A DNA stretch of 64,000 bases from Phycisphaeraceae bacterium (GTDB lineage Bacteria; Planctomycetota; Phycisphaerae; Phycisphaerales; Phycisphaeraceae). The notes beneath the pieces were generated by a model that had not been told where the DNA came from, searched no databases, and saw only the letters and a list, made by a program, of their open reading frames with translations. The position numbers were made by a program, and so were the translations under genes. Positions 1-64,000 of this stretch are shown in pieces. Position 1 is the first letter of the stretch, and each line of letters begins with the position of its first letter. Where the stretch lies: NCBI GenBank assembly GCA_020851735.1, contig JADZCD010000062.1:62001-126000 (forward strand), given 5' to 3'.

Positions 1-498
1 GCGCGCACCCTGGTGAGACGTAAGATGATTGTGGGGCTTGGATTACGTTGCCAATTTTTTGCCAAGCGACTGCGAGCAAAGTGTTCGGTTTTGTGCGCGC
101 GGCCCGGACGAGGGAAAGAGGTAAGCCCACGTTTCCATGCACAGTGGCTATATGGCCCAGATAGAACCAAGGCTGGGCTGATTGAACATTAGGTCAGGAC
201 GTCGAATAGAATGCTGTATTTTGCACATGGCTATAATTAGAGCGTCGACTTGGGGTGGAACCGTATAACCAAGTCACCAAACCCAGCAGCAGCGATCATA
301 GGCAAGGTGAACACAACACGAGCACTGTGTGGTTACAGGTAGCTTTACGTACCCATCATAAATACAGCCCGCACAACCACCACCAATAGTTATCTGGACC
401 AAGGCTTCAATTTTCGACGTCAGGCAACCCGATCTCTTATCTAGTGTGAACAACACGCAGAGGTTAGAATGCGGTCCGCACGTGTGGAGTGACCTTAG
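1..498. other. Non-coding left edge, possible gene tail
   Basis: This stretch is AT-richer than most of the window. Frame 1 on the plus strand is open from base 1 to a TAG at 190-192, giving 63 residues rich in Arg and Lys, so it could be the end of a gene entering from the left; I do not recognise the peptide. A TATAAT at 232-237 has no convincing -35 partner. From 193 to 498 I see no supported gene. The minus-strand open frame at 274-510 has a Cys-rich composition that resembles no protein family I know. Confidence 0.35.
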
Positions 499-1575
499 AT
501 GAGTGGCCAAGCGGAGGAGTCAAAACTAACCCTTACGTTCCTGGGGGACGGATTCAAGAACGGCGAGGTGCCTGTCACCGTGGTCGCCGCGAAGTTGTTG
601 TCTTTGCAGAACGTTGTATTTCATGCAGCGGCAGCGGTTGACCACTTCAGAGGGTCACGACGAGGCCCGTGGACAAACCGCTACCGAAAGTCTGCTGAAT
701 TAGCCTTCCGTGACGCTCACCATAGCGATCTGACCATTGATGCTTCACTTGCCAGAACGGACGGCGGTCTGTTTGATTTGGGGACAAAAGCCGTCGATCT
801 TGTCTTTAAGGTTGCCGGAGCTGTGGCTGCCAATAACCCATCCGAGCTTGAATCGCTCAACATTGGGCGGGATGATCGTGGATTTCTCGTTCGAGGTATT
901 GAATCTATCTGTCCGAACACGACGGATGATTACACCATGGTGCTGTCAAATGGCATGGCGGGACATGCACCTGTTCGGTTTAACGCGGAAACGCGACGCC
1001 TTGCCCGGTCTTTGGCTGTTCCCGCAGTACTGGCACCAGAATTCGCCGAAGAAGCGACAATTATGGGTTACTTGACAAAGATTCATGTGGACGTTGCACC
1101 AGCCAAGATTGCTGTACAGGTATCGAACCGTGAAATCGAATGCTTTTACAATGAATCGATGCGTGACCAGATCGCCAATTTGCTTGCTGGGTCAATGGTT
1201 GAAGTAACTGGCTTGGCATCATTAGATGTTGAAGGTCGAGTGACGCAATTGGACAGTATCACCGACGTGGAGACGGTAGGCATGGACCCGCTACGCATCA
1301 CCCGATTTGAGCATGACGGACGGCGTTACAAGCTCCGTGAACCGCTGCTTGTCGCGGTCGAGTATGCGGACGGAATGTGGGTTTATCATGATCCAGACGT
1401 GAACCTTTGGGGGTACGGCGAGCGGCGAGAAGACGCAGTGCACGATTTGCACGCCAACTTCGATTACATCTACCGAGAGTTCGCTGAGGAACAGGACGCC
1501 CGCTTGGACGAGAAGGCGTTGGACATTAAGCATCGCCTGAACCAGATCGTAGAACTCGAAAGCATGGGGGCATGA
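499..1575 (+). CDS. Hypothetical protein with HicB-like C-terminus
   Basis: This 358-residue protein has no family I recognise over its first 270 residues. Near residues 280-330 it reads P-L-L-V-A-V-E-Y, then D-G-M-W-V-Y-H-D-P, then G-Y-G-E-R-R-E-D-A-V followed by a helix. That order (strand, D-G-x-W/Y strand, D-P, G-x-G, E-x-A helix) resembles the partial RNase H fold of HicB antitoxins. The next gene starts one base after the stop and looks HicA-like, so the two are probably co-translated as a toxin-antitoxin-type pair. Codon use is AT-richer than neighbouring housekeeping genes, which fits acquisition by transfer. The protein is far longer than an ordinary HicB (about 70-150 residues), so the N-terminal part may add another function. 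The ATG at 499 lacks a clear ribosome binding site. Confidence 0.6.
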   Translation: MSGQAEESKLTLTFLGDGFKNGEVPVTVVAAKLLSLQNVVFHAAAAVDHFRGSRRGPWTNRYRKSAELAFRDAHHSDLTIDASLARTDGGLFDLGTKAVDLVFKVAGAVAANNPSELESLNIGRDDRGFLVRGIESICPNTTDDYTMVLSNGMAGHAPVRFNAETRRLARSLAVPAVLAPEFAEEATIMGYLTKIHVDVAPAKIAVQVSNREIECFYNESMRDQIANLLAGSMVEVTGLASLDVEGRVTQLDSITDVETVGMDPLRITRFEHDGRRYKLREPLLVAVEYADGMWVYHDPDVNLWGYGERREDAVHDLHANFDYIYREFAEEQDARLDEKALDIKHRLNQIVELESMGA

Positions 1576-1576
1576 G

Positions 1577-1861
1577 ATGCCGCGTGACGCTCGCACCATG
1601 ATGTCCGCCTTCGAGAACAAGGGGTTTACGCGCCGCGACGGCAAAGACGTATATTTCCACCTTTACGTCGGTGGGAAGAAGACCCGGATCTACACCAAGA
1701 TCAGCCACGGAGAAAAGGAGGTTCACGATGGCCTTCTCGGAACGATGGCAAGGCAGCTTGGCCTTACCAAAAAGCAGATGGGGGAACTGGTCGATTGCCC
1801 GCTGAGCCAAGAGGCTTACGTCAAGATTTTGCAGGACGGCGGGCACATCGCCAAAAATTGA
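1577..1861 (+). CDS. HicA-like small protein, possible mRNA interferase
   Basis: The 94-residue product has the size of a HicA toxin (double-stranded RNA-binding-like fold, mRNA cleavage). Visible features are K-G-F-T-R-R-D-G near residue 15, a strand pair ending in K-K-T-R-I-Y-T-K-I-S-H-G, then E-K-E-V and a helix G-L-L-G-T-M-A-R-Q-L-G-L. The K-I-S-H-G and L-L-x-x-M-A-R-Q pattern matches a HicA-like group seen in bacteria and archaea. The catalytic His that HicA carries in G-S-H reads G-K-D here, so activity is uncertain. The start ATG lies one base after the preceding stop and is preceded by GGGGG at 1566-1570, consistent with translational coupling. Confidence 0.6.
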   Translation: MPRDARTMMSAFENKGFTRRDGKDVYFHLYVGGKKTRIYTKISHGEKEVHDGLLGTMARQLGLTKKQMGELVDCPLSQEAYVKILQDGGHIAKN

Positions 1862-1987
1862 TTCTGGCCTATCGTTCGTTGTTAGCCAAAATGATAATTA
1901 GGTTGCCTATTGGAAAACACAGCACTGTTGGCGGGAACAGGTCGAGCTTCGGCGATCCAAGGGCACGCGAGAAGGCACGCTATAACT

Positions 1988-2014
1988 GCGGCGATCTGCG
2001 ATCGCCCGCTAAAC
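1988..2014 (+). repeat. GATC palindrome element, copy 1
   Basis: This is the first of five copies of a 27-bp intergenic element: GCG, then the palindrome-rich core GGCGATCTGCGATCGCC, then CGCTAAAC. It lies in the gap between the HicA-like gene and the end of lpxA. No hairpin of the CCCAGGG type follows this copy. Confidence 0.85.
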
Positions 2015-2053
2015 GTTTGGAGGGCGGGGGCGGTGTTAAGTTCCCGGGGCGGG

Positions 2054-2896
2054 TCAGCGCTGCAATTTATGTTTTTGATTGGTCGCGGCGTGGGGGGTTA
2101 GGCCGCGGCGGCTGGATTGGACGAACTCGGCGAGTTCGCCCAGCAAACCGGCGGCTTGGGTTTGGCCTTGGCGGGCCAGTTCGTCGGCGCGGGCCTGGAT
2201 GGCGGAGGCGGCGACGGGCAGAGTGTGATTCGAGAGGTAGAGCACGTCGAAGGCTTGGCGGATATGGTCGATGGCTTCGTGGCTGACGCCGCTGCGGCGC
2301 AGGCCGACGAGGTTTAGGCCCACGACGTTGCTGATGCCGCTGGCGATGGCGAAGGGGGGCAGATCCTTGGTGATGCCGCTGACGCCGCCTAGGAAACTTA
2401 GGCGTCCTAAGCGGCAGAACTGGTGCACCGCCGCCCCGCCGCCTAAGTTCACCCCGTCAGCCAGGCTGGCGTGCCCGCCGACCATGGCCCCCGTGGCGAT
2501 GGTGCAGTGATTGGCGATGGTCACGTCATGGGCCAGGTGGGAGTTGGTCATCAAAAAATTGTCATCGCCCACCTGGGTGGGGTGATCGTTCTGGCTGGCG
2601 GCGTGAATGGTGACGGATTCGCGGAATTGATTGTTTTGCCCGATGACCACGCCGGCGGTGGCGGAGGAGGCGGGATCGAACTTGCGATCCTGCGGGGGAA
2701 AGCCGACGCAGACAAATGGATAAAAGGTGTTGCCCGGGCCGACGACCACGCGCCCATGGAGCTGAACACAGCTCAAGAGGCGATTGCCCGAGCTGAGCCG
2801 CACGGGGCCGGTGATGACGCAGCCGGGGCCGACTTGGACATCGGCAGCTAAATCAGCCTGGGGATCGACGATGGCGGTGGGATGAATGATGGGCAT
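2054..2896 (-). CDS. lpxA: Acyl-ACP--UDP-N-acetylglucosamine O-acyltransferase
   Basis: LpxA transfers a 3-hydroxyacyl chain from acyl carrier protein to UDP-GlcNAc, the first step of lipid A synthesis in the cytoplasm. The 280-residue protein begins directly with the hexapeptide (left-handed beta-helix) repeats, seen as I-H-P-T-A-I-V-D and I-T-G-P-V-R-L. The N-S-H-L-A-H-D segment (His120 and His123) matches the His pair of Escherichia coli LpxA in which His125 is the catalytic base; further conserved histidines occur in G-G-H-A-S and A-V-H-Q-F. The C-terminal helical part ends in a short basic tail. The family is usually about 260 residues, so length is normal. The gene stands alone here without lpxC, fabZ or lpxD. 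Its presence indicates an outer membrane with lipid A-like lipids. Confidence 0.93.
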   Translation of the reverse strand: MPIIHPTAIVDPQADLAADVQVGPGCVITGPVRLSSGNRLLSCVQLHGRVVVGPGNTFYPFVCVGFPPQDRKFDPASSATAGVVIGQNNQFRESVTIHAASQNDHPTQVGDDNFLMTNSHLAHDVTIANHCTIATGAMVGGHASLADGVNLGGGAAVHQFCRLGRLSFLGGVSGITKDLPPFAIASGISNVVGLNLVGLRRSGVSHEAIDHIRQAFDVLYLSNHTLPVAASAIQARADELARQGQTQAAGLLGELAEFVQSSRRGLTPHAATNQKHKLQR

Positions 2897-3041
2897 CAGC
2901 TGAAGTCGCCAGGGAGGCGGGGCGAAAAAAAGCGGTTTTCAAAAAACATTTCCGCGCGTCACGGGACGGCAGGACAAGTCCGCTATCATAGAGTCAGGAA
3001 CGTGCGCTGCCAGTTGGACGCCTTGGGAACCGCGGGGTTCC

Positions 3042-3929
3042 ATGCCAGGGAATAACCTAGAAATGTCTTGGCCACCGGAAGAAATCACGGCTGTGGATCA
3101 GGCTGCCAGCCAAAGCAAGGCGGGCAAGGATGGGTCCCAAGCGGGTAAGCAGGCGGGGGGGAAACAAGACACACCGCTTACTGACGTGCGCGGCTCGTTG
3201 ACGGGGGCGGTTCCGGGGGCGGGGCTTCCGGGGGCGGGGGTGGAGGATTGGGGGAGGGTGGGGTATGGGCTGGCGATGGCGAGGCAGGTTGAGGTTCACC
3301 GGCTGGTGGTGGCGGGCGGGGTGCAGCGGGTGATTTTAGTTGAGCATGATCCGGTGGTGACGATCAGTCAGCGGCAGGAGGCGGCGCGGAACGTGCTGGT
3401 GACGCGGGGGCACCTGGCGCAGATGGGCATCGGGGTGGAGGAGACCAATCGCGGGGGGGACGTGACGTATCACGGGCCGGGGCAACTGGTGGTGTATCCG
3501 ATTGTGCGTTTAAACGCGCTGGGGCTGAACATCGGTCGGTATGTGCGTTTGCTGGAGGAAGTGGTGATCGAGACGGTGGGGCGGTGGGGAGTGCGGGCGA
3601 AGCGGGAGAAGGGATATCCGGGCGTGTGGGTGGAGGGGCTGGGCGCGGGAGCTGCGAAGGGGAGGGAGGCTGGGCGGATCAAGAAGCTTTGCGCGATCGG
3701 GGTGCGGGTGGAGCGTGGGGTGACGATGCACGGGCTGGCGCTGAACGTGGACCCGACGATGAGCCACTTTCAGGTGATTATTCCCTGCGGGTTGGCGGGG
3801 ATGGGGGTGACGAGCCTGGGGGAGATATTGGGGGCTGGTTGCCCGCCGATGGACGCGGTCAAGCGGGCGCTGACCGAGACGATGCTGAGGCAATTCAGTT
3901 GTCTGGCGGTGAGCAGGCCGGGAACATAA
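3042..3929 (+). CDS. lipB: Octanoyl-ACP:protein N-octanoyltransferase
   Basis: LipB moves octanoate from acyl carrier protein to lipoyl domains, the first step of lipoate synthesis; a likely client in this window is the E2 lipoyl protein near the right end. The core shows R-G-G-D-V-T-Y-H-G-P-G-Q, the lysine region K-K-L-C-A-I-G-V-R-V, M-H-G-L-A-L-N-V and the catalytic cysteine in I-P-C-G-L-A-G. The reading frame from ATG 3042 adds about 69 residues before the domain begins at D-W-G-R-V-G-Y. That extension is Lys/Gly/Ala-rich and partly encoded by dispersed repeats (3171-3240), so translation may instead begin at the GTG at 3240, which follows a G-rich stretch. The divergent neighbour is lpxA. 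Confidence 0.9.
   Translation: MPGNNLEMSWPPEEITAVDQAASQSKAGKDGSQAGKQAGGKQDTPLTDVRGSLTGAVPGAGLPGAGVEDWGRVGYGLAMARQVEVHRLVVAGGVQRVILVEHDPVVTISQRQEAARNVLVTRGHLAQMGIGVEETNRGGDVTYHGPGQLVVYPIVRLNALGLNIGRYVRLLEEVVIETVGRWGVRAKREKGYPGVWVEGLGAGAAKGREAGRIKKLCAIGVRVERGVTMHGLALNVDPTMSHFQVIIPCGLAGMGVTSLGEILGAGCPPMDAVKRALTETMLRQFSCLAVSRPGT
3171..3203 (+). repeat. CTGACG element, copy 1 (in lipB frame)
   Basis: The segment reads ACACCGCTTACTGACG followed by TGCGCGGCTCGTTGACG. It is directly followed by two copies of TTCCGGGGGCGGGG. It encodes the T-P-L-T-D-V-R-G-S stretch of the lipB extension. Related copies are at 3977, 34754 and 40311. Confidence 0.8.
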
Positions 3930-3976
3930 GTCAGCCAGGCGAGCGAGGGCCACGAAACTTCCGGGGGCGGAAAATT

Positions 3977-4008
3977 CACCGCTTGCTGACGCGCGCGGCT
4001 CGTTGACG
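3977..4008 (+). repeat. CTGACG element, copy 2 (intergenic)
   Basis: This copy reads CACCGCTTGCTGACG followed by CGCGCGGCTCGTTGACG, between the convergent ends of lipB and the lipoprotein gene. An ACTTCCGGGGGCGG module stands immediately upstream. Confidence 0.8.
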
Positions 4009-4024
4009 CCGTCGCTGCCGGGGG

Positions 4025-4879
4025 TCACATATTGTCGGGCATGGGGACCAGGAAGCTGGTTTGTTCGCGGGCGGAGCCATCGGAGCGTTTTTCGATGACG
4101 GTCATGCCGTTGCCTAGGTTGTGGGGGAATTGTTTTTGCAGGTCGCGGACGCGCGGGCCATAGGACTGGGTAATCAGGGGGACTCCTTCGGGCCCGGGCT
4201 GTTGGGATTGGATCAGGTCGCTTTCATCGAACAGGCCGACGGTCACGACGGACATTTTTTTGCCGTGGTAGTAGAAGGCCTGCCGGCCCTGGGCGCGGAG
4301 CTGCTGGGCGTAGACTTCGGCGGCTTGGCGGAATTCGGGCCCGCCGTCGCTGTTGAAAAATGCCACCTGGAGGGTGTACATCTTTGAGCCCGTGAACTGG
4401 CGCAGGTCCAGGGAATCAACCGAGCCGACGGCACCGAGGCCCAAGGGCACGAGCATGGCGGAAGTGAAGGGGCGATCCTGATCGTTCCACTTCAGTTCCA
4501 AGAGGCGCGTCTGGCGGAGATCATCCTGGGCCTTGGCGGAGGAGGGGTCGGCATAGCGCCCGCGGTAGAGGCAGGCCTGGCCGGACTCCTCGCGGGACCA
4601 GAGATCGGGGACGTGATTTTTGCCCAGGCGGTCCATGAGGGACTGGATCCGCTTTAGGCGATTGTCGCCATCAAGGCTGATCAGGAGGATGGACCAGTTG
4701 CCGTCCATGGAGGCGGAGGGGGAGGTTTGGGCTTGGTTTCGATCCGCCCAGGCCAAGTCGCGCAGTTGGGACCAGGGGTCGGAGCGGCTGATTTCCTGAT
4801 AGCAGCCGGCCAGGAGCAGCGCGGCGGCGGCCGTGGCGGCGGCGATAGCCAGGAATCTAAATGGAGGCCGATGGCTCAT
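4025..4879 (-). CDS. Predicted lipoprotein with SPOR-like repeats
   Basis: The product has 284 residues. It begins with a lipoprotein signal: a basic start, an Ala/Leu-rich helix and the lipobox L-A-G-C with Cys26 as the predicted acylation site. After a short linker there are two segments of similar layout. The first (about 60-125) runs W-S-I-L-L-I-S-L-D-G to G-R-Y-A-D-P; the second (about 165-220) runs Y-T-L-Q-V-A-F-F to V-V-T-V-G-L-F. This strand-helix-strand pattern with G-R-Y or G-L-F endings is like the SPOR (sporulation-related) fold, which in other proteins binds denuded peptidoglycan. A role at the cell envelope is inferred from these features only. The gene is convergent with lipB and carries no obvious partner. 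Confidence 0.65.
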   Translation of the reverse strand: MSHRPPFRFLAIAAATAAAALLLAGCYQEISRSDPWSQLRDLAWADRNQAQTSPSASMDGNWSILLISLDGDNRLKRIQSLMDRLGKNHVPDLWSREESGQACLYRGRYADPSSAKAQDDLRQTRLLELKWNDQDRPFTSAMLVPLGLGAVGSVDSLDLRQFTGSKMYTLQVAFFNSDGGPEFRQAAEVYAQQLRAQGRQAFYYHGKKMSVVTVGLFDESDLIQSQQPGPEGVPLITQSYGPRVRDLQKQFPHNLGNGMTVIEKRSDGSAREQTSFLVPMPDNM

Positions 4880-4965
4880 GGCGTGGCAAGTGAGGGTTAT
4901 ACCATGCTGGGGATGAATACGAAGGGAAAGGGGGGAGGGTTTTGGGGGCGGAGACGGCAGCGGAC

Positions 4966-4992
4966 GCGGCGATCTGCGATCGCCCGCTAAAC
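4966..4992 (+). repeat. GATC palindrome element, copy 2
   Basis: A full copy of the 27-bp element (core GGCGATCTGCGATCGCC plus CGCTAAAC) lies in the gap between the lipoprotein gene and the regulator-methyltransferase promoter. A GCCGCACGCGGCGGGC hairpin-like tail follows it at about 4997-5012. Confidence 0.85.
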
Positions 4993-5036
4993 ACCGGCCG
5001 CACGCGGCGGGCTATAGGCAGGCGCTCGTGGGGGCG

Positions 5037-5066
5037 TTGACAGAGGGGGAAAATGATCTATCATTT
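5037..5066 (+). promoter_or_regulatory. Promoter with 16-bp operator palindrome
   Basis: TTGACA at 5037-5042 and TATCAT at 5059-5064 form a promoter with 16-bp spacing. The perfect inverted repeat AAATGATCTATCATTT at 5051-5066 (7-bp arms, 2-bp centre) covers the -10 box. That is the classic position of an ArsR-family autorepression site. It also argues that translation starts at the ATG 5082 rather than the GTG 5028, since 5028 lies upstream of the promoter. Confidence 0.75.
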
Positions 5067-5081
5067 AATCCGGATAAACTG

Positions 5082-6038
5082 ATGAATAAGGCGGCCCTGC
5101 ATCCCGATAAGCTTGTGGAGATGATCGCCAGTCTGGCGGACGCCACGCGGCTGCGCCTGTTGCGGTTGCTTGAGCAGCAGGAGCTGGGGGTGGCTGAGCT
5201 GTGCGAGATCGTGCAGATGCCGCAATCGACGGTGAGCCGGCATTTGAAGCTGCTGGCGGATCAGAACTGGCTGACGAATCGGCGGCAGGCGACGGCGAAT
5301 CTGTATCGGATGGTGATGGACGAACTGGAGGAGCCGGCCCGGAAGTTGTGGTTGCTGGCGCGGGAGCAGGTGGCGGGCGGGCCGACGTTTCGGCAGGACC
5401 AGTTGCGCTTAAATCGCTTATTGCAGGACCGGCGGGGCGACGCGCAGGCGTTTTTCGCCGGGGCGGCGGAGCAATGGGACAAATTGCGTGAGCAGTTGTA
5501 TGGCCCGGGGTTGATCCCGGCGGTGATCGGGGCGCTGGTGCCGGCGCATTGGGTGGTGGTGGATTTAGGTTGCGGGACGGGACAACTGGCCCAGCAACTG
5601 GCGGGGGTGGTGAAGAAAGTGATCGGCGTGGACAACTCGCCGGCGATGCTCAAGGCGGCCAAGGCGCGGGTGCGGGGGGTGTCGAACGTGGAATTGCACG
5701 AAGCGGAGGTGGAGAACCTGCCGCTGGCGGAGGAATCGTGCGACGCGGCGATGATGGCGCTGATTCTGACGTATCTGCCGCAGCCGCAGGAGGCGCTGGC
5801 GGAGATGGCGCGGATTTTACGGCCGGGGGGCAAAGCGGTGGTGATCGATTTGTTGCGGCACGACCGCGAGGACTTCCGCCGACAGATGGGCCAGCAGGCG
5901 ATGGGATTTGAGCCGACGGAAGTGGAACTGCTGCTGCGGAACGCGGGAATGAAGGAAGCCAAGTGTCAGGCGCTGGCGCCTGATCCGAGGGCGAAAGGGC
6001 CGGCGCTTTTTTTGGCCACGGCCACGAAGAACCCCTGA
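5082..6038 (+). CDS. ArsR-type regulator fused to methyltransferase (SahR-like)
   Basis: Residues about 1-85 form an ArsR winged helix (A-T-R-L-R-L-L-R-L-L, then S-T-V-S-R-H-L-K-L-L as recognition helix). Residues about 130-315 form a class I SAM-dependent methyltransferase fold with motif I V-D-L-G-C-G-T-G, an acidic D-N-S-P-A-M-L and R-P-G-G-K-A-V-V. This fusion next to ahcY matches the SahR regulators described in Proteobacteria, which sense S-adenosylhomocysteine and control methionine-cycle genes. The inference is that the methyltransferase-like domain binds SAH and releases the repressor. The longer frame would start at GTG 5028, but the promoter and operator at 5037-5066 make ATG 5082 the better start. 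ahcY follows on the same strand after a 193-bp gap containing a repeat. Confidence 0.88.
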   Translation: MNKAALHPDKLVEMIASLADATRLRLLRLLEQQELGVAELCEIVQMPQSTVSRHLKLLADQNWLTNRRQATANLYRMVMDELEEPARKLWLLAREQVAGGPTFRQDQLRLNRLLQDRRGDAQAFFAGAAEQWDKLREQLYGPGLIPAVIGALVPAHWVVVDLGCGTGQLAQQLAGVVKKVIGVDNSPAMLKAAKARVRGVSNVELHEAEVENLPLAEESCDAAMMALILTYLPQPQEALAEMARILRPGGKAVVIDLLRHDREDFRRQMGQQAMGFEPTEVELLLRNAGMKEAKCQALAPDPRAKGPALFLATATKNP

Positions 6039-6045
6039 CCCAAAG

Positions 6046-6158
6046 AACCGCCAAGTCGCCAAGAGCGCCAAGCAAACAGCCGAGGTGAATATTTTGAGGC
6101 AATAAAACCGCTGATTCATGACTTTCCGTGACTTGGCGTCCTTGGCGTCACGGCGGTC
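6046..6158. repeat. CGCCAAG inverted-repeat element, copy 1
   Basis: A 113-bp element has a left arm at 6046-6072 made of three imperfect CGCCAAG units after AAC, and a complementary right arm at 6131-6158 (CTTGGCG units ending in CGGCGGTC). The AT-rich middle shares ATAAAA and CTGATTCATGACT-like blocks with the copy at 36180-36290. It fills most of the gap between the SahR-like gene and ahcY. Confidence 0.85.
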
Positions 6159-6231
6159 AGTCGTAGGGTCGGCGGCTTAAAGTCATGGATCTATCGAAAA
6201 AAATCGCCAACAACCACAGGAGAATTCGCTG

Positions 6232-7716
6232 ATGACGCGCACTGCTACGAAACCCGTGCCCACGAAGAAGCCGGCCAAGACGGCGGCGGTGGAATACAAG
6301 GTCGCGGATCTGTCCCTGGCCGAATGGGGACGCAAGGAAATGGACTTGGCGGAAAAGGAAATGCCGGGCTTGATGGCCATTCGGGCGGAATACGCGGCCC
6401 GCAAGCCGCTCAAGGGCCTGCGGATCATGGGCTCGTTGCACATGACGATCCAGACGGCGGTGCTGATTGAGACGCTGGCGGATTTAGGCGCCCAGGTGCG
6501 CTGGTGCTCGTGCAATATTTTCTCCACGCAGGATCACGCGGCCGCGGCGGTGGTGGTCGGTAAGGGCACGGTCCAGAATCCCAAGGGCATTCCGGTTTTC
6601 GCCTGGAAGGGTGAGAGCTTGGCGGATTATTGGTGGTGCACGGATCGGGCGCTGGACTTTGGCGGCGGGCTGGGCCCGAATCAGATTGTGGACGACGGCG
6701 GGGACGCGACGCTCTTGATTCACAAGGGCGTGGAGTTTGAAAAGGCCGGCAAGGTGCCGAGCCCCAAGGCGGACGACGCGGAAGACTGGGCGGAATTGCT
6801 TAAGTGCATGGCGGACCTGTTCAAGCAGGATCGTCAGCGCTGGACGAAGGTGGCCAAGGAGGTTCAAGGCGTCAGCGAAGAGACGACCACCGGCGTGCAC
6901 CGGCTGTATCAGATGCAGAAGGATGGGGAGTTGCTCTTCCCGGCGATCAACGTCAACGACAGCGTGACCAAGAGCAAGTTCGACAATATTTATGGCTGCC
7001 GACACTCGCTGATCGACGGCTTGAATCGCGCCAGCGACGTGATGATCGGCGGGAAGGTGGCGGTGGTGTGCGGGTTCGGCGAGGTGGGCAAGGGGTCGGC
7101 CCAGTCGCTGCGCGGGCAGGGCTGCCGGGTGATCGTGACGGAGATCGACCCGATCTGCGCCCTGCAGGCGGCGATGGAAGGGTATGAAGTCAAGACCGTG
7201 GAGGACGTGATCAAGGAAGCGGATATTTTTGTCACGACCACGGGCAACTACCACGTGATCACCGTCGAGCACATGAAGAAGATGAAGGACGGAGCGATCA
7301 TCGGCAACATCGGGCACTTTGATAATGAGATCGACATGGCGGGACTGGCCAAGTTCCCGGGCGTGAAGAAGACCAACATCAAGCCACAGTATGACAAGTG
7401 GACGTTCCCGGATGGGCATTCGGTGCTGGTGCTGGCGGAGGGTCGCTTGCTGAACTTGGGTTGCGCCACGGGGCACCCGAGCTTTGTGATGAGCAGCAGT
7501 TTTACCAATCAGGTGCTGGCGCAGATCGAGCTGGCGACGAACCCCCGGAAGTATCAAAAGCAAGTCTATATTCTCCCCAAAGCCCTGGACGAGAAGGTGG
7601 CCCGGCTGCACTTGGAACAGTTGGGCGTGAAGCTGACGAAGCTGACCAAGCAGCAGGCGGGGTACATCGGCGTGCCGGTGGACGGGCCTTATAAGTCGGA
7701 TCACTATCGGTATTGA
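6232..7716 (+). CDS. ahcY: Adenosylhomocysteinase
   Basis: The enzyme splits S-adenosylhomocysteine into adenosine and homocysteine in the cytoplasm, removing the product inhibitor of methyltransferases. The 494-residue protein shows G-S-L-H-M-T-I-Q-T near residue 70, the [11 protein letters not shown] segment, the [11 protein letters not shown] active-site region, and the NAD-binding loop G-F-G-E-V-G-K-G-S. It ends in K-S-D-H-Y-R-Y, the conserved C-terminus that reaches the partner subunit's NAD site. Length is typical for the long bacterial form. The start ATG follows AGGAG at 6220-6224. A sequence GGATCTATCG at 6187-6196 resembles half of the operator upstream of the SahR-like gene, so joint control is plausible. 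A strong terminator follows at 7778. Confidence 0.97.
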
Positions 7717-7740
7717 TTAAGGGTGACCGATTTTCAAGTC

Positions 7741-7767
7741 GCGGCGATCTATGATCGCCCGCTAAAC
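7741..7767 (+). repeat. GATC palindrome element, copy 3
   Basis: This copy (core GGCGATCTATGATCGCC, one change from the others, plus CGCTAAAC) is followed after a GATGCAG spacer by a CCCAGGGA hairpin. The same composite order occurs at 9335-9394 and 21261-21320. Confidence 0.85.
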
Positions 7768-7777
7768 GCTTAGATGC

Positions 7778-7808
7778 AGCCCAGGGAGGAAATCCCTGGG
7801 CTTTTTTT
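7778..7808 (+). terminator. Rho-independent terminator after ahcY
   Basis: AGCCCAGGGA at 7778-7787 pairs perfectly with TCCCTGGGCT at 7793-7802 around a short loop, and is followed by a run of T to 7808. The structure ends the ahcY transcript. It also shows that the peptidase reading frame cannot start at its first ATG (7774). Confidence 0.85.
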
Positions 7809-7821
7809 AAATGGGGATAGA

Positions 7822-8586
7822 ATGGTGGGCATGAAGAAACCGGTGATTGGAATATCGGTGGATTTGGTGGGCGCATCGGCGAAGTTGGAGATGGTTTCGC
7901 CGGACGCGATCAAGAGCGGGAGCGTGACGTTTCCGCGTTATCAGCAGAACCAGGCGTACAGCCGGGCGGTGGCGGCGGCGGGGGGCGTGCCGATTCTGCT
8001 GCCGCATGAGAAGGAGTTGGCGGAGGCATATGCGCGGATGTGCGACGCGGTGGTGCTGATCGGCGGGCCGGATATCTGGCCGGAGGCTTATGGGGAAAAA
8101 TTGCACCCGAAGACGGAGCTGATGGATCGGCAGCGCCAGGATTTTGAATTGGCGCTGCTGGACGCGCTGGCGAAAGTGCCCCAGAAGCCGGTGCTGGGCG
8201 TGTGTCTGGGGATTCAGATGCTGGCGGTGCACGCGGGGGGGAAGCTGCATCAGCACCTGGCGGACGTGGTGGCGGACGCGGAAAGCCATCGGGGCGATCG
8301 GCGGCATGAGATTGAATTGGTGCTGCCGCACGCGGCGCTAGAGGTAAGCGGAGGGAATGGAGCCAGGCCGACGGTGGTGTCGGCCCATCATCAGGCGGTG
8401 GCGGACGCGGGGCGATTACGCGTGGTGGCTAAGGCGCCGGACGGGGTGATCGAGGCGATTGATGATCCGGGGCGGCGGTTTTACTTAGGGGTGCAATGGC
8501 ATCCGGAGCGCGGCGGGGAAGATGAGGCGCTCAGTTGGGGGCTGTTTAAGCGGCTGGTCGAGGCTTGTCCATCCGCCAGAGGATGA
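7822..8586 (+). CDS. C26-type glutamine amidotransferase-like peptidase
   Basis: The protein belongs to the class I glutamine amidotransferase fold, group C26, which includes gamma-glutamyl-gamma-aminobutyrate hydrolase (PuuD). It starts with the strand K-P-V-I-G-I-S-V-D and shows an early G-G-P-D-I-W-P-E oxyanion region, the nucleophile elbow G-V-C-L-G-I-Q-M-L and the His-Glu pair in Q-W-H-P-E. The substrate is not evident from sequence: PuuD-like putrescine degradation is one option, but no other puu genes are present. The upstream ATG at 7774 lies before the ahcY terminator, so the start is taken at 7822, with 7831 (M-K-K-P) equally possible. The 3' end overlaps the convergent lspA by 41 bp. 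Confidence 0.85.
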   Translation: MVGMKKPVIGISVDLVGASAKLEMVSPDAIKSGSVTFPRYQQNQAYSRAVAAAGGVPILLPHEKELAEAYARMCDAVVLIGGPDIWPEAYGEKLHPKTELMDRQRQDFELALLDALAKVPQKPVLGVCLGIQMLAVHAGGKLHQHLADVVADAESHRGDRRHEIELVLPHAALEVSGGNGARPTVVSAHHQAVADAGRLRVVAKAPDGVIEAIDDPGRRFYLGVQWHPERGGEDEALSWGLFKRLVEACPSARG

Positions 8587-9187
8587 ACAGGGACAGGCAG
8601 ACGCCCACGAGCAGGCTGACGTCGGCGAGGTTGAAGATCCACGGATACAGTTCGCGTGAGCCGGAGCCGGGCCAGGTCAGGCCCAGGGGAAGGTGCACGT
8701 CGGGGAAGAGGTAGAACAAGTCGCGCACGGCGTTATAGCAGAGGCGGTCGAAAAGATTGCCCAGGGCCCCGGCGAGGATGCAGGCGAGGCTAAGGTGCAG
8801 GAGATGCTGGCGCGGACGGCTGTGAAAAAAGAAGTGGCCGATGACGGCCACGGCCAAAACGCTCATGGCGACAAAGAGCCACTTGGCGCCGCTGCCTAAG
8901 CCGAAGACGGCGCCGGTGTTGAGGGTGAGTTTCAGGCTAAGCAGCGACGGCACGACCACGACGGCGGGGATGCTAAAGAGGGCGACGCGATCGGACTCCG
9001 GATGGCCCGACAGGGTGACGGGGGCGGGCCCGACGTGGCGGAAGGCCAGGGATTTGGAGGAAAGATCGGCGGCCAGGAGCAGAACGGTGATGCTTACGAA
9101 AAGAGCGACGGCGACGGGATGGCGACCTGCTTTAAGGGTGGGGGTGGAAGAGGGCGGCGAGGATAGAGCGGAGGACATGGGGGACAT
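8546..9187 (-). CDS. lspA: Lipoprotein signal peptidase (signal peptidase II)
   Basis: LspA removes signal peptides from prolipoproteins in the inner membrane, needed for the several lipobox proteins of this window. The 213-residue form starting at 9187 (M-S-P-M-S-S) has four hydrophobic helices. It keeps L-N-T-G-A-V-F-G, the G-N-L-F-D-R-L block with the first catalytic Asp region, V-R-D-L-F-Y, and F-N-L-A-D-V with the second catalytic Asp. It is longer than the usual 160-170 residues because of inserts around residues 60-85 and 150-175. The longer open frame to 9298 runs into repeats and is not used. It lies downstream of the DksA-like gene on the same strand, separated by about 570 bp of repeats. 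Confidence 0.92.
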   Translation of the reverse strand: MSPMSSALSSPPSSTPTLKAGRHPVAVALFVSITVLLLAADLSSKSLAFRHVGPAPVTLSGHPESDRVALFSIPAVVVVPSLLSLKLTLNTGAVFGLGSGAKWLFVAMSVLAVAVIGHFFFHSRPRQHLLHLSLACILAGALGNLFDRLCYNAVRDLFYLFPDVHLPLGLTWPGSGSRELYPWIFNLADVSLLVGVCLSLFILWRMDKPRPAA

Positions 9188-9334
9188 TGTATGGTGGGCA
9201 GGCGCGATGTGGGGACAGCTGTGATCTATACGACAACCCAGACACCCTGGAAGTGCCCCCCGGAAATGCCTGGGCTTGGGCAAGGCAGCACACAGCACGC
9301 AGGGTGATGTTGCTTGGCGCCTGATCTTTAACCA

Positions 9335-9360
9335 CGGCGATCTGCGATCGCCCGCTAAAC
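9335..9360 (+). repeat. GATC palindrome element, copy 4
   Basis: The copy carries GGCGATCTGCGATCGCC plus CGCTAAAC, followed by GAGATGCAG and the hairpin 9370-9394. This is the same composite order as copies 3 and 5. Confidence 0.85.
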
Positions 9361-9484
9361 GAGATGCAGAGCCCAGGGAAGGAATCCCTGGGCTTTAATC
9401 TAAAAGGCAACCCAGGCATGCACCTCGGGAGGAAAAAGACAACGCGGGCAAATCCCCGGAAATGCCTGGGCTTGGGCAAGGCAG

Positions 9485-9512
9485 CACACAGCAGCCTGCG
9501 GCCTGCTGTGTG
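9485..9512. repeat. CACACAGCA palindrome, copy 1
   Basis: CACACAGCAG and CTGCTGTGTG form perfect 10-bp arms around an 8-bp centre, followed by GCACCC. Other copies are at 28873-28900 (inside a permease gene) and 47380-47407. Confidence 0.8.
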
Positions 9513-9759
9513 GCACCCGAGCTTTGAGTGAGGGAAGAATTGCCGGGCAGAACACGAGGGAGGAATCCGGGCCTGAAGGGCCCGGCTTGGAGGCCCATGG
9601 AAGCCAGCTAAGGCAACCCACGGATGCCATCCGTGGGCTTCTAGAATCAAGAGATTGCCCAGGGATTTCTTTGCTGGGCTTTAGGGGCGAAGGAAGTGGG
9701 CCTGCGGCCCTAGCGCAAAGCGGGGGCGTGGACGATATCGACGGGATGAAAAACGGGAA

Positions 9760-10569
9760 TTACACCAGGCCGCGGTGTTCTTTTTCGCGGATGACTTCGA
9801 TGCAGTACTTGGCCCAGGGCTTGGCGTCCAGGCGGGCTTGGCCGATGGGCAGGCCGGACTGCACGCAGATGCCGTAGAGGCCGTTGGCGATGCGGACCAG
9901 GGCTTCGTCAATTTCGCGGAGCGTCTGGCGGTCGGACTGCATCAGGCCGAGGTTGAACTCGTGCTCGTAATGATCGGAACCGACGTCGGCCATGTGGAGC
10001 GGGAGGTTGGAGATATTGCCGTCGTGCTGGGTGTCAGCCTTGAGCGAGGCCACGTCGCCGAGGAGTTCGGCGCGCTTCTGCATGAGGATCAGGCGGTAGG
10101 CTTCGATTTCTTTCTTGGACAGGCCGCTCTTGCAGCGGCGGAGTTCTTCTTCGGACAGATAGCCGCCGCGTTCGATGGCTTCGACGGCTAAGGCCTGACG
10201 GCTGCCGGGCTCGTAAGTTTTGGTGGCCAGGCCGATGGAAGGACGATCGTCCGAGCCGTTGCCGTGGACTTGGGTAAACACGACCTTGCGCACCAGCGAG
10301 GGACGGGGCGCGGGAGAAGACTTAGCGACCGGCGTGGGCTTGGCGGCGGGAGCGGGCTTGGCCACGGCGGCGGGTTTGGGCGCGGGCGCGGGTTTTTCAG
10401 CGACAGCGGGTTTGCGCGGCTTGGAGGCCACGGCGACGGGCTGGGACTTTTTGGGAGAAGGGGCTTTTTTAACCGGCGTCTTGGTCTTAGCGGAGGGGGA
10501 GCGAGTTGCAGACGGCCGCTTGGCGGTCTGGGTCTTGCGTGCGCTTGCCTTGGAGGTTTTCTTGGCCAC
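9760..10569 (-). CDS. DksA/TraR-like protein with basic Ala/Pro-rich tail
   Basis: The 269-residue protein has two parts. Residues 1-100 are a Lys/Ala/Pro/Ser-rich, histone H1-like tail with repeats of K-P-A and A-K-P. Residues about 150-269 resemble DksA/TraR: a coiled-coil helix pair with E-I-D-E-A-L-V-R-I and then N-G-L-Y-G-I-C, P-I-G-Q-A-R-L-D-A-K-P-W-A-K-Y-C. DksA normally has a four-cysteine zinc finger (C-x2-C...C-x2-C). Only the first Cys of each pair remains here (C-V-Q-S and C-I-E-V), so zinc binding is doubtful. Family members act on RNA polymerase secondary channel with ppGpp. Nucleic acid binding by the basic tail is inferred from composition. A good promoter lies at 10669-10697. 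Confidence 0.85.
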   Translation of the reverse strand: MAKKTSKASARKTQTAKRPSATRSPSAKTKTPVKKAPSPKKSQPVAVASKPRKPAVAEKPAPAPKPAAVAKPAPAAKPTPVAKSSPAPRPSLVRKVVFTQVHGNGSDDRPSIGLATKTYEPGSRQALAVEAIERGGYLSEEELRRCKSGLSKKEIEAYRLILMQKRAELLGDVASLKADTQHDGNISNLPLHMADVGSDHYEHEFNLGLMQSDRQTLREIDEALVRIANGLYGICVQSGLPIGQARLDAKPWAKYCIEVIREKEHRGLV

Positions 10570-10668
10570 GGATTACCCCGCAACTCATTAGAAAATAGAA
10601 AGTTAGTGAATGTCAACGACCCGGCGGGCAGCGCCAATTTCACTTACCCCCCCTACGGGGAGTCGTGC

Positions 10669-10697
10669 ATTGTATAGCTTGCCCAAGTAGGCATCAA
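10669..10697 (-). promoter_or_regulatory. Predicted promoter of the DksA-like gene
   Basis: Read on the minus strand, TTGATG (10697-10692) and TACAAT (10674-10669) are separated by exactly 17 bases. The start would be about 90 bases before the ATG at 10569. The remainder of the 10570-10899 gap is AT-richer and contains no supported gene. Confidence 0.55.
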
Positions 10698-10899
10698 CCG
10701 CAGCGAACGAAATGCTTTGGATATGGTTTATCGCCTTTTTTTGCGGGAAAATTCAATTGTCTGGGGTTTTAGTATGGCGGGCGGGCGCGTGGGTAAGGAG
10801 GCGGGAGGTTGGATGCTAGGAAACGTAAGTTTTTAATCGAAAAGAAGCTAAGACAAAAACAGCCCCTCCCGACACTGCTGTATCAGAAAAAAATTAAAT

Positions 10900-11472
10900 T
10901 TAATCTTGATGTTTTTGGCGTAAGCGGGTGCTTAAGCGCAGGAGCAGGTGGGCGCGTTCGAATTCATCGACCCAATCGGCGAGGGTGGCGGCCAGTTCGT
11001 CGGCATCGACGGGGGCACCTGGAAGAGGGCAACTGGGGCCAAGCTGGCGGGCGGCGATGGCGCGATAGCGGGCGAGGGTGCGGTCGCCGTACCAGCTGAC
11101 TAAGTAATCGTCTTCGGAAGCGAAGGCGACGACCGGGACGCGGCGCCCGCCGTTGACGGAGAGTTGATCCTGCAGGTCGGCGTGCTGATCGCGGTCGAAC
11201 CAGCGGAGGAGGATTTTTTGGGGGTTGGCTTCGGCGATGCGGGCGAGCAGCGGGCCCTGCTGGACGCAGTCGCCACACCAGATGCCTGAGAGGGCCAGGA
11301 CTTTGAGCTGGCGGGTGAAGGAGGAGAGGAGTTTTGTTTGGGCGTCGGTGAGGCGGGTCTGGGCGTAGACCTTCTGCCAACTGTCGCGCTGCTGGGGGTT
11401 GCCGGTGGCCAGGTAGTCGGCGTAGGACAGGCCGGCGGAAAATTTGGGGCCAAGATAAGCGGGGGTGAGCAT
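10900..11472 (-). CDS. Thioredoxin-family protein
   Basis: This 190-residue protein belongs to the thioredoxin-like TrxA group common next to regulators in planctomycetes and their relatives. A redox motif W-C-G-D-C follows the strand K-V-L-A-L-S-G-I near residue 67, and a cis-proline strand R-V-P-V-V-A-F follows near residue 110. There is no signal peptide, so it should act in the cytoplasm. The N-terminal 50 residues (P-K-F-S-A-G-L-S-Y-A-D-Y-L) form a helical cap typical of the group. It lies 93 bp downstream of the TetR-like gene on the same strand and may be cotranscribed with it. The substrate is unknown. Confidence 0.85.
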   Translation of the reverse strand: MLTPAYLGPKFSAGLSYADYLATGNPQQRDSWQKVYAQTRLTDAQTKLLSSFTRQLKVLALSGIWCGDCVQQGPLLARIAEANPQKILLRWFDRDQHADLQDQLSVNGGRRVPVVAFASEDDYLVSWYGDRTLARYRAIAARQLGPSCPLPGAPVDADELAATLADWVDEFERAHLLLRLSTRLRQKHQD

Positions 11473-11565
11473 GGGGGCACTCCGGGGCAGCAGGTGGAGC
11501 GTAAGGATAGGCGGGGAAAAGGGGGGAGGCGAGGGGGAAGGCGCGAAGAAGTCGGCAGGAGACGA

Positions 11566-12228
11566 TCAGCGTTTGGCGGACTTGGGCGCGCGGGCGGGCG
11601 CTTTGACGGCGGCGGCCAGGTGTTTTTCGAGCAGGGTTTCGGCGGCGTGGCGGATGGTGCGGGCGGATTGGTCGTCGCGGCTGACGTAGCGGCGGGCGGT
11701 GGCGCCCTGCATGAGGGTGATCCACTGCTGGGCGAAACCGGCGGTGTCGGCGATGCCGGCGCGCTCGGCCAGATCAGCCACGGCGTCTTCGCTTTTGTGA
11801 AAGTGGGCGGCGGCGGTCTGATGGATGGGATCGAAGGGCGAGGGGAACTCCGAGCAGGCATTCAGGAACATGCAGCCGTGGTAGTCGGGGTGGGTGAAGT
11901 ATTCGTCGAGCACGTCGAACATGGCCAGGAGTTGGGCGGCGGGATCGTCGCCGGCGCGTTCGCGGACGCGCTGCTGGAAGCTGGCGGTTTCCCACTGATC
12001 GCGGCGCTGCAGGGAGGCGACGATCAGGTCGTCCTTGCTTTCAAAGTGGTTGTAGAAGGTGGTTTTGGTCACGCCGGCGCCGGCGATGATCTGGTCAAGC
12101 CCGACGGCGTGATACCCGTGGACGTAGAACAGCTCCAGGGCGGTGTGCACGATGCGATCACGGGTGTTGGCCGGCGGCTCGTTGGAGCCGAAGAGCTGGC
12201 GGGCGGTGTGCGGATTGGCGTTGGACAT
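11566..12228 (-). CDS. TetR/AcrR-family transcriptional regulator
   Basis: The 220-residue protein has the TetR helix-turn-helix at about residues 22-68: T-R-D-R-I-V-H-T-A-L-E-L-F, then G-L-D-Q-I-I-A-G-A-G-V-T-K-T-T-F-Y-N-H-F as the recognition unit. The C-terminal domain resembles the YcdC/AcrR-like group with a conserved C-M-F-L-N-A. It is divergent from the methyltransferase gene 185 bp away, and a perfect palindrome sits between them (12280-12296). The usual arrangement implies that it represses the divergent gene and itself. The last residues (A-P-A-R-A-P-K-S-A-K-R) form a basic tail of unknown role. The ligand cannot be told from sequence. Confidence 0.9.
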   Translation of the reverse strand: MSNANPHTARQLFGSNEPPANTRDRIVHTALELFYVHGYHAVGLDQIIAGAGVTKTTFYNHFESKDDLIVASLQRRDQWETASFQQRVRERAGDDPAAQLLAMFDVLDEYFTHPDYHGCMFLNACSEFPSPFDPIHQTAAAHFHKSEDAVADLAERAGIADTAGFAQQWITLMQGATARRYVSRDDQSARTIRHAAETLLEKHLAAAVKAPARAPKSAKR

Positions 12229-12279
12229 GTTTTTCCCTCCCCCACTCTTTTTGGGAGCGGCCCATGAGGTTTACCTAAA

Positions 12280-12296
12280 GTCAACCCGAAGTTGAC
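12280..12296. promoter_or_regulatory. Candidate TetR operator
   Basis: GTCAAC at 12280-12285 and GTTGAC at 12291-12296 form a perfect inverted repeat with a 5-bp centre, followed by another AAGTCAA half site at 12300-12306. It lies 52 bp before the TetR-like gene and about 118 bp before the divergent methyltransferase gene. Confidence 0.55.
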
Positions 12297-12413
12297 CGGA
12301 AGTCAAGGCGCGCGGGCGGAATTGGCGGATAAAGTTGGGCGATGGTTCACATGGGGTGGCAACGTAGGCCAGACCAGAATCAGCGGCAGCATAAGCGAAA
12401 AGGAGCATGAATC

Positions 12414-13523
12414 ATGCTGCAGGACACCATGGAATTAAACGGTCTGATGACGGCACGGGGAAACGGGGCGATGGACTTGGAAAAGAAGCAGGCGATGACG
12501 CAGCGGCTTTTGGGGATGATCAACGACGCGTCGTTGACGATGATGATCTCCATCGGACACCGGACGGGTTTGTTTGATGTGCTGGCGGAGATGCCGGCGG
12601 CGACGACGCGGCAGATCGCCGCGGCGGCGGAGCTGAGCGAGCGCTACGTGCGGGAATGGCTGGGGGCGATGGTGACGGGACGGGTGATTGTTTACGACCC
12701 GATGACCCAGACGTATGCGCTGCCGAAGGAGCACGCGGCGGTGCTGACGCGGGCGGCTAAGGGCGACAACCTGGCGGGGACGATGCAGTGGATGGCGGTG
12801 CTCGGGTCGGTGGAGAGCGAAGTGGTGGAGAAGTTTCGGCGGGGCGGGGGCGTGTGTTATGAGCATTTTCATCGCTTCCATGACGTGATGGCGGGCGAGA
12901 GTGATCTGACGGTGGTCGGGGGGCTGCGGGATCACATTCTGCCGCTGGAGCCGGGGCTGATGAAGAAGCTGGAGCTGGGCATCGAGGTGTTGGAGATCGG
13001 CTGCGGGCAGGGGCACGCGATGCTGCTGCTGGCCAGGATGTTTCCGCGCAGCCGGTTCCGGGGGTATGACCTTTGCGCTGAGCCGATTGAGAAGGCGAAG
13101 ATGGCGGCGATGGAACAAGGGTTGACGAACCTGACGTTTGAAGTTCGGGACGTGACGACCATGGACGAGCTGGGGCGGTATGACCTGGTGCTGGCGTTTG
13201 ACGTGATTCACGACCAGAAGGATCCGGCTGGCGTGTTGCGGGCGGTGCGGGGGGCGCTGCGGGAAGGCGGAGTGTTTCTGATGCAGGACATCGCGGCGTC
13301 GAGCCTGCTGGAGAACAACATGGATCACCCGCTGGGCCCATTTTTCTACACGATATCGACGATGCACTGCATGACGGTATCGCTGGCACAGGGCGGGGCG
13401 GGACTAGGGACGTGCTGGGGGCGGGAGCTGGCGCAGCAGATGCTCGGGGAGGCGGGCTTCAGGAAGGTTCGCATCGAGCAGCTGCCGCATGACATGATTA
13501 ATGATTACTACGTGGCGAAGTGA
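12414..13523 (+). CDS. SAM-dependent methyltransferase with winged-helix N-terminus
   Basis: The 369-residue protein resembles the Rv2258c-like group of methyltransferases. Residues about 30-110 form a winged-helix dimerisation domain (M-I-S-I-G-H-R-T-G-L-F-D, then T-R-Q-I-A-A-A-A-E-L-S-E-R-Y-V). Residues about 185-320 hold the Rossmann core with motif I V-L-E-I-G-C-G-Q-G-H-A, acidic G-Y-D-L-C, and the post-core strand D-L-V-L-A-F-D-V-I-H-D-Q. The methyl acceptor is not known; small organic molecules are usual. It is divergent from the TetR-like gene and is probably its target. Start ATG 12414 follows AAAAGGAGC at 12398-12406. A clear terminator follows at 13591. Confidence 0.88.
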   Translation: MLQDTMELNGLMTARGNGAMDLEKKQAMTQRLLGMINDASLTMMISIGHRTGLFDVLAEMPAATTRQIAAAAELSERYVREWLGAMVTGRVIVYDPMTQTYALPKEHAAVLTRAAKGDNLAGTMQWMAVLGSVESEVVEKFRRGGGVCYEHFHRFHDVMAGESDLTVVGGLRDHILPLEPGLMKKLELGIEVLEIGCGQGHAMLLLARMFPRSRFRGYDLCAEPIEKAKMAAMEQGLTNLTFEVRDVTTMDELGRYDLVLAFDVIHDQKDPAGVLRAVRGALREGGVFLMQDIAASSLLENNMDHPLGPFFYTISTMHCMTVSLAQGGAGLGTCWGRELAQQMLGEAGFRKVRIEQLPHDMINDYYVAK

Positions 13524-13590
13524 ACGGGGGATGCGCGGCGCATGCAGGCTGCGCAGAGTGACAGAGTGACAGAGTGAAGGTAAGAAGGCT

Positions 13591-13623
13591 AAGCCTGGGA
13601 ACGAGGGTTCCCGGGCTTTTTTT
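13591..13623 (+). terminator. Rho-independent terminator after methyltransferase
   Basis: AAGCCTGGGAAC (13591-13602) pairs with GTTCCCGGGCTT (13607-13618) through one T-G wobble, followed by T residues to 13623. It separates the methyltransferase transcript from the restriction-modification pair. Confidence 0.85.
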
Positions 13624-13727
13624 GGGGGATTGGGCGATGCGAGGATGGACATGGGCCAAGGAAGAACTTCGCATGTTGACTGATTCTGCTTTATCATTGT
13701 GAACGGGCAATCAGAATAAGAGGCAGC

Positions 13728-14690
13728 ATGGCAATTAATCTCGACAAGCCGAACCAGTGGAAAATCGATGTGGCAAAGTCGGTGGACATGTACAACAACT
13801 GGTTTATGGCTTTCGCACCACAAGCTTTTCGCACAACCCGTATTCAAACGACTCAGGATGTTGAGTCCGCACTTCGTTCAACTGAAAACATGACCAAGAT
13901 CCGGCCGGTCATCATGCGGCAACACCCAGAAATCCTTCCAACGCTCCGGATGTCCACATGTCCACCGCTCGCGGTGGATCGCCTTATAGGCCTTGCGGGG
14001 GTTCCTACGAACCTCGTGAAAAGCATGGAAATTCAAAAGAAGCTGCCATTGCGCGCAAGGCCACTGGATATTGACCACGAACTCGACAAAATCGCCAATA
14101 TTATCGCGAAGATGGCGGACCCGGATATTTTCATTTGGCTCGGACGCAAAGAGCCCCCGACTAAAACCGAGATTCACCGCGCTGCGACAATTGTCGCGGA
14201 TCGCCTCTGCGGCGCTGTGGCGAACCCAATCGTTCGCAACGCTCAAGAGAAACGACAGCTTGCGGTGATTAAGGCATGGCTCGAAACGCGCGGTTATAAG
14301 CAATTGCCTGGCGGCGACGGCATGCGATTTGATGCCATGCCGGCCGGTACTTTTTCGTTCCACATGAATGTCCCTGTAAAGCTCGAAGACGGCATTCGGA
14401 GCGTGAACATCCCTATTGACGCGGTTATTATGCCGAAAGCCATGAAGAAAAAAAATTTTCCCATCTTCTTCGAGGCAAAGTCAGCGGGCGACTTTACAAA
14501 CACAAACAAACGCCGCAAAGAGGAAGCTGTGAAGATGGCGCAGCTCCGCTCGACCTATGGAAAGAAGGTGCGGTTCAACCTCTTTCTCTGCGGTTACTTT
14601 GACAGCGGCTATCTTGGTTACGAAGCCGCCGAAGGTATTGACTGGGTGTGGGAACACCGTATTGACGACATGGCCCTCTTCGGGATATGA
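13728..14690 (+). CDS. XamI-like type II restriction endonuclease
   Basis: The 320-residue protein resembles the XamI restriction endonuclease family, whose founding member cuts at GTCGAC. A PD-(D/E)xK-type nuclease core is visible: V-N-I-P-I-D-A-V-I-M (Asp) followed by F-P-I-F-F-E-A-K-S (Glu-x-Lys) about residues 225-255. The phrase A-V-D-R-L-I-G-L-A-G near residue 85 is typical of the family. The gene is AT-richer than its neighbours and overlaps the following methyltransferase by four bases (ATGA), the expected layout of a mobile restriction-modification pair. An inverted repeat ATTCTG (13683-13688)/CAGAAT (13712-13717) lies just upstream and might be a control site. The recognition sequence is inferred from family membership only. 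Confidence 0.85.
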   Translation: MAINLDKPNQWKIDVAKSVDMYNNWFMAFAPQAFRTTRIQTTQDVESALRSTENMTKIRPVIMRQHPEILPTLRMSTCPPLAVDRLIGLAGVPTNLVKSMEIQKKLPLRARPLDIDHELDKIANIIAKMADPDIFIWLGRKEPPTKTEIHRAATIVADRLCGAVANPIVRNAQEKRQLAVIKAWLETRGYKQLPGGDGMRFDAMPAGTFSFHMNVPVKLEDGIRSVNIPIDAVIMPKAMKKKNFPIFFEAKSAGDFTNTNKRRKEEAVKMAQLRSTYGKKVRFNLFLCGYFDSGYLGYEAAEGIDWVWEHRIDDMALFGI

Positions 14691-16273
14691 AGATGTGTCA
14701 AACGATCGACAATTTTGAAGAACGGCGCCTGGCGCTTCAAGTCGCGATTGACGCTCAGAAAACGCAAGCCGAGAGAAACCGTCTCGGTCAATTTGCAACG
14801 CCAACGGCTCTCGCCGTCGATATTCTCAAGTACGCATCAAGACTTTTTCCTGAAAATGAAAAAGTGCGATTCCTTGACCCCGCCATAGGCACCGGAGCGT
14901 TTTATGCGGCACTCAGAAAGGTTTTTCCGAAACAACGGATTGCTGAAGCCCACGGTCTCGAGATTGACCCCCTCTACCAAGAATCCGCCTCGCGGCTTTG
15001 GGCTGAATCGGGACTGGAGCTAAGACTCGCCGACTTCACTCGCGAAAAACCCTCTTCCGGTTTCAATCTTGTAATTTGTAATCCCCCCTATGTAAGGCAT
15101 CACCATTTACAGAACGACGATAAGTCTAGTCTGCAATTCCGCACTTTCAATGCGTGTGGCGTGAAAATCAACGGACTTGCGGGGCTCTACTGCCATTTTC
15201 TCGGCCTATCACACGCTTGGATGGCTGATGGCGGCGTCGCGGGATGGCTCATACCAAGCGAATTTATGGATGTGAACTATGGTCGAGCGGTGAAGCAATA
15301 TCTTCTTGATAAAGTCACGCTCCTGCACATCCATCGCTTTGATCCACATGACGTGCAGTTTGCCGACGCCCTCGTCTCATCTGCTGTCGTTTGGTTCAAG
15401 AAAACCTTGCCGCCCAAAAATCATACCGTTAAGTTCACCTTCGGGGGCACGCTTCTTGAACCCAAACACTTGCGCGAAATCCCGGCCAAGACTCTCCTCC
15501 ATGAGACAAAATGGACGCGATTCCCGCTTGCGGATATCCGCAGCACAGGCGATTGCGCAACGCTTTCTGACTTTTTCCAGATCAAGCGAGGGATTGCAAC
15601 TGGAGACAATAATTACTTCATCCTCAACGCTGAAGAGATTGCCTCTCGCCATCTTCCGATGCAAGCCTTCAAACCAATCCTCCCTAGTCCGCGCCATCTG
15701 CAGGACAATGAAGTCTTTGCAGACAACGATGGGGCACCTCGGCTTGAGCGCAAGTTGTTTCTCCTTAATACGCGGCTTTCGGAAAACGAGATCCAAGAAC
15801 GCTTTCCCTCACTCTTCGCCTATCTTCAAGACGGTAAGTCCAGGGGCATACATCAGCGATACCTATGTCGACATCGTGCCCCTTGGTACGCGCAGGAGAA
15901 TCGCCCTTCAGCCCCTATTGTTTGCACTTATCTTGGACGCATCGGCACCAAGAGCGGACGACCATTTCGTTTTATTCTTAACAACTCGACGGCAACCGTC
16001 ACAAATGTTTATCTCGCCATGTATCCCACATTGAGCGTCATACGAGCCATGAAACGTGATTGCATGCTGATCCGGCGGTTATGGGAGGCGCTTAACCAAA
16101 TCGCCCCCGATAAACTTCTTGGGGAAGGTCGTGTCTATGGCGGCGGTCTTCATAAGCTCGAGCCCAACGAATTAGCTAACGTGGACGCCACGGGAATTTT
16201 GGAGTTGCTCTCGGACTTTAAGATAAGAACAATCGCAAAACAATTCGCTTTATTTGGGGGGGATAACGAATAG
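14687..16273 (+). CDS. Adenine-N6 DNA methyltransferase of XamI-like system
   Basis: The 528-residue product is an Eco57I/TaqI-type N6-adenine DNA methyltransferase that protects host DNA from the endonuclease encoded just upstream. Motif I appears as F-L-D-P-A-I-G-T-G-A-F near residue 60 and the catalytic motif IV as N-P-P-Y-V-R-H near residue 125. The C-terminal half (from about residue 280, S-D-F-F-Q-I-K-R-G-I-A-T-G-D-N) is the target-recognition region typical of these gamma-class enzymes. It starts inside the stop of the endonuclease gene. Like that gene it is AT-rich compared with leuD next door, consistent with transfer as a unit. The 3' end is followed by a weak hairpin CGCAAC/GTTGCG at 16293-16307. 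Confidence 0.92.
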   Translation: MKMCQTIDNFEERRLALQVAIDAQKTQAERNRLGQFATPTALAVDILKYASRLFPENEKVRFLDPAIGTGAFYAALRKVFPKQRIAEAHGLEIDPLYQESASRLWAESGLELRLADFTREKPSSGFNLVICNPPYVRHHHLQNDDKSSLQFRTFNACGVKINGLAGLYCHFLGLSHAWMADGGVAGWLIPSEFMDVNYGRAVKQYLLDKVTLLHIHRFDPHDVQFADALVSSAVVWFKKTLPPKNHTVKFTFGGTLLEPKHLREIPAKTLLHETKWTRFPLADIRSTGDCATLSDFFQIKRGIATGDNNYFILNAEEIASRHLPMQAFKPILPSPRHLQDNEVFADNDGAPRLERKLFLLNTRLSENEIQERFPSLFAYLQDGKSRGIHQRYLCRHRAPWYAQENRPSAPIVCTYLGRIGTKSGRPFRFILNNSTATVTNVYLAMYPTLSVIRAMKRDCMLIRRLWEALNQIAPDKLLGEGRVYGGGLHKLEPNELANVDATGILELLSDFKIRTIAKQFALFGGDNE

Positions 16274-16385
16274 TTGTCTGCCCGAAATACCTCGCAACAA
16301 AGTTGCGTAGTGAAACCAACTGTTTTGGGTAGAGACGAGCAGCTCAACAGGTGATTTCCAAGATCTGATAGGGCAAAACACCCTC

Positions 16386-16952
16386 TCACCCGGCTTTGAT
16401 CATGCCCGTCTGGCGGGCGTAGGGGAAGATGCCACCGGCGTCGATGATGGGTTTGGCGTCGCCTAAGGGGCGGAGGGTGTAGGTTTTGCCGGTGGTTTTG
16501 TTGGTCAGGGTGGCGGAGGCGATATCCACGGCGCACTGGTCACCGGTGCGGACTTCGTGGACCAAGCGCTGGGTGGTTTCGCAGGGCAGGAGGTAGCCGC
16601 CGTTGACGCAATTGCGGTAGAAGATGCGGGCGTAGAACTCGGCGACGACGACCTTGGCGCCGGCTTCGGCGATGGCCAGGGGGGCGTGTTCGCGGGATGA
16701 GCCACAACCGAAGTTCTTGCCGCCGATGACGATGGCGTACTTGGTTTTGTATTGGCCTTCCTCGACAAAGCGCTGCCCGCCGCCGGGCAGGCCGGACTGG
16801 CTGCGGGGCACGCCGCTTAAGGCGTACATGCCGAAATACTTGCGCTCGCTGGCGTCGGAGGGGTTGTAGGACAGGTACTCGGCGGGAATGATCTGGTCGG
16901 TATCGACGTCGTCGCCGAGGACAAAGGCTGGGCCGGTGATGATTTGCGACAT
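16386..16952 (-). CDS. leuD: 3-isopropylmalate dehydratase small subunit
   Basis: LeuD forms the swivel subunit of isopropylmalate isomerase, which converts 2- to 3-isopropylmalate in leucine synthesis; the iron-sulfur cluster sits in LeuC, which is not in this window. The 188-residue protein shows D-D-V-D-T-D-Q-I-I-P-A near residue 14, G-K-N-F-G-C-G-S-S-R-E-H-A-P near residue 78, and A-R-I-F-Y-R-N-C-V-N-G-G near residue 108. These substrate-binding motifs are intact and the length is normal. It stands alone on the minus strand between the restriction-modification pair and a HEAT lipoprotein gene. The related homoaconitase small subunit cannot be fully excluded. Confidence 0.92.
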   Translation of the reverse strand: MSQIITGPAFVLGDDVDTDQIIPAEYLSYNPSDASERKYFGMYALSGVPRSQSGLPGGGQRFVEEGQYKTKYAIVIGGKNFGCGSSREHAPLAIAEAGAKVVVAEFYARIFYRNCVNGGYLLPCETTQRLVHEVRTGDQCAVDIASATLTNKTTGKTYTLRPLGDAKPIIDAGGIFPYARQTGMIKAG

Positions 16953-17184
16953 GGCAGGACACCTTGGACTAAAGGCGGGGAAACGGGGGATTATATCCCG
17001 AAAATGGGTTCATGCTAAGTAGTGAGTCTTTCGGCCGCTAAGAAGAAAAGCTTAACCGCCATGACGCCAAGGAGATGAAGAGGTGAACCACCGGGGGTGA
17101 TCGGACGGACATCGCGGAGATACACCCTCTCCTGGCCTCCCCCTCAAGGAGGGGGAGGAATGAGGGCAGGGAGGGGGAGAGGGA

Positions 17185-19677
17185 TCAGGGTTTGGTGGTG
17201 GGCAGGTCGTCGGGGGTGGGCAGGAGGATGACGTCGTGTTTGGCGTTGTCCGAGGAGCTGGGATTGTTTTTGCCGGGCTGGGCTGGGGGTGAGTTGTCCG
17301 GCGCGGGTTGGGTGGCGGTGGGATAGACCAGGGAGGCTAACTTCTGGCGGAGGGAGTCGATGGCTTCCTGCAGTTCGGCGGGGGGTGTGGCGGGCAGGAG
17401 ATTGAGCAGGCCGTCGAGAAGTTGGCGGGCGGAGTCGACTTGTTCCTGGGACAGGCTGCGGGCGGCGGCTTCGAGGAAGAGGTAGCCGATCTGGACCTGG
17501 CGATGCTCCAACTCGGTGGTGGACAGCGCTTGGAGGGATTCGCGGGCCTGGGCGAAGGCGGCGGCGGAATCATTGAGCAAGAGGGAGGTGAGGATGATGC
17601 CGTCCTGGGCCCGCTGGCGGGTGGCGAGGGTGATTTTGTCGGCCAGGGCGGGGATGCGCTGGTAATCGCGGCGGGCGCCTTCGACGTCGAGGTTGTTTAA
17701 GCGGACGGCAGCGCGGGCGAAGAGCAGGAGGGCGACTTTTTCCGGATCGTGGGGGCGCTGGCCCAGGGCGGAGGGGGACAGGGCGGCGAGGTTGGCTGGT
17801 TCGTTGACCTCGGTGAGCTTAGGGCCGATGGCGGCGGAGAGCAGGCGTTCGCGCAGATCCAGGGAGCGGCCCAAGTCGGCCATGCGTTGATCGGCCAGGA
17901 GGACGGAATCGGCGTCGAGGCGGCTGGCCATTTTAGTTATGGCGTCTTCCCAGGCGGGGGAGGCTTCGAGCTCGAAGGGGCGATGGGAAGCGAGGGCGAA
18001 AAAGACTTCCGGCCCGTCGCCGCGGCGGGCGGCTTCGCCGATGAGGATGGGCAGGATGACCGGGTCATTAGCCTGCTTGGCCAGGGGTTCCAAGGAGCGG
18101 CCGGCCAAGGCCCAGGCGCGGGCGGCGGCTTCGCGGATGCGGTCGTCGGCATGGGTGAGCCAGCCGGCGAGGCGGAGCCAGTCGGCCTCGCCGCCGATGC
18201 GGCCGAGGAGAAGGATGAAGGCGGGGTCGGGGGTGTTGTCGGACTTGACGATGGCGCGGACGCGGCGGACGGCCTGTTCGCGCTGGGGAGAAGTGAGCAG
18301 GTTCGCATCGGCGGCGCTAAGCAGAGCGCGGGCGGCGTCCAGGCCCAGGACGGGATCGGAAAGCAGGTCGATGGCGGGATCGACGGCGCCGGGGGTGGGC
18401 ACGCGGGCGACCATGAGCAGGTAGGCGGTGACGACGGACGAGGGCGTGTTGCCCAGGCCGCGGGCTAAGCGCTGGGCGACCTGGAGGGAGCCTTCCGGGT
18501 CGGCTAAATCGCGCAGGAGCAGGACGACGCGGCGGCGGACTTCGGGGACGGGGTCGTCGATACGATCGACCAGGGCTTGGCGGAGGGAGGCTTCCACGCC
18601 GTTGGACCCGCCGTCGACTAAGCGCTGGCTGAGCAGATCCACGGCCAGGGAGCGGACATCGGCGACGGGATCGTGGAGCATGGCCAGGAGCATTTCGAGG
18701 CGGCGGGCGGGGGCGGCCTGGAGATAGGACTGGCGGTAGAGCTGGACTAAGCGATCGACCAGGGCTTGATTGCCGGTCACCACCACGGCCATGCGCGAGG
18801 AGAGATTGCCGGCTAAGAGAAGAACCAATTGCTCCTCGGACAGGTAGCGATGTTGATCCCACCAGGCTTGCCACTGGGTGGGGTCGTCGGTGAGGAAGGT
18901 CAGGCCGGTGGCGTTGACGAGGGATTGGCGGGCGGAGGCGCGGATGACGGGCAGGGGGTCTTCCAAGAGAGGAAGAAGGGCGACGATGGTGGTGCGCGAA
19001 GGCTCGTAGCCGAGGGTCAGGGTGGCGGCCTGGCGGGCGGAGACGGGAGCGGTGGGCGTGGAGGCCAGGCGAACCAAGCGGCTGCGGAGGTTGCGATCGG
19101 TGTAGCGGCCTAAGGCGGTGGCCAATTCGCTGACCAGAGGCTGGGGGATGGTGGGCAGCAGTTGTTCCAAGGGCTCAAGCAGGCTTGGCGGGGGCGGCGT
19201 GGGCAGATTGGAGACGGCTAAGAGGAGAGTGGAGAGAAGGGCGGGGTCGTCGCTGTGCAGGTGATCGGCGACAGCGGTCACGCCGACGGCGCCTTCTTCG
19301 GTGAGAAGCTGAAAGGCGATCTGACGGCGAAGCTGGGGCTCGATCTGGGGATCGATCAAGCGGGCGATCAGCTGCTCGACGTTGACGGAATCCGGATGGG
19401 CGGCGGGGGATTGCGGATTGCCGACGGCGGCGGGCTGGGTGGCTTGAGTGGCGGTGGGTCTGGGGGTGGGTTGGGTGGCGGGGTTATCGGAATGAAAGAG
19501 CGAACAACCGCCGAGGACAAGGACAGCGGCGAGGATGAACAATGACAATAAAAAGACAGTTAGATGTCGAAATTCGCGCGGAATATCGCCTTGCTGGGCG
19601 TGCGAGCGGCACTGAGCGGATCGCCGCAGGCGTGTGAAATTGGGTAAGCAAGTGGCTGGGGGCAAGAGAGTTCTCAT
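17185..19677 (-). CDS. HEAT-repeat lipoprotein
   Basis: The 830-residue product carries a lipoprotein signal with lipobox L-G-G-C (Cys58 in this frame), then a Pro/Thr/Gln-rich linker to about residue 100 and an array of helical pairs with HEAT character, for example V-A-D-H-L-H-S-D-D-P-A-L-L, P-L-L-E-D-P-L-P-V-I-R-A-S-A and D-R-I-R-E-A-A-A-R-A-W-A. A W-Q-A-W-W-D-Q-H motif near residue 270 is common in planctomycete HEAT proteins. The last 60 residues are Pro/Asn-rich. HEAT arrays bind proteins; no enzymatic domain is visible. The 57 residues before the lipobox are too long for a signal peptide, so the true start may be an internal GTG or TTG. It is divergent from the TPR gene. Confidence 0.75.
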   Translation of the reverse strand: MRTLLPPATCLPNFTRLRRSAQCRSHAQQGDIPREFRHLTVFLLSLFILAAVLVLGGCSLFHSDNPATQPTPRPTATQATQPAAVGNPQSPAAHPDSVNVEQLIARLIDPQIEPQLRRQIAFQLLTEEGAVGVTAVADHLHSDDPALLSTLLLAVSNLPTPPPPSLLEPLEQLLPTIPQPLVSELATALGRYTDRNLRSRLVRLASTPTAPVSARQAATLTLGYEPSRTTIVALLPLLEDPLPVIRASARQSLVNATGLTFLTDDPTQWQAWWDQHRYLSEEQLVLLLAGNLSSRMAVVVTGNQALVDRLVQLYRQSYLQAAPARRLEMLLAMLHDPVADVRSLAVDLLSQRLVDGGSNGVEASLRQALVDRIDDPVPEVRRRVVLLLRDLADPEGSLQVAQRLARGLGNTPSSVVTAYLLMVARVPTPGAVDPAIDLLSDPVLGLDAARALLSAADANLLTSPQREQAVRRVRAIVKSDNTPDPAFILLLGRIGGEADWLRLAGWLTHADDRIREAAARAWALAGRSLEPLAKQANDPVILPILIGEAARRGDGPEVFFALASHRPFELEASPAWEDAITKMASRLDADSVLLADQRMADLGRSLDLRERLLSAAIGPKLTEVNEPANLAALSPSALGQRPHDPEKVALLLFARAAVRLNNLDVEGARRDYQRIPALADKITLATRQRAQDGIILTSLLLNDSAAAFAQARESLQALSTTELEHRQVQIGYLFLEAAARSLSQEQVDSARQLLDGLLNLLPATPPAELQEAIDSLRQKLASLVYPTATQPAPDNSPPAQPGKNNPSSSDNAKHDVILLPTPDDLPTTKP

Positions 19678-19818
19678 GTTTTGAGCGAATCAGCCCGTGA
19701 GAAATTGATCTATCTGTTATGATATCGGGGAGGACTGTCTGGATCACCCCAAACTTTTCTCATCGGCCTTTCTGGGGAAAAGAGTGGGTTGATAAAGTCC
19801 TGCCTTTCTGGACGTGCC

Positions 19819-21237
19819 ATGAACGAATGGGTGAAAGCAGAAGAACACGCAGCCCGGGCCCAGCGGCTGTACCAAGCCGGCCAATTGCGGCAGGCGATGG
19901 GGGAATTGCGGGCGGCGTTGCGGTTTAATCCCCAGCAGGCGGGGTGGTTGTTTGATCTGGGGGTGATTTTAGAGGCGATGGGCAAGCCGCGGCGGGCGGC
20001 GAGCTGCTACAAGAAGGTTTTGAAGCTGCGGGGCGATGAGGCCCGGACGTTACTGCGTCTGGGGATCACGCTGGTGCATTCGAGTCGCTTTAAGCGCGGC
20101 GCCGAGGCGTTGGAGAAGGTCACCCGCCTGGATGCGGGGTGCGAGCCGGCGTATTGCCATCTGATATTGGCGTACGCGATGTTGGGCGAACACCAGAAGG
20201 CGGAGGTGGCGTTTTATCTGGCCCGGCAATGGGAGGAGGAATGCCCGCGCTGCTATCAATATCTGGCGCACAGCTTGGCTTGCCGGGGGCAGTGGGAGCG
20301 GGCGATCTGGTGCTGGCAGCAGGTGCTGAAGCTTGAGCCGGACCACCCGCAGGGACATGAGCAGTTGGGACAGCTTTTCTGGCGCTTAGGTCGGCCGGAG
20401 CGGGCGCGGGAAGAGTTCGGCATTCAACTGCGGCAACACGGGGAAGACGTGGGGACGCTGCTTTCGCTGGGCCGGATGCTGATGGAAAGCCAGCAGGATA
20501 AGTCGGGGGAAGCCAAGGGCAGGATCTTCGGCTTGGCGAGCAGGGAGGCGGCGGAGGGAGTCCATGCGGCGGGCAACGCGGGGCTGGCGGGGGAAGCGGC
20601 GGCGGTGGTCCGCCGGGCGATCGCGCTGGACCCTAAGCAGGCGGAGGGGCACTTGATTTTGGCGGAGCTGGCGCTGGCGGCGGGCCGGCACGGGGTGGCG
20701 GAAACGGAACTGGACCGGGCTGAGAAGTTGGACCCGGAGATGCCGGGGCTGCGTCTGGGGCGGGCGAAGCTGGCGGCGGCGAAGCATAAGCGGTGGTCGG
20801 CATATCGACAGGCGCTACGCGAATCGCAGCGTGATGATTTGAATCCGGGCCAGCGGCTGGAGCTGGCGCGGCTGATGATTGAGCTGGGGCGATCGCGGCG
20901 GGCGGCGGAGGTGCTGACGCCGCTGGTGGAACTGGAAAAACATCGGAGCCCGACGCTGGAGGCGGCGCTGCTGCATCGGGGAGCGGCGTGGCTGTTGTGC
21001 GGGCAGACGGAAATGGGGATTTTGGATTGTCTGCGGCTGGTGCGCGGTTGGCCGCGGCAGGTGATGGGGTGGCAGAACCTGGCGCTGGGATATTTGCAGT
21101 TAGGGCGTTTAGAGCGGGCGGCCTGCTGTCTGCGGCGGAGTGAGCGGCTGAGCCCGGAGAATCCCAAGACGCGGCAGATGCGCTGGCGGTGGCGGGTGTG
21201 CTGGCTGTGGCGGGGGCTGCGGAGGCGGGGTTGGTGA
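19819..21237 (+). CDS. TPR-repeat protein
   Basis: The protein (472 residues from the ATG at 19819) is built of tetratricopeptide repeats: A-R-A-Q-R-L-Y-Q-A-G-Q-L-R-Q-A, L-F-D-L-G-V-I-L-E-A-M-G-K, Y-Q-Y-L-A-H-S-L-A-C-R-G-Q-W-E and G-W-Q-N-L-A-L-G-Y-L-Q-L-G-R follow the TPR consensus. No signal peptide, membrane segment or catalytic domain is visible, so a cytoplasmic scaffold role is the most that can be said. The reading frame is open from 19789, but the second Met is preferred because it starts the first helix. The C-terminal 15 residues are rich in Trp and Arg. It is separated from serS by a GATC element and hairpins. Confidence 0.8.
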   Translation: MNEWVKAEEHAARAQRLYQAGQLRQAMGELRAALRFNPQQAGWLFDLGVILEAMGKPRRAASCYKKVLKLRGDEARTLLRLGITLVHSSRFKRGAEALEKVTRLDAGCEPAYCHLILAYAMLGEHQKAEVAFYLARQWEEECPRCYQYLAHSLACRGQWERAIWCWQQVLKLEPDHPQGHEQLGQLFWRLGRPERAREEFGIQLRQHGEDVGTLLSLGRMLMESQQDKSGEAKGRIFGLASREAAEGVHAAGNAGLAGEAAAVVRRAIALDPKQAEGHLILAELALAAGRHGVAETELDRAEKLDPEMPGLRLGRAKLAAAKHKRWSAYRQALRESQRDDLNPGQRLELARLMIELGRSRRAAEVLTPLVELEKHRSPTLEAALLHRGAAWLLCGQTEMGILDCLRLVRGWPRQVMGWQNLALGYLQLGRLERAACCLRRSERLSPENPKTRQMRWRWRVCWLWRGLRRRGW

Positions 21238-21260
21238 GGGGGGGCAACAAGAATCTTGAC

Positions 21261-21287
21261 GCGGCGATCTGCGATCGCCCGCTAAAC
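21261..21287 (+). repeat. GATC palindrome element, copy 5
   Basis: The copy is followed by CAGATGCAG and hairpin GCCCAGGGA/TCCCTGGGC (21298-21320), then a second hairpin CCCACGGAT/ATCCGTGGG (21362-21381). Together they fill most of the gap between the TPR gene and serS. The first hairpin has a T-rich tail and may end the TPR transcript. Confidence 0.85.
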
Positions 21288-21511
21288 CAGATGCAGTGCC
21301 CAGGGATTTCTTCCCTGGGCTTTATTTATGGGGTGTGAAGGCGAGAAGGCGATCAAGGCAACCCACGGATGCGATCCGTGGGCTTCAACCCGCCGCATGC
21401 GGCGGGCTATGTAAGAGTGATGCTTGGGCATGTTCGGGCGGGGTGGAGGGTGGTGAGGGGGGTAGGAGTTGATTACCATGATCGATCTTCCAGCCAAGGG
21501 ATGATCTGATC

Positions 21512-22900
21512 ATGATTGACCTGAAAGATCTGCGGGAAAATCCGGACAAATATCGGCGTGGGGCGGCGGCCAAGGGGGTAAGTGTGGACTTGGACGCGCT
21601 CTTGGAGCTGGACGGTCAGCTGCGCACGGCCACCACGGAGCGTGAGCAACTGGCGGCGGAGAAGAACAAGATTTCCAAGGAGATCGGGCAGGTCGCGGGG
21701 AAGCTTAAGAAGGCGACGGACGAGGAAAAGGCCAAGCTGTCGGCCCAGATGCAGGCGCTGCAGGCGCGGCCGAATGAGATTAAGGAACGCGAAGGGCAAC
21801 TGGACGCGGTGATCACGGCGCTGGAGCCTAAGCGCGACGAGCTTTGGCTGCAGATTCCCCTGCCGCCGGACGCGGACGTGCCTGCCGGAAAGGGCAGTGA
21901 GGATAACGTGGAGCTGCGGCGGTGGAATCCGACGTGGTTCGACACGGGCAAGAGCTTTGCGGAGAACAAAGGATTTGCGCCCAAGACGCACGTGGAACTG
22001 GGGGCGGCGCTGGGGCTGTTTGACGTGGAGCGCGGGGTGAAGATGGCTGGCACGCGCAGCTATGTGCTCAGCGGCGCGGGCATGCGGCTGCACCAGGCGG
22101 CGCTGCGGCTGGCGTTTGATTACATGGTCAACGAAAACGGATTTACGCCCTTAAGCGTGCCGGTGCTGGTGCGCGATGAGATGATGGTGGGCACGGGATT
22201 TTTCCCGCACGGCAAGGAGCAGGCGTACGAGATCAAGGAGACGCAGCGCGGCGGCGGGTACGACCTGTACCTGACGGGGACGGGGGAAGTGGGGTTAATG
22301 GGGTATCACCAGGGAGAGATCATCGACGGGCAGAAATTGCCGCTGTGTTACACGACGGTTTCGACCTGTTTTAGGCGCGAGGCGGGGGCGGCGGGCAAGG
22401 ACACGGCGGGGCTGTACCGCATTCACCAGTTCGACAAGGTCGAGCAGGTGGTGATCAACAAGGCGGACGAACAGGAAAGCCGGGCGTGGCACAAGAAGAT
22501 GCTCGGGTTCGTGGAACAGTTGATGCAAAGGCTGGAGCTTCCGTATCGGCTCTTGCAGTGCTGCACGGGGGATTTGGGGCCGAAAAACGCGGACATGATC
22601 GACATCGAATCGTGGATGCCCGGGCGCGGGCCGCTGGATGAACAGGGGCGGCCGAGGGGCGAATACGGCGAGACGCACTCGGCGAGCCGATTGTACGACT
22701 ACCAGTGCCGGCGTCTGAACATGCGCTACCGCGACGCGGAGACGAAGAAGGTGACGGTGTGCCATTCGCTGAACAACACGGTGCTGGCCAGCCCGCGGAT
22801 TTTGATTCCGATTCTGGAGATGTATCAGAATGCGGATGGGTCGGTGACGGTGCCCAAGGTGCTGCGGCCATACATGAACGGGCAGGAGAAGATTGGGTAG
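21512..22900 (+). CDS. serS: Seryl-tRNA synthetase
   Basis: SerS attaches serine to tRNA-Ser and tRNA-Sec in the cytoplasm. The 462-residue protein begins with M-I-D-L-K-D-L-R-E-N-P and a long antiparallel coiled coil (about residues 30-100) that grips the tRNA variable arm. Class II motif 2 is seen as T-C-F-R-R-E-A-G-A-A-G-K-D-T near residue 290 and motif 3 as N-N-T-V-L-A-S-P-R-I-L-I-P-I-L-E near residue 420. Residues 120-150 (P-P-D-A-D-V-P-A-G) form the usual linker. The motif 3 variant S-L-N-N-T is shared with several other phyla. Length is slightly above the usual 425. Confidence 0.96.
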   Translation: MIDLKDLRENPDKYRRGAAAKGVSVDLDALLELDGQLRTATTEREQLAAEKNKISKEIGQVAGKLKKATDEEKAKLSAQMQALQARPNEIKEREGQLDAVITALEPKRDELWLQIPLPPDADVPAGKGSEDNVELRRWNPTWFDTGKSFAENKGFAPKTHVELGAALGLFDVERGVKMAGTRSYVLSGAGMRLHQAALRLAFDYMVNENGFTPLSVPVLVRDEMMVGTGFFPHGKEQAYEIKETQRGGGYDLYLTGTGEVGLMGYHQGEIIDGQKLPLCYTTVSTCFRREAGAAGKDTAGLYRIHQFDKVEQVVINKADEQESRAWHKKMLGFVEQLMQRLELPYRLLQCCTGDLGPKNADMIDIESWMPGRGPLDEQGRPRGEYGETHSASRLYDYQCRRLNMRYRDAETKKVTVCHSLNNTVLASPRILIPILEMYQNADGSVTVPKVLRPYMNGQEKIG

Positions 22901-22941
22901 GGACATTGGGCGCGTGACCGCCAAGAGGCCAAGAAAAGACC

Positions 22942-23110
22942 AGCCCCGCATTCCCATGCGGGGCTACCCCCCGGCAGAGCCGGGGGCTGATACGGAGTTC
23001 TGATACCGGCCCCGCATTTCCATGCGGGGCTTAAGACCCACGGCCGGGCCCACCTTTGCGGGTGGGGCTTACATGAAACCCAAGACCGGCCCCGCATTTC
23101 CATGCGGGGC
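22942..23110. repeat. Cluster of AGCCCCGCAT hairpins
   Basis: Between serS and nagB lie three near-identical hairpins, AGCCCCGCAT/ATGCGGGGCT at 22942-22965, and GCCCCGCAT/ATGCGGGGC at 23009-23030 and 23089-23110. A variant hairpin GCCCACC/GGTGGGGC lies at 23049-23068 and a CCCCCGGC palindrome at 22966-22987. None has a T run, so they are unlikely to be ordinary terminators. A diverged copy is at 56369-56390. Confidence 0.8.
22966..22987 (+). repeat. CCCCCGGC palindrome, intergenic copy 1
   Basis: TACCCCCCGGCAGAGCC followed by GGGGGCT is one of nine copies of the palindrome that elsewhere lies inside genes. Here it sits in the serS-nagB gap. Confidence 0.8.
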
Positions 23111-23136
23111 TTAGGCAGGCGAAGGTGGGGTGAGCC

Positions 23137-23871
23137 ATGAAAATTGAGATTCGCAAGGACAAGAAGACGCTGGGGGAAGTGGCGGCAAGCGATGGGGCGA
23201 AGCTGATTCGCAATGCGATTTTGGAGCGCGGCCGGGCGCGGGTGATCCTGGCCACGGGGGCTTCGCAGTTTGAAATGCTCGCGGCGCTGTTGAAGCAGGA
23301 CGTCGATTGGAAGAAGGTCACGGGCTTTCACTTGGATGAATACGTGGGCCTGGCGATGACGCATCCGGCGTCGTTCCGCAAGTATCTAAAGGAACGATTT
23401 GTGGATCAGGCGTCGCCGGCGGCGTTTCATTACTTGAATGCGGAGCGTGATCCTAAGGCGGAGTGTCGGCGGGTTGGCGCGCTGTTGGCGGCGGAGCTGA
23501 TCGACGTGGCGTTTGTGGGTATCGGGGAAAACGGGCATTTGGCGTTTAACGATCCGCCGGCGGATTTTGTGACCACCGAACCTTATCTGGTGGTTGAGCT
23601 GGACGAGCGTTGTCAGCAGCAGCAGGTGGGCGAGGGGTGGTTTGCCACGCTGGCGGATGTGCCTAAGCAGGCGATTTCGATGTCTTGCCGGCAGATTTTA
23701 AAAGCGCGGGCGATTGTGTGCACGGTGCCGGACCGGCGCAAGGCGGAGGCGGTGAAAAACACCGTGGAGGGGCCGGTGTCGCCGCGGGTGCCGGCGTCGA
23801 TCCTGCAGGAGCATGGGCAGACGACGCTGTATCTGGATGAGGCGGCGGCGAGCTTGCTGAAGAAGAAGTAA
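23137..23871 (+). CDS. nagB: Glucosamine-6-phosphate deaminase-like protein
   Basis: The 244-residue protein belongs to the NagB/6-phosphogluconolactonase family. It shows [10 protein letters not shown] (phosphate loop) near residue 46, F-H-L-D-E-Y-V-G-L with the catalytic Asp near residue 70, and [13 protein letters not shown] with the ring-opening His near residue 135. These match glucosamine-6-phosphate deaminase, which converts glucosamine-6-phosphate to fructose-6-phosphate and ammonia, better than phosphogluconolactonase. The substrate assignment remains an inference. Start ATG 23137 follows GGTGGGG. No amino sugar uptake or NagA gene is adjacent. Confidence 0.88.
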
Positions 23872-23928
23872 CGGCGATCACCGCGGGGGCGAATCGTCTG
23901 CATGCTTGCGGTTTATTCGAACGAATCA

Positions 23929-24010
23929 TTAAGCCGCAGATAAACACAGATGAACGCAGATAAGAAATGATTGATTCCGATCCGCGTAAATCTGCGTTCA
24001 TTTGCGGTTA
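23929..24010. repeat. GCAGATAAA inverted-repeat element, copy 1
   Basis: TTAAGCCGCAGATAAACACA and GATGAACGCAGATAAG at 23929-23964 are answered by AAATCTGCGTTCATTTGCGG at 23988-24007. It is an imperfect palindrome of the type seen again at 56229-56310. It fills part of the nagB to PEP-CTERM gap. Confidence 0.75.
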
Positions 24011-24062
24011 TTTTGTTGATTCCTGAGCTTGCCGGCGGAAGGAACGGGCGAAGGTGAACGAA

Positions 24063-24240
24063 GAAGCCCAGGAATTTCTTCCCTGCCCCCGGAAGAAGAA
24101 AACAACCCAGGCCTGCCCCCCGGAAATGCCTGGGCTTGGGCAAGGCAAGCAAGACAACCCACGGAATGCCCCCCGGAAATCCGTGGGCTTCATTCTCGGA
24201 AGAGTTCTCCAGGGCGTACCCCCCGGCAGAGCCGGGGGCT
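24063..24240 (+). repeat. Long direct repeat left of PEP-CTERM gene
   Basis: This 178-bp block joins a GCCCAGGAATTTCTTCCCTG hairpin half, CCCCCGGAAGAAGAAAAC, two CCCCCCGGAAAT modules, a CCCACGGA hairpin and a CCCCCGGC palindrome (24216-24240). A 124-bp version missing one internal module is at 24893-25016; shared segments are almost identical. A further hairpin AAGCCCC/GGGGCTT lies at 24253-24280. Confidence 0.8.
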
Positions 24241-24316
24241 TTACCAAACGATAAGCCCCAGCACATCCATGCCGGGGCTTAAGTGTTTTCAGGTTGTTCA
24301 GATTTGCAGTCGGTTC

Positions 24317-24682
24317 TCAGCGGCGACGGCGCGTGAGCCACAGGCTGCCTAAGGCCAGAAGGCTGATGGTGGCGGGCTCGGGAATCATTATGTAATGGAC
24401 GTCGTGGGAATGGTTATTTTGCCAGCTTATGATGTTGAAGGCGTTGATGTCCTGCATGCCTGACCAGGAAGGGATAGGAAGATAAGGAATTAGGGGGCCA
24501 ACGAACGGCTCCGTCAGGTCGGTGGGCTGTCCTGAGCCGACGAGCACTTCATCTAAAAGGACCATCGCCCCGCTTACGTCATTGGGGAGGATGTCGGTGG
24601 TCGACGCTGAAGCGCGGGCGGAGAGAATGACTAGAGGCAGCACGGCCGTCAAAACCCCGAGGAATCGAATCTTTTGAGGCAT
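24317..24682 (-). CDS. Small PEP-CTERM sorting-signal protein
   Basis: The 121-residue protein starts with a signal peptide (F-L-G-V-L-T-A-V-L-P-L-V-I-L-S-A-R-A-S-A, cleavage likely after A-S-A). It ends with a PEP-CTERM sorting signal: I-P-E-P-A-T, a hydrophobic helix S-L-L-A-L-G-S-L-W-L and T-R-R-R-R. Such proteins are exported and processed by exosortase/archaeosortase-type enzymes, usually in organisms making extracellular polysaccharide. The middle part of about 75 residues matches nothing I know and contains a W-S-G-M-Q-D and H-D-V-H segment. No exosortase gene is in this window. The gene lies between two long direct repeats. It may be a shortened relative of a larger secreted protein. 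Confidence 0.82.
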   Translation of the reverse strand: MPQKIRFLGVLTAVLPLVILSARASASTTDILPNDVSGAMVLLDEVLVGSGQPTDLTEPFVGPLIPYLPIPSWSGMQDINAFNIISWQNNHSHDVHYIMIPEPATISLLALGSLWLTRRRR

Positions 24683-24892
24683 GTGTTTCGCCTTGCGAAA
24701 AAAGGGAAATGCCGATGCTGATGATTGTAGCGCCGTGTGCAGTCAGGTCCATAGGCGGAAAGATGTGATTGCGAAATCACTTTTTATATGGCTGCGGGTT
24801 GCCGTGTGGTCAGGAGACGACAGGTTGAGTGTCGGGAGGGTTTGGCGGCATTTGACGGGCGTTTTTGTGCGAACTGCGGGGCGGTAAGGAAT

Positions 24893-25016
24893 CAGCCCAG
24901 GGATTTTTTCCCTGCCCCCGGAAGAAGAAAACAACCCAGGCCTGCCCCCCGGAAATCCGTGGGCTTCATTCTCGGAAGAGTTCTCCCGGGCGTACCCCCC
25001 GGCAGAGCCGGGGGCT
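24893..25016 (+). repeat. Long direct repeat right of PEP-CTERM gene
   Basis: This copy matches 24063-24240 apart from the loss of one 53-bp module between two CCCCCCGGAAAT sites, and it ends with a CCCCCGGC palindrome at 24992-25016. The 210 bases before it (24683-24892) hold no supported gene and probably include the promoter of the PEP-CTERM gene. Confidence 0.8.
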
Positions 25017-25043
25017 GAGTCCCGGGGGCGGAGTCCGGGGGCG

Positions 25044-26156
25044 CTAGCAGCGGGCGTTGTATTCATCGACGATGCGGCCGACGGTGCGGATGCGTTCGAT
25101 GTCGCCGGTGGAGGAGATTTCGTCGGAAATGCCCAGGACGAGTTTGGGGGCGAAGAGTTCGATGAGCTTGTGGGTGTAGTCCTCGAGCATGGAAACGGGA
25201 TAGGTTTCATCGAAGAGCACGGCGGGGATGCCGTCGATCAGGAAGACGTCGTCGCCAAGGCCGGCTTTGATTTCCTCGAGGGTGACGTCGCCCTGGGGGA
25301 CGGGGGTGATGGCTTCGATGCCGTCCAGCCCGGTGCGGCGGGCGTAGGGCAAAAGGGGTTTGGTGTCGCCGTCCCAGTGGGCGTGGACGAACTTGCCGGC
25401 GGCGTGAAGTTTTTGGCAGCGGGATTGGTAGACGGGCAGGACGTATTGCTCGAAAAGGTCGGGGGTGAGAGTGCCGGCGTGGACGTTGTCGCCGAAGTTG
25501 ATGATGTCGATGGGCGAGTTGTTTAAGAGGTCGATCAGGCGATCGAAGGATTCCTCGCGGGCGGCGCAATAGTCCGCCACGGCGTCGGGCCAATCGTAGA
25601 GGGCGAAGATGGCGGCCTCCACGCCCATGGCTTCGACGTAGAGTTCCTGAATGCCGACGCGCGGGGTGTAGACGGTCGGGGCGCCCAAGTCGCCCCAGCG
25701 GGCGCGGACGGAGTTGAAGGCTTCCTGGTCCCACTTCCAGGTGGTGTGGCGGGCGCGCCAGGCGGCGACGCGCAATTCTTCCTCGGTGGTGACTTCGCGT
25801 TTTAGGTGTTTTTCGTACCAGGTTTCGGTGACGGTGCGCAGGACGGTGGTCTGGCGGCCGACGGGGGTGTCGATGATCAGTTCGTAGTCGGTGTCGTTGA
25901 GGGGCTTTTTGGTCTTGACGACTTCCGGGGGTTCGACGGGGACCAGGCAGCGGTTGTAGCCATAGATGCGGGCGGAGCAGCAGCCGAGCAGGCGGAAGAT
26001 TTGGGGATCATCCAGCCCGGTGTAGGGGGCGGGCAGGGGTTGGCCACGGAAGCGGCGATCGCCGATCCAGCAGCCGATGCGCGGCTGCCAGATGATCTTG
26101 CCGTTGGACTTGCCGAAGACCACGTCGCGGTGGAGCTGTTCAAAGGATTGAGGCAT
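25044..26156 (-). CDS. Uroporphyrinogen decarboxylase-family protein
   Basis: The 370-residue protein has the URO-D-type TIM barrel: F-G-D-N-V-H-A-G-T-L-T-P near residue 240, H-A-H-W-D-G-D-T near residue 278, D-G-I-E-A-I-T-P near residue 297 and I-S-D-E-I-S near residue 348. The family includes true uroporphyrinogen decarboxylase (HemE) and cobalamin-linked methyltransferases such as MtaA. The His/Asp pattern and missing HemE N-terminal R-Q-A-G-R motif argue against HemE. Planctomycetes carry many such paralogues, often in sugar or osmolyte gene clusters. It is the last gene after a peptide-type transporter on the same strand, 306 bp downstream, so a catabolic link is possible but unproven. 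Confidence 0.8.
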   Translation of the reverse strand: MPQSFEQLHRDVVFGKSNGKIIWQPRIGCWIGDRRFRGQPLPAPYTGLDDPQIFRLLGCCSARIYGYNRCLVPVEPPEVVKTKKPLNDTDYELIIDTPVGRQTTVLRTVTETWYEKHLKREVTTEEELRVAAWRARHTTWKWDQEAFNSVRARWGDLGAPTVYTPRVGIQELYVEAMGVEAAIFALYDWPDAVADYCAAREESFDRLIDLLNNSPIDIINFGDNVHAGTLTPDLFEQYVLPVYQSRCQKLHAAGKFVHAHWDGDTKPLLPYARRTGLDGIEAITPVPQGDVTLEEIKAGLGDDVFLIDGIPAVLFDETYPVSMLEDYTHKLIELFAPKLVLGISDEISSTGDIERIRTVGRIVDEYNARC

Positions 26157-26212
26157 GGAAGTTGGCTTTCGTGATTCCCCGCCCCTCCTGCCCGCGATGA
26201 ATTGTAATTCAA

Positions 26213-26306
26213 TTCACCACGGAGAACACGGAGGCCACAGAGATAAGTCACTGATAAAAAAAGCGCCTTGGTTTGTCTCCGTGGTCTTCGTGACCTCCGT
26301 GGGGAA
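26213..26306. repeat. CACGGAG inverted-repeat element, copy 1
   Basis: TTCACCACGGAGAACACGG (26213-26231) with AGGCCACAGAG is answered by TCTCCGTGG...CCTCCGTGG at 26277-26303. Short tandem (C)ACGGAG units form each arm, around an AT-rich middle that ends in TTGGTTTGTCTCCGTG. Confidence 0.75.
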
Positions 26307-26318
26307 AACCAAAAATGA

Positions 26319-26417
26319 TTTACCACTGAGCACGCAGAGATCACAGAGGTAAGACGTAAGAATTAAGCATAAAAGTCTTGGTTTGTCTCCGTGTTCTCCG
26401 TGACCTCTGTGGTGAAA
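26319..26417. repeat. CACGGAG inverted-repeat element, copy 2
   Basis: A second copy directly follows the first: left arm with CACTGAGCACGCAGAG and CACAGAGG (26323-26349), middle ending in the same TTGGTTTGTCTCCGTG, right arm to TCTGTGGTGAAA (26417). Both lie in the gap between the UROD-family gene and the transporter ATPase gene; no gene is seen there. Confidence 0.75.
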
Positions 26418-26462
26418 TAATTCGTAGTGGAGAGCAAACTGACAGGCTGACGCAAGAATGAT

Positions 26463-27572
26463 TTACGCCGACGGGCGGTAGTACGGCACGTCGGGGCAGG
26501 TGGCGGCGCCTTTGTCGAAGCGTTCGGCGTGCCAGCAGGCGACCCAGTGGTTGGAGAGGACTTCGAGGAGCTGTGGATCCGTGTGGCTGCATTGGGCGTC
26601 GCCGCGGACGCTGTCGCAGCGGGGGTGGAAGGGGCAGCCGGGGGGGAAGTCGGCGGGGTTGGGGACGTTGCCGGGGATGGTCTGCAGGCGTTCTTTTTCC
26701 TGGCCGATGACGGGCATGGAGGCGAACAGGCCGCGGGTGTAGGGGTGGAGGGGATTGCGGAAGACATCCACGACCGAGCCATATTCCACGACGCGACCGG
26801 CGTACATGACGGCGACGACGTCGGCGTTCTCAGCCACGACGCCCAAGTCGTGCGTGATGAGCAGGACGGCCATGCGGCGCTGGGTCTGCAGGCGGCGGAG
26901 GAGGTCGAGGATCTGGGCCTGGATGGTGACGTCCAGGGCGGTGGTGGGTTCGTCGGCGATCAAGAGTCGCGGCTCGCAGGCCAAGGCCATGGCGATCATC
27001 ACGCGCTGGCGCATCCCGCCGGAGAGTTGGTGGGGGTATTCCATTAAGCGGCCGGCGGGGTCGGCGATGCCGACGTCGACGAGGGATTTTTCGGCGATTT
27101 CCAGGGCTTGGCGGTGGTTCACGGGCTGGTGGAGGAGGATGGCTTCGATGATCTGTTCGCCGATGGTGTAGACGGGATTGAGGCTGGTCATCGGCTCCTG
27201 GAAGATCATGGCGATCTGTCCGCCGCGGATTTCGCGCAGCTGGCGTTCGGAAAGCTGGAGGAGATCGCAGGGCGGTTGATCCTGGGGGGACCACCAGATC
27301 GAGCCGCTCTCGTAGCGGCCGGGCGGGGTGGGCACGAGGCGGAGGGTGGAGAGGGCGGTGACGGATTTGCCGCACCCGGACTCGCCGACGACGGCCAGGG
27401 TCTGGCTGGGATAGATCGACAGGCTCACGCCCTTGACGGCGGCCACGCGCTGGTGGCGTTGGGGGGCGGGGAAGCTGACGGCCAGGTTCTCGATGCGCAG
27501 GAGGGGGCGCTGGGCGATGTCGAGAGCTGACGGGCGGGAGTCCGAGGCGGAGTTGAGCAAGGTTTGGTTCAC
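26463..27572 (-). CDS. Peptide ABC transporter ATPase (OppD/DppD type)
   Basis: This is the ATP-hydrolysing subunit of a peptide/nickel-type importer, on the cytoplasmic face. It shows Walker A G-E-S-G-C-G-K-S, Q-loop F-Q-E-P-M-T-S-L-N-P, signature L-S-G-G-M-R-Q-R-V, Walker B L-L-I-A-D-E-P-T-T-A-L-D and the C-terminal oligopeptide domain with its cysteine cluster (C-P-F-H-P-R-C, then C-S-H and C-W). The open frame goes up to 27722, but a GTG at 27572 with GGAGG seven bases upstream is the best start and gives 369 residues. It overlaps a tiny upstream ORF by three bases. Only one ATPase is present; the usual OppF partner is absent here, so this subunit may act as a homodimer or use a partner encoded elsewhere. 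Confidence 0.92.
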   Translation of the reverse strand: MNQTLLNSASDSRPSALDIAQRPLLRIENLAVSFPAPQRHQRVAAVKGVSLSIYPSQTLAVVGESGCGKSVTALSTLRLVPTPPGRYESGSIWWSPQDQPPCDLLQLSERQLREIRGGQIAMIFQEPMTSLNPVYTIGEQIIEAILLHQPVNHRQALEIAEKSLVDVGIADPAGRLMEYPHQLSGGMRQRVMIAMALACEPRLLIADEPTTALDVTIQAQILDLLRRLQTQRRMAVLLITHDLGVVAENADVVAVMYAGRVVEYGSVVDVFRNPLHPYTRGLFASMPVIGQEKERLQTIPGNVPNPADFPPGCPFHPRCDSVRGDAQCSHTDPQLLEVLSNHWVACWHAERFDKGAATCPDVPYYRPSA

Positions 27573-27643
27573 CGGTTGGCCTCCAGGCTGTCGAGGCGGC
27601 TGGCGAGGGGGGTTGGGCGCAAGCAGGCAAAGGGGTCGGTCAT
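27569..27643 (-). CDS. Possible 24-residue coupled leader ORF
   Basis: A mini-ORF begins M-T-D-P-F-A-C and ends L-E-A-N-R. Its ATG overlaps the stop of the OppC gene (ATGA at 27643-27640) and its stop overlaps the GTG start of the ATPase (GTGA at 27572-27569). This arrangement is typical of translational coupling. The peptide resembles nothing known. It could be a spacer that hands ribosomes from permease to ATPase, or the relic of a frameshifted ATPase N-terminus. Confidence 0.4.
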   Translation of the reverse strand: MTDPFACLRPTPLASRLDSLEANR

Positions 27644-29016
27644 GGTTTACGGCTCGCGTCGAGCCGGCGGGTGTGCGGGTCGATGGCGTCCCGCATGGCC
27701 TCGCCGACGAGGTTGTAGGCAAAGACGGTTAAGAAAATCGCCAGGCCGGGGTAAAGGGCGACCCACCAGTAAAAGGTGCCGCCGACGCCCAGGGCTTGAT
27801 TGAGCAGTTTGCCCCAACTGGCTTCCTCGACCAGGCCGATGCCCAGAAAACTTAAGGTGCTCTCAGCGAGGATGGCGCCGGCGACGCTGAAGGAGGCGTT
27901 GACGAGCACGGGAGTGACGCCGTTGGGAAGCATGTGCCGCCAGAGGATTGAACGCAGGGGCAGGCCCAGGGCCACGGCGGCCTGGACGAAGTCCATGTGG
28001 CGCAGGCGGAGGAACTCGGCACGGATAAAGAGGGCATAGCCGACCCAGCCGGTTAAGCCGATGATGGCCATCATGACGTAAAGGTTGACTTCAAAGAAGG
28101 CCACGAAGCAGAGCAGGAGCAAGAGGGTGGGGATGGCGCTGAAAATTTCGACTAAGCGCATGCCCAAAAGGTCGACGATGCCGGAGAAGTAGCCCATCAG
28201 CCCGCCGATGAGGATGCCGATGACGATGGCGATGCCGGTGGAGATAAAGCCGATCGACAGGGCGATGCGGCAGGCGTGGATCATGTTGGACAAGAGGTCG
28301 GCGCCGTTGGGAGTCGTGCCCAGCGGGTGGGTGAGCGTGGGGTTGGTCAGGCGTAATTCGGGTTGGTCGCGCAGACGATCGGCCGGCGAAAAGGGCAGAG
28401 GAGCGTAGAGGGCGTGCTCGAGGCGGCCTTCCGCGGCGGCTTGGCGGTACTGCTCATAGACAACGGTGAGCGGCGGCTGGATGAAGTAGATGGCCGCGGC
28501 GCTGACGGCGAGGATGACCGGCAGCCAAAGGGCGATGAGGAATCGGCCCGTGCGGCGGAGCAGGCGCTTAAGCAGCCAGGCGATCAGGAGCGAGATGGGC
28601 AGGGCCAGGAGGATGACGTCCGAGGGCGTGAGGTGGCGGAGCATGGGGCTGGACCAATGGCCATCCATTTTCATCAGCAGCGGATGGGAGTTGGCCAGCA
28701 GGGGCGCGAACAGGGCGCCGATGACCAATAGAGTGATCCAGATCAGGCCGAACCAGGCGGAGCCGCGGCCTAAGACGTAGAGGGCGGCGCCGGCGAGGAA
28801 GCTGCGCGAAGGGCGAGGTTGGACGGGTGCGGCGGTGTTCGCCGAATTCGCTTCCGGGGGCGGGGGAGACTGCACACAGCACCCTTCGGGCTGCTGTGTG
28901 GCACCCGCAGGCAGGGACGAATCCGGGGGCGGGGGCGTACCCCCCGGCAGAGCCGGGGGCTGAACCGGACGGGAGGCAGGTTCCGGGGGCGGGGTGGGAT
29001 GGGTGGCTTCACTCAT
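27640..29016 (-). CDS. Peptide ABC transporter permease (OppC/DppC type)
   Basis: The 458-residue protein is an inner-membrane channel subunit of the peptide importer. After a Pro-rich N-terminal region of about 75 residues there is a first helix near residues 95-115, a large periplasmic insert, and the core permease helices. The ATPase-contact (EAA) loop is seen as A-A-V-A-L-G-L-P and H-M-L-P-N-G-V-T-P, followed by E-S-T-L-S-F-L-G-I-G. OppC is usually about 300 residues, so this protein is long. The extra N-terminal region is encoded largely by dispersed repeats: a CCCCCGGC palindrome (R-P-V-Q-P-P-A-L-P-G-G-T), a CACACAGCA palindrome (G-A-T-Q-Q-P-E-G-C-C-V) and CCGGGGGCGGGG modules. The start overlaps the end of the OppB gene by eight bases. 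Confidence 0.9.
   Translation of the reverse strand: MSEATHPTPPPEPASRPVQPPALPGGTPPPPDSSLPAGATQQPEGCCVQSPPPPEANSANTAAPVQPRPSRSFLAGAALYVLGRGSAWFGLIWITLLVIGALFAPLLANSHPLLMKMDGHWSSPMLRHLTPSDVILLALPISLLIAWLLKRLLRRTGRFLIALWLPVILAVSAAAIYFIQPPLTVVYEQYRQAAAEGRLEHALYAPLPFSPADRLRDQPELRLTNPTLTHPLGTTPNGADLLSNMIHACRIALSIGFISTGIAIVIGILIGGLMGYFSGIVDLLGMRLVEIFSAIPTLLLLLCFVAFFEVNLYVMMAIIGLTGWVGYALFIRAEFLRLRHMDFVQAAVALGLPLRSILWRHMLPNGVTPVLVNASFSVAGAILAESTLSFLGIGLVEEASWGKLLNQALGVGGTFYWWVALYPGLAIFLTVFAYNLVGEAMRDAIDPHTRRLDASRKP
28873..28900. repeat. CACACAGCA palindrome, copy 2 (in permease frame)
   Basis: CACACAGCA and TGCTGTGTG arms surround CCCTTCGGGC, followed by GCACCC as in the intergenic copies at 9485 and 47380. 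It lies in the coding part of the OppC N-terminus without breaking the frame. Confidence 0.8.
28938..28961 (+). repeat. CCCCCGGC palindrome in OppC gene
   Basis: GTACCCCCCGGCAGAGCC plus GGGGGC, then TGAACCGGACGGGA and a TTCCGGGGGCGGGG module. Read on the minus strand it encodes V-Q-P-P-A-L-P-G-G-T, the second of the three open frames of the element. Confidence 0.85.
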
Positions 29017-30151
29017 AGCTGACCCTCGGATCGGCCATGGCGTAGCAGACGTCGCGGAGCAGTTCGCTAAGCAGGCTGATCAGCCCGCCGACGAGGGTGA
29101 CGGCCAGGACCAGTTCGCGGTCGCGGAACTGCACAGCCTGGACGCTTAAGCGGCCCATGCCGGGAATGCTGAAGATAGTTTCAACGACAATCGAGCCGGC
29201 AAAGAGGGCGGGGATGATGCCGGCCGCGACGGTGATCAGGGAGAGCAGGCTGTTGCGAAAGACGTGGCGGAAGAGGATGTCGCGTTCGGGGACGCCCTTG
29301 GCGCGGGCGGTGCGGACGAAGTCGGAGGCGAGGTTGTCCAGGATCGATCCGCGGGTGAGCTTGGAGAGGTAGGCAAAGCCGCCGTAGCTTAGGCAGACGA
29401 TCGGCAGCACCAGGTGCCAGAGCAGGTCCAGGAGGTAGCCGGGCTGGAAGGCAATTCCGGGGGAGGGGATGTACCCCCCGGCAGAGCCGGGGGCTGAACC
29501 AGACGGGAGACTGCCCGCGGAAGCGGTGGTCCAGTGCGGCAGGAAGGGCATGTCGGCGGCGGTCATGGACTCCAGGCCGGCGGTGGGGAAGAGGTGGAGG
29601 TATTGCTTGTTGGCCAAGAGGCCGATGAGCATCACGCCGGCCCAGATGGTGGGGATGGACCAAAGGGCGAGGTAGACAGCGCCGGAGGAGACATCGAAAA
29701 CGCCGCCGCGGCGCCAGGCGGCGTAAAGGCCCGAGAGGATGCCGATGGCGTAGATCAGCGGGAGGGAGACAAGGTTGAGCAGGAGGGTGATGGGCAGCGA
29801 CTCGCGGATGAGGTCGACCACGGGACGGTGGCGGGCGAGGCTTTCGCCGAGGTTGGGCCACTTGAGGGTAAGTGAGCCGTAATGGCCCTGGTCGTCAACG
29901 GTCCAGCCCAGGGGGGAGATTTGATTAAGCCAGCGGGCGTACTGGACGACGGCGGGCTTATCCAGGCCGTAGCGCTTTTGGTAATACTCGCGGACGCGGC
30001 GGGCTTCTTCGCCCTGGAGCGCCCCTTCCTTATTCAGCAACGGGCCGCCGATGCCGCCGGGAGCCAAGGCCATGACGAAAAAGACGAGGAACGTGACGCC
30101 CAGGAGGGTCGGAGGCAAGAGCAGCAGGCGTCGGAGAATGTAGGAGATCAT
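29009..30151 (-). CDS. Peptide ABC transporter permease (OppB/DppB type)
   Basis: The 380-residue inner-membrane permease starts with the typical M-I-S-Y-I-L-R-R-L-L-L-L-P-P-T-L-L-G-V-T and has about six helices. The EAA loop is R-T-A-R-A-K-G-V-P followed by H-V-F-R-N-S-L-L-S-L. Between helices, around residues 210-235, lies an insert S-G-S-A-P-G-S-A-G-G-Y-I-P encoded by a CCCCCGGC palindrome (29471-29495); family members are usually 310-330 residues. The gene overlaps the OppC gene by eight bases, and the solute-binding gene precedes it by 155 bp. It forms the channel together with one of the two OppC subunits. Confidence 0.93.
   Translation of the reverse strand: MISYILRRLLLLPPTLLGVTFLVFFVMALAPGGIGGPLLNKEGALQGEEARRVREYYQKRYGLDKPAVVQYARWLNQISPLGWTVDDQGHYGSLTLKWPNLGESLARHRPVVDLIRESLPITLLLNLVSLPLIYAIGILSGLYAAWRRGGVFDVSSGAVYLALWSIPTIWAGVMLIGLLANKQYLHLFPTAGLESMTAADMPFLPHWTTASAGSLPSGSAPGSAGGYIPSPGIAFQPGYLLDLLWHLVLPIVCLSYGGFAYLSKLTRGSILDNLASDFVRTARAKGVPERDILFRHVFRNSLLSLITVAAGIIPALFAGSIVVETIFSIPGMGRLSVQAVQFRDRELVLAVTLVGGLISLLSELLRDVCYAMADPRVSYE
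29471..29495 (+). repeat. CCCCCGGC palindrome in OppB gene
   Basis: GTACCCCCCGGCAGAGCC plus GGGGGCT, followed by GAACCAGACGGGA. It is read on the minus strand as G-S-A-P-G-S-A-G-G-Y, in a loop between membrane helices. Confidence 0.85.
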
Positions 30152-30306
30152 GGGGAGGGGATTAGGGGTTGGGGGTCAGACAAGTCATATTGCCGATCGC
30201 CGATTTGCGATTGTCGATGTTTAAGACCCACTACCGTCTCTTCTTCTTTTCATCGAAAATCGGCAGTCGCGAATCCCTTCAAGGGTGTGGTCAACTTCCA
30301 AAGGGG

Positions 30307-32214
30307 TTAATCTGCGGGGGTCCATTTGCGTTCGTTGGCGGGGACGAACCAGTCGGTGATGGAGTTTAAGCCGTTGCGAGTCATCTGGATGTTGTGAATG
30401 CGCTTGTCGAAGAAGATCAGGGACTTGGGGCCGATCATGAAGGTGTAGGGTTGGTCGTCGTGGAGGATGCGGTGGACCTGGTGCCAGATGGCCATGCGTT
30501 TGGCGTCGTCGACGGTGGCGCGGGCCTGGTCGATCAGGGCGTCGAGCTGGGGGTTGGCATAGGAGATGACGTTGTCGCCGGTGCCGGCGATCTGGCTGGA
30601 GTGAAAGATCTGGTAGGGGTCGGTCTCGATGACGCCGCCCCAGCGGAGGCTGATGGCGGTGAACTGGCGTTGCTCGATGCGTTGGAGGAGGACGGACCAT
30701 TCGAGGGGATTGGGTTTGAGGACGATGCCGGCCTTGGCGTAGGTGTCCTTAAGGAAAAGGACGACGCGGTTGTAGGTTTCGCTGGTGCTGGGGTAGGACA
30801 GTTCGATCTCGAAGGGTTTGCCGTCGGGGCCGTCGATGACGCCGTCGCCGTTGCGGTCGAAGTAGCCGGCCTCCTTGAGCAGGGTCTTGGCGGCGTCGGG
30901 GTCGAAGGGCCAGGGCTTGATGGTGTCGTCGGCCTGGGGGGTGCCCGGTGTGAACGGGCCGGTGACGACGCGGCCATAGCCGTAGTAGGCTTCGTCGATG
31001 ACGCGCTGGCGGTCGGTGAGCATGGTCATGGCGCGGCGGACGCGGACGTCGGCGAAGGGAGTCGGCTGGCCGTTGCGGCGCTGATTCCAGCCGATGTAGA
31101 TGTAACCATAGACAGGGCTGAAGTACTCAAAGTGGGTGGTGCGGCTGAGCAGTTGCTGGTCCTTCTGGAGGGTCAGGTACTGCTCGGGGGTGGCGGTAAA
31201 GTCATCGGTCTCGCCGTTGGTGAAGGTGGTCAGGCGCGCGGCGTCGTTTTCGATGATGCGCCAGACGACTTTGTCGAAGGGCGGAGGCTGGCCCCAATAG
31301 CGGTCGTTGCGGACCAGCTCGATGGGTTTGCCGGGCTCGGGCCGCCAGCTGGTCGGGTCCGCCAAGCGGTAGGGACCGGTGCCCATGAGCAGGCCGGTGG
31401 ACTGGTTGAACTCGGTGGGGGTGTACTTCTCATAGAAGTGTTTGGGCATGATGGGCATGCCGCCGGCGAACTCAAAGGCCTTGAAGTAGGGTTCCTTGAA
31501 GATGAAGACGACCGTGTCGTCGTCGAGTTTCTCGACGGCCTGGATCTTCTGGTAATAGGCGCGCAGGCGGGGGGCCTCGATCTGGGGGTTCATGATGAGG
31601 TTGAAGGTGTAGACGACGTCGTCGGCGCTGAAGGGTTCGCCGTCGGAGAAAGTCACGCCGTAGCGAACGTCGAACTCGATGCGCAGGCCGTCGGGACTGA
31701 TACGCCAGCCGGTGGAGAGGACAGGTCGCCAGGCCAGGGTGTCCGGATCGCGATCGGCCAGGGATTCCTGGACGTAGCTCTGGACGTCGGAGGAGTAGCC
31801 GTCGACGGAGACCAGGGGAGTCAGGCGGTCGGGCACGACGGAGAAGTTGGTGACGTAGTGGTCGCCTAGCGCGTAGCCGGGCATTTTTTGGGCGGCGCGG
31901 ACGCGGTCGAAGGGGTCGCGGGGGGTGGCGGCGGCGCTGGGGGCGGTGGTGGGAGAGTACCCCCCGGCGGAGCCGGGGGCTGAATCGGACGGGAGGCTGT
32001 TAGCGCGGGTGGGGACGCTTCCGGGGGCGGGGGCTTGTTCGAGCAGGCTGCGGATACGGGCCAGGTCGCGGGTGTGTTCACCAAGAACGTTGTCCACGGC
32101 GTTGATGCGCTGCCACTGGCGGTCGAACTGGAACATGGCCAGGACGACGAGGGTGATTAAGCAGAGCAGCAGGAAGCAGACGACCAGGTCACGCAAGCCA
32201 AATCGGTTTTCCAT
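30307..32214 (-). CDS. Peptide ABC transporter solute-binding protein
   Basis: The 635-residue protein belongs to solute-binding family 5. It is membrane-anchored rather than free: an N-terminal helix D-L-V-V-C-F-L-L-L-C-L-I-T-L-V-V-L without cleavage site is followed by a short coiled coil and a repeat-encoded linker (D-S-A-P-G-S-A-G-G-Y, around residues 75-95). The binding domain has the signature F-D-V-R-Y-G-V-T-F-S-D-G-E-P-F near residue 180, Y-R-L-A-D-P and the central Y-I-G-W-N-Q-R-R region. It captures peptides or other small molecules outside the inner membrane and passes them to the OppB/OppC channel. The substrate is unknown. It lies between a separate OppC-like gene and oppB. Confidence 0.92.
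   Translation of the reverse strand: MENRFGLRDLVVCFLLLCLITLVVLAMFQFDRQWQRINAVDNVLGEHTRDLARIRSLLEQAPAPGSVPTRANSLPSDSAPGSAGGYSPTTAPSAAATPRDPFDRVRAAQKMPGYALGDHYVTNFSVVPDRLTPLVSVDGYSSDVQSYVQESLADRDPDTLAWRPVLSTGWRISPDGLRIEFDVRYGVTFSDGEPFSADDVVYTFNLIMNPQIEAPRLRAYYQKIQAVEKLDDDTVVFIFKEPYFKAFEFAGGMPIMPKHFYEKYTPTEFNQSTGLLMGTGPYRLADPTSWRPEPGKPIELVRNDRYWGQPPPFDKVVWRIIENDAARLTTFTNGETDDFTATPEQYLTLQKDQQLLSRTTHFEYFSPVYGYIYIGWNQRRNGQPTPFADVRVRRAMTMLTDRQRVIDEAYYGYGRVVTGPFTPGTPQADDTIKPWPFDPDAAKTLLKEAGYFDRNGDGVIDGPDGKPFEIELSYPSTSETYNRVVLFLKDTYAKAGIVLKPNPLEWSVLLQRIEQRQFTAISLRWGGVIETDPYQIFHSSQIAGTGDNVISYANPQLDALIDQARATVDDAKRMAIWHQVHRILHDDQPYTFMIGPKSLIFFDKRIHNIQMTRNGLNSITDWFVPANERKWTPAD
31957..31981 (+). repeat. 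CCCCCGGC palindrome in solute-binding gene
   Basis: GTACCCCCCGGCGGAGCC plus GGGGGCT, followed by GAATCGGACGGGA and CTTCCGGGGGCGGGG at about 32027. It is read on the minus strand as D-S-A-P-G-S-A-G-G-Y in the linker behind the membrane anchor. Confidence 0.85.
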
Positions 32215-32280
32215 CGTGTTCTTATTCCTTTCCGCCCCACTGCTCTTGGCGGTCGAGCAGGCGCATCCATCTTTAATGCT

Positions 32281-33231
32281 TCACCGGCGGATATTGCGGG
32301 GGTCCAAGCGTTGGCGCAGGCCGTCGCCTAAGAGGTTTAAGCCCAGGAGAGTGGCGCCCAGCAGGGCGCAGGGCCAGACGATCAACCACCAGGGTCGCAC
32401 GCCCCAGCCCGACAACATGCCGGGCAATTCCCGCACCCCGTCGGCGGCCAAGCTGCCCCAACTGGGCAGCGGCGGCTGCACGCCGATGCCCAGGAAGCTT
32501 AGGAACGACTCCTGCAAGATGGCGGTGGGCACGGTGAGGGTAGTATAAACCACGATCGGCCCGACCAGGTTGGGCAGGAGATGGAAGAACAAAATCCTTT
32601 GCCATCCGCTGCCGCAGGCGCGGGCGGCTTCGACGAACGGCTGGCTGCGCAGGCTTAGGACCTGCCCGCGGATGACGCGCGCCATGGTCAGCCAGCTGAC
32701 GGAGCCGATGGCGATTAAGAGCGTCACCAGCCCCGCGCCCCCGGAAGCAATATCCGTTGGTAAACCAAGAGCCAGCAGCTTTTCAACGCCGGGGCGCAGG
32801 GCCAGATTGAGCAACACCACCAGCAGAATGTAGGGCAGGCCGAAGAGGACATCGACGATGCGCATGAGCAGGGCGTCGGTGCGCCCGCCAGCTAAGCCCG
32901 CGACGGCGCCCCAGAGAACGCCGATCACTACGGAAATGCTCGCGGCCGCGGCGCCGATGCCCAGGCTGATTGTGCCGCCGAGCAGGCAGCGGCTTAGAAG
33001 GGAGCGGCCCAGGGCGTCGGCGCCCATCGGTTCCTGCCAACTGGGGGGGCGGCGCGGGTCTTGGCCGGGTTGGCCGTAGTCCTGGGCGTCGTAACTGCGC
33101 AGCGTCCAGGGCAATGAGACTAAGCAGGGCAGAACCACGGCGGACAGGAGGATTGCGCCCAGCAGGCCCGCGCGTAAGCGTGGGAGCATGGGCACGGCAC
33201 TTTCCACCCAGGATCGGGAGGTGGTGGTCAT
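32281..33231 (-). CDS. Second OppC-type ABC permease
   Basis: The 316-residue inner-membrane protein has OppC features: M-G-A-D-A-L-G-R-S-L-L-S-R, first periplasmic helix, E-A-A-R-A-C-G-S-G-W followed by H-L-L-P-N-L-V-G-P as the EAA loop, and S-F-L-S-F-L-G-I-G-V. Unlike the longer OppC at 27640 it has normal length and no repeat-encoded extension. It is the first gene of the minus-strand transporter group, 66 bp before the solute-binding gene. Two OppC subunits with a single OppB suggests either alternative channels or a duplicated gene. Confidence 0.9.
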   Translation of the reverse strand: MTTTSRSWVESAVPMLPRLRAGLLGAILLSAVVLPCLVSLPWTLRSYDAQDYGQPGQDPRRPPSWQEPMGADALGRSLLSRCLLGGTISLGIGAAAASISVVIGVLWGAVAGLAGGRTDALLMRIVDVLFGLPYILLVVLLNLALRPGVEKLLALGLPTDIASGGAGLVTLLIAIGSVSWLTMARVIRGQVLSLRSQPFVEAARACGSGWQRILFFHLLPNLVGPIVVYTTLTVPTAILQESFLSFLGIGVQPPLPSWGSLAADGVRELPGMLSGWGVRPWWLIVWPCALLGATLLGLNLLGDGLRQRLDPRNIRR

Positions 33232-33309
33232 TTAAGGGCAGCAGTATACCCCCCCACTTCCCCCGAGGCGGGGTCAGACGTGCGGGCGTGAACTGGAAGC
33301 CTTAGGCGA

Positions 33310-34242
33310 TTAGCGCTTGGCGGCGGCCTTCTGGGGCTTGCGGGCGGAAAAGTTCTTCCAGACCTTGTCCAGGAAATTGTCCTGGCCGGTGGCGAACTGC
33401 ACGACGGAAGCCTGATCCGCCTCGACGGTCGGGTGGGCGTCGCCGCTTTCCCCGCCGTATTCCTTGCGCAGGCGATTGGGGTGATTGGGGTCGTTGTCCG
33501 GGTAGGTCAGGAAGTCGAACCAGTCGTAGACCGCCACGTTGTTTAAGCCGGGGTGGGCTTTGTGGTAAGCGGGGAGCCATTCGTTTTTGAGCCAGTTGTT
33601 AAAGAGGCGGGCGCGGTGGGCGCTGGCGTTGTCGGTGGCGTCCTGGGGGGCGTAGTGCAGGGGCGGAGAGGTGACGGCGATAAAGAGGGTGTCGGGATTG
33701 CGGGCGAAGATGTCTTCCAGGGCCTGATACTTCACGCCCTGCTGATCGAAGGTGTGTCCCGGGCCCTGGGGGTGGCGGTAGAGGGCTTTGTAGTTGGTCA
33801 GGGCGCGGGTGCGTTCAAAGGGGTTGCCCGGTTCCTGGCCGTCGTGATCGACGTGGCTTAAGGGGAAGCAGCTCTTGAACATCACGATGCGGTTGACCTT
33901 GCCGGGGGCGCAGCGGTGGGTTTGCACGGAGCCCAGGTAGTCGTTGAACCAGAGGATCCAGTGGTTCATGTCGGTGCGATCGCCGGGGACTTTGCCGTCG
34001 ATGCGCAGGGAGTCGGGCCGACCGGCGTCGGGCTTGACGTCCACGCCGTAGCAGATGTCGTTGCGCTGGTTGACGTAGGGCTTGGCGAGCAGGGCTTCGT
34101 GCAGGCCACGCTTGAGCCAGTCGTTGCCGCAGGAGTGGTGAATAAAGATCAGATCGTCAGCGTTCTTGACGGCAGGAGCGGATGGAGACACGGCACAACC
34201 TCCCATGCAAAAAATTAGGAACATCGCCCAACGATTCATCAT
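33310..34242 (-). CDS. SGNH-hydrolase-like lipoprotein
   Basis: The 310-residue protein (start at 34242) begins with a short lipoprotein signal ending in the lipobox M-G-G-C. The mature part starts with L-I-F-I-H-H-S-C-G-N-D-W-L, where the Ser in H-H-S-x-G is in the position of an SGNH/GDSL nucleophile, and ends with G-D-A-H-P-T, which fits the Asp-x-x-His block. The middle holds V-M-F-K-S-C-F-P-L and I-A-V-T-S-P-P-L, typical strands of that fold. An esterase or acetylhydrolase acting in the periplasm is inferred but the substrate is unknown. The longer reading frame to 34416 would place 58 residues before the signal and is not used. The C-terminus is Lys-rich. Confidence 0.72.
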   Translation of the reverse strand: MMNRWAMFLIFCMGGCAVSPSAPAVKNADDLIFIHHSCGNDWLKRGLHEALLAKPYVNQRNDICYGVDVKPDAGRPDSLRIDGKVPGDRTDMNHWILWFNDYLGSVQTHRCAPGKVNRIVMFKSCFPLSHVDHDGQEPGNPFERTRALTNYKALYRHPQGPGHTFDQQGVKYQALEDIFARNPDTLFIAVTSPPLHYAPQDATDNASAHRARLFNNWLKNEWLPAYHKAHPGLNNVAVYDWFDFLTYPDNDPNHPNRLRKEYGGESGDAHPTVEADQASVVQFATGQDNFLDKVWKNFSARKPQKAAAKR

Positions 34243-34433
34243 TATTCTCGCACACGTGTGATCATGACCAGGAACCATAGCGCCGATGCCAGCCATCGTA
34301 GGGTTTACCCCAAGACACACAAGTCCAAAGCAGGATAAAACCCACGAAAAAGGCGGGTCTTTTCGCAAATAAGCATTGCTTTTGCGCGAATCGCAGCCAG
34401 CCGTTTGGGCCGGCACAAAACCTTCCGGCTCTG

Positions 34434-36098
34434 TCAGCCTTGCAGCTTCTGTTTGATGATCTGGCTGACGACCTGCGGATTGGCTTGGCCTTTGGAGAGT
34501 TTCATCACCTGGCCAAGGAGGGCGCCGAGGGCTTTTTCCTTGCCGGCCTGGAGATCGGCCAAGGCTTTGGTGTTGCGTGGGTCGGCCAGGACTTCGGCGA
34601 CGAATTTTTCCAGGGCGGCGGTATCGCTGACCTGGATCAGGCCGTGGGCGCGGGCGACGTCCTCGAGATTTTGCGAAGGGGCGTACCCCCCGGATCCGCT
34701 GTACCCCCCGGCAGAGCCGGGGGCTGAACCGGACGGAAGATTGATACCGGAGGCACCGCTTGCTGACGTGCGCGGCTCGTCGATGCTTTGGCTTCCGGGG
34801 GCGGGGTCGCAGCAGAGGCCGAAGAGCGTGTCGACAGCCACGGAGCCGATCTTGCCGGCGTCGGCCAGAGCGACGATCTGCTTGATCTGAGCGGGCGTGA
34901 TGCCTAACTGCGGCACGCCGCAGTTGCGCTCGTTGGCGCGTTTGGCGCCGTTATTTAAGAGCAGCGCGGTGGCGCGGCGAGGCTCGACGCCGGCGGCCAG
35001 GACTTCTTCGAAAAAGGTCGTCAGGCGCGGGTCGTCCAGCAGGATGCGGGCTTCGGTGAGGCCTAAGCCCAGTTCCTTGACGTAGCGCTGCTCGCGGGCG
35101 CGGGGTAAAGCGGGCATGGCGGCGACCAGTTCCTCGATCCAGCGATCTTCGATGACCAGGGGCACTAAGTCCGGGTCGGGGAAGTAGCGGTATTCGTCGG
35201 CGTCTTCCTTGTGGCGCTGGAGGGTGGTTTCGCAGCGGACGTCGTCCCAGCCGCGGGTGGTTTTGGCGCGTTTGTCCATCACCTTGCCGGTCTGGAGCCA
35301 ATCCTCGACCTGGCGGTGATATTCGTAGGCCACCGAATCGTGCAGGGCTTTGAAGGAGTTAAGGTTCTTGATTTCCACGATGGGCGTCTTAAACACTTGG
35401 CCATCCTTTTCCAGGATGACGTTGATGTTGGGCTCAAAGCGCATGTGGCCCTTCTGCATGATGCCTTCGGTGACGCCCAAGTGGCGGCAGATGTGGCGGA
35501 GGGTCTGGGCGAACATCACCACCTCGGCGGGCGATTCCAAGTCGGGGAAGGTGACGATCTCCAAAAGCGGGGTGCCGGCGCGATTGAGGTCGACGATGGA
35601 GTGATCGATGGGCACGCCGCCGGGGGCTTCGTGCAGGAGCTTGCCGGCGTCTTCTTCCAGGTGGGCGCGGATGATGCGGATGCGCTTGGTGGGGGCGTCG
35701 AGTTCCTCGGAGGTGGGGATGTCCAGGGCGCCGTCAAAGCAGAGGGGCAGGTCGTACTGACTGATCTGGTAATTCTTGGGCAGGTCCGGGTAGTAGTAGC
35801 TTTTGCGGTCCCACTTGGTAAAGCGGGCGATGCGGCAGCCCAAGGCCAGGCCCACGCGGATGGACATTTCCACGGCGCGCTGGTTGATCACCGGCAGCAC
35901 GCCGGGCATGCCCACGACCACCGGATCGCAGAGGGTGTTGGGTCCGGCGTCGAAGTTGTCCGGGTGGGCGACGTTGGGGGCGCTGGTGAACATCTTCGAG
36001 CGCGTGGCCAGCTCGACGTGGACTTCCAGCCCGACCATGAGGCGAGCCCGCAGGCCGGGGGGTAAATCAAGCGCAGACGAATCGGTGGACGCGGTCAT
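34434..36098 (-). CDS. gatB: Asp/Glu-tRNA amidotransferase subunit B
   Basis: GatB, with GatA and GatC, converts Glu-tRNA-Gln or Asp-tRNA-Asn to the amidated form by ATP-dependent activation. The protein (554 residues from 36098) has the kinase-like domain with V-G-L-E-V-H-V-E-L-A-T, C-D-P-V-V-V-G-M-P-G-V-L-P, Y-Y-Y-P-D-L-P-K-N-Y-Q-I-S-Q-Y and M-R-F-E-P-N-I-N, then the tail domain ending in Q-I-I-K-Q-K-L. Between V-D-T-L-F-G-L and L-E-D-V-A-R-A-H-G-L in the tail domain there is an extra segment of about 45 residues encoded entirely by dispersed repeats. Family length is about 480-500. The frame is intact, so the insertion is tolerated. gatA and gatC are not nearby. Confidence 0.95.
   Translation of the reverse strand: MTASTDSSALDLPPGLRARLMVGLEVHVELATRSKMFTSAPNVAHPDNFDAGPNTLCDPVVVGMPGVLPVINQRAVEMSIRVGLALGCRIARFTKWDRKSYYYPDLPKNYQISQYDLPLCFDGALDIPTSEELDAPTKRIRIIRAHLEEDAGKLLHEAPGGVPIDHSIVDLNRAGTPLLEIVTFPDLESPAEVVMFAQTLRHICRHLGVTEGIMQKGHMRFEPNINVILEKDGQVFKTPIVEIKNLNSFKALHDSVAYEYHRQVEDWLQTGKVMDKRAKTTRGWDDVRCETTLQRHKEDADEYRYFPDPDLVPLVIEDRWIEELVAAMPALPRAREQRYVKELGLGLTEARILLDDPRLTTFFEEVLAAGVEPRRATALLLNNGAKRANERNCGVPQLGITPAQIKQIVALADAGKIGSVAVDTLFGLCCDPAPGSQSIDEPRTSASGASGINLPSGSAPGSAGGYSGSGGYAPSQNLEDVARAHGLIQVSDTAALEKFVAEVLADPRNTKALADLQAGKEKALGALLGQVMKLSKGQANPQVVSQIIKQKLQG
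34683..34805 (+). repeat. Composite repeat insertion inside gatB
   Basis: In order: a partial palindrome GTACCCCCCGG (34683-34693), a full CCCCCGGC palindrome (34701-34725), GAACCGGACGGAAGA, a CTGACG element (34754-34783), and CTTCCGGGGGCGGGG (about 34792-34806). Read on the minus strand it encodes D-E-P-R-T-S-A-S-G and G-S-A-P-G-S-A-G-G-Y. Confidence 0.88.
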
Positions 36099-36179
36099 GA
36101 GAAGCATTCCTTGCGGAAAGGCTGGCGGGGACAAGCAGATTGTAGCGGAAATTCGTTTTTTTTATCTCCTGGCCAGACT

Positions 36180-36290
36180 AACCGCCAAGTCGCCAAGAGC
36201 GCCAAGAAAGCGGCCAGGAAAAAGAATAGGATTTTATAAAAGCCGATTGATGACTCTTCGGAACTTGGCGTCCTTGGCGTCATGGCGGTC
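36180..36290. repeat. CGCCAAG inverted-repeat element, copy 2
   Basis: The left arm 36180-36206 (AACCGCCAAGTCGCCAAG plus AGCGCCAAG) and right arm 36263-36290 are nearly identical to those at 6046-6158. The middle also shares ATAAAA and GATTGATGACT-like sequence. It lies between gatB and the threonine aldolase gene. Confidence 0.85.
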
Positions 36291-36320
36291 CGTTTTATTG
36301 CGTCAGCAGCTCCTCGTCGG

Positions 36321-37373
36321 CTACACCACCGCCCGCAGATCAGCGGCCAGGGCCAGCACGTCGGCCTCGGTGGTGTCCCAGGCGCACATCAGGCGGCAGC
36401 CGCCGGAGCCGATGAAGTCGTAGAAGCGCCAGCCGCGCTGCCGCAGCGTCGCCGCGGCGGGCGCGGGCATCTGCACGAACACGGCGTTGGCCTGCACGGG
36501 GTGGAGGAGGGAAAGGCCCTTGATTTTGGCCAGTTCGGCCGCGAGCCTGGCGGCCATGGCGTTGGCGTGAGCAGCGTGCTTAAGCCACGCGCCCTTTTCC
36601 AGCATGCCCACCCACGGGGCGGCCAGGAAGCGCATCTTGGAGGCCAGTTGCCCCGCCTGCTTGCAGCGATAGTCAAATTCGGCGGCCAATTCGCGATTAA
36701 AGAAGATCACCGCTTCGCCCACGGCCATGCCGTTCTTGGTGCCGCCAAAGCACAGCACGTCCACGCCGACTTGCCAGGTGATCGTCTTAGGCGCCACTTT
36801 GAGCGCGGCGATGGCGTTGGCAAAGCGCGCGCCGTCCATGTGCACGCGCAGTTGATGCTGGCGGGCGCATTGGCCTAAGGCTGCCAACTCCGCGGCGGTG
36901 TAGATGGTGCCCAGCTCGGTGGCCTGGGTGAGGCTGAGGACGCGCGGTTTGGGGTAGTGAATGTCGCTGCGGCGGCGGACGAGATGGTCCACGGCATCCG
37001 GGGTGAGCTTGGCGGCCGGGCCGGCGCCCAGCAGGATTTTCGTGCCGTTGGAGAAGAACTCAGGCCCGCCGCATTCGTCGGCTTCCACGTGGGCCAGTTC
37101 GTGGCAGATCACGCTGTGATACGACTGGCAGAGCGAGGCCAAGGCCAGGGAATTGGCGGCTGTGCCGTTAAAGCAGAAGAACACTTCGCAGTCGATCTCG
37201 AAAATTTCGCGCAAAAGATCGGAGGCTTTCTGCGTCCAGGCGTCGTCGCCGTAAGAGGGGCAATGGCCGGCGTTGGCCTCCTGCATGGCGGCCCAGGCTT
37301 CGGGGCAGATGCCGGCGTAGTTGTCGCTGGCGAAGTGGCGAGTCATTGTGGAAGTGGAATCTTCGTCAGACAC
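36321..37373 (-). CDS. Low-specificity L-threonine aldolase
   Basis: This pyridoxal-phosphate enzyme splits L-threonine or L-allo-threonine to glycine and acetaldehyde. The 350-residue protein shows N-G-T-A-A-N-S-L-A near residue 69, H-V-E-A-D-E-C-G-G-P near residue 94, M-D-G-A-R-F-A-N-A near residue 175 and the cofactor lysine in F-G-G-T-K-N-G near residue 208. These match the beta-eliminating lyase/aldolase group. The N-terminus has a short Ser/Asp-rich stretch before the first Met-Thr-Arg, so the ATG 27 bases downstream is an alternative start. It is followed by a HEPN gene further upstream on the same strand but no functional link is evident. Confidence 0.9.
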   Translation of the reverse strand: MSDEDSTSTMTRHFASDNYAGICPEAWAAMQEANAGHCPSYGDDAWTQKASDLLREIFEIDCEVFFCFNGTAANSLALASLCQSYHSVICHELAHVEADECGGPEFFSNGTKILLGAGPAAKLTPDAVDHLVRRRSDIHYPKPRVLSLTQATELGTIYTAAELAALGQCARQHQLRVHMDGARFANAIAALKVAPKTITWQVGVDVLCFGGTKNGMAVGEAVIFFNRELAAEFDYRCKQAGQLASKMRFLAAPWVGMLEKGAWLKHAAHANAMAARLAAELAKIKGLSLLHPVQANAVFVQMPAPAAATLRQRGWRFYDFIGSGGCRLMCAWDTTEADVLALAADLRAVV

Positions 37374-37406
37374 AGGAACAACCTTATTTTCAGTTTGGAA
37401 ATTTGC

Positions 37407-37802
37407 CTAACGGGTTCTTCGGGCCACCACGCTCTGCGCCCAGTCCAACACCGATTGCGCCAATTGCGCCGCCTGGGACCATTCCTCGGAACTGACCGGC
37501 TCAATTTGCCCTGGATAACGAGCCGCCACCGCGTAGATCGTCAGGGTTGCCGCCTCGCGAAGTCCGGCCGGCATGGCGGCTTCCCTGGGCAACAGGTCCA
37601 TCAAAAGGCGCAGATCATGGGTGCGGGGAAGCGCCTGCTGAAAAGAAAGCAGGACGGCCTTAAGCGCTTTTTCCGCCGCCTGCTGGGCGTGGAAGCAAAG
37701 CATCTGGCGAAGCACCTGAGGCGATTGCCCAGCCCGCGCCAGAGCCAGATCGCTCTGGGCATGACTCAACCAGTCTTCGGGACTGCCGGGCTTAAGCGGC
37801 AT
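37407..37802 (-). CDS. HEPN-domain protein
   Basis: The 131-residue protein is a HEPN helical-bundle protein of the type found with minimal nucleotidyltransferases: W-L-S-H-A-Q-S-D-L-A-L-A near residue 11, C-F-H-A-Q-Q-A-A-E-K-A-L-K-A near residue 36, T-H-D-L-R-L-L near residue 61 and A-A-R-Y-P-G-Q. The start overlaps the end of the nucleotidyltransferase gene by 11 bases, so the two form an MNT/HEPN pair. In characterised pairs the HEPN member is an RNase toxin with an R-x4-6-H motif. I do not see that motif clearly, so toxicity is uncertain. Confidence 0.85.
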   Translation of the reverse strand: MPLKPGSPEDWLSHAQSDLALARAGQSPQVLRQMLCFHAQQAAEKALKAVLLSFQQALPRTHDLRLLMDLLPREAAMPAGLREAATLTIYAVAARYPGQIEPVSSEEWSQAAQLAQSVLDWAQSVVARRTR

Positions 37803-38142
37803 ACAAAATGCGTCCTTCCCGCAGGATGGTCTGGTAGATCAGCCCGGGATTATCCGCGTGTTGTTGCAGGTCCTGGTCCGTGACCACCAGCAGGTCCACC
37901 GCCAGGGGGATATCGTGAATCTGGCGATAAAGCGTCTGGGCGGTCTGGCGACGATGGGTGCCTGCGGGCATGACGATCAACAGATCCACGTCGCTGCCGT
38001 CGGCAGTCTGATTCCGAGCGATGGATCCAAACAAAATCACCCGCAACGGATGGGCGATGCCAACGATTTGCGCCACGAGAGCTTCAAGTTGGGTGCTTTG
38101 CATGGACATCATGTTTTCACACGCCCATCGAACCATCACCAT
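37792..38142 (-). CDS. Minimal nucleotidyltransferase (MNT) domain protein
   Basis: The 116-residue protein has the nucleotidyltransferase motif G-S-I-A-R-N-Q-T-A-D-G-S-D-V-D-L-L, with both metal-binding aspartates, preceded by R-V-I-L-F. In MNT/HEPN modules this protein acts as the antitoxin, in one studied case by adding AMP units to a tyrosine of the HEPN partner. The start at 38142 has GGAG seven bases upstream; ATGs at 38112 and 38103 are alternatives. It is convergent in function with the overlapping HEPN gene and is close to queC (22 bp). Confidence 0.88.
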   Translation of the reverse strand: MVMVRWACENMMSMQSTQLEALVAQIVGIAHPLRVILFGSIARNQTADGSDVDLLIVMPAGTHRRQTAQTLYRQIHDIPLAVDLLVVTDQDLQQHADNPGLIYQTILREGRILYAA

Positions 38143-38163
38143 CTTACCGCTCCAGACGCGCCC

Positions 38164-38895
38164 TCACCACGCTTTTGGCCGGCCCTGGCTTAACGCCGGA
38201 TCGTGCCGGCCGAGGGCCTGGAAGGCGGCCTGGCGCAACAGGCAGGCATCGCAATGTCCGCAGGCTTGGCCGTCCGGAGCCGGATCATAGCAGCTGTGGG
38301 TCAGGCTGTAGTCCACGCCTAATTCCAGGCCTTTTTGAATGATCTGGACCTTGGTCCAATCCAGCAGCGGCGCGTGGATTTGCAGCGACCGTCCTTCGAC
38401 GCCGGCCTTGGTGGCCAGGTTGGCCATGGCCTGGAAGGCGGCTAAATATTGCGGGCGGCAATCCGGGTAGCCGGAATAGTCCACGGCATTGACGCCGAGG
38501 AAGATGTCGCCGGCGGAGAGCACCTCGGCGAGAGCCAAAGCGTAGGACAAGAAGACGGTGTTGCGGGCGGGGACGTAGGTAACGGGGATGCCGGCGGACA
38601 TCTGATCCGGGGGGCGGTCCTTGGGCACCGGGGCGTAGCCGGTGAGCGCGGACCCGGCGAATAGGCCCAGGGATTGGACGTCCAGCCTGGCGATCCGGTG
38701 GGACGCGGCGCCTAGGTGGGTCGCCACCCGCCGGGCGGCGGCAAGCTCCACGCCATGACGCTGGCTGTAGTCAAAGCTCAGGGCATGGCAGGCAAAGCCC
38801 TGGGCCCGAGCGATGGCCAGCACCGTGGCGCTATCCAGTCCGCCCGAGAGCAGCACCACCGCGGAAGGCGCATGATCAGTCGCTTGGTCGGTCAC
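38164..38895 (-). CDS. queC: 7-cyano-7-deazaguanine synthase
   Basis: QueC makes preQ0 from 7-carboxy-7-deazaguanine, ammonia and ATP, in queuosine synthesis. The 243-residue protein has the PP-loop [10 protein letters not shown] near residue 17, [10 protein letters not shown] near residue 108, and the zinc site C-Y-D-P followed by C-G-H-C-D-A-C near residue 205. All motifs are intact. Other queuosine genes (queD, queE, queF) are not in this window, and no preQ1-type leader was found in the 45 bases upstream. Confidence 0.95.
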
Positions 38896-38940
38896 TATTT
38901 ATTCCTTAGTCCCGAATGCTGCCCGTGCGCCCAGCCAACC

Positions 38941-40959
38941 TTAAGGCTGGTCATCCTTTTCCCGCTTGGCGCTGCGGGAAGAGGATTCATCGCCGGCGTT
39001 CTTTTGGTCCTTGTCGGCAGCGCCCGGATCTTCCACGGCGTCCAAGTCCACCGGGTCGGCCAGCACCACGGTGCGGGCGGCGATGTCGCCTAAGCGCTGG
39101 CGCAGGGAGCTGAGCATGGGCATCACCAGCAGGGGAGGCAGGACCAGGTCCAGAACCTTCAGCGCGTTGCGGGCGAGGATCTGCCACAAGAGCGGCTTGC
39201 CGCCCTCCACGTCGGCCACGTGCAGGCCCATGATCCGTTTGCCTAAGGTCTTGCCCGTCAGGGCCTCGGACAGAGCGGTATGGATCACCAGGAGCCCGAT
39301 GACCATCGCGGCCGGCGCCATGGCGTCCCAGCCCGTGCTGCGCCCGGGCCACTGCTGCACCAAAGCCAGCAGATCCCACTGGCGGAAGGTCGCCATCGCA
39401 AGCAACACGCAGGGGGCCAGGTCAATCACCGCCGCCAAGGACCGGGAAGGCAACTCGGCCAGCACCAAGCCGCTGGCCAGTTCCACCTGCTCAGCCCCTT
39501 CGCGTTTAAGCAGCACAAACACAATGGCCGACGCGACCGCGGCCATGCCCACCAGCAGGAAAAGCACGTCCGGGCTCTGCGACAGTCCGCTGGCGGCCAC
39601 TTCCACGATCGGGCTGACGGGCATGACCAGACGGCCCTGCAGGTCCATGCCCGCCCAGCGATATTTGCCCTCGGCCTCGGCGGCGATGAGCACCACCCGA
39701 TCGCCCAGGGCCGCCACGGCGTAGGGCGTGTTGGCCACGCCGCCGCTGATCGTCAGCGTGCCCAAGTCGCTTATGCTCTGGCCCCGCAGCAGGCGCAACT
39801 GGGCGGAAAGGCCCTGGTCGCCGGTATAGCGCCGCACCAGCACCAGCTGGCCCTGCACCGCCAGGGGGCGATATTCCACGGCTGAGGTCAGTTCATGGGC
39901 CCGCCCCAGCCAGGCGCCTTGATTGGTGCGGTCCTCATGCACGAACGTCCAGAGCACGTCCGCGCGCCCGACGGCGGGATCGGTCGACACCAGCAGCGGC
40001 TGATCGTCGTCGGCTGTCAGCAACACCAGCCACGACTGCCGGCCGGCGGGCCAGGCGCCGGGCAGATCCACCTTGCGCCACTGTCCGCGACTTAACTTCA
40101 GCAGACGATCGACAGGCAGGGCGACGCTGAGCATGGCTGGTTCGCGGTCGTCTTCAGGGCTGGCTTCTTCGAGTATTTCCGGGGCTGGGGGCGGGGTGTT
40201 GGCGGGCGAAGAAATCGCCGGCCCATTGGGAGCGTTGCCGGGAGAGGGAGCGATGTCGGGGGCGGGGGGAGCCCCCCCGGCAGAGCCGGGGGCTGAACCG
40301 GCGGGCGATACACCGCTTTCTGTCGCGCTCGGCTCGTTATTTCCGGGGGTGGGGCTTCCGGGGGTGAGGCTTCCGGGGGCGGGGGTGGGTTGGGTTGAGG
40401 GAGGCGTAGGGGTAGTCGGTTCGGTCGTCGGCGGAGGCGGGGCGGGGCTGGTGTCGATTGTGCGGAGCGCACCGGGGGCCCGGACGCGGACCAGAGCCCA
40501 GAGCGTGTCGTTATTAGCCGCCAGGGACCGCAGCTCCACGCCGCGGGGCAGGGGCGGAGCGGTGGATGTGGTAAACGAAGCGGGGCTGCCGCCCGCGGCC
40601 ATTTCCGGTTGGGCTTGGAGGGATATCACCGCTCCTTCGGAAAACACCAGCCAGAGCTTATCGCCGCTGGCTGCCCATCCGCCGTGGATCAGACGTCCGT
40701 ACAGCCGGCGGGCTAAGCGAAATTGCCCAGCTGGATATTCGGCTGGGCGATAGAGGACCCGCACGACGTCCTGCTTGTCATCCGTTTCCTGGCGCACGAC
40801 CCAGAGGCTTTTGCCGGCCCCCACTGCTCCCAGGCCCTGGGCGAGCGCGGAAGTTGCCGCCAGACAAAGGAATACAAACCCAGCCGCCAGCGCGATTTGC
40901 CGCGCACCGGGACGCCCATTTATCGCGCTTAATTGCTTTTTGAGCCAAGCCAACACCAT
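38941..40959 (-). CDS. RDD-family membrane protein with repeat-rich linker
   Basis: The protein (672 residues from 40959) starts with a signal peptide (I-A-L-A-A-G-F-V-F-L-C-L-A-A-T-S-A-L-A). A presumably beta-rich outer part follows in two segments, interrupted around residues 175-275 by a Pro/Ser/Thr-rich linker. The linker is encoded by dispersed repeats and contains G-S-A-P-G-S-A-G-G. After a single helix (F-L-L-V-G-M-A-A-V-A-S-A-I-V) comes an RDD domain: S-R-S-L-A-A-V-I-D-L-A-P and G-K-T-L-G-K-R-I-M-G-L. The last 35 residues are charged. The function is unknown; RDD proteins have been linked to transport. The start at 40959 is preferred because the longer frame enters the divergent cdsA region. 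Confidence 0.75.
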   Translation of the reverse strand: MVLAWLKKQLSAINGRPGARQIALAAGFVFLCLAATSALAQGLGAVGAGKSLWVVRQETDDKQDVVRVLYRPAEYPAGQFRLARRLYGRLIHGGWAASGDKLWLVFSEGAVISLQAQPEMAAGGSPASFTTSTAPPLPRGVELRSLAANNDTLWALVRVRAPGALRTIDTSPAPPPPTTEPTTPTPPSTQPTPAPGSLTPGSPTPGNNEPSATESGVSPAGSAPGSAGGAPPAPDIAPSPGNAPNGPAISSPANTPPPAPEILEEASPEDDREPAMLSVALPVDRLLKLSRGQWRKVDLPGAWPAGRQSWLVLLTADDDQPLLVSTDPAVGRADVLWTFVHEDRTNQGAWLGRAHELTSAVEYRPLAVQGQLVLVRRYTGDQGLSAQLRLLRGQSISDLGTLTISGGVANTPYAVAALGDRVVLIAAEAEGKYRWAGMDLQGRLVMPVSPIVEVAASGLSQSPDVLFLLVGMAAVASAIVFVLLKREGAEQVELASGLVLAELPSRSLAAVIDLAPCVLLAMATFRQWDLLALVQQWPGRSTGWDAMAPAAMVIGLLVIHTALSEALTGKTLGKRIMGLHVADVEGGKPLLWQILARNALKVLDLVLPPLLVMPMLSSLRQRLGDIAARTVVLADPVDLDAVEDPGAADKDQKNAGDESSSRSAKREKDDQP
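40271..40338 (+). repeat. Composite repeat insertion in RDD gene
   Basis: A CCCCCGGC palindrome (40271-40294) is followed by GAACCGGCGGGCGATA, a diverged CTGACG element (40311-40338) and several TTCCGGGGGTGGGG-like modules to about 40390. The order equals that in gatB. It encodes a flexible Pro/Gly/Ser linker. Confidence 0.85.
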
Positions 40960-41042
40960 AGCGGACACGATAATCCATGGCCTTATCCCCCGCCACCCCC
41001 CCGGAAGTGGCCACCGCCACACCCACTGCTGGAATTACCCCG

Positions 41043-42017
41043 ATGTCAGAGCCCTGTTACGATGCTCGCATGCTGCGACATCGCATGATCTTCGGACCGC
41101 TGATGATCCTGGCCCTGTTCCTGATCCTCTTTGTGGACAGCCGACTGGACAAGCTGACCATCACCGGCACCGTCTGGCAGTCGTTTTTTTTCGGGCGTGA
41201 CTATCTGCCCAAGGGTCTGGGCATGCTGGCGCTGTTTATCGTGTTGATCGTGCTGGCATCCGGCGAGCTGTTTGCGATCTTCCAGGCCAAGGGCATCGCG
41301 GTGACGCGGACCATCATCGCCTTGGCGGGCATTGCCGGCTGCACGGTGGTGTACGCCATTCCCTACGCCACCGATTCGCCCACGGCCGTGGCGGTATTCG
41401 CCACGGTGCTGGTGGTGGTGTTTGTGATTCCACTTTTCTGGCACAACTGGCGGCACCGTCAGACCCAGGGTGCCGTGGCTGCGGCGGCGGTCACGCTCTT
41501 TGCCTTTATCTACCTGGGGCTCCTGGCGGGTTTTTACCTGGCCATCCGCCGCTGGCACAGCGCCTGGGTGGTGGCGGCTATTCTTCTGATCATTAAGAGC
41601 TGCGACATCGGCGCCTACTTCACAGGGCGTTTTCTAGGTCGGCACAAGCTGATCCCGTGGTTGAGCCCGGGCAAGACCTGGGAGGGATTCGCCGGCGGCG
41701 TGCTGCTCTCGGCCGCGGTGGCGACGTTCATGGCCTGGCTGTACAACCGCATCGGCATGTCGGGGTATTACCTGTTCGATCCCCGGCGGTTTTTGCCCGT
41801 GGACTACCCGCTGTGGGCAGCGCCGATCGGCGGCGCGTTGCTGGGCGCGGTAGGGCAATTCGGCGATTTAACGGCCAGCCTTTTTAAGCGCGACGCGGGG
41901 TTTAAGGACTCGGGGCAGAGCATTCCCGGATTCGGCGGCCTGCTGGACGTGCTGGATTCGCCCCTGATCGTCGCGCCCCTGGCGTACTGGCTGCTGCGTC
42001 TGACGGCCGTGGGGTAA
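41043..42017 (+). CDS. cdsA: Phosphatidate cytidylyltransferase
   Basis: CdsA makes CDP-diacylglycerol from phosphatidate and CTP in the inner membrane, the branch point of phospholipid synthesis. The protein has about eight hydrophobic helices and the signature S-L-F-K-R-D-A-G-F-K-D-S-G and P-G-F-G-G-L-L-D-V-L-D-S near the C-terminus; G-K-T-W-E-G-F is also typical. The frame is open from ATG 40977, but that lies 17 bp from the divergent RDD start, so the ATG at 41043 (M-S-E-P) is preferred; M at 41070 is possible. The gene ends before a bidirectional terminator shared with the convergent porin gene. Confidence 0.92.
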   Translation: MSEPCYDARMLRHRMIFGPLMILALFLILFVDSRLDKLTITGTVWQSFFFGRDYLPKGLGMLALFIVLIVLASGELFAIFQAKGIAVTRTIIALAGIAGCTVVYAIPYATDSPTAVAVFATVLVVVFVIPLFWHNWRHRQTQGAVAAAAVTLFAFIYLGLLAGFYLAIRRWHSAWVVAAILLIIKSCDIGAYFTGRFLGRHKLIPWLSPGKTWEGFAGGVLLSAAVATFMAWLYNRIGMSGYYLFDPRRFLPVDYPLWAAPIGGALLGAVGQFGDLTASLFKRDAGFKDSGQSIPGFGGLLDVLDSPLIVAPLAYWLLRLTAVG

Positions 42018-42061
42018 GTCGTCTGAACCGGGCCGGCAGGCGCGTTTGGAAGGCTAAGAAA

Positions 42062-42089
42062 AAAGCCCAGGCTGTCAGGCCTGGGCTTT
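42062..42089. terminator. Bidirectional terminator between cdsA and porin
   Basis: AAAGCCCAGGC (42062-42072) and GCCTGGGCTTT (42079-42089) form an 11-bp stem with a 6-base loop. T-rich sequence on one side and the A run on the other allow termination from both directions. Its sequence resembles the other CCCAGG hairpins of the window. Confidence 0.75.
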
Positions 42090-42120
42090 ATAGTCAGGTT
42101 GAATTCCAACGACGCTCGCT

Positions 42121-43479
42121 TCAGAAGGAAAACTGCAGCTGGGTGCGAACCACCACTTGGCCCGCATGGCCGCCGCTGTCCGTCCGCCAGCCGGTGGCGG
42201 TGCTGTCCCAGGCGTCATCCACGGGGTTGAACGCATAGCCGACGTCCAGACCCCACTTGGCCATATGCTTGGCGAAGAAATAGTTCACACCCGTGCTGAT
42301 GATGCTCAATTCCGAAGGCACGTCCGGCGAGGCCATCCATTCATAGCGGGCCACCAGCTCGACGTCCTTGGTGACGAAATACCCGCCCTGAGTCAACAGC
42401 CCGAACTGGTCCAGATCCGCGCCGCCTTCGTCGTTACTGGCCAGGCCGGCCACAAAGAGGTTGGCGCCGCCCAATTTCGCTGAGCCGTCCAGCGTGAACT
42501 GCATCAGGTCGCCGTTGACCGTGCCGTTCTGGGCGTTTTCGTAGTGCGTGGCACCGCCGATCACGACCATGGGCTTGTCGCCCTGCCAGGATTCAAATTC
42601 GCCGTACTGCTTCCAGTCGCCTAAGAGCAGCAGCTCGGCACGGGCGGCGGCGCCGATTTCGGTCGCGTCGCTGTCCCAGCGGCTGTTGCGCACAACCGTT
42701 CGGCCGCCTTCGCCCACGGCGCCGATCAAGTGCAGCATGTTGTTGAAATAGTCCACTTTCACGCCCTGGGTGTATCCGGGCATGGCGGCAGACAGCAGCG
42801 ATCGTTCCACCAACTGCTGCTTGCCGGAGGCAACCAGATATTCCTGCCAGAACGGAACCTTGAATTGACCGACGGTGACGCTGAATCCGCAGCCGAGGGT
42901 TTTCTCAATGAAGGCGTTCTGGAGATGGGCCAGCCCGGTGGAGGTGTAGCCGGTCTGCAACTGATACTTCCAGGTGGGGTCCAGCGCGTGGCCGGAGAAC
43001 ACCAGCTCGGCCCGGGTGACCTCGAAACCGCCGGTGTCGTCGGTGCGGTTGTGGCGCAGGTGGTCGTAGATGTACCGGCCTTGGAACAGCCCGTTGATCT
43101 TTAAAAGGTTGTTGCCGTCCGCCGACCCGAGGAAGAAGCCCTTGTCATAGCCGGCGATGGGGTGATCGCCGCTGAGCGAGGGACGGGTGGCGGAATCGGC
43201 CATCACCTGGCGGACGATTTCCTCCACCTGCTGGCGATCGACGGCCGAGGGGGCGACCGCGGCAGGCTTGTCTTTGCTCATTTCCGCGATGGTCTTGTCC
43301 TGGCTGGCGATCTTGGCGTCCTGGGCAGCCACCCTGGCTTCCAGCTGGCTGACCGTGGCGGCCAGGTCCTGGGCTTCGCTGGAATCCGCCGCGACCATGG
43401 ACGTGGACATGAAGAATACACTCCCCGCCGCGATCAGAGTCAGGACGATTCCGCGTGCAGACATGTTTTTCATAGACAT
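42121..43479 (-). CDS. Phosphate-selective porin-like outer membrane protein
   Basis: The 452-residue protein has a signal peptide (I-V-L-T-L-I-A-A-G-S-V-F-F then A-A-D-S), a coiled-coil stretch at about 35-70 and a beta-barrel region resembling the OprO/OprP porin group: I-N-G-L-F-Q-G-R-Y, F-E-V-T-R-A-E-L-V-F, V-G-Q-F-K-V-P-F-W-Q-E-Y, and the final strand V-R-T-Q-L-Q-F-S-F ending in Phe as outer membrane proteins do. The coiled coil may attach the barrel to the cell wall. Selectivity for phosphate cannot be told from sequence. It is the only gene in its transcript. Confidence 0.85.
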   Translation of the reverse strand: MSMKNMSARGIVLTLIAAGSVFFMSTSMVAADSSEAQDLAATVSQLEARVAAQDAKIASQDKTIAEMSKDKPAAVAPSAVDRQQVEEIVRQVMADSATRPSLSGDHPIAGYDKGFFLGSADGNNLLKINGLFQGRYIYDHLRHNRTDDTGGFEVTRAELVFSGHALDPTWKYQLQTGYTSTGLAHLQNAFIEKTLGCGFSVTVGQFKVPFWQEYLVASGKQQLVERSLLSAAMPGYTQGVKVDYFNNMLHLIGAVGEGGRTVVRNSRWDSDATEIGAAARAELLLLGDWKQYGEFESWQGDKPMVVIGGATHYENAQNGTVNGDLMQFTLDGSAKLGGANLFVAGLASNDEGGADLDQFGLLTQGGYFVTKDVELVARYEWMASPDVPSELSIISTGVNYFFAKHMAKWGLDVGYAFNPVDDAWDSTATGWRTDSGGHAGQVVVRTQLQFSF

Positions 43480-43687
43480 TGCTCCTGTCCATCCCCGTGT
43501 GGAAGCGCCAAATTCAGACCGGCTCCGGATTTGGCTGTCCTTTGTTTTATTGTCCGGTGCATCGGCACTTTCCTGGCGCGGGCAACATGGGAAAATTCAA
43601 AAAAAATAGGGAAAGCTCCCGTACCCTTGGTGGCGCTACTGGCAACGGGGGTGACGGAAAACGCTTACGGAGTTATCGGGCTCAAAT

Positions 43688-43719
43688 AAAAAAGCTGCCG
43701 GACTTGCGCCCAGCAGCTT
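43688..43719 (-). terminator. Terminator of oxidoreductase transcript
   Basis: On the minus strand AAGCTGC (43719-43713) and GCAGCTT (43698-43692) form a stem around a 14-base loop, followed by a T run (43693-43688). It ends the transcript of the gene at 43775-44899. Confidence 0.75.
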
Positions 43720-43774
43720 AGGAACCACCTGTCATAGACTTATGACGATTCGGTGAAAACTTTATGTAAACCGA

Positions 43775-44899
43775 TTAGCTGATTTTCACTTCGCGTCCGC
43801 CGTTTTCCGCTGAGCGGTAGACGCCGTCGAGCATCTTCTGCACCATCAGGCCATGCTCGGCCGGCGCCATGGTGGGTTTGTCGTAGAGGCAGTGATCCAC
43901 CCAGTTGCGCATTTTGCTGCGGAAATTGACGGTGAAATCGTCCGTGCCCACGTAAGCGGGAGCCTGATTGACCATGTGGCCATGGGCGTCGGTGTAGATC
44001 ATGGCTGGTTCCCAGCGGGCACCGGCCTTTTCGCCCATGATCCAGAAGTTGAACTCATCTTTCTCCAGGTGGGCGGCGAAGCTGGCTTCAATGCTCAGGG
44101 CAGCGCCGTTTTCAAAGTGGATGTGCCCGACGGCCAGGTCTTCGACGGTGTAGGTCTTGTAGTCCCAGTTGGGCCAACCGCACTTGATCTTGGTGGCTTC
44201 CTTCTTGTTGCCCATGTAGGTGAAGGTGGAGCCGACGGCGCTGACGGGCCTGGGGGAGCCCATGGCAAAGTGGGCCATTTCCAGGGCGTGGACGCCGATG
44301 TCGATCATCGGGCCGCCGCCTTGGAGGTCCTTGCGGCCGAAGACGCCCCAGTTGGGAATGCCGCGGCGGCGCAGGGCCCAGACGCGTCCGTAGAGAATCT
44401 TGCCGAACTGGCCTTCTTCCACGGCGTTTTTGATGTAGGTGGTCTTGGGGGAATAGCGGTACTGGAAGCCGATGACCAGTTTTTTGCGGTTCTTCTTGGC
44501 GGCGTTGATCATCGCCTGCGCTTCCTTGGCGTTCATGGCCATGGGCTTTTCGACGATCACGTCGGCCCCGGCGTTGGAAGCGTCGATCGAAGCCGGGGCG
44601 TGCAGCCCGTTGGGCGTGCAGACGCTCACGGCGTCGGGCTTGATGCGTGCGAGCATTTTTTTCCAGTCGGTGAAACACGCCGAAGCGGGAATCTTGAACT
44701 TCTGGGAGTGCTTAGCCATGTTGCTTTCGCTCACGTCCGCCAAGCCCACCAGCTCCACGTCGGTCATCTGCGCGAGGATGTCCATGTGCATGCCGGCGAT
44801 GCCGCCAGCCCCGATGAACGCCACACGCAATTTCTTCTGGGAACCATCGTTTGCCGAAACCGTCGCCTTGCCTGCCGCCGCTGACTTACGCTTACTCAC
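43775..44899 (-). CDS. Gfo/Idh/MocA-family oxidoreductase
   Basis: The protein (about 374 residues from the GTG at 44899) has an N-terminal NAD(P)-binding fold with V-A-F-I-G-A-G-G-I-A-G-M-H, then V-C-T-P-N-G-L-H-A and E-K-P-M-A-M-N with the conserved Lys. A C-terminal beta-sheet domain has G-G-P-M-I-D-I-G-V-H, the usual His-containing motif. Family members reduce or oxidise sugars and inositols; the substrate is unknown. The open frame extends to 45073, but the extension has no family features and the GTG has GGAG upstream. The first 25 residues (S-K-R-K-S-A-A-A) are basic and outside the domain. Confidence 0.9.
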   Translation of the reverse strand: MSKRKSAAAGKATVSANDGSQKKLRVAFIGAGGIAGMHMDILAQMTDVELVGLADVSESNMAKHSQKFKIPASACFTDWKKMLARIKPDAVSVCTPNGLHAPASIDASNAGADVIVEKPMAMNAKEAQAMINAAKKNRKKLVIGFQYRYSPKTTYIKNAVEEGQFGKILYGRVWALRRRGIPNWGVFGRKDLQGGGPMIDIGVHALEMAHFAMGSPRPVSAVGSTFTYMGNKKEATKIKCGWPNWDYKTYTVEDLAVGHIHFENGAALSIEASFAAHLEKDEFNFWIMGEKAGARWEPAMIYTDAHGHMVNQAPAYVGTDDFTVNFRSKMRNWVDHCLYDKPTMAPAEHGLMVQKMLDGVYRSAENGGREVKIS

Positions 44900-45172
44900 G
44901 GGAAGTGCTCCAGGGCCGAACGCCCGCCGAAGGTCGGCAACATCCGCCACGCTGCGGCCGTTGCCAGGGTCGGTCGGGTTGGCCTGCTTGAAGGCGGCTA
45001 TTCTGCACGGGCAACGTATAGTTTCAAGTAAGCGGCTTTTCAGACTAAAAGGCAAATGATCCTTGGTGGGCATCGTGCAAACCCGCTAGACTAACCGCGG
45101 CGCCTGCCCGACAGGCCTGCGATCCGCAGCCAAGCCCGCCCTTGGGCTGCCCCTGCGGGAAGGGATTGAGCG

Positions 45173-46324
45173 TTGCCCGACCAGGACGGAAAAAACTTGA
45201 ATTCTCCCAGCGGTAATACCTCCCAACGCCAACCGGACGTGAATTCCCCGCTGCCGGCGACCAGGCCGAATCCCGCTCCCATAGCGGGCCGTATCTCCAG
45301 ATTAAAAAACGACTTAAAGCTGCTTGCGATCTCCTGGGGCACGTCCATCACCCTGCACGCCACGCTCATTATCATCTCCCTGGTGATGGTCTGGTCGGTG
45401 GTCAATCGGCCGGAGGACAAAAGCCACATCATCCCCATCGCCCGCTTAGCAGCCGATCCGGACAAGCCGCTGCCGCTGGCCATGGCCAACCAAGACCCTG
45501 CCGCGGTTCCTGTTGCCGCCGCTGCGGTTTCGGCCGCGGCGCCAAGCCCGTTAAGCAGCGCCGGCCCCTCGGCCTTTGGTTCGGCGGGCGCCTCGGGACA
45601 GGCCGAGGCCTCGGCCACCGGCAGCGTGCAGTTACTGGCGCCCCCCGCCACTGCCGCTTCGCCGCTGAGCGCGCCCAAATCCGCGGAGGCCATCTCGCCC
45701 TTGGCGGCCACGTTCTACGGCACCGGCGGCAACGCCAAGCAGATCATCTACGTCGTCGATGCGTCCGGCTCATTGATCGACACCCTCGACTACGTGCTGG
45801 CGGAGTTGCGCCGCTCGATCAGTGAACTCCGCCCGCCGCAGACGTTCACGATCCTCTTCTTCCAGGGCGATCAGGTCCTCGAGCCGCCGCCGGCGGGACC
45901 TAAACAAACGATTCCGTCCGTCTTTAAACAGGTGCTGGCCTGGATCGGGCCGGAGGCGGGCAATGTCCGGGCCAAGGGAGGCAGCTCTCCGCTGGCGGCG
46001 CTTGAAAAAGCCTTTGCCTATGAGCCGGACCTGATCTTCCTGCTCTCGGACAACATCACCGGGCGCGGGCCCTACCAGATCAACCAGCAACGCCTGCTGG
46101 AGCAGATCGGCCGGATGAACCGCGCCAACGTGAAGATCAACACGCTCCAGTTCGTCTATCCCGATCCCTTGGCGACCCACGGAACCAAAGGCACGCTGGA
46201 ATTGATTGCCGCGCAAAGCGGAGGGATGTACCGGTTTGTGCCGGCCGCTGATCTGAAAACCCCCGGAAGTCCCGGAACCCCCGGAAGCCCGGCAAGTCCC
46301 GGCGCGGCCACGGAAACACCCTGA
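45173..46324 (+). CDS. TonB-like anchored von Willebrand A protein
   Basis: The 383-residue protein has a cytoplasmic head of about 50 residues, one membrane helix (about 52-77), an Ala/Pro/Ser-rich linker (about 95-178) and a von Willebrand A domain (about 190-355). The metal site D-A-S-G-S is at 196-200, with L-L-S-D-N later. The helix contains S58-x-x-x-H62, the Ser-His pair that TonB (S16, H20) and TolA (S18, H22) use to contact ExbB/ExbD or TolQ/TolR. ExbB- and ExbD-like genes follow directly. The inferred role is an energy transducer or PMF-regulated adhesion device with a VWA output domain. The start is TTG 45173, nine bases after GGAAGGG. The C-terminus is a P-G-S-P-rich tail. Confidence 0.8.
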   Translation: MPDQDGKNLNSPSGNTSQRQPDVNSPLPATRPNPAPIAGRISRLKNDLKLLAISWGTSITLHATLIIISLVMVWSVVNRPEDKSHIIPIARLAADPDKPLPLAMANQDPAAVPVAAAAVSAAAPSPLSSAGPSAFGSAGASGQAEASATGSVQLLAPPATAASPLSAPKSAEAISPLAATFYGTGGNAKQIIYVVDASGSLIDTLDYVLAELRRSISELRPPQTFTILFFQGDQVLEPPPAGPKQTIPSVFKQVLAWIGPEAGNVRAKGGSSPLAALEKAFAYEPDLIFLLSDNITGRGPYQINQQRLLEQIGRMNRANVKINTLQFVYPDPLATHGTKGTLELIAAQSGGMYRFVPAADLKTPGSPGTPGSPASPGAATETP

Positions 46325-46470
46325 CACGCGGTCGGCGGCTATGAGGTGAATTGGGGACAAGTCATGGCCCATGCGCGGGCCATCCCTTGCCGTCAACCCG
46401 TAGTATCCTTATGACGATCAGGTTTCGCAGCCGTCCAAACGACGGCGCCAGCGATGACAAAGGAGTGGAC

Positions 46471-47298
46471 ATGCGCGCAAGATGGTGGATCGCCGGAACA
46501 ACCGCGGTGGCTCTGGCCGGCAGCCTTTTGCCGGCGGCGGCGATGGACAGTGGCTGGGGACTGCTCACCTTAGGCCAGGCCCAACCGCCGAACATGTCGT
46601 TTGCCAGGATGTTCCTTTGGCGGGACACGCTCATCGGGCTGCTGGTGATTCAGTTGCTTCTGCTGATGTCGCTGACCACGGTGGCGCTGATCATCCACAA
46701 CCTGCTGCGTTACCGGCGGAGCGCGGTGCTGCCCCCCACTTTCTACGCCCGGATGGAGCGTCTGCTGGCGCAGAAGAACTACCGCGAGGCGGTGGCGACG
46801 GCCAATGCCGAGCCGAGCCTGCTGGGGCAGTTGACCAAGTCAGCTCTAAACGAATCGCCGCGTGGCTTTGCGGCCATGGAATACGCCGTCGAGCAGGCGG
46901 CCGAGGGCTTGGCGGGGCAGATGGTCCGCACGCTGGAATATCTGAACGTCATGGGCAACCTCGGGCCGATGCTCGGGCTGTTCGGCACGGTGTACGGCAT
47001 GATCGTGGCGTTTCAGGAACTGGTGGCCGCGGGGGGGCGGCCTGATCCGGGCCAACTGGCCTCGGGGATTTCCACTTCCTTAGTCACCACTTTCTGGGGC
47101 CTGGTGGTGGCGATTCCCGCCCTGGCGGCACATGCGATGATCCGCAGCAAGGTGGAGAGTCTGGCTGCGGAAGGCGCGGAACTGGCCGGCCGGCTGATCC
47201 AACCCCTGCGTCCAGCCGCACCGGCCGGCACGGCTGTGCTGCCGGAAGAGCCCCGTAATTCCGTGGTTCCGGGGGGTGGGAACGTACCCCCCGGCTGA
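46471..47298 (+). CDS. ExbB/TolQ/MotA-type proton channel protein
   Basis: The protein (275 residues from ATG 46471, with AAGGAG upstream) has a hydrophobic, signal-like N-terminus, then a helix L-I-G-L-L-V-I-Q-L-L-L-L-M-S-L, a cytoplasmic part, and two C-terminal helices: G-N-L-G-P-M-L-G-L-F-G-T-V-Y-G-M and S-T-S-L-V-T-T-F-W-G-L-V-V-A-I-P-A-L-A. These are the conserved proton-channel features of the MotA/TolQ/ExbB family. It should form the inner membrane channel with the ExbD proteins encoded downstream. The stop codon lies inside a CCCCCGGC palindrome whose centre reads GGCTGAGCC instead of GGCAGAGCC, so the element supplies the end of the protein. Confidence 0.9.
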   Translation: MRARWWIAGTTAVALAGSLLPAAAMDSGWGLLTLGQAQPPNMSFARMFLWRDTLIGLLVIQLLLLMSLTTVALIIHNLLRYRRSAVLPPTFYARMERLLAQKNYREAVATANAEPSLLGQLTKSALNESPRGFAAMEYAVEQAAEGLAGQMVRTLEYLNVMGNLGPMLGLFGTVYGMIVAFQELVAAGGRPDPGQLASGISTSLVTTFWGLVVAIPALAAHAMIRSKVESLAAEGAELAGRLIQPLRPAAPAGTAVLPEEPRNSVVPGGGNVPPG

Positions 47299-47308
47299 GC
47301 CGGGGGCT
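47284..47308 (+). repeat. CCCCCGGC palindrome forming the exbB end
   Basis: GTACCCCCCGGCTGAGCC plus GGGGGCT, followed by GAAACGGCGGAGGAA. The A-to-T change in the centre creates the exbB stop codon. Confidence 0.85.
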
Positions 47309-47379
47309 GAAACGGCGGAGGAATCGCGGTGATTCTACTTCCGGGAGTTCCGGGTGTGATTCCGGGGGGACAGTAAAAG

Positions 47380-47407
47380 CACACAGCACGCTATGCGATG
47401 CTGTGTG
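47380..47407. repeat. CACACAGCA palindrome, copy 3
   Basis: CACACAGCA and TGCTGTGTG surround CGCTATGCGA, followed by GCACCC. It lies in the gap between exbB and exbD. Confidence 0.8.
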
Positions 47408-47468
47408 GCACCCAATGAATCAACTTCCGGGGATTCCGGGGGGATTCCGGGGGGATGAGGAAGTCGGC

Positions 47469-47999
47469 ATGATCCGAGCGCCGCGCAGTCGAGCCAACGT
47501 CAACAGTTGCCAGCTTAACCTGGCTGCGATGTTGGACATTGTTTTTCAGTTGATCGTCTTTTTCATGTTGATCAGCAACATCGGGGCGGAGGAACACCCT
47601 CTGCTGGTGGTGCCTGAGCTCAAGGACCCGCAGACCTCGCAGACCGAGCAACTCGACCGCATTTACGTGAACGTGATGCCCAAGGAATACGACAGCACGC
47701 GCACTTCCGGGGGCGGAGACGGCCAAGAGTATCTGGATTGGCCTGGCCAGGCGGTGGCGATCAAGGTGGGGTTAGAGACCTTCAGCCCGCAAAAGCTGGA
47801 GGACGTCACCGCGGCCCTGGCCGCCGGCGTGGGGCGGAACCCCAAGGTTCGCGTGCTGGTGCGGGCTGACGCGGCGTTGCACTTTGACTCGGTGCAGCCG
47901 GTGCTGGCCGCCATCGAAGCGGCCGGGGTTCGTGACGTGGGCTTGGTGGCCCTGGCCCGGGAACGGGCGGGGGCGGAGTCGACAATCTCCGCGAAATAA
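47469..47999 (+). CDS. ExbD/TolR-type protein 1
   Basis: The protein (176 residues from ATG 47469, preceded by GAGGAAG) has a short cytoplasmic part, one membrane helix with the conserved proton-carrying Asp (A-M-L-D23-I-V-F-Q-L-I-V-F-F) and a periplasmic domain ending V-R-V-L-V-R-A-D-A and V-Q-P-V-L-A-A-I-E. It is predicted to form the peripheral proton pathway with ExbB. The longer frame from 47403 enters a palindrome repeat. A CTTCCGGGGGCGG module lies inside the coding region at about 47704. The neighbouring ExbD-like gene starts 18 bases after its stop. Confidence 0.88.
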   Translation: MIRAPRSRANVNSCQLNLAAMLDIVFQLIVFFMLISNIGAEEHPLLVVPELKDPQTSQTEQLDRIYVNVMPKEYDSTRTSGGGDGQEYLDWPGQAVAIKVGLETFSPQKLEDVTAALAAGVGRNPKVRVLVRADAALHFDSVQPVLAAIEAAGVRDVGLVALARERAGAESTISAK

Positions 48000-48016
48000 C
48001 GGGAGTTAAGCGCAGC

Positions 48017-48544
48017 GTGAACGCCGGCAGCCAAGTAAATGATCCGCATATCCGCGCTGGGCAGATGCGCCGGCCCAGGCGCTGGTCCGGGCCGGCCGAC
48101 GTGCGTCTGAACGTCACCGCCATGCTGGACGTGATGTTCCAGCTGCTTATTTTTTTCGTCGTGACCGCCGGCGTGATGCTCGAAGAAGGGATGCTCAGCA
48201 CCCGACTGTTGCCCCAGCACACCGGAGCCATGGGCGACGCGGTGCTGCCGCGGCAGCCGCTGCGCATCGTCGTCGAGGCCAGGGACGTGGCGGGCTATGC
48301 CCTGCGCATCGAGCACCAGGAACAGCAGCCGGCCGACTTTCGCGCTCTCTGCCAGGCGCTTGAGGAACTGCAGTGGGACCCGGCCCGGAAACGGTCGGGA
48401 GCGTACAAGCCCGATCACCCGCTGCTGATTGAGCCGGGCGCAAAAGTGCGCTGGCAGCACGTGGTCAACGCCTTCAACGCCGCGGTCAAGGCGGGGTACA
48501 CCGACGTCAGCTTCAGCCCACCCCCGCCGCCGGCCGGCCCCTGA
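48017..48544 (+). CDS. ExbD/TolR-type protein 2
   Basis: The 175-residue protein is a second ExbD with Asp38 in the helix A-M-L-D-V-M-F-Q-L-L-I-F-F-V-V-T-A. The periplasmic part has L-R-I-V-V-E-A-R-D and a Pro-rich end (S-P-P-P-P-P). The start is GTG 48017. Two different ExbD genes after one ExbB fit a channel with mixed ExbD subunits. No TonB or TolA gene follows; instead a TPR protein does. It is probably cotranscribed with the genes before and after. Confidence 0.87.
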   Translation: MNAGSQVNDPHIRAGQMRRPRRWSGPADVRLNVTAMLDVMFQLLIFFVVTAGVMLEEGMLSTRLLPQHTGAMGDAVLPRQPLRIVVEARDVAGYALRIEHQEQQPADFRALCQALEELQWDPARKRSGAYKPDHPLLIEPGAKVRWQHVVNAFNAAVKAGYTDVSFSPPPPPAGP

Positions 48545-48570
48545 TTCATCCTCGCGAGGTCAGCCCACCG

Positions 48571-51291
48571 ATGCCCCGACTATCTTTCTACCTGTTTCTG
48601 TTCCTTAGCCTCTGCGGCAGCCTCTCCGCCCGCGCGCAAACCGACGCCCAAGCCGACGCCGCGTGGGAGCAGGTTCACCAGCTCCGTGCCCGCTACGCCC
48701 AGCCTGACCTTCCGGCCGAGGATCGCTTTGCCGCGCTAGACCAGGCCCTTGACGGCTTGCGCGCTCTCGTGGCGCAATTCCCCCAGCACTGGCAGCGACC
48801 GGTGTGGCAGACGGAATTAGCTGACCTTTTGCTCTACGAATGGCTGACCGGCCCGCGGCAGCACGCGGACCTGTTCGTGGAGTTCGGCCTGCCCACCACC
48901 GCGCAGCGTCAAGCGGTGGAGCAAGCCAGCCTCGAATCCTTCACCGCGCTGCGCGAAGCCCGGCGAGCTTTCGATCGCCTGTCCAAGGAACTGCCCGCCC
49001 AGCCCGATCACGAAGCCCAGCGCGTCCAGACGCAGAAGTGGCCCCTCTGGCTGGCCTACCGCGATCACAACCTGCCGATCCTGACCGCCAAAGCCGCGCT
49101 TTTGCTTTCACTATTGCCCGCGGACAGTCCAGCCTTAAAAAAAATCGCCGCCGCCCCACCCTGGTTGCCCGAGGCTACGAACCTTACGCTGGACAACGTG
49201 CGCCGGCGTCTGCGCGAAGACCTGGCCATCGACAATCTTGAGCCTCTGACGGGCCAGGAAATTCCCGCCCCCCTGCGTGCCGAAACCACCGGGCTGTTGG
49301 CCCGCGCGCTGCTTGGTTTAGGCCGCGGCGAGCAAGCCCAGCCTTTACTTGCGGAGCTGCAGGCACGCAATGATCTGTTGGGCTTTACCGCCACGCTCGT
49401 CCGCAGCCGCGTGCTCTTTGGTCAAAAGGATTTCGAAGCCGCGCTGCAACTGTTGCGTGAACCTGCGCAGAGTTCGTTCCTGCAAAGCGATCCCCTCTGC
49501 CGTCTGCTGCTGGCCGATGCCATGTTCCTCCAGCACCGGGCGCAGCCGGGGCACGCCCAGGATCCGTCGGCTGCCTATCTTCCCTACGATCAACTGCTGG
49601 GCGCTGCCGACCTCGCCCCGGACCTCCGCGCCGGTCTGGGCCTTTGGCTGGGAAAACGCTGGCTGGAAGCGGATCCCGACGCTACCGACCCAAAACTTCT
49701 TCCCCCACTGCTGTTGTCCGCCGTCGCGCAAGCCAATCTCAATCAGGCTCGCGTGCTGGCCAGACCGCAGACAAATCCATCCGCCGCCGCCAGCCCATCC
49801 CCCGCCACGGGGCCTGCTTCCCCCGCGCTGCCCTACTACCAACGAGCGACCGCGCTCTACGAAAACCTTTTAGCTCGCCCCGAGCTGCCCGATTCTCTGC
49901 GCGCCGTGGCCATGTCGGACCTGGGCTGGGGCCTTTATGAACAAAATCCCTCGGACGTAACCCAACGGCTTCGCGTCGCCTTCTTGTGGACCGACTTGGC
50001 CAAACGCTTCCCCTCCCAGCCGATCTCCGATCCGGCCATTACGCATGCCGTGGCGCTCTTGCGCCAGCTCAGGTCAGCCGCGCCCGCGTCACCCGAGCAG
50101 CGTCAGAAAATCGACCTGGCCTATCAACAAGCGGTGGACGTTCTCTTCTCCCTCTATGCCGACAGCCCCGCGGCCGACGAAGAGCGAATCTATTACGCCA
50201 GCGAGGTCTATGAGCCGTCCGGGCGCTTTACCCAAGCGGCTGAACTCTACAACCAGGTGCCGGCCGACCACCCAAAATATCTGCTCGCCCAGGTCGCCCG
50301 CCTCTACGCCCTCTGGCACGCCGCCACGGCGGCTGGGCCGACCACGCAGGCGCCGGATCTCCAAGCCCTCGCTCAGCAGGCCAAGGAGCTCGACCAGCGC
50401 GCCGCCGAGCTGCGCCAACGCAATCACAATCCCAACGCCCAGGCTGTCGCCATAGACGCCCAGGCGCGCGTCCGCTTGCTCCTGGCGGATGTGGCGTTGA
50501 CGGAAAAAAATTACGCCGCGGTGGAAGCCGTCCTGGCGGACTTGGAAGCCCTGGTCGCCAAACAGCCGGACCTGCTCCGCCCGACGCTGGCTAAACGCGT
50601 CCTCGCCCTCCAGGAGTCCGGACGCTGGCTGGATGCGCTGGCAGCCGCCGGACGATTTCTGGACGCCTTCCCCCAGGAAGCCGCTCCCGTCCTCTGCCCC
50701 TTGCTGGATCGTCTGGACAATCAATTCCAGCCCATCACCACGGTCGTCATGGATGGCCGGACTGCCCAAGCGATGCTTCAGAGTGCTGGAGAGTTGGCGG
50801 AACGGGCGTTAGAACCCCAATTAAAGCTCAACCTCGCCCCCCTTCAAAGACAATCCCTGGAATTCATGCTCGCCCGCGCCTTGATTGCACGCAGCCGGAA
50901 CGACCAGGCAATCGCCCTGCTCGACCGCCTGCTTGCCCAGCCCCCCCAGGATGCCCCGTCCTTGGGCCGCCTGGCGGAACTCTGCTTCCTGGCTGAGGAA
51001 CTCAACCCCGCCTACCAGAATGCCGCCCGCGATCTGTATACCCGCTTGATTCAAGGCTTAAAGCCCGATCAGCCCTGGTGGTGGGCCGCCTGGATGCGCC
51101 GCCTGCAGATCCAGGATCAGCAGGCCGGCACGAACACCGATCAGGAGATTTTTCTGGCTGTAAAGCAATTGGAAATGATTGACCCCGCCCTCGGCCGCGA
51201 CCCCTTCCAGAGCGAGTTCCGCCGCCTGGCTTCCCGCCACGAGCCCCCTCTTTCGCCCCCGGCGTCTTCCTCCCCAAACCCTGATCCCTAA
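48571..51291 (+). CDS. Large secreted TPR-like protein
   Basis: The 906-residue protein starts with a signal peptide (L-S-F-Y-L-F-L-F-L-S-L-C-G-S-L-S-A-R-A, cleaved near A-R-A). The rest is a long array of helical pairs with TPR character, for example R-A-L-L-G-L-G-R-G-E-Q-A-Q-P-L-L and Y-Y-Q-R-A-T-A-L-Y-E-N-L-L. No catalytic domain is visible. It starts 26 bp after the second ExbD gene and is likely the periplasmic partner of the VWA-ExbBD system. This is an inference from position and predicted export. The C-terminus is Pro/Ser-rich. Confidence 0.8.
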   Translation: MPRLSFYLFLFLSLCGSLSARAQTDAQADAAWEQVHQLRARYAQPDLPAEDRFAALDQALDGLRALVAQFPQHWQRPVWQTELADLLLYEWLTGPRQHADLFVEFGLPTTAQRQAVEQASLESFTALREARRAFDRLSKELPAQPDHEAQRVQTQKWPLWLAYRDHNLPILTAKAALLLSLLPADSPALKKIAAAPPWLPEATNLTLDNVRRRLREDLAIDNLEPLTGQEIPAPLRAETTGLLARALLGLGRGEQAQPLLAELQARNDLLGFTATLVRSRVLFGQKDFEAALQLLREPAQSSFLQSDPLCRLLLADAMFLQHRAQPGHAQDPSAAYLPYDQLLGAADLAPDLRAGLGLWLGKRWLEADPDATDPKLLPPLLLSAVAQANLNQARVLARPQTNPSAAASPSPATGPASPALPYYQRATALYENLLARPELPDSLRAVAMSDLGWGLYEQNPSDVTQRLRVAFLWTDLAKRFPSQPISDPAITHAVALLRQLRSAAPASPEQRQKIDLAYQQAVDVLFSLYADSPAADEERIYYASEVYEPSGRFTQAAELYNQVPADHPKYLLAQVARLYALWHAATAAGPTTQAPDLQALAQQAKELDQRAAELRQRNHNPNAQAVAIDAQARVRLLLADVALTEKNYAAVEAVLADLEALVAKQPDLLRPTLAKRVLALQESGRWLDALAAAGRFLDAFPQEAAPVLCPLLDRLDNQFQPITTVVMDGRTAQAMLQSAGELAERALEPQLKLNLAPLQRQSLEFMLARALIARSRNDQAIALLDRLLAQPPQDAPSLGRLAELCFLAEELNPAYQNAARDLYTRLIQGLKPDQPWWWAAWMRRLQIQDQQAGTNTDQEIFLAVKQLEMIDPALGRDPFQSEFRRLASRHEPPLSPPASSSPNPDP

Positions 51292-51407
51292 CCCCCAAGC
51301 CCCAAGCCTGACCCCATTTCTGACAACTTACCGCTCCTAAATTCTCGACTTTCGTTACCGGACGCTTGCCAGATTTGGGCAGGCGGATTAACCTTGAGAC
51401 GGTCGGA

Positions 51408-51428
51408 GATCTTGCTCTGCGCAAGATC
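51408..51428 (+). promoter_or_regulatory. Hairpin in infC leader
   Basis: GATCTTGC (51408-51415) pairs perfectly with GCAAGATC (51421-51428) across a 5-base loop, about 80 bases before the proposed infC start. It lacks a T run, so it may be a leader structure rather than a terminator. Confidence 0.4.
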
Positions 51429-51495
51429 CGGCCGAATTACGGGTGGAACGCGCGGCCCGGCATGCCGGCAATCGTTCCCGCCCAGGCAGTAAACC

Positions 51496-51511
51496 AGGAG
51501 GCCTGACCATC
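51496..51511 (+). promoter_or_regulatory. infC ribosome binding site and AUC start
   Basis: AGGAGG at 51496-51501 is seven bases upstream of ATC at 51509-51511. No ATG, GTG or TTG lies at a suitable distance in frame. The GTG at 51443 has no ribosome binding site. A rare start codon in infC is the known basis of IF-3 autocontrol in Escherichia coli (AUU). Confidence 0.7.
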
Positions 51512-52204
51512 GGAAGAGGACGGTTCCAACCCCACCATCGCGAGACCGGCAAACGACTTCGTATCAACCATCAGATCAATATCTCCCCGGTTCGTTTGAT
51601 CGATGAAAATGATCAACAAGTAGGCGTGGTCGATCTGACCGATGCCCTGCGTCGCGCCCGCGAAGCAGGCTCGGACTTGGTCGAAGTGGCCCCCCTGGCC
51701 CGCCCGCCCGTCTGCAAGCTGATGGACTACGGCAAGTGGAAGTATCAGCAGAAGAAAAAAGAACAGAAAGCCAAGAGCCACAGCAAACAAAGCGAGCTTA
51801 AGGAAGTCCGCTTAGGGGCGAAAATCGACGACCACGATCTGTCGATCAAAATCGACAAGGCCCGCGATTTCCTCGGCGATGGCGATAAGGTCCAGTTCAC
51901 CATGATCTTCCGCGGGCGCGAAATGGCGCATCGCGAGATCGGCCTGCAGATCATGCACCAGGTCCGCGACGCCTTGGTCGAAGTCAGCAAAGTCGAAAGC
52001 GACCCCCGCACCATGGGCCGACGCATGACCATGGTCCTTTCCCCCGAACGCAAGAGCAGCAAACCCAAACCCTCCGCCCCCGCCCCCGGAAGTGCCCCCG
52101 GAACACCCGCCTCTGGAAGTTCGACCGGAACCTCCGCAAGCACGACCGCAAAGACTGCGCCCACGCCGGCGCCAGCTTCGGTTTCCGCTAACACGCAAGC
52201 CTGA
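51509..52204 (+). CDS. infC: Translation initiation factor IF-3
   Basis: IF-3 binds the 30S subunit and checks start codon pairing. From the ATC start the protein has 231 residues: an N-terminal domain (R-I-N-H-Q-I-N-I-S-P-V-R-L-I), linker helix Y-G-K-W-K-Y-Q-Q-K-K-K-E-Q-K and a C-terminal domain (E-V-R-L-G-A-K-I-D-D-H-D, then M-I-F-R-G-R-E-M-A-H). A 45-residue Ala/Pro/Ser/Thr tail after K-S-S-K-P-K is unusual; IF-3 normally has about 180 residues. That tail is encoded by CCCCCGGAAG modules. The standard rpmI-rplT genes do not follow. A rare start codon suggests autocontrol. A terminator stands at 52247. Confidence 0.9.
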   Translation: MGRGRFQPHHRETGKRLRINHQINISPVRLIDENDQQVGVVDLTDALRRAREAGSDLVEVAPLARPPVCKLMDYGKWKYQQKKKEQKAKSHSKQSELKEVRLGAKIDDHDLSIKIDKARDFLGDGDKVQFTMIFRGREMAHREIGLQIMHQVRDALVEVSKVESDPRTMGRRMTMVLSPERKSSKPKPSAPAPGSAPGTPASGSSTGTSASTTAKTAPTPAPASVSANTQA

Positions 52205-52246
52205 CCTGGCGCATCCCGGGGAGAAACCAATTAGCAGCCATTGCTC

Positions 52247-52280
52247 AACCCCGCCAGTCCCCCTGGCTGGGGTTTATTAT
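52247..52280 (+). terminator. Terminator after infC
   Basis: AACCCCGCCAG (52247-52257) pairs with CTGGCTGGGGTT (52263-52274) with one bulged T, followed by TATTATT. It ends the infC transcript. Confidence 0.75.
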
Positions 52281-52310
52281 TCCAAGGCTTATAGAAAATT
52301 CCGAATTCAA

Positions 52311-52360
52311 GACCCCAACCCCTAAACCCCAACCCCTAGACCCTAACTCTCCAAACCCTA
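52311..52360. repeat. CCCCAA/CCCTAA-type array
   Basis: A C-run array, GACCCCAACCCCTAAACCCC and more, with about seven C runs separated by AA or TAA. It is one of seven degenerate G/C-run arrays beside genes (30153-30180, 51272-51315, 53147-53210, 56089-56144, 59281-59320 and 60433-60472). Confidence 0.7.
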
Positions 52361-52409
52361 TACTCTGACTTCACGCAACCTTGCCTGCCGCCAAGCGAAC
52401 CTAAACCTC

Positions 52410-53141
52410 ATGCCCAAACGCATTGACAGCTTCAATTTCCCTGCCGGGCGCAAGGTCGGAGCCCGCTTTGTCATCGAAGCCCGCTTGGGCGGCGGGTCGG
52501 AAGGCGAGGTCTACAAAATCCGCGAACTGGACACGGGCATCACCCGGGCGGCTAAGTTCTATTTCCCCCAGCGCGACCCCACGCGGCAGATGGCGGTGAA
52601 ACTGGCGCAAAAACTCAACACCCTGCGCTATTGCCCGATCGTCATGCAGTATCACCACTCGGAAATCGTCCGCGTGGGCAGGCAGAAAGTCATCGCGCTG
52701 ATCTCCGACCTCTGCGAGGGCGAACCGCTGGAAAACTGGATCGCCCGCCACCCGGGCAAACGGCTGACGCCTTACGTCGCCCTGCACGTGCTCTTTAACC
52801 TGGTGCGCGGCTTGGAAACGATTCACGCCTTGGGCGAATATCACGCGGACGTGCACAGCCAGAATATTCTCATCCGCCCGCGGGGCGTGCGCTTTGACCT
52901 AAAGCTGATCGACTTCTACGACTGGGGCAAGCCCAGCAAAACCAAGCAGGGCCAGGACGTCGGCGACGCGATCGGCATTTTGTATGAGTGCCTGGGCGGG
53001 CGGCGTCACTACGCCAAACAGCCGCCGGAGATCAAGGAAATCTGCGCGGGGATGAAATACAGCCTGCAACTCCGCCGCTTCCCGACCATGACGGCGCTGC
53101 GCAAACACCTGGAGACGTTTCCGTGGGAGAGCATGGTGTAG
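52410..53141 (+). CDS. Atypical protein kinase-fold protein
   Basis: The 243-residue protein has a glycine loop L-G-G-G-S-E-G-E-V-Y-K near residue 26, a conserved Lys in R-A-A-K-F-Y-F, a catalytic loop Y-H-A-D-V-H-S-Q-N-I-L in place of the H-R-D-x-K-x-x-N of ordinary kinases, and L-I-D-F-Y-D in place of D-F-G. The H-x-D-x-H-x-x-N form is like the aminoglycoside phosphotransferase/RIO-type kinases. The lobe after the catalytic loop is short and there is no membrane segment. It may phosphorylate a protein or a small molecule; the substrate is unknown. It lies between infC and a G-run array. Confidence 0.75.
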   Translation: MPKRIDSFNFPAGRKVGARFVIEARLGGGSEGEVYKIRELDTGITRAAKFYFPQRDPTRQMAVKLAQKLNTLRYCPIVMQYHHSEIVRVGRQKVIALISDLCEGEPLENWIARHPGKRLTPYVALHVLFNLVRGLETIHALGEYHADVHSQNILIRPRGVRFDLKLIDFYDWGKPSKTKQGQDVGDAIGILYECLGGRRHYAKQPPEIKEICAGMKYSLQLRRFPTMTALRKHLETFPWESMV

Positions 53142-53146
53142 AGAAA

Positions 53147-53210
53147 GGAGTTGGGAATTAGGAGTTAGGAGTTGAGGGTTAGGGTTTAGGGGTTGAGGGT
53201 TGGGGGAAGG
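53147..53210. repeat. GGGTT/GGAGTT array
   Basis: A run of degenerate G tracts: GGAGTTGGGAATTAGGAG, then GAGGGTTAGGGTTTAGGGG and TTGAGGGTTGGGGG. The DNA could form a G-quadruplex. It lies in the gap of about 107 bp between two convergent genes. Confidence 0.7.
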
Positions 53211-53248
53211 CAAGATGATTCCGAAGGGCAATTCCGGGTTTGCAGGGC

Positions 53249-55468
53249 CTAGTGATCCAATGGTGATTCCTTTTCTTGCGCCTCTTCCGCGTTCAACTTG
53301 GCCAACTCCTGCCGATACCAGTCGCGCACTTGTTTGTACGGCGAATGCTCCACTTCATCCAAGACCAGCGACCCGCCGGGCGGCAAGGTGCGCAGCAAGT
53401 GTATTTCGGTCATCTTTAATGCGGTGGCTGTCGCGACGCCCAACACCACGACCGCGGCTGCCAACAGCGGCGCTGCGCTACGCGCCAGCGTGCCGGCTAA
53501 TTGCCGATTCTTGCGGGCTAACGCCACCAATGCCACGGGGCGGGAGATGAGCCAAAAAACAATCACCCCCCACATTGATAGACAAAGAAACTTCCCGAGG
53601 AATCTAAGACCGGCTCCCTGCTCGTTCCACGTTTTGTAATCCATGCCTAAGAGCCAATCGATTCCGCTAGGCAATGTCTGCGGCTGAAATGTCTTAACCT
53701 GCCAGCCTGCAACATAGACGATCAGACCAATAACCAAGGCCGTAGCAACAAGACCTGACGTCCATCTGTTCCATCGCGTCATTCGAAGTGGCTCCCCTAA
53801 GCCAATCTCGCGGGCTCGCCTCGATATCGCCATTCGAGTCATACCGTCGATCCCAATCAATACTGCCAGAGCCACCGCCGTTAGTTCTACAGCCAGACGA
53901 TCCCATATGTATCCAATTCCAAACTCGCGAATACCGGCAGAAGAAACCGTATAGGTCACGTAGACTGCAATAGGCACCATCAAACTCCAAAAAATGATCC
54001 CGCCAGTCCGTCGCCAACCAACCCAGATCAGCATGGGTTTTGCCGTTTGTCTTGATTTCATGCTCAATACGAGGGAAACGCATCCTGCACTCACTAAAAG
54101 GGCATCCACTCCCGCCAGTAGCAGCAACAAGCCTGCCCGATCATACGAGATCCGTTGTACCTGGCGTATGTTGGATTTCTCGTTCATGCTAAACGTTAGG
54201 GAATCCCTGGCTAGACTCACATTTTTATCAAGTTCATCTTGGCGGTCTCGTGCTTGGCGCAACACGCGACGCGAGGCCTCGAGCTCAAGGCGAGCTTCTT
54301 TGGCGGATGGAACCCAATTCTGCTCTTCTGCCAGTGTCGCCATGCTGGACTGCGCCAAGAAGTAATTGGACTGACTTACCAACAGCTCGATCAGCGAGGT
54401 TGACTCCGCTCCGAGCCTGATTGCCAACACTTTAAGCTCGCTGATCAGTTTCTTGGCCGTCTCTGCTTGATCTTCTACAGCCAGCAGGTTCGCATAGGCG
54501 TCGATACGCGATGCTAACTCTCTAGTAAACCCCAGATCCGGCATGACCAATATATTGACCACATACAACTCCCGGTTCATCTGTTCCCATCGGGAGCGCG
54601 GCGGGCCAAGCATCTCAAGATTGGCACGGGCCAACTCCATCACGTGATTCGTCAACTTCGGGCTGTTCACGGCCGACTGAAAACACTCCAAGCCCTCCAG
54701 CAATCTTTGGGCGTCACGTACCATCAAAATTTTTGACTCTACTGCGACGGACTGCCCATCCGTGTCGATGAAGTGAAATGCCCTGTTTTTGACAAACCCT
54801 GGAGATGTCGTGGCCCCTTTGAGTAGAGTTCCAGCGGCCATCAGGTCGTAATACCCGTTGTCAGGCTCCAGCTTGCGGCCGTGCTCTAATATCGAGCTGT
54901 ACCACGCCCATGCCTCTGGTCCCTCGCCCTCAGCCACGCGATTCTGATACTCCAACAACGCCAAGTTGGCATATGCACCGTAGTAAACGACATTGTCCGG
55001 CCAGCGCTCGGAGATCAGGCGGGCGCGGTCCAAATCGGAGGTCGCATTCGGATCGCCGAGCAAAACGTAGCGCTGCTCCTCACTGAGCCGGCTTAATTCC
55101 CGGGCTGAGAAACTTCGTCCGTCGGTATTGTGAAGCATCCGCAGGGGAACGATCACTTGCATCCCCACCCACACCGTCACCGCTATCGCTGCCGGCACGA
55201 GCAGAATCTGGGCGGCCCACTTGCACACGGCCCGCAGGCGGAGGCGGCCTTTGTTGGCTTGCCAGAGTTGCCCGGCTAATTCCTCGGCGTCGCCCAGGCG
55301 CTTGATGGCCTCGGCGTCGGCCTGCGCGGAACTGTAACCGCCCGCGCGATACTCGGCTGCGGAGTCTTCCAGGTGCGTGCGCAGTTCGCGGCTGATCTCT
55401 AACTGCAGCTCGCGGTCCATCCGCAGTCTGGCTGTCGCCTGGGCGATCACCTCTTCAAAAGGATTCAT
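53249..55468 (-). CDS. Membrane protein with permease prefix domain 1
   Basis: The protein (739 residues from 55468) starts with the permease prefix domain 1, a helical unit (P-F-E-E-V-I-A-Q-A-T-A-R-L, then S-R-E-L-R-T-H-L-E-D and E-A-I-K-R-L-G-D-A-E-E-L-A). A membrane helix follows near residue 90, then a large helical region with coiled-coil character to about 440, and six or so C-terminal membrane helices. The PadR gene is immediately upstream and on the same strand. In many bacteria this domain combination follows a PadR regulator. The C-terminal domain does not match a permease I know. The role is unknown. Confidence 0.75.
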   Translation of the reverse strand: MNPFEEVIAQATARLRMDRELQLEISRELRTHLEDSAAEYRAGGYSSAQADAEAIKRLGDAEELAGQLWQANKGRLRLRAVCKWAAQILLVPAAIAVTVWVGMQVIVPLRMLHNTDGRSFSARELSRLSEEQRYVLLGDPNATSDLDRARLISERWPDNVVYYGAYANLALLEYQNRVAEGEGPEAWAWYSSILEHGRKLEPDNGYYDLMAAGTLLKGATTSPGFVKNRAFHFIDTDGQSVAVESKILMVRDAQRLLEGLECFQSAVNSPKLTNHVMELARANLEMLGPPRSRWEQMNRELYVVNILVMPDLGFTRELASRIDAYANLLAVEDQAETAKKLISELKVLAIRLGAESTSLIELLVSQSNYFLAQSSMATLAEEQNWVPSAKEARLELEASRRVLRQARDRQDELDKNVSLARDSLTFSMNEKSNIRQVQRISYDRAGLLLLLAGVDALLVSAGCVSLVLSMKSRQTAKPMLIWVGWRRTGGIIFWSLMVPIAVYVTYTVSSAGIREFGIGYIWDRLAVELTAVALAVLIGIDGMTRMAISRRAREIGLGEPLRMTRWNRWTSGLVATALVIGLIVYVAGWQVKTFQPQTLPSGIDWLLGMDYKTWNEQGAGLRFLGKFLCLSMWGVIVFWLISRPVALVALARKNRQLAGTLARSAAPLLAAAVVVLGVATATALKMTEIHLLRTLPPGGSLVLDEVEHSPYKQVRDWYRQELAKLNAEEAQEKESPLDH

Positions 55469-55496
55469 GCTTGGAGCCTCCAATCCGATCCGAATC

Positions 55497-55608
55497 AACC
55501 GCCACGACGCCAAGGACGCCATGATTCGTGGCTATGGCAGCGGATGAGCCTTTCATTCCCGACACACCGTCTGGCGGTCATCTTGGCGCTCTTGGCGACT
55601 TGGCGGTT
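55497..55608. repeat. CGCCAAG inverted-repeat element, copy 3
   Basis: The same 112-bp element as at 6046 and 36180, but in the opposite orientation: AACCGCCACGACGCCAAGG on the left and CTTGGCGACTTGGCGGTT on the right. It lies between padR and the permease-prefix gene. Confidence 0.8.
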
Positions 55609-55626
55609 CATTTAAGGCAAGGGCCC

Positions 55627-56019
55627 TCATACCCCCATCAGCACCGCGTCCACTGCGCCGGAAAATTGCCGCCATTCCTCGGCCCGCCGGGCCAGCTCGG
55701 CCTTGCCCTTGCGCGTGATGGCGTAATATTTGCGATCTTTTCCTCCTTCGCCCCCGGAAGCTGAAACCCCGGCCCCGGAAGTTTCCCCAGGCGAGGTCGC
55801 ATTTCCACCGGCTGCCTTCGACCAGCGCGCGCGCAGATAGCCCTGGGCCTCTAAGCGGTGCAGGGCGGGATAAAGCGTGCCCTCCTTCCACTCCAGCCGG
55901 CCTTGCGTGCGGGCGTTGACCACCTTGACGATCTCGTACCCATACATCGCCCGCTCGCTTAAGAGCGCCAGCACCATCGGCACCACCGTGCCCCGCATCA
56001 AGTCCTGGGAAAAATCCAT
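55627..56019 (-). CDS. PadR-family transcriptional regulator
   Basis: The 130-residue protein has the PadR winged helix: V-P-M-V-L-A-L-L-S-E-R-A-M-Y-G-Y-E-I, E-G-T-L-Y-P-A-L-H-R-L-E, and D-R-K-Y-Y-A-I-T-R-K-G-K in the wing. In the wing loop, between S-K-A-A-G-G and G-G-K-D-R-K, there is an extra stretch (about 20 residues, G-E-T-S-G-A-G-V-S-A-S) encoded by CCCCCGGAAG modules. Start ATG 56019 follows AAGGAGG by eight bases. The promoter carries two palindromes and is probably self-controlled. The permease-prefix gene downstream is the likely target. Confidence 0.9.
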   Translation of the reverse strand: MDFSQDLMRGTVVPMVLALLSERAMYGYEIVKVVNARTQGRLEWKEGTLYPALHRLEAQGYLRARWSKAAGGNATSPGETSGAGVSASGGEGGKDRKYYAITRKGKAELARRAEEWRQFSGAVDAVLMGV

Positions 56020-56051
56020 GGTCAAATCCTCCTTCCGCCCTATACATCGGC

Positions 56052-56088
56052 TGTCTAGGCATTATACCTTGACTGCCTAGGTATGCAA
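56052..56088 (-). promoter_or_regulatory. padR promoter with two palindromic sites
   Basis: On the minus strand TTGCAT (56088-56083) and TATAAT (56066-56061) are 16 bases apart. The near-palindromes TGTCTAGGCA (56052-56061) and TGCCTAGGTA (56074-56083) flank the -10 box with centres 22 bp apart, that is two turns of the helix. CTAGGC and GCCTAG also form an inverted pair. This supports PadR autocontrol. Confidence 0.7.
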
Positions 56089-56144
56089 GGGGGAGGGGTT
56101 GGGGGTTGGGGATTAGGGATTGGGGGTTGGGGGTTGGGGGGAGA
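56089..56144. repeat. GGGGTT/GGGATT array
   Basis: Nine or so G tracts (GGGAGGGGTTGGGGGTTGGG, then GATTAGGGATTGGGGG) directly upstream of the padR promoter. They could form G-quadruplexes. Confidence 0.7.
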
Positions 56145-56228
56145 CGCCAGGAATTTGGTCGCCCATCGCGGCCCCGCATTTCCGAAGGTTATGCAGCGAC
56201 GTGATGATTTCCGATCAGGATTCAATAT

Positions 56229-56310
56229 GGCCGCGGATGAGCGCTGATAAACGCAGATGGAATCCAGGAAATCCATATCTAGTGTTCATCTGTGTTTATC
56301 TGCGGCTAAA
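56229..56310. repeat. GCAGATAAA inverted-repeat element, copy 2
   Basis: GGCCGCGGATGAGCGCTG and ATAAACGCAGATGGA (56229-56261) are answered by TGTTCATCTGTGTTTATCTG and CGGCTAAA (56283-56310). It lies in the gap between padR and coaB, followed by a diverged AGCCCCGCAT hairpin at 56369-56390. Confidence 0.75.
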
Positions 56311-56395
56311 TGCTCGGACGACTTGGATTGGTGCCTGGCGTTCTTCCCTGCGGGGTTTAATCACACCCAGCCCCGCATTTCCATGCGGGATTTAT

Positions 56396-57040
56396 TTACA
56401 CCGATTTTCCCAGCCACGCGATCAGCCAGCGGGCGAACTCACCCTTACTCATCTTCCCCGGCGCCACGCGCTCGCCCCCGGCTGTCAGCACCACCGCCTC
56501 GATCGCTTCCGCATCCATCGTCGCCAGCGGATTAGCCACGATCGCGTCCACGCCCTTGCGGGCCAGCTTCTCTTGCGCCCGCGCTTCCATCACCCCCGCC
56601 TCCTCGAGCGCAAAGGCGATGATCCTCTGCCCCGCCTTCTTCCGCCCCGCCAGCTCCGCCACCAGGTCCGGCGTCGGCTCCAGCGCCAGCGTCAAGCCTT
56701 GCTCACTCCGCGCGATCTTCCCGGCTTTTTCCTTTTCGCCCCGCCCCTTGGCCCGGTAATCCGCCACCGCGGCGGCCATCACCAGGACATCACAGGACGA
56801 AAAATCCGTCCGCAGCAATTGCCGCAATTCCGCGCCGGTTTCAAATCTTTTGACCGTATAGCCGACCGGTTTTTCGTGGTGAAGTTCCCCCACCGGGCCC
56901 AGCAGCAGCGCCACTTCGTGCCCGGCCGCCAAAGCGGCCTGGGCCAGTGCGAGGCCCATCCGCCCGCTCGAACGGTTGCTCAAATAGCGCACCGCGTCGA
57001 TCGGCTCACGCGTCGGGCCGGCTGTGATCAGCAGCTTCAT
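56396..57040 (-). CDS. coaB: Phosphopantothenate--cysteine ligase domain protein
   Basis: CoaB joins 4-phosphopantothenate with cysteine in coenzyme A synthesis. The 214-residue protein starts with I-T-A-G-P-T-R-E-P-I-D-A-V-R-Y-L-S-N-R-S-S-G and carries A-A-A-V-A-D-Y-R and K-I-A-R near residue 95-110. It corresponds to the C-terminal half of the usual fused CoaBC; the flavin-dependent decarboxylase (CoaC) part is missing here and must be encoded elsewhere. The start overlaps the end of the M16-like gene by four bases (ATGA). Confidence 0.92.
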   Translation of the reverse strand: MKLLITAGPTREPIDAVRYLSNRSSGRMGLALAQAALAAGHEVALLLGPVGELHHEKPVGYTVKRFETGAELRQLLRTDFSSCDVLVMAAAVADYRAKGRGEKEKAGKIARSEQGLTLALEPTPDLVAELAGRKKAGQRIIAFALEEAGVMEARAQEKLARKGVDAIVANPLATMDAEAIEAVVLTAGGERVAPGKMSKGEFARWLIAWLGKSV

Positions 57041-58287
57041 ACCGTCGCCATCGCTTTCCGCGGTAAATCCAGCGCCCCGGGGCCGATCGTCACCACCGTC
57101 ATCGCCCCCGGACGGTGGGCTGCCAGGAAGTCGTTTAATTTCTCCAGGCTGACCGCGTCCACCTCCTGGGCCAGCTCCGTCAGCGTGCGGGGGCGGCCCA
57201 GTTCAGTCTGATCAGAGGCCAGGGACGAGGCTCGGGCGCTGGTTGATTCGCCTTGCATCACCAGCGTGGACTTCATGCCTACTTTGGCCCGATCGAATTC
57301 GTCTTGCTGCACGCCGTCGCTTAAGCGGTGCAGTTCCCCCACCAAAACGTCAAGTGTTTCCTGGGCCCGAGCGGTGGTGGTGCCGGCGTAGGCCAGGACA
57401 AGGCCACGCTCCCGGTCCCCGGCGTAGCGGCTGAATACGGCGTAGCACAGACCGCGTTTTTCGCGCACTTCCGTGAACAGCCGGCCGCTCATCCCCCCCG
57501 ACAGCACCGCCACGGCCACCCTTTGGGTCATGCTCCGCGGGTCGGGCTCGGGCACCGCGTCGAAAGCCACGCCGATGTGCACCTGCGTCGAGTCCGCTCC
57601 ATCATGCAGATAGCCCCGCGGCGGCTCGGTCTGCTTCGGCGGATCGGCGATCGTTCCCCGCCAATCGCCCAGCAGTTGTTCCACCTGATCGCGCAAGCGC
57701 GCCCAGTCGAATTTCCCCGCCAGCGCCAACACCGCCTTGCCCGGCACAAACACCTTTCGGGCATACGCCCGCACCTCTTGGATCCCGATCGCCTCCAGGT
57801 GCGCGCGCTTGCCCAACAGCGACCGCCCGAACGGCTGCGGCAGGTGCTGCTGCCGCAGACACACAAACGTCCGATCCTGCGGCTCATCCTGCAACGCCTC
57901 AATCGCCTGGATCGCCAAATCCCGGCTCGGGCCCAGACCGTTCTCATCCAGGCGCGGCCGACGAACCATGTCCAATAGCAGCGGCAGCGCCTCGGTCGCC
58001 CGGCTGCCAATCATCGCCGCCCCCACCCGCAGATAGCGGGTCTCCACGCTCGTGCCGCGGTCCACGCCCAATAAATCCAGCGCTTCGCTGAACGCCCGCG
58101 CGTCACGATCGCCGGCCCCGCGACAGATCATCTCCGCCAGCAACGCCGACACCCCCTGCTGGCCGTCCGGCTCCATCGCCACGCCGGCCGGCAATAAAAA
58201 CGACATCGCCAGCGACTGCGCCCCGGCCACAGGCTCAGCTAATAACGTCAACCCATTGCATAACTGATGTTGGTAAATCCGCTCCAT
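57037..58287 (-). CDS. M16-family peptidase-like protein lacking zinc motif
   Basis: The 416-residue protein has the two-lobed M16 (insulinase/processing peptidase) fold: N-G-L-T-L-L-A-E-P, S-F-L-L-P-A-G-V-A, and the C-terminal part with R-G-L-C-Y-A-V-F-S-R. The inverted zinc motif H-x-x-E-H should follow G-V-S in the first lobe, but this position reads A-L-L-A-E-M. So the protein probably lacks catalysis and could be the regulatory partner of another M16 subunit, as in mitochondrial processing peptidase-type pairs. Such a partner is not in this window. It is cotranscribed with coaB (ATGA overlap). Confidence 0.88.
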   Translation of the reverse strand: MERIYQHQLCNGLTLLAEPVAGAQSLAMSFLLPAGVAMEPDGQQGVSALLAEMICRGAGDRDARAFSEALDLLGVDRGTSVETRYLRVGAAMIGSRATEALPLLLDMVRRPRLDENGLGPSRDLAIQAIEALQDEPQDRTFVCLRQQHLPQPFGRSLLGKRAHLEAIGIQEVRAYARKVFVPGKAVLALAGKFDWARLRDQVEQLLGDWRGTIADPPKQTEPPRGYLHDGADSTQVHIGVAFDAVPEPDPRSMTQRVAVAVLSGGMSGRLFTEVREKRGLCYAVFSRYAGDRERGLVLAYAGTTTARAQETLDVLVGELHRLSDGVQQDEFDRAKVGMKSTLVMQGESTSARASSLASDQTELGRPRTLTELAQEVDAVSLEKLNDFLAAHRPGAMTVVTIGPGALDLPRKAMATV

Positions 58288-58427
58288 AGACGGAGCATTG
58301 TACCGCCCCCCCCGAACCCCGGAACCTTCCCCGGAAGCTTCCCCGGCCCCCGGAATCGCCCCCCGAGAGTTCCCCGCAAGTATTTCTGTATAGCCGGCCG
58401 CGGGCGGCGGGGTTTTCTACTCGTCCT

Positions 58428-59102
58428 TTACCGCTTGGGATCCGCCCCCACCAGCGTCGGCCGCAGGCGCGGCCGAATCTTGATGCTCGCAGGCTTGGCT
58501 TCTTGCGTCTCGGTCGTCTGGCTCGCCTTGACGGACTTGACGCTCGGCGTGCTCAGTTCTTTCTGGTCCGTGGTGGCGCTCTGCGCGATCGCCTTTTCCT
58601 GAACCTGGAACGTCACCGGCTTGCGCTGGGCGTTCTCCAGCGCGGCCAGACTCCTGACCATCGTCGCGTTGACCTGATTGTAGAGCTCCAGTGTCGCCTG
58701 ATCGGACAGCTGCGGCAGCACCCGCGCCCGGAAGACGTGCCTCTTGGGGTTGTACCAGAATCCCGCCTGCGTCGGCCCGGTGATCACCGGGTCCGGCGGG
58801 TGATCCATCTCATCGCCCATCGGCGCGATGTCCAGCCAAGGCTGACTGGCCGACACCAGCCCGTTGCGCGGCAGACCCTCGGTAAACCACGCCTCCGACA
58901 TCACGTCGACGGCGGTGTGCTGGTCCGCCTCCGCGGCCGCCATCGCGGTGTAATACGACGTCCGGTCCCGCAGGATCACCATCGCCTGCTGGACCTGGCC
59001 GATCCGATCCTCTTCCTGCTGGGTCTGCTGGCGGAACCACATCCAGCCAAATACCCACCCCACCAGCATCACCAGTATGAGCGTGTCAATAATCAGGCGC
59101 AT
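58428..59102 (-). CDS. Hypothetical membrane-anchored protein
   Basis: The 224-residue protein begins with one helix (I-I-D-T-L-I-L-V-M-L-V-G-W-V-F-G-W-M-W-F), then a soluble region with a short coiled coil (Q-Q-T-Q-Q-E-E-D-R-I-G) and W-Y-N-P-K-R-H-V-F-R-A-R-V, ending in a Lys/Thr/Arg-rich tail. The N-terminal helix could resemble a pilin-like signal, but no G-F-T-L-x-E site is visible. No family is recognised. A cluster of CCCCGGAA modules (58310-58365) stands downstream, toward the M16-like gene. Confidence 0.65.
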   Translation of the reverse strand: MRLIIDTLILVMLVGWVFGWMWFRQQTQQEEDRIGQVQQAMVILRDRTSYYTAMAAAEADQHTAVDVMSEAWFTEGLPRNGLVSASQPWLDIAPMGDEMDHPPDPVITGPTQAGFWYNPKRHVFRARVLPQLSDQATLELYNQVNATMVRSLAALENAQRKPVTFQVQEKAIAQSATTDQKELSTPSVKSVKASQTTETQEAKPASIKIRPRLRPTLVGADPKR

Positions 59103-59280
59103 AGGATCACTCGATTGTTATTCCCCTAACAATCCCGATCGGATCGCCTGCGTGTCCGAATAAGGCTTTCTTGCCCTGACGCCCCCATCCTGCGCCACCT
59201 CTAACCGCTACAAACCTCACAACCCCCCCGGAAGTAAGTCCACCCGGATGTAAGTAATGACCAGTGGCGAATTAGAGACA

Positions 59281-59320
59281 GGGTCTGGGGTCTAGGGCCT
59301 GGGGTCTGGACTTGGGGGGC
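59281..59320. repeat. GGGTCT/GGGGTCT array
   Basis: Several G tracts (GGGTCTGGGGTCTAGGGCC, then TGGGGTCTGG) separated by TCT occur in the 59103-59440 gap, which holds no supported gene. Confidence 0.65.
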
Positions 59321-59343
59321 AAGAGACCAGCGATTTGGGTCGC

Positions 59344-59396
59344 ATTCGACATTCGACATTCGACATTCGACATTCGACATTCGACATTCGACATTC
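59344..59396 (+). repeat. ATTCGAC heptamer tandem repeat
   Basis: The 7-bp unit ATTCGAC occurs seven times in perfect tandem (59344-59392) followed by ATTC. The perfection suggests recent slippage. The repeat sits between two hypothetical genes. Its reverse frame (M-S-N-V-E-C-R) should not be called a gene. Confidence 0.95.
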
Positions 59397-59440
59397 AATT
59401 CTTACCCCCACCAGCCCTCCACTCTCAACTCTCTACGTTT

Positions 59441-60415
59441 CTACTTTCTAAACTTCTCTGCCACCTCGGCTGTTACCCGTGGTTCCCCGCGCTGCGCCGC
59501 CGCGTCTTGCACGCGCTTGCGCAGCTGCTCATCAGCCTGATACATCGCCAGCGCCGCCACCGCCTCCACGGCTGTCGCTTTAGGTCCCTCAGCCACCAGC
59601 GACACCAGATACGCCAGCGCCGCTTCCTGCCGCAGCATCGCCAGGGCCAGCAGGCCCGTCGGCCGCACCTGCGGATCCGCCCACTTCTCCACCCATTCCC
59701 GCAACACCTCGAAGGCCTTTTCCTGCCGCGATTGGCCCAACGCCAGCGCTGCCGCTTCGGCCGCGGTGGCGCTGCCGACACGCAAAAAACCCGTCACAAA
59801 ATCCAGCGACTCCTGGGCGTCGATCGCCAGCAGGGCCAGGAAAATCTCCACCAGCACCGCGCTGTCTTCCTCGCCGCACCTTACCCGCAGGCGCAGCAGC
59901 GGCGCGCCCCCCTCTCCGCCGGCCAGTGCCACCGCCCGGGCTGCGCCCGCCCGCGCGGCCGGCTCCTTATCTGCCAACAACTCGGCCAGAAAAACCAGCG
60001 CCCGCCGATGCCCGCTCATCGCCAGCCCCTGCCCGCACATGCCGCGCAGCTCCGCTGCCGTATCCACCTTTCCCCCGAACACCGGCTCCATCTGCACGTG
60101 CGTGATCCCCTGCAGATACACCTCCGCGTCATCCCAACCCAACCGGCCGAGCGCTTCAATGATCGCCGTCTTGGCCCCGCAACCTTTGTCCGTCTTTAAA
60201 GGATCGCGCAGAAATCGCGCCAAGCCCCCCGCCATCGTCTCCGCCAGTTCCTTCACTTCCCGCTCCCCGGCGATCTTCGCAGCCAGGGCCGCCACATGCG
60301 GGCTCTTGTCCGCCAAGCCCGCGCGCAATCCGTCAGCCAATAGTTGGGGATTCATCTCCTGGCGCAAATTCGCCAGTTTTGCCAGCTTCTCTTCGAGCCC
60401 TGGCGTCTTACTCAT
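59441..60415 (-). CDS. HEAT-repeat protein
   Basis: The 324-residue protein is a HEAT-like array: A-L-A-A-K-I-A-G-E, A-I-I-E-A-L-G-R-L-G-W-D-D-A-E, A-A-R-A-G-A-A-R-A-V-A-L-A and V-R-P-T-G-L-L-A-L-A-M-L. No signal peptide or lipobox is seen, so it should be cytoplasmic. HEAT arrays bind partners; nothing else is known. It lies 61 bp downstream of the dihydrolipoamide acyltransferase on the same strand. Confidence 0.75.
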   Translation of the reverse strand: MSKTPGLEEKLAKLANLRQEMNPQLLADGLRAGLADKSPHVAALAAKIAGEREVKELAETMAGGLARFLRDPLKTDKGCGAKTAIIEALGRLGWDDAEVYLQGITHVQMEPVFGGKVDTAAELRGMCGQGLAMSGHRRALVFLAELLADKEPAARAGAARAVALAGGEGGAPLLRLRVRCGEEDSAVLVEIFLALLAIDAQESLDFVTGFLRVGSATAAEAAALALGQSRQEKAFEVLREWVEKWADPQVRPTGLLALAMLRQEAALAYLVSLVAEGPKATAVEAVAALAMYQADEQLRKRVQDAAAQRGEPRVTAEVAEKFRK

Positions 60416-60432
60416 CGCGGTCCTGGATCATG

Positions 60433-60472
60433 CCCCACCCTAATCCCCAACCCCTGATCCCCAATCCCTCCC
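60433..60472. repeat. CCCTAA/CCCCAA array
   Basis: Degenerate C tracts (CCCCACCCTAATCCCCAACC, then CCTGATCCCCAATCCC) lie between the acyltransferase and HEAT genes. Confidence 0.65.
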
Positions 60473-60475
60473 CGT

Positions 60476-61792
60476 TCAACTCCACACGATCAAACTCGCC
60501 GGATTTTCCAGCAATTGCTGGACCGTGCGCAGATACTCCGCCGCCATCGCTCCGTCGATCACCCGGTGATCGGCACTGAGCGTGCAGCTCATCTCCTGCC
60601 CGGCCACCACCTGCCCGTCGCGCACCACCGGCCGGGCCAGCGACGCCCCCACCGCCAGGATCGCCGCCATCGGCGGATTGATGATCGCCTCAAAATGCTC
60701 CACCCCGTACATCCCCAGGTTGGAGATCGCGATCGTGCCGTCTGCCATTTCCTCGAGCGTCAAGCCTTTGGTCCGCGCCTTTTCCGAAATGGCCCTGGTT
60801 TCCGTGCTGATCTGCCGCAATCCTTTATGCTGCACGTCGCGGAGCACCGGCACCACCAGCCCGCCCCCGCGCTCGGCCGGCAACGCCACGGCGATCCCCA
60901 CGTTCACCGTCGCGTGCAGCCTGATTCCCTCCTCCGTCCAACTGGCGTTGATCTCCGGATGCCGCAGCACTCCTAAGGCCACCGCCCGCACCACCAAATC
61001 ATTCACGCTCAGCCTAATGCCCTCGCCCTCCAACTGGGCGTTTAGCGTCTGCCGCAAGGCCAGCATCGCCTCGGTGTTCACGCTCATCGTCACCGTAAAG
61101 TGTGGAATCGTCGTCTTGGATTCCACCAGCCGCCGCGCGATCGTCTTACGCATCGGCGACAACGGCACCAACTTGCCCTCCAGCGTCTGCGCCGCCGCCA
61201 GCGGACGCACCGCTGCCTGCGGAGGCGGCGCCGCCGCCGGCGTCTTGCCCTCGCTCGCTGGCTGCCGACCCGATGCCACAATATCCCGCTTAATGATCCT
61301 GCCCCCCGGCCCGCTGCCCTTGACCGCCCCCAACGCCACCCCCATCTCCTCAGCCATCTTCCGCGCCAACGGACTGATCTTCACCCTCCCCCCCCCCGGA
61401 AGCGCACCCGGAAGCGACCCCGGAGGCGAGGCCGTCGCCATCCCTGCACTCGAACCACCCCCACTTCCGCCAACTGTCCTCTGTGCCGCCGGCGTGCCCC
61501 CAGCCTTGGCCGACGATGCCGTCGCCCCAGCCGCTGCCTCTTCCACTTTTTCACCCGGCCCGGCCAACACCAAAATAAGCTGCCCCACCGGCAGCGTCTG
61601 GCCCTCGGCCACCGCCAGACTCGCCACCACCCCGTCGTCGTACGCCTGCAACTCCATGGTGGCCTTGTCCGTCTCCACCTCCGCCAGCACGTCGCCGGAC
61701 GACACTTTGTCCCCCACCTTCACCCGCCACTTCAGCAGCGTTCCCTCTTCCATCGTGTCCGACAAACGCGGCATCGTGATTTCAATGGGCAT
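60476..61792 (-). CDS. Dihydrolipoamide acyltransferase (E2 component)
   Basis: E2 is the core of a 2-oxo acid dehydrogenase complex, most likely pyruvate dehydrogenase. From 61792 (438 residues) there is a lipoyl domain (I-T-M-P-R-L-S-D-T-M, lipoyl Lys in E-T-D-K-A-T-M-E), a linker with Gly/Ser/Ala, a peripheral-subunit-binding domain (S-P-L-A-R-K-M-A-E-E-M-G-V, then G-S-G-P-G-G-R-I-I-K-R-D) and the acyltransferase domain ending with S-A-D-H-R-V-I-D-G-A-M. The linker carries CCCCCGGAAGC modules. E1 and E3 are not in this window. The start at 61792 has AGGAGAGG upstream; the longer frame to 61885 is not used. It is divergent from the PFOR gene. Confidence 0.93.
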   Translation of the reverse strand: MPIEITMPRLSDTMEEGTLLKWRVKVGDKVSSGDVLAEVETDKATMELQAYDDGVVASLAVAEGQTLPVGQLILVLAGPGEKVEEAAAGATASSAKAGGTPAAQRTVGGSGGGSSAGMATASPPGSLPGALPGGGRVKISPLARKMAEEMGVALGAVKGSGPGGRIIKRDIVASGRQPASEGKTPAAAPPPQAAVRPLAAAQTLEGKLVPLSPMRKTIARRLVESKTTIPHFTVTMSVNTEAMLALRQTLNAQLEGEGIRLSVNDLVVRAVALGVLRHPEINASWTEEGIRLHATVNVGIAVALPAERGGGLVVPVLRDVQHKGLRQISTETRAISEKARTKGLTLEEMADGTIAISNLGMYGVEHFEAIINPPMAAILAVGASLARPVVRDGQVVAGQEMSCTLSADHRVIDGAMAAEYLRTVQQLLENPASLIVWS

Positions 61793-62164
61793 GGCGCCGA
61801 CCTCTCCTGCAAGTCTTGCTGCTAATTCGCCCAGCGGGTCTTTTCCCGGCGTCCCTGGGCGGAAAACACCGCGGTAAAGCAACATCCTAGCAATCTTGCC
61901 TTAACCCGGCAGCTTCCTGAATAGGCCCTCTGCTTTCCAACGCCTTTCGGCCCGGCGCCTTTCATTCCAGGCCAAAATCGCCACCTTAGACCCATCCTGC
62001 AAGACATGCGAGTAAAAGGTAGAATAATTCCTTGACCGTTTGGGGACTGCGCCCGCCCTGCCCTCGCAGGCCTGTGTCCCGGCGCCAAAGGTCGATCTTC
62101 GGCTTTTTGGGGGGGAGCCCCAGTCCCGTGTTTTCCCCCGATATTCATGCAAGGAGTTAGGCCA
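61793..62164. other. Divergent promoter region of E2 and PFOR genes
   Basis: The gap of 372 bp has an AT-rich part (62010-62035, with TAGAAT at 62020-62025) and a G-run near 62108-62115, but I find no convincing -35/-10 pair or known regulator site. No gene is seen. Confidence 0.45.

Positions 62165-64000
<1,836 letters not shown>

Follow-up and report, generated by a model that had tools for sequence, protein, structure and literature searches.

What does an ExbB/ExbD motor drive when a VWA protein is encoded beside it and no TonB gene is found in the operon? The question is raised by five co-directional genes on the plus strand of the window, the 64,000-nucleotide stretch of a Phycisphaeraceae genome analyzed here. 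In the order given by the initial annotation, which is upheld, they are the VWA gene (45173–46324, TTG start, placed from the ORF list, the alignment, and the predicted structure), an ExbB/TolQ-like motor subunit (46471–47298), two ExbD/TolR-like subunits (47403–47999 and 48017–48544), and a gene for a putatively secreted 906-residue TPR alpha-solenoid (48571–51291). We propose, with a probability of roughly 0.78, that the VWA protein is an ExbBD-driven force transducer in the role of TonB or TolA. This reading is supported by the conserved core of the operon, the Ser-His pair, the proton-path residues, the VWA fold, and the lack of TonB in the operon. A scan for promoters and terminators gave nothing better than shuffled sequences. 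The adjoining gene, divergent from the VWA gene and encoding a Gfo/Idh/MocA-type oxidoreductase (43775–45073), stays beside the operon in several relatives.

The role in question had been proposed for this protein from its sequence; sequence comparison and the predicted fold now support it, but as an idea it is not new, having been predicted already in 2025. Williams-Jones et al. (Mol Biol Evol msaf138, PMC12204202) described a class of vWA proteins that are tethered to the inner membrane and have a helix, linker, and motor box of the TonB/TolA kind. The genes of this class, found in PVC bacteria, adjoin tolQ-like genes, tolR-like pairs, and TPR genes; the role was proposed for planctomycetes and other phyla, and complexes predicted with AF3 put the His on the TonB/TolA site of the motor. 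The class rests on prediction, with no experimental phenotype reported in that study, and our literature search found no experiment on vWA force transducers.

The VWA protein of the window consists of a polar cytoplasmic head (residues ~1–45), a transmembrane (TM) helix (~54–77), a linker (~78–185), and the VWA domain (~186–362). In the predicted structure S58 and H62 lie within a helix modelled at residues 38–77, the low-complexity linker has low pLDDT, and a well-folded C-terminal domain lies beyond it. Across the alignment of homologues, the median spacing between H62 and D196 is 120, and the Pro fraction of the linker is 0.106. The protein matches neither TonB (Pfam, NCBIfam) nor TolA (Pfam), and its sequence alone gave no VWA match above the cut-off in Pfam or NCBIfam. 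The VWA_3 family of Pfam is matched by 24 of the 35 members of its alignment, and comparison of the predicted structure with the PDB by Foldseek yielded the inter-alpha-trypsin inhibitor heavy chains as the best match (E 2.8e-10), with integrin I-domains also among the matches. Judged by this model, the C-terminal domain is a true VWA fold with a MIDAS. The metal site that had been described as intact is D196-A-S-G-S200, encoded at 45758–45772, and the remaining MIDAS positions are also filled in the window protein, so that D196, S198, S200, S271, and D293 are all present, with Ser replacing the usual Thr. Every position of the DxSxS motif is kept in 95 of the 98 homologues linked to a motor, and the MIDAS is degraded in some paralogues.

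In TonB, the SHLS motif of the membrane helix is formed by S16, H20, L27, and S31. The Ser-His pair of the window protein lies in S58-I-T-L-H62, encoded at 45344–45358. Among the 98 motor-linked homologues, three of which are fragments, the His is present in all 95 complete sequences, and the position of S58 is occupied by Ser in 86 and by Ala in eight. As a background, we considered 253 ORFs from the same loci having a single N-terminal TM-like segment; the S-x-x-x-H pattern occurs in four of them, and three of the four are the window protein itself and two proteins encoded at VWA loci. Conservation of S58 and H62 in these alignments is thus above chance, with the His invariant and the Ser nearly so, and the loss of both residues among homologues, which would have counted against the proposed role, did not occur. 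The position equivalent to L27, counted from the His, is Ala in 62 and Gly in 17 of the 98 homologues, and the one equivalent to S31 is mostly Val or Thr, so SHLS survives only as its Ser-His half. The suggestion that the protein follows the TonB/TolA helix plan therefore holds for the placement and conservation of S58 and H62, but not for the L and S of the motif. A candidate motor box, or D-box-like segment, may follow the helix at residues 84–102 (45422–45478). With the family consensus IIPxARLSxTPGxPL, it occupies the place of the ExbD-binding D-box of TonB; it fits the published pattern (PMC10907165) loosely and has no strand in the monomer model.

Both kinds of motor subunit are readily identified by Pfam, ExbB with E 1.4e-25 and the two ExbDs with E 2.6e-14 and 5.4e-16, respectively, and their best NCBIfam scores are to TolQ and TolR. 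The ExbB ORF opens at 46351 (46351–47298), but translation more likely begins at the ATG of 46471, which has AAAGGAG in front of it. The protein has a signal-like extra segment at the N-terminus and matches solved TolQ and ExbB structures. Its T213 and T247, which we took as the pore threonines, are conserved in 87/87 sequences. The TM Asp (Asp45 in the first ExbD, Asp38 in the second) is found in every sequence of either paralogue (83/83 and 84/84), and in alignments with solved ExbD it falls on NVTPFIDV. Since the proton-path residues are conserved in ExbB and both ExbDs, the motor of the cluster looks active from its sequence.

These residues bear on two other interpretations of the cluster. 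In a second vWA class proposed in the 2025 study (PMC12204202), the protein is itself a stator partner, with a helix that carries a proton-binding Asp and inserts into the TolQ ring. The adjacent VWA and ExbB genes of the window speak for a dimeric partner of this kind, but the VWA helix has a Ser-His pair and no Asp, and two ExbDs with an intact Asp are encoded beside it; already contradicted by the sequence, this explanation is extremely improbable. Alternatively, ExbB, the ExbDs, the VWA protein, and the TPR protein might form a complex that does not pull but serves, for instance, to sense or secrete, and the His would then be used for assembly only. The tandem VWA genes and extra TPR proteins of many relatives (see below) suggest a large complex and could be taken in this sense. 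The full conservation of the proton path, as in an active motor, argues against it, and we regard such a function as unlikely.

The transducer reading agrees with the distribution of the operon. Homologues of the VWA protein were found in 97 of 101 genomes, comprising the window's own and relatives of the same family or order, and a profile of the protein had hits in 245 of 292 genomes of the phylum, some of these hits being to the VWA domain alone. We read the gene order at two overlapping sets of about 40 and 80 loci. Leaving aside the loci truncated by a contig end, nearly all keep the core VWA-ExbB-ExbD-ExbD order, whose conservation in planctomycetes was one of the checks suggested at the outset; within the family of the window the TPR gene mostly follows it. 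A downstream ExbB gene is present for 97 distinct VWA homologues and absent for 13 in which no contig end is close. More distant planctomycete classes have the same layout and an [S/A]-x-x-x-H helix.

The operon contains no TonB gene, so the case of TonB always accompanying these genes, which would have spoken against the proposed role, did not occur. The absence of TonB noted in the initial annotation is thus true of the operon, but not of the genome. Pfam finds neither TonB_C nor TonB_2 in the genome; the conclusion that it has no TonB was rejected, however, when a 299-residue TonB-family protein was found on another contig, C24 (L160:7631–8530, minus strand; TIGR01352 with 29.9 bits against a cut-off of 27.1). 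Its helix has A-x-x-x-H, and its gene lies beside the third ExbD of the genome (L160:8661–9122), which has no adjoining ExbB. On contig C37 a lone ExbB-like gene (L075:8941–9576) lies between glycogen phosphorylase-like and phytoene synthase-like genes, without an ExbD, and contig C6 carries flagellar MotAB genes. TonB_C was detected in 44 of the 101 sampled genomes, where it coexists with the VWA system; among the matches listed, it is nearly always encoded at a distance from the VWA genes. One locus with TonB_C and VWA within ~6 kb (G063:C19) was rejected as a main operon, being a second copy with a different gene order.

A TonB-family protein with an A-x-x-x-H helix next to an ExbD, and the presence of TonB_C in 44/101 genomes, could mean that the real transducer is such a protein encoded elsewhere, for example beside the third ExbD, and that the VWA protein is an accessory, assembly, or regulatory subunit. 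However, an ExbD gene of its own adjoins the TonB-family gene on C24, and C37 carries a further, separate ExbB-like gene. The VWA protein has the motor-docking His, an invariant residue for which an accessory subunit would have no need, and its operon is kept in most of the listed relatives without TonB_C, with the reservation that Pfam can miss a divergent TonB. We consider the accessory role quite unlikely. Given the TonB-family gene in the genome and the TonB_C counts, the VWA system is a parallel one with its own motor and does not replace TonB in the cell.

Proteins of the TPR type accompany the operon in more than one form. The model of the TPR protein of the window is an all-helical solenoid (mean pLDDT 87.7), and its N-terminus resembles a signal peptide. 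In 22 of 36 complete loci of relatives, and in most relatives of the same family, another gene of ~1.1 kb lies between the VWA and ExbB genes (for instance, L038:6906–8102, L042:6910–7953, and L061:5896–6939). We considered whether it could be a hidden TonB and rejected this, its product being a secreted TPR-like protein with a weak match to YbgF/CpoB, below the cut-off. The window lacks this gene, and no copy turned up when one relative's version was searched against the genome, a search run without a positive control. We found no literature linking TtpC/TonB2 with TPR proteins.

Of the compared loci, 13 carry VWA genes in tandem. In several of these pairs the copy proximal to the motor keeps the Ser-His pair but only part of the metal site, which is better preserved in the other copy. 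In the pairs at L056, L058, L092, L098, L105, and L108, the motor-proximal copy often has Gly or Ala at the Thr position of the MIDAS. At L199 and L207–L210, no ExbB was found beside the VWA genes, whose products retain the [S/A]-x-x-x-H helix; this retention suggests that they share a motor encoded elsewhere.

Judged against its published description, and from sequence and predicted structure, the cluster can be placed in the predicted vWA force-transducer class, since every feature compared is found here except for the full SHLS motif, of which half is kept, and the motor box, for which there is a loosely fitting candidate. Like the Tichowtungia-type proteins of this class (PMC12204202), the window protein has a TM helix with Ser and His, a disordered linker of ~100 residues, and a C-terminal VWA domain, and its gene adjoins a tolQ-like gene, an unlike tolR-like pair, and a TPR gene in a planctomycete. 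It differs in that the L and S of SHLS are not kept and in that the VWA gene, often downstream of the motor genes in the class, is upstream here.

The better-known motors resemble the cluster in part. With TonB-ExbB-ExbD it shares the N-terminal S-x-x-x-H helix, the linker, the periplasmic end domain, and the ExbB/ExbD motor, but it has VWA instead of TonB_C as the end domain and two unlike ExbDs, and its genome yielded neither the barrel nor the plug of a TonB-dependent receptor. The scores of the motor subunits, best against TolQ and TolR, and the TPR partner, which recalls CpoB, bring it near the Tol-Pal system (TolA-TolQ-TolR), whereas the TolA C-terminal domain is missing and TolB_N was not found in the genome. 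The Agl-Glt gliding machinery of Myxococcus combines a TolQR-type motor driven by the proton motive force with the VWA adhesin CglB. A motor of this type and a VWA protein are present here as well, but CglB is a surface adhesin, the VWA protein of the cluster would be a motor-bound anchor, and no Glt proteins were identified.

We suggest that ExbB and ExbD form a proton motor of the 5:2 type, with the two unlike ExbDs making up the dimer, and that the VWA protein, anchored in the inner membrane, is the motor's own transducer. Its single helix would dock outside the ExbB ring through Ser58 and His62, the conserved stretch that follows it probably binds ExbD through the latter's periplasmic domains, and the low-complexity linker of ~100 residues would reach into the periplasm. 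There, the VWA domain with its metal site may grip and release a partner as the motor turns, the motion being proton-driven and the gripping metal-dependent in this proposal. Because TPR proteins travel with the operon, they are the best candidates for this partner, which would most likely be a co-encoded secreted TPR protein or an envelope complex organized by TPR proteins. Going further, one could imagine a separate envelope force system of planctomycetes, in which an asymmetric motor pulls a metal-gated VWA "clutch" on TPR scaffolds, tandem VWA proteins are specialized, one having the full metal site and the motor-proximal one the Ser-His pair with a degraded site, and VWA proteins encoded far from ExbB share the motor in a TonB-like manner. 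Taken as a whole, this extended scheme is speculative and, in our estimate, improbable.

As the published class is a prediction only, the broad conservation data and the clear gene set reported here can help in choosing a tractable species, and the invariant His offers a one-residue test of the transducer role. If this role is true, ExbBD/TolQR motors would power other processes besides the import of nutrients and the tethering of the outer membrane, and would do so through a transducer whose end domain is unrelated to those of TonB and TolA, in a system that is widespread in planctomycetes, bacteria with an unusual envelope.
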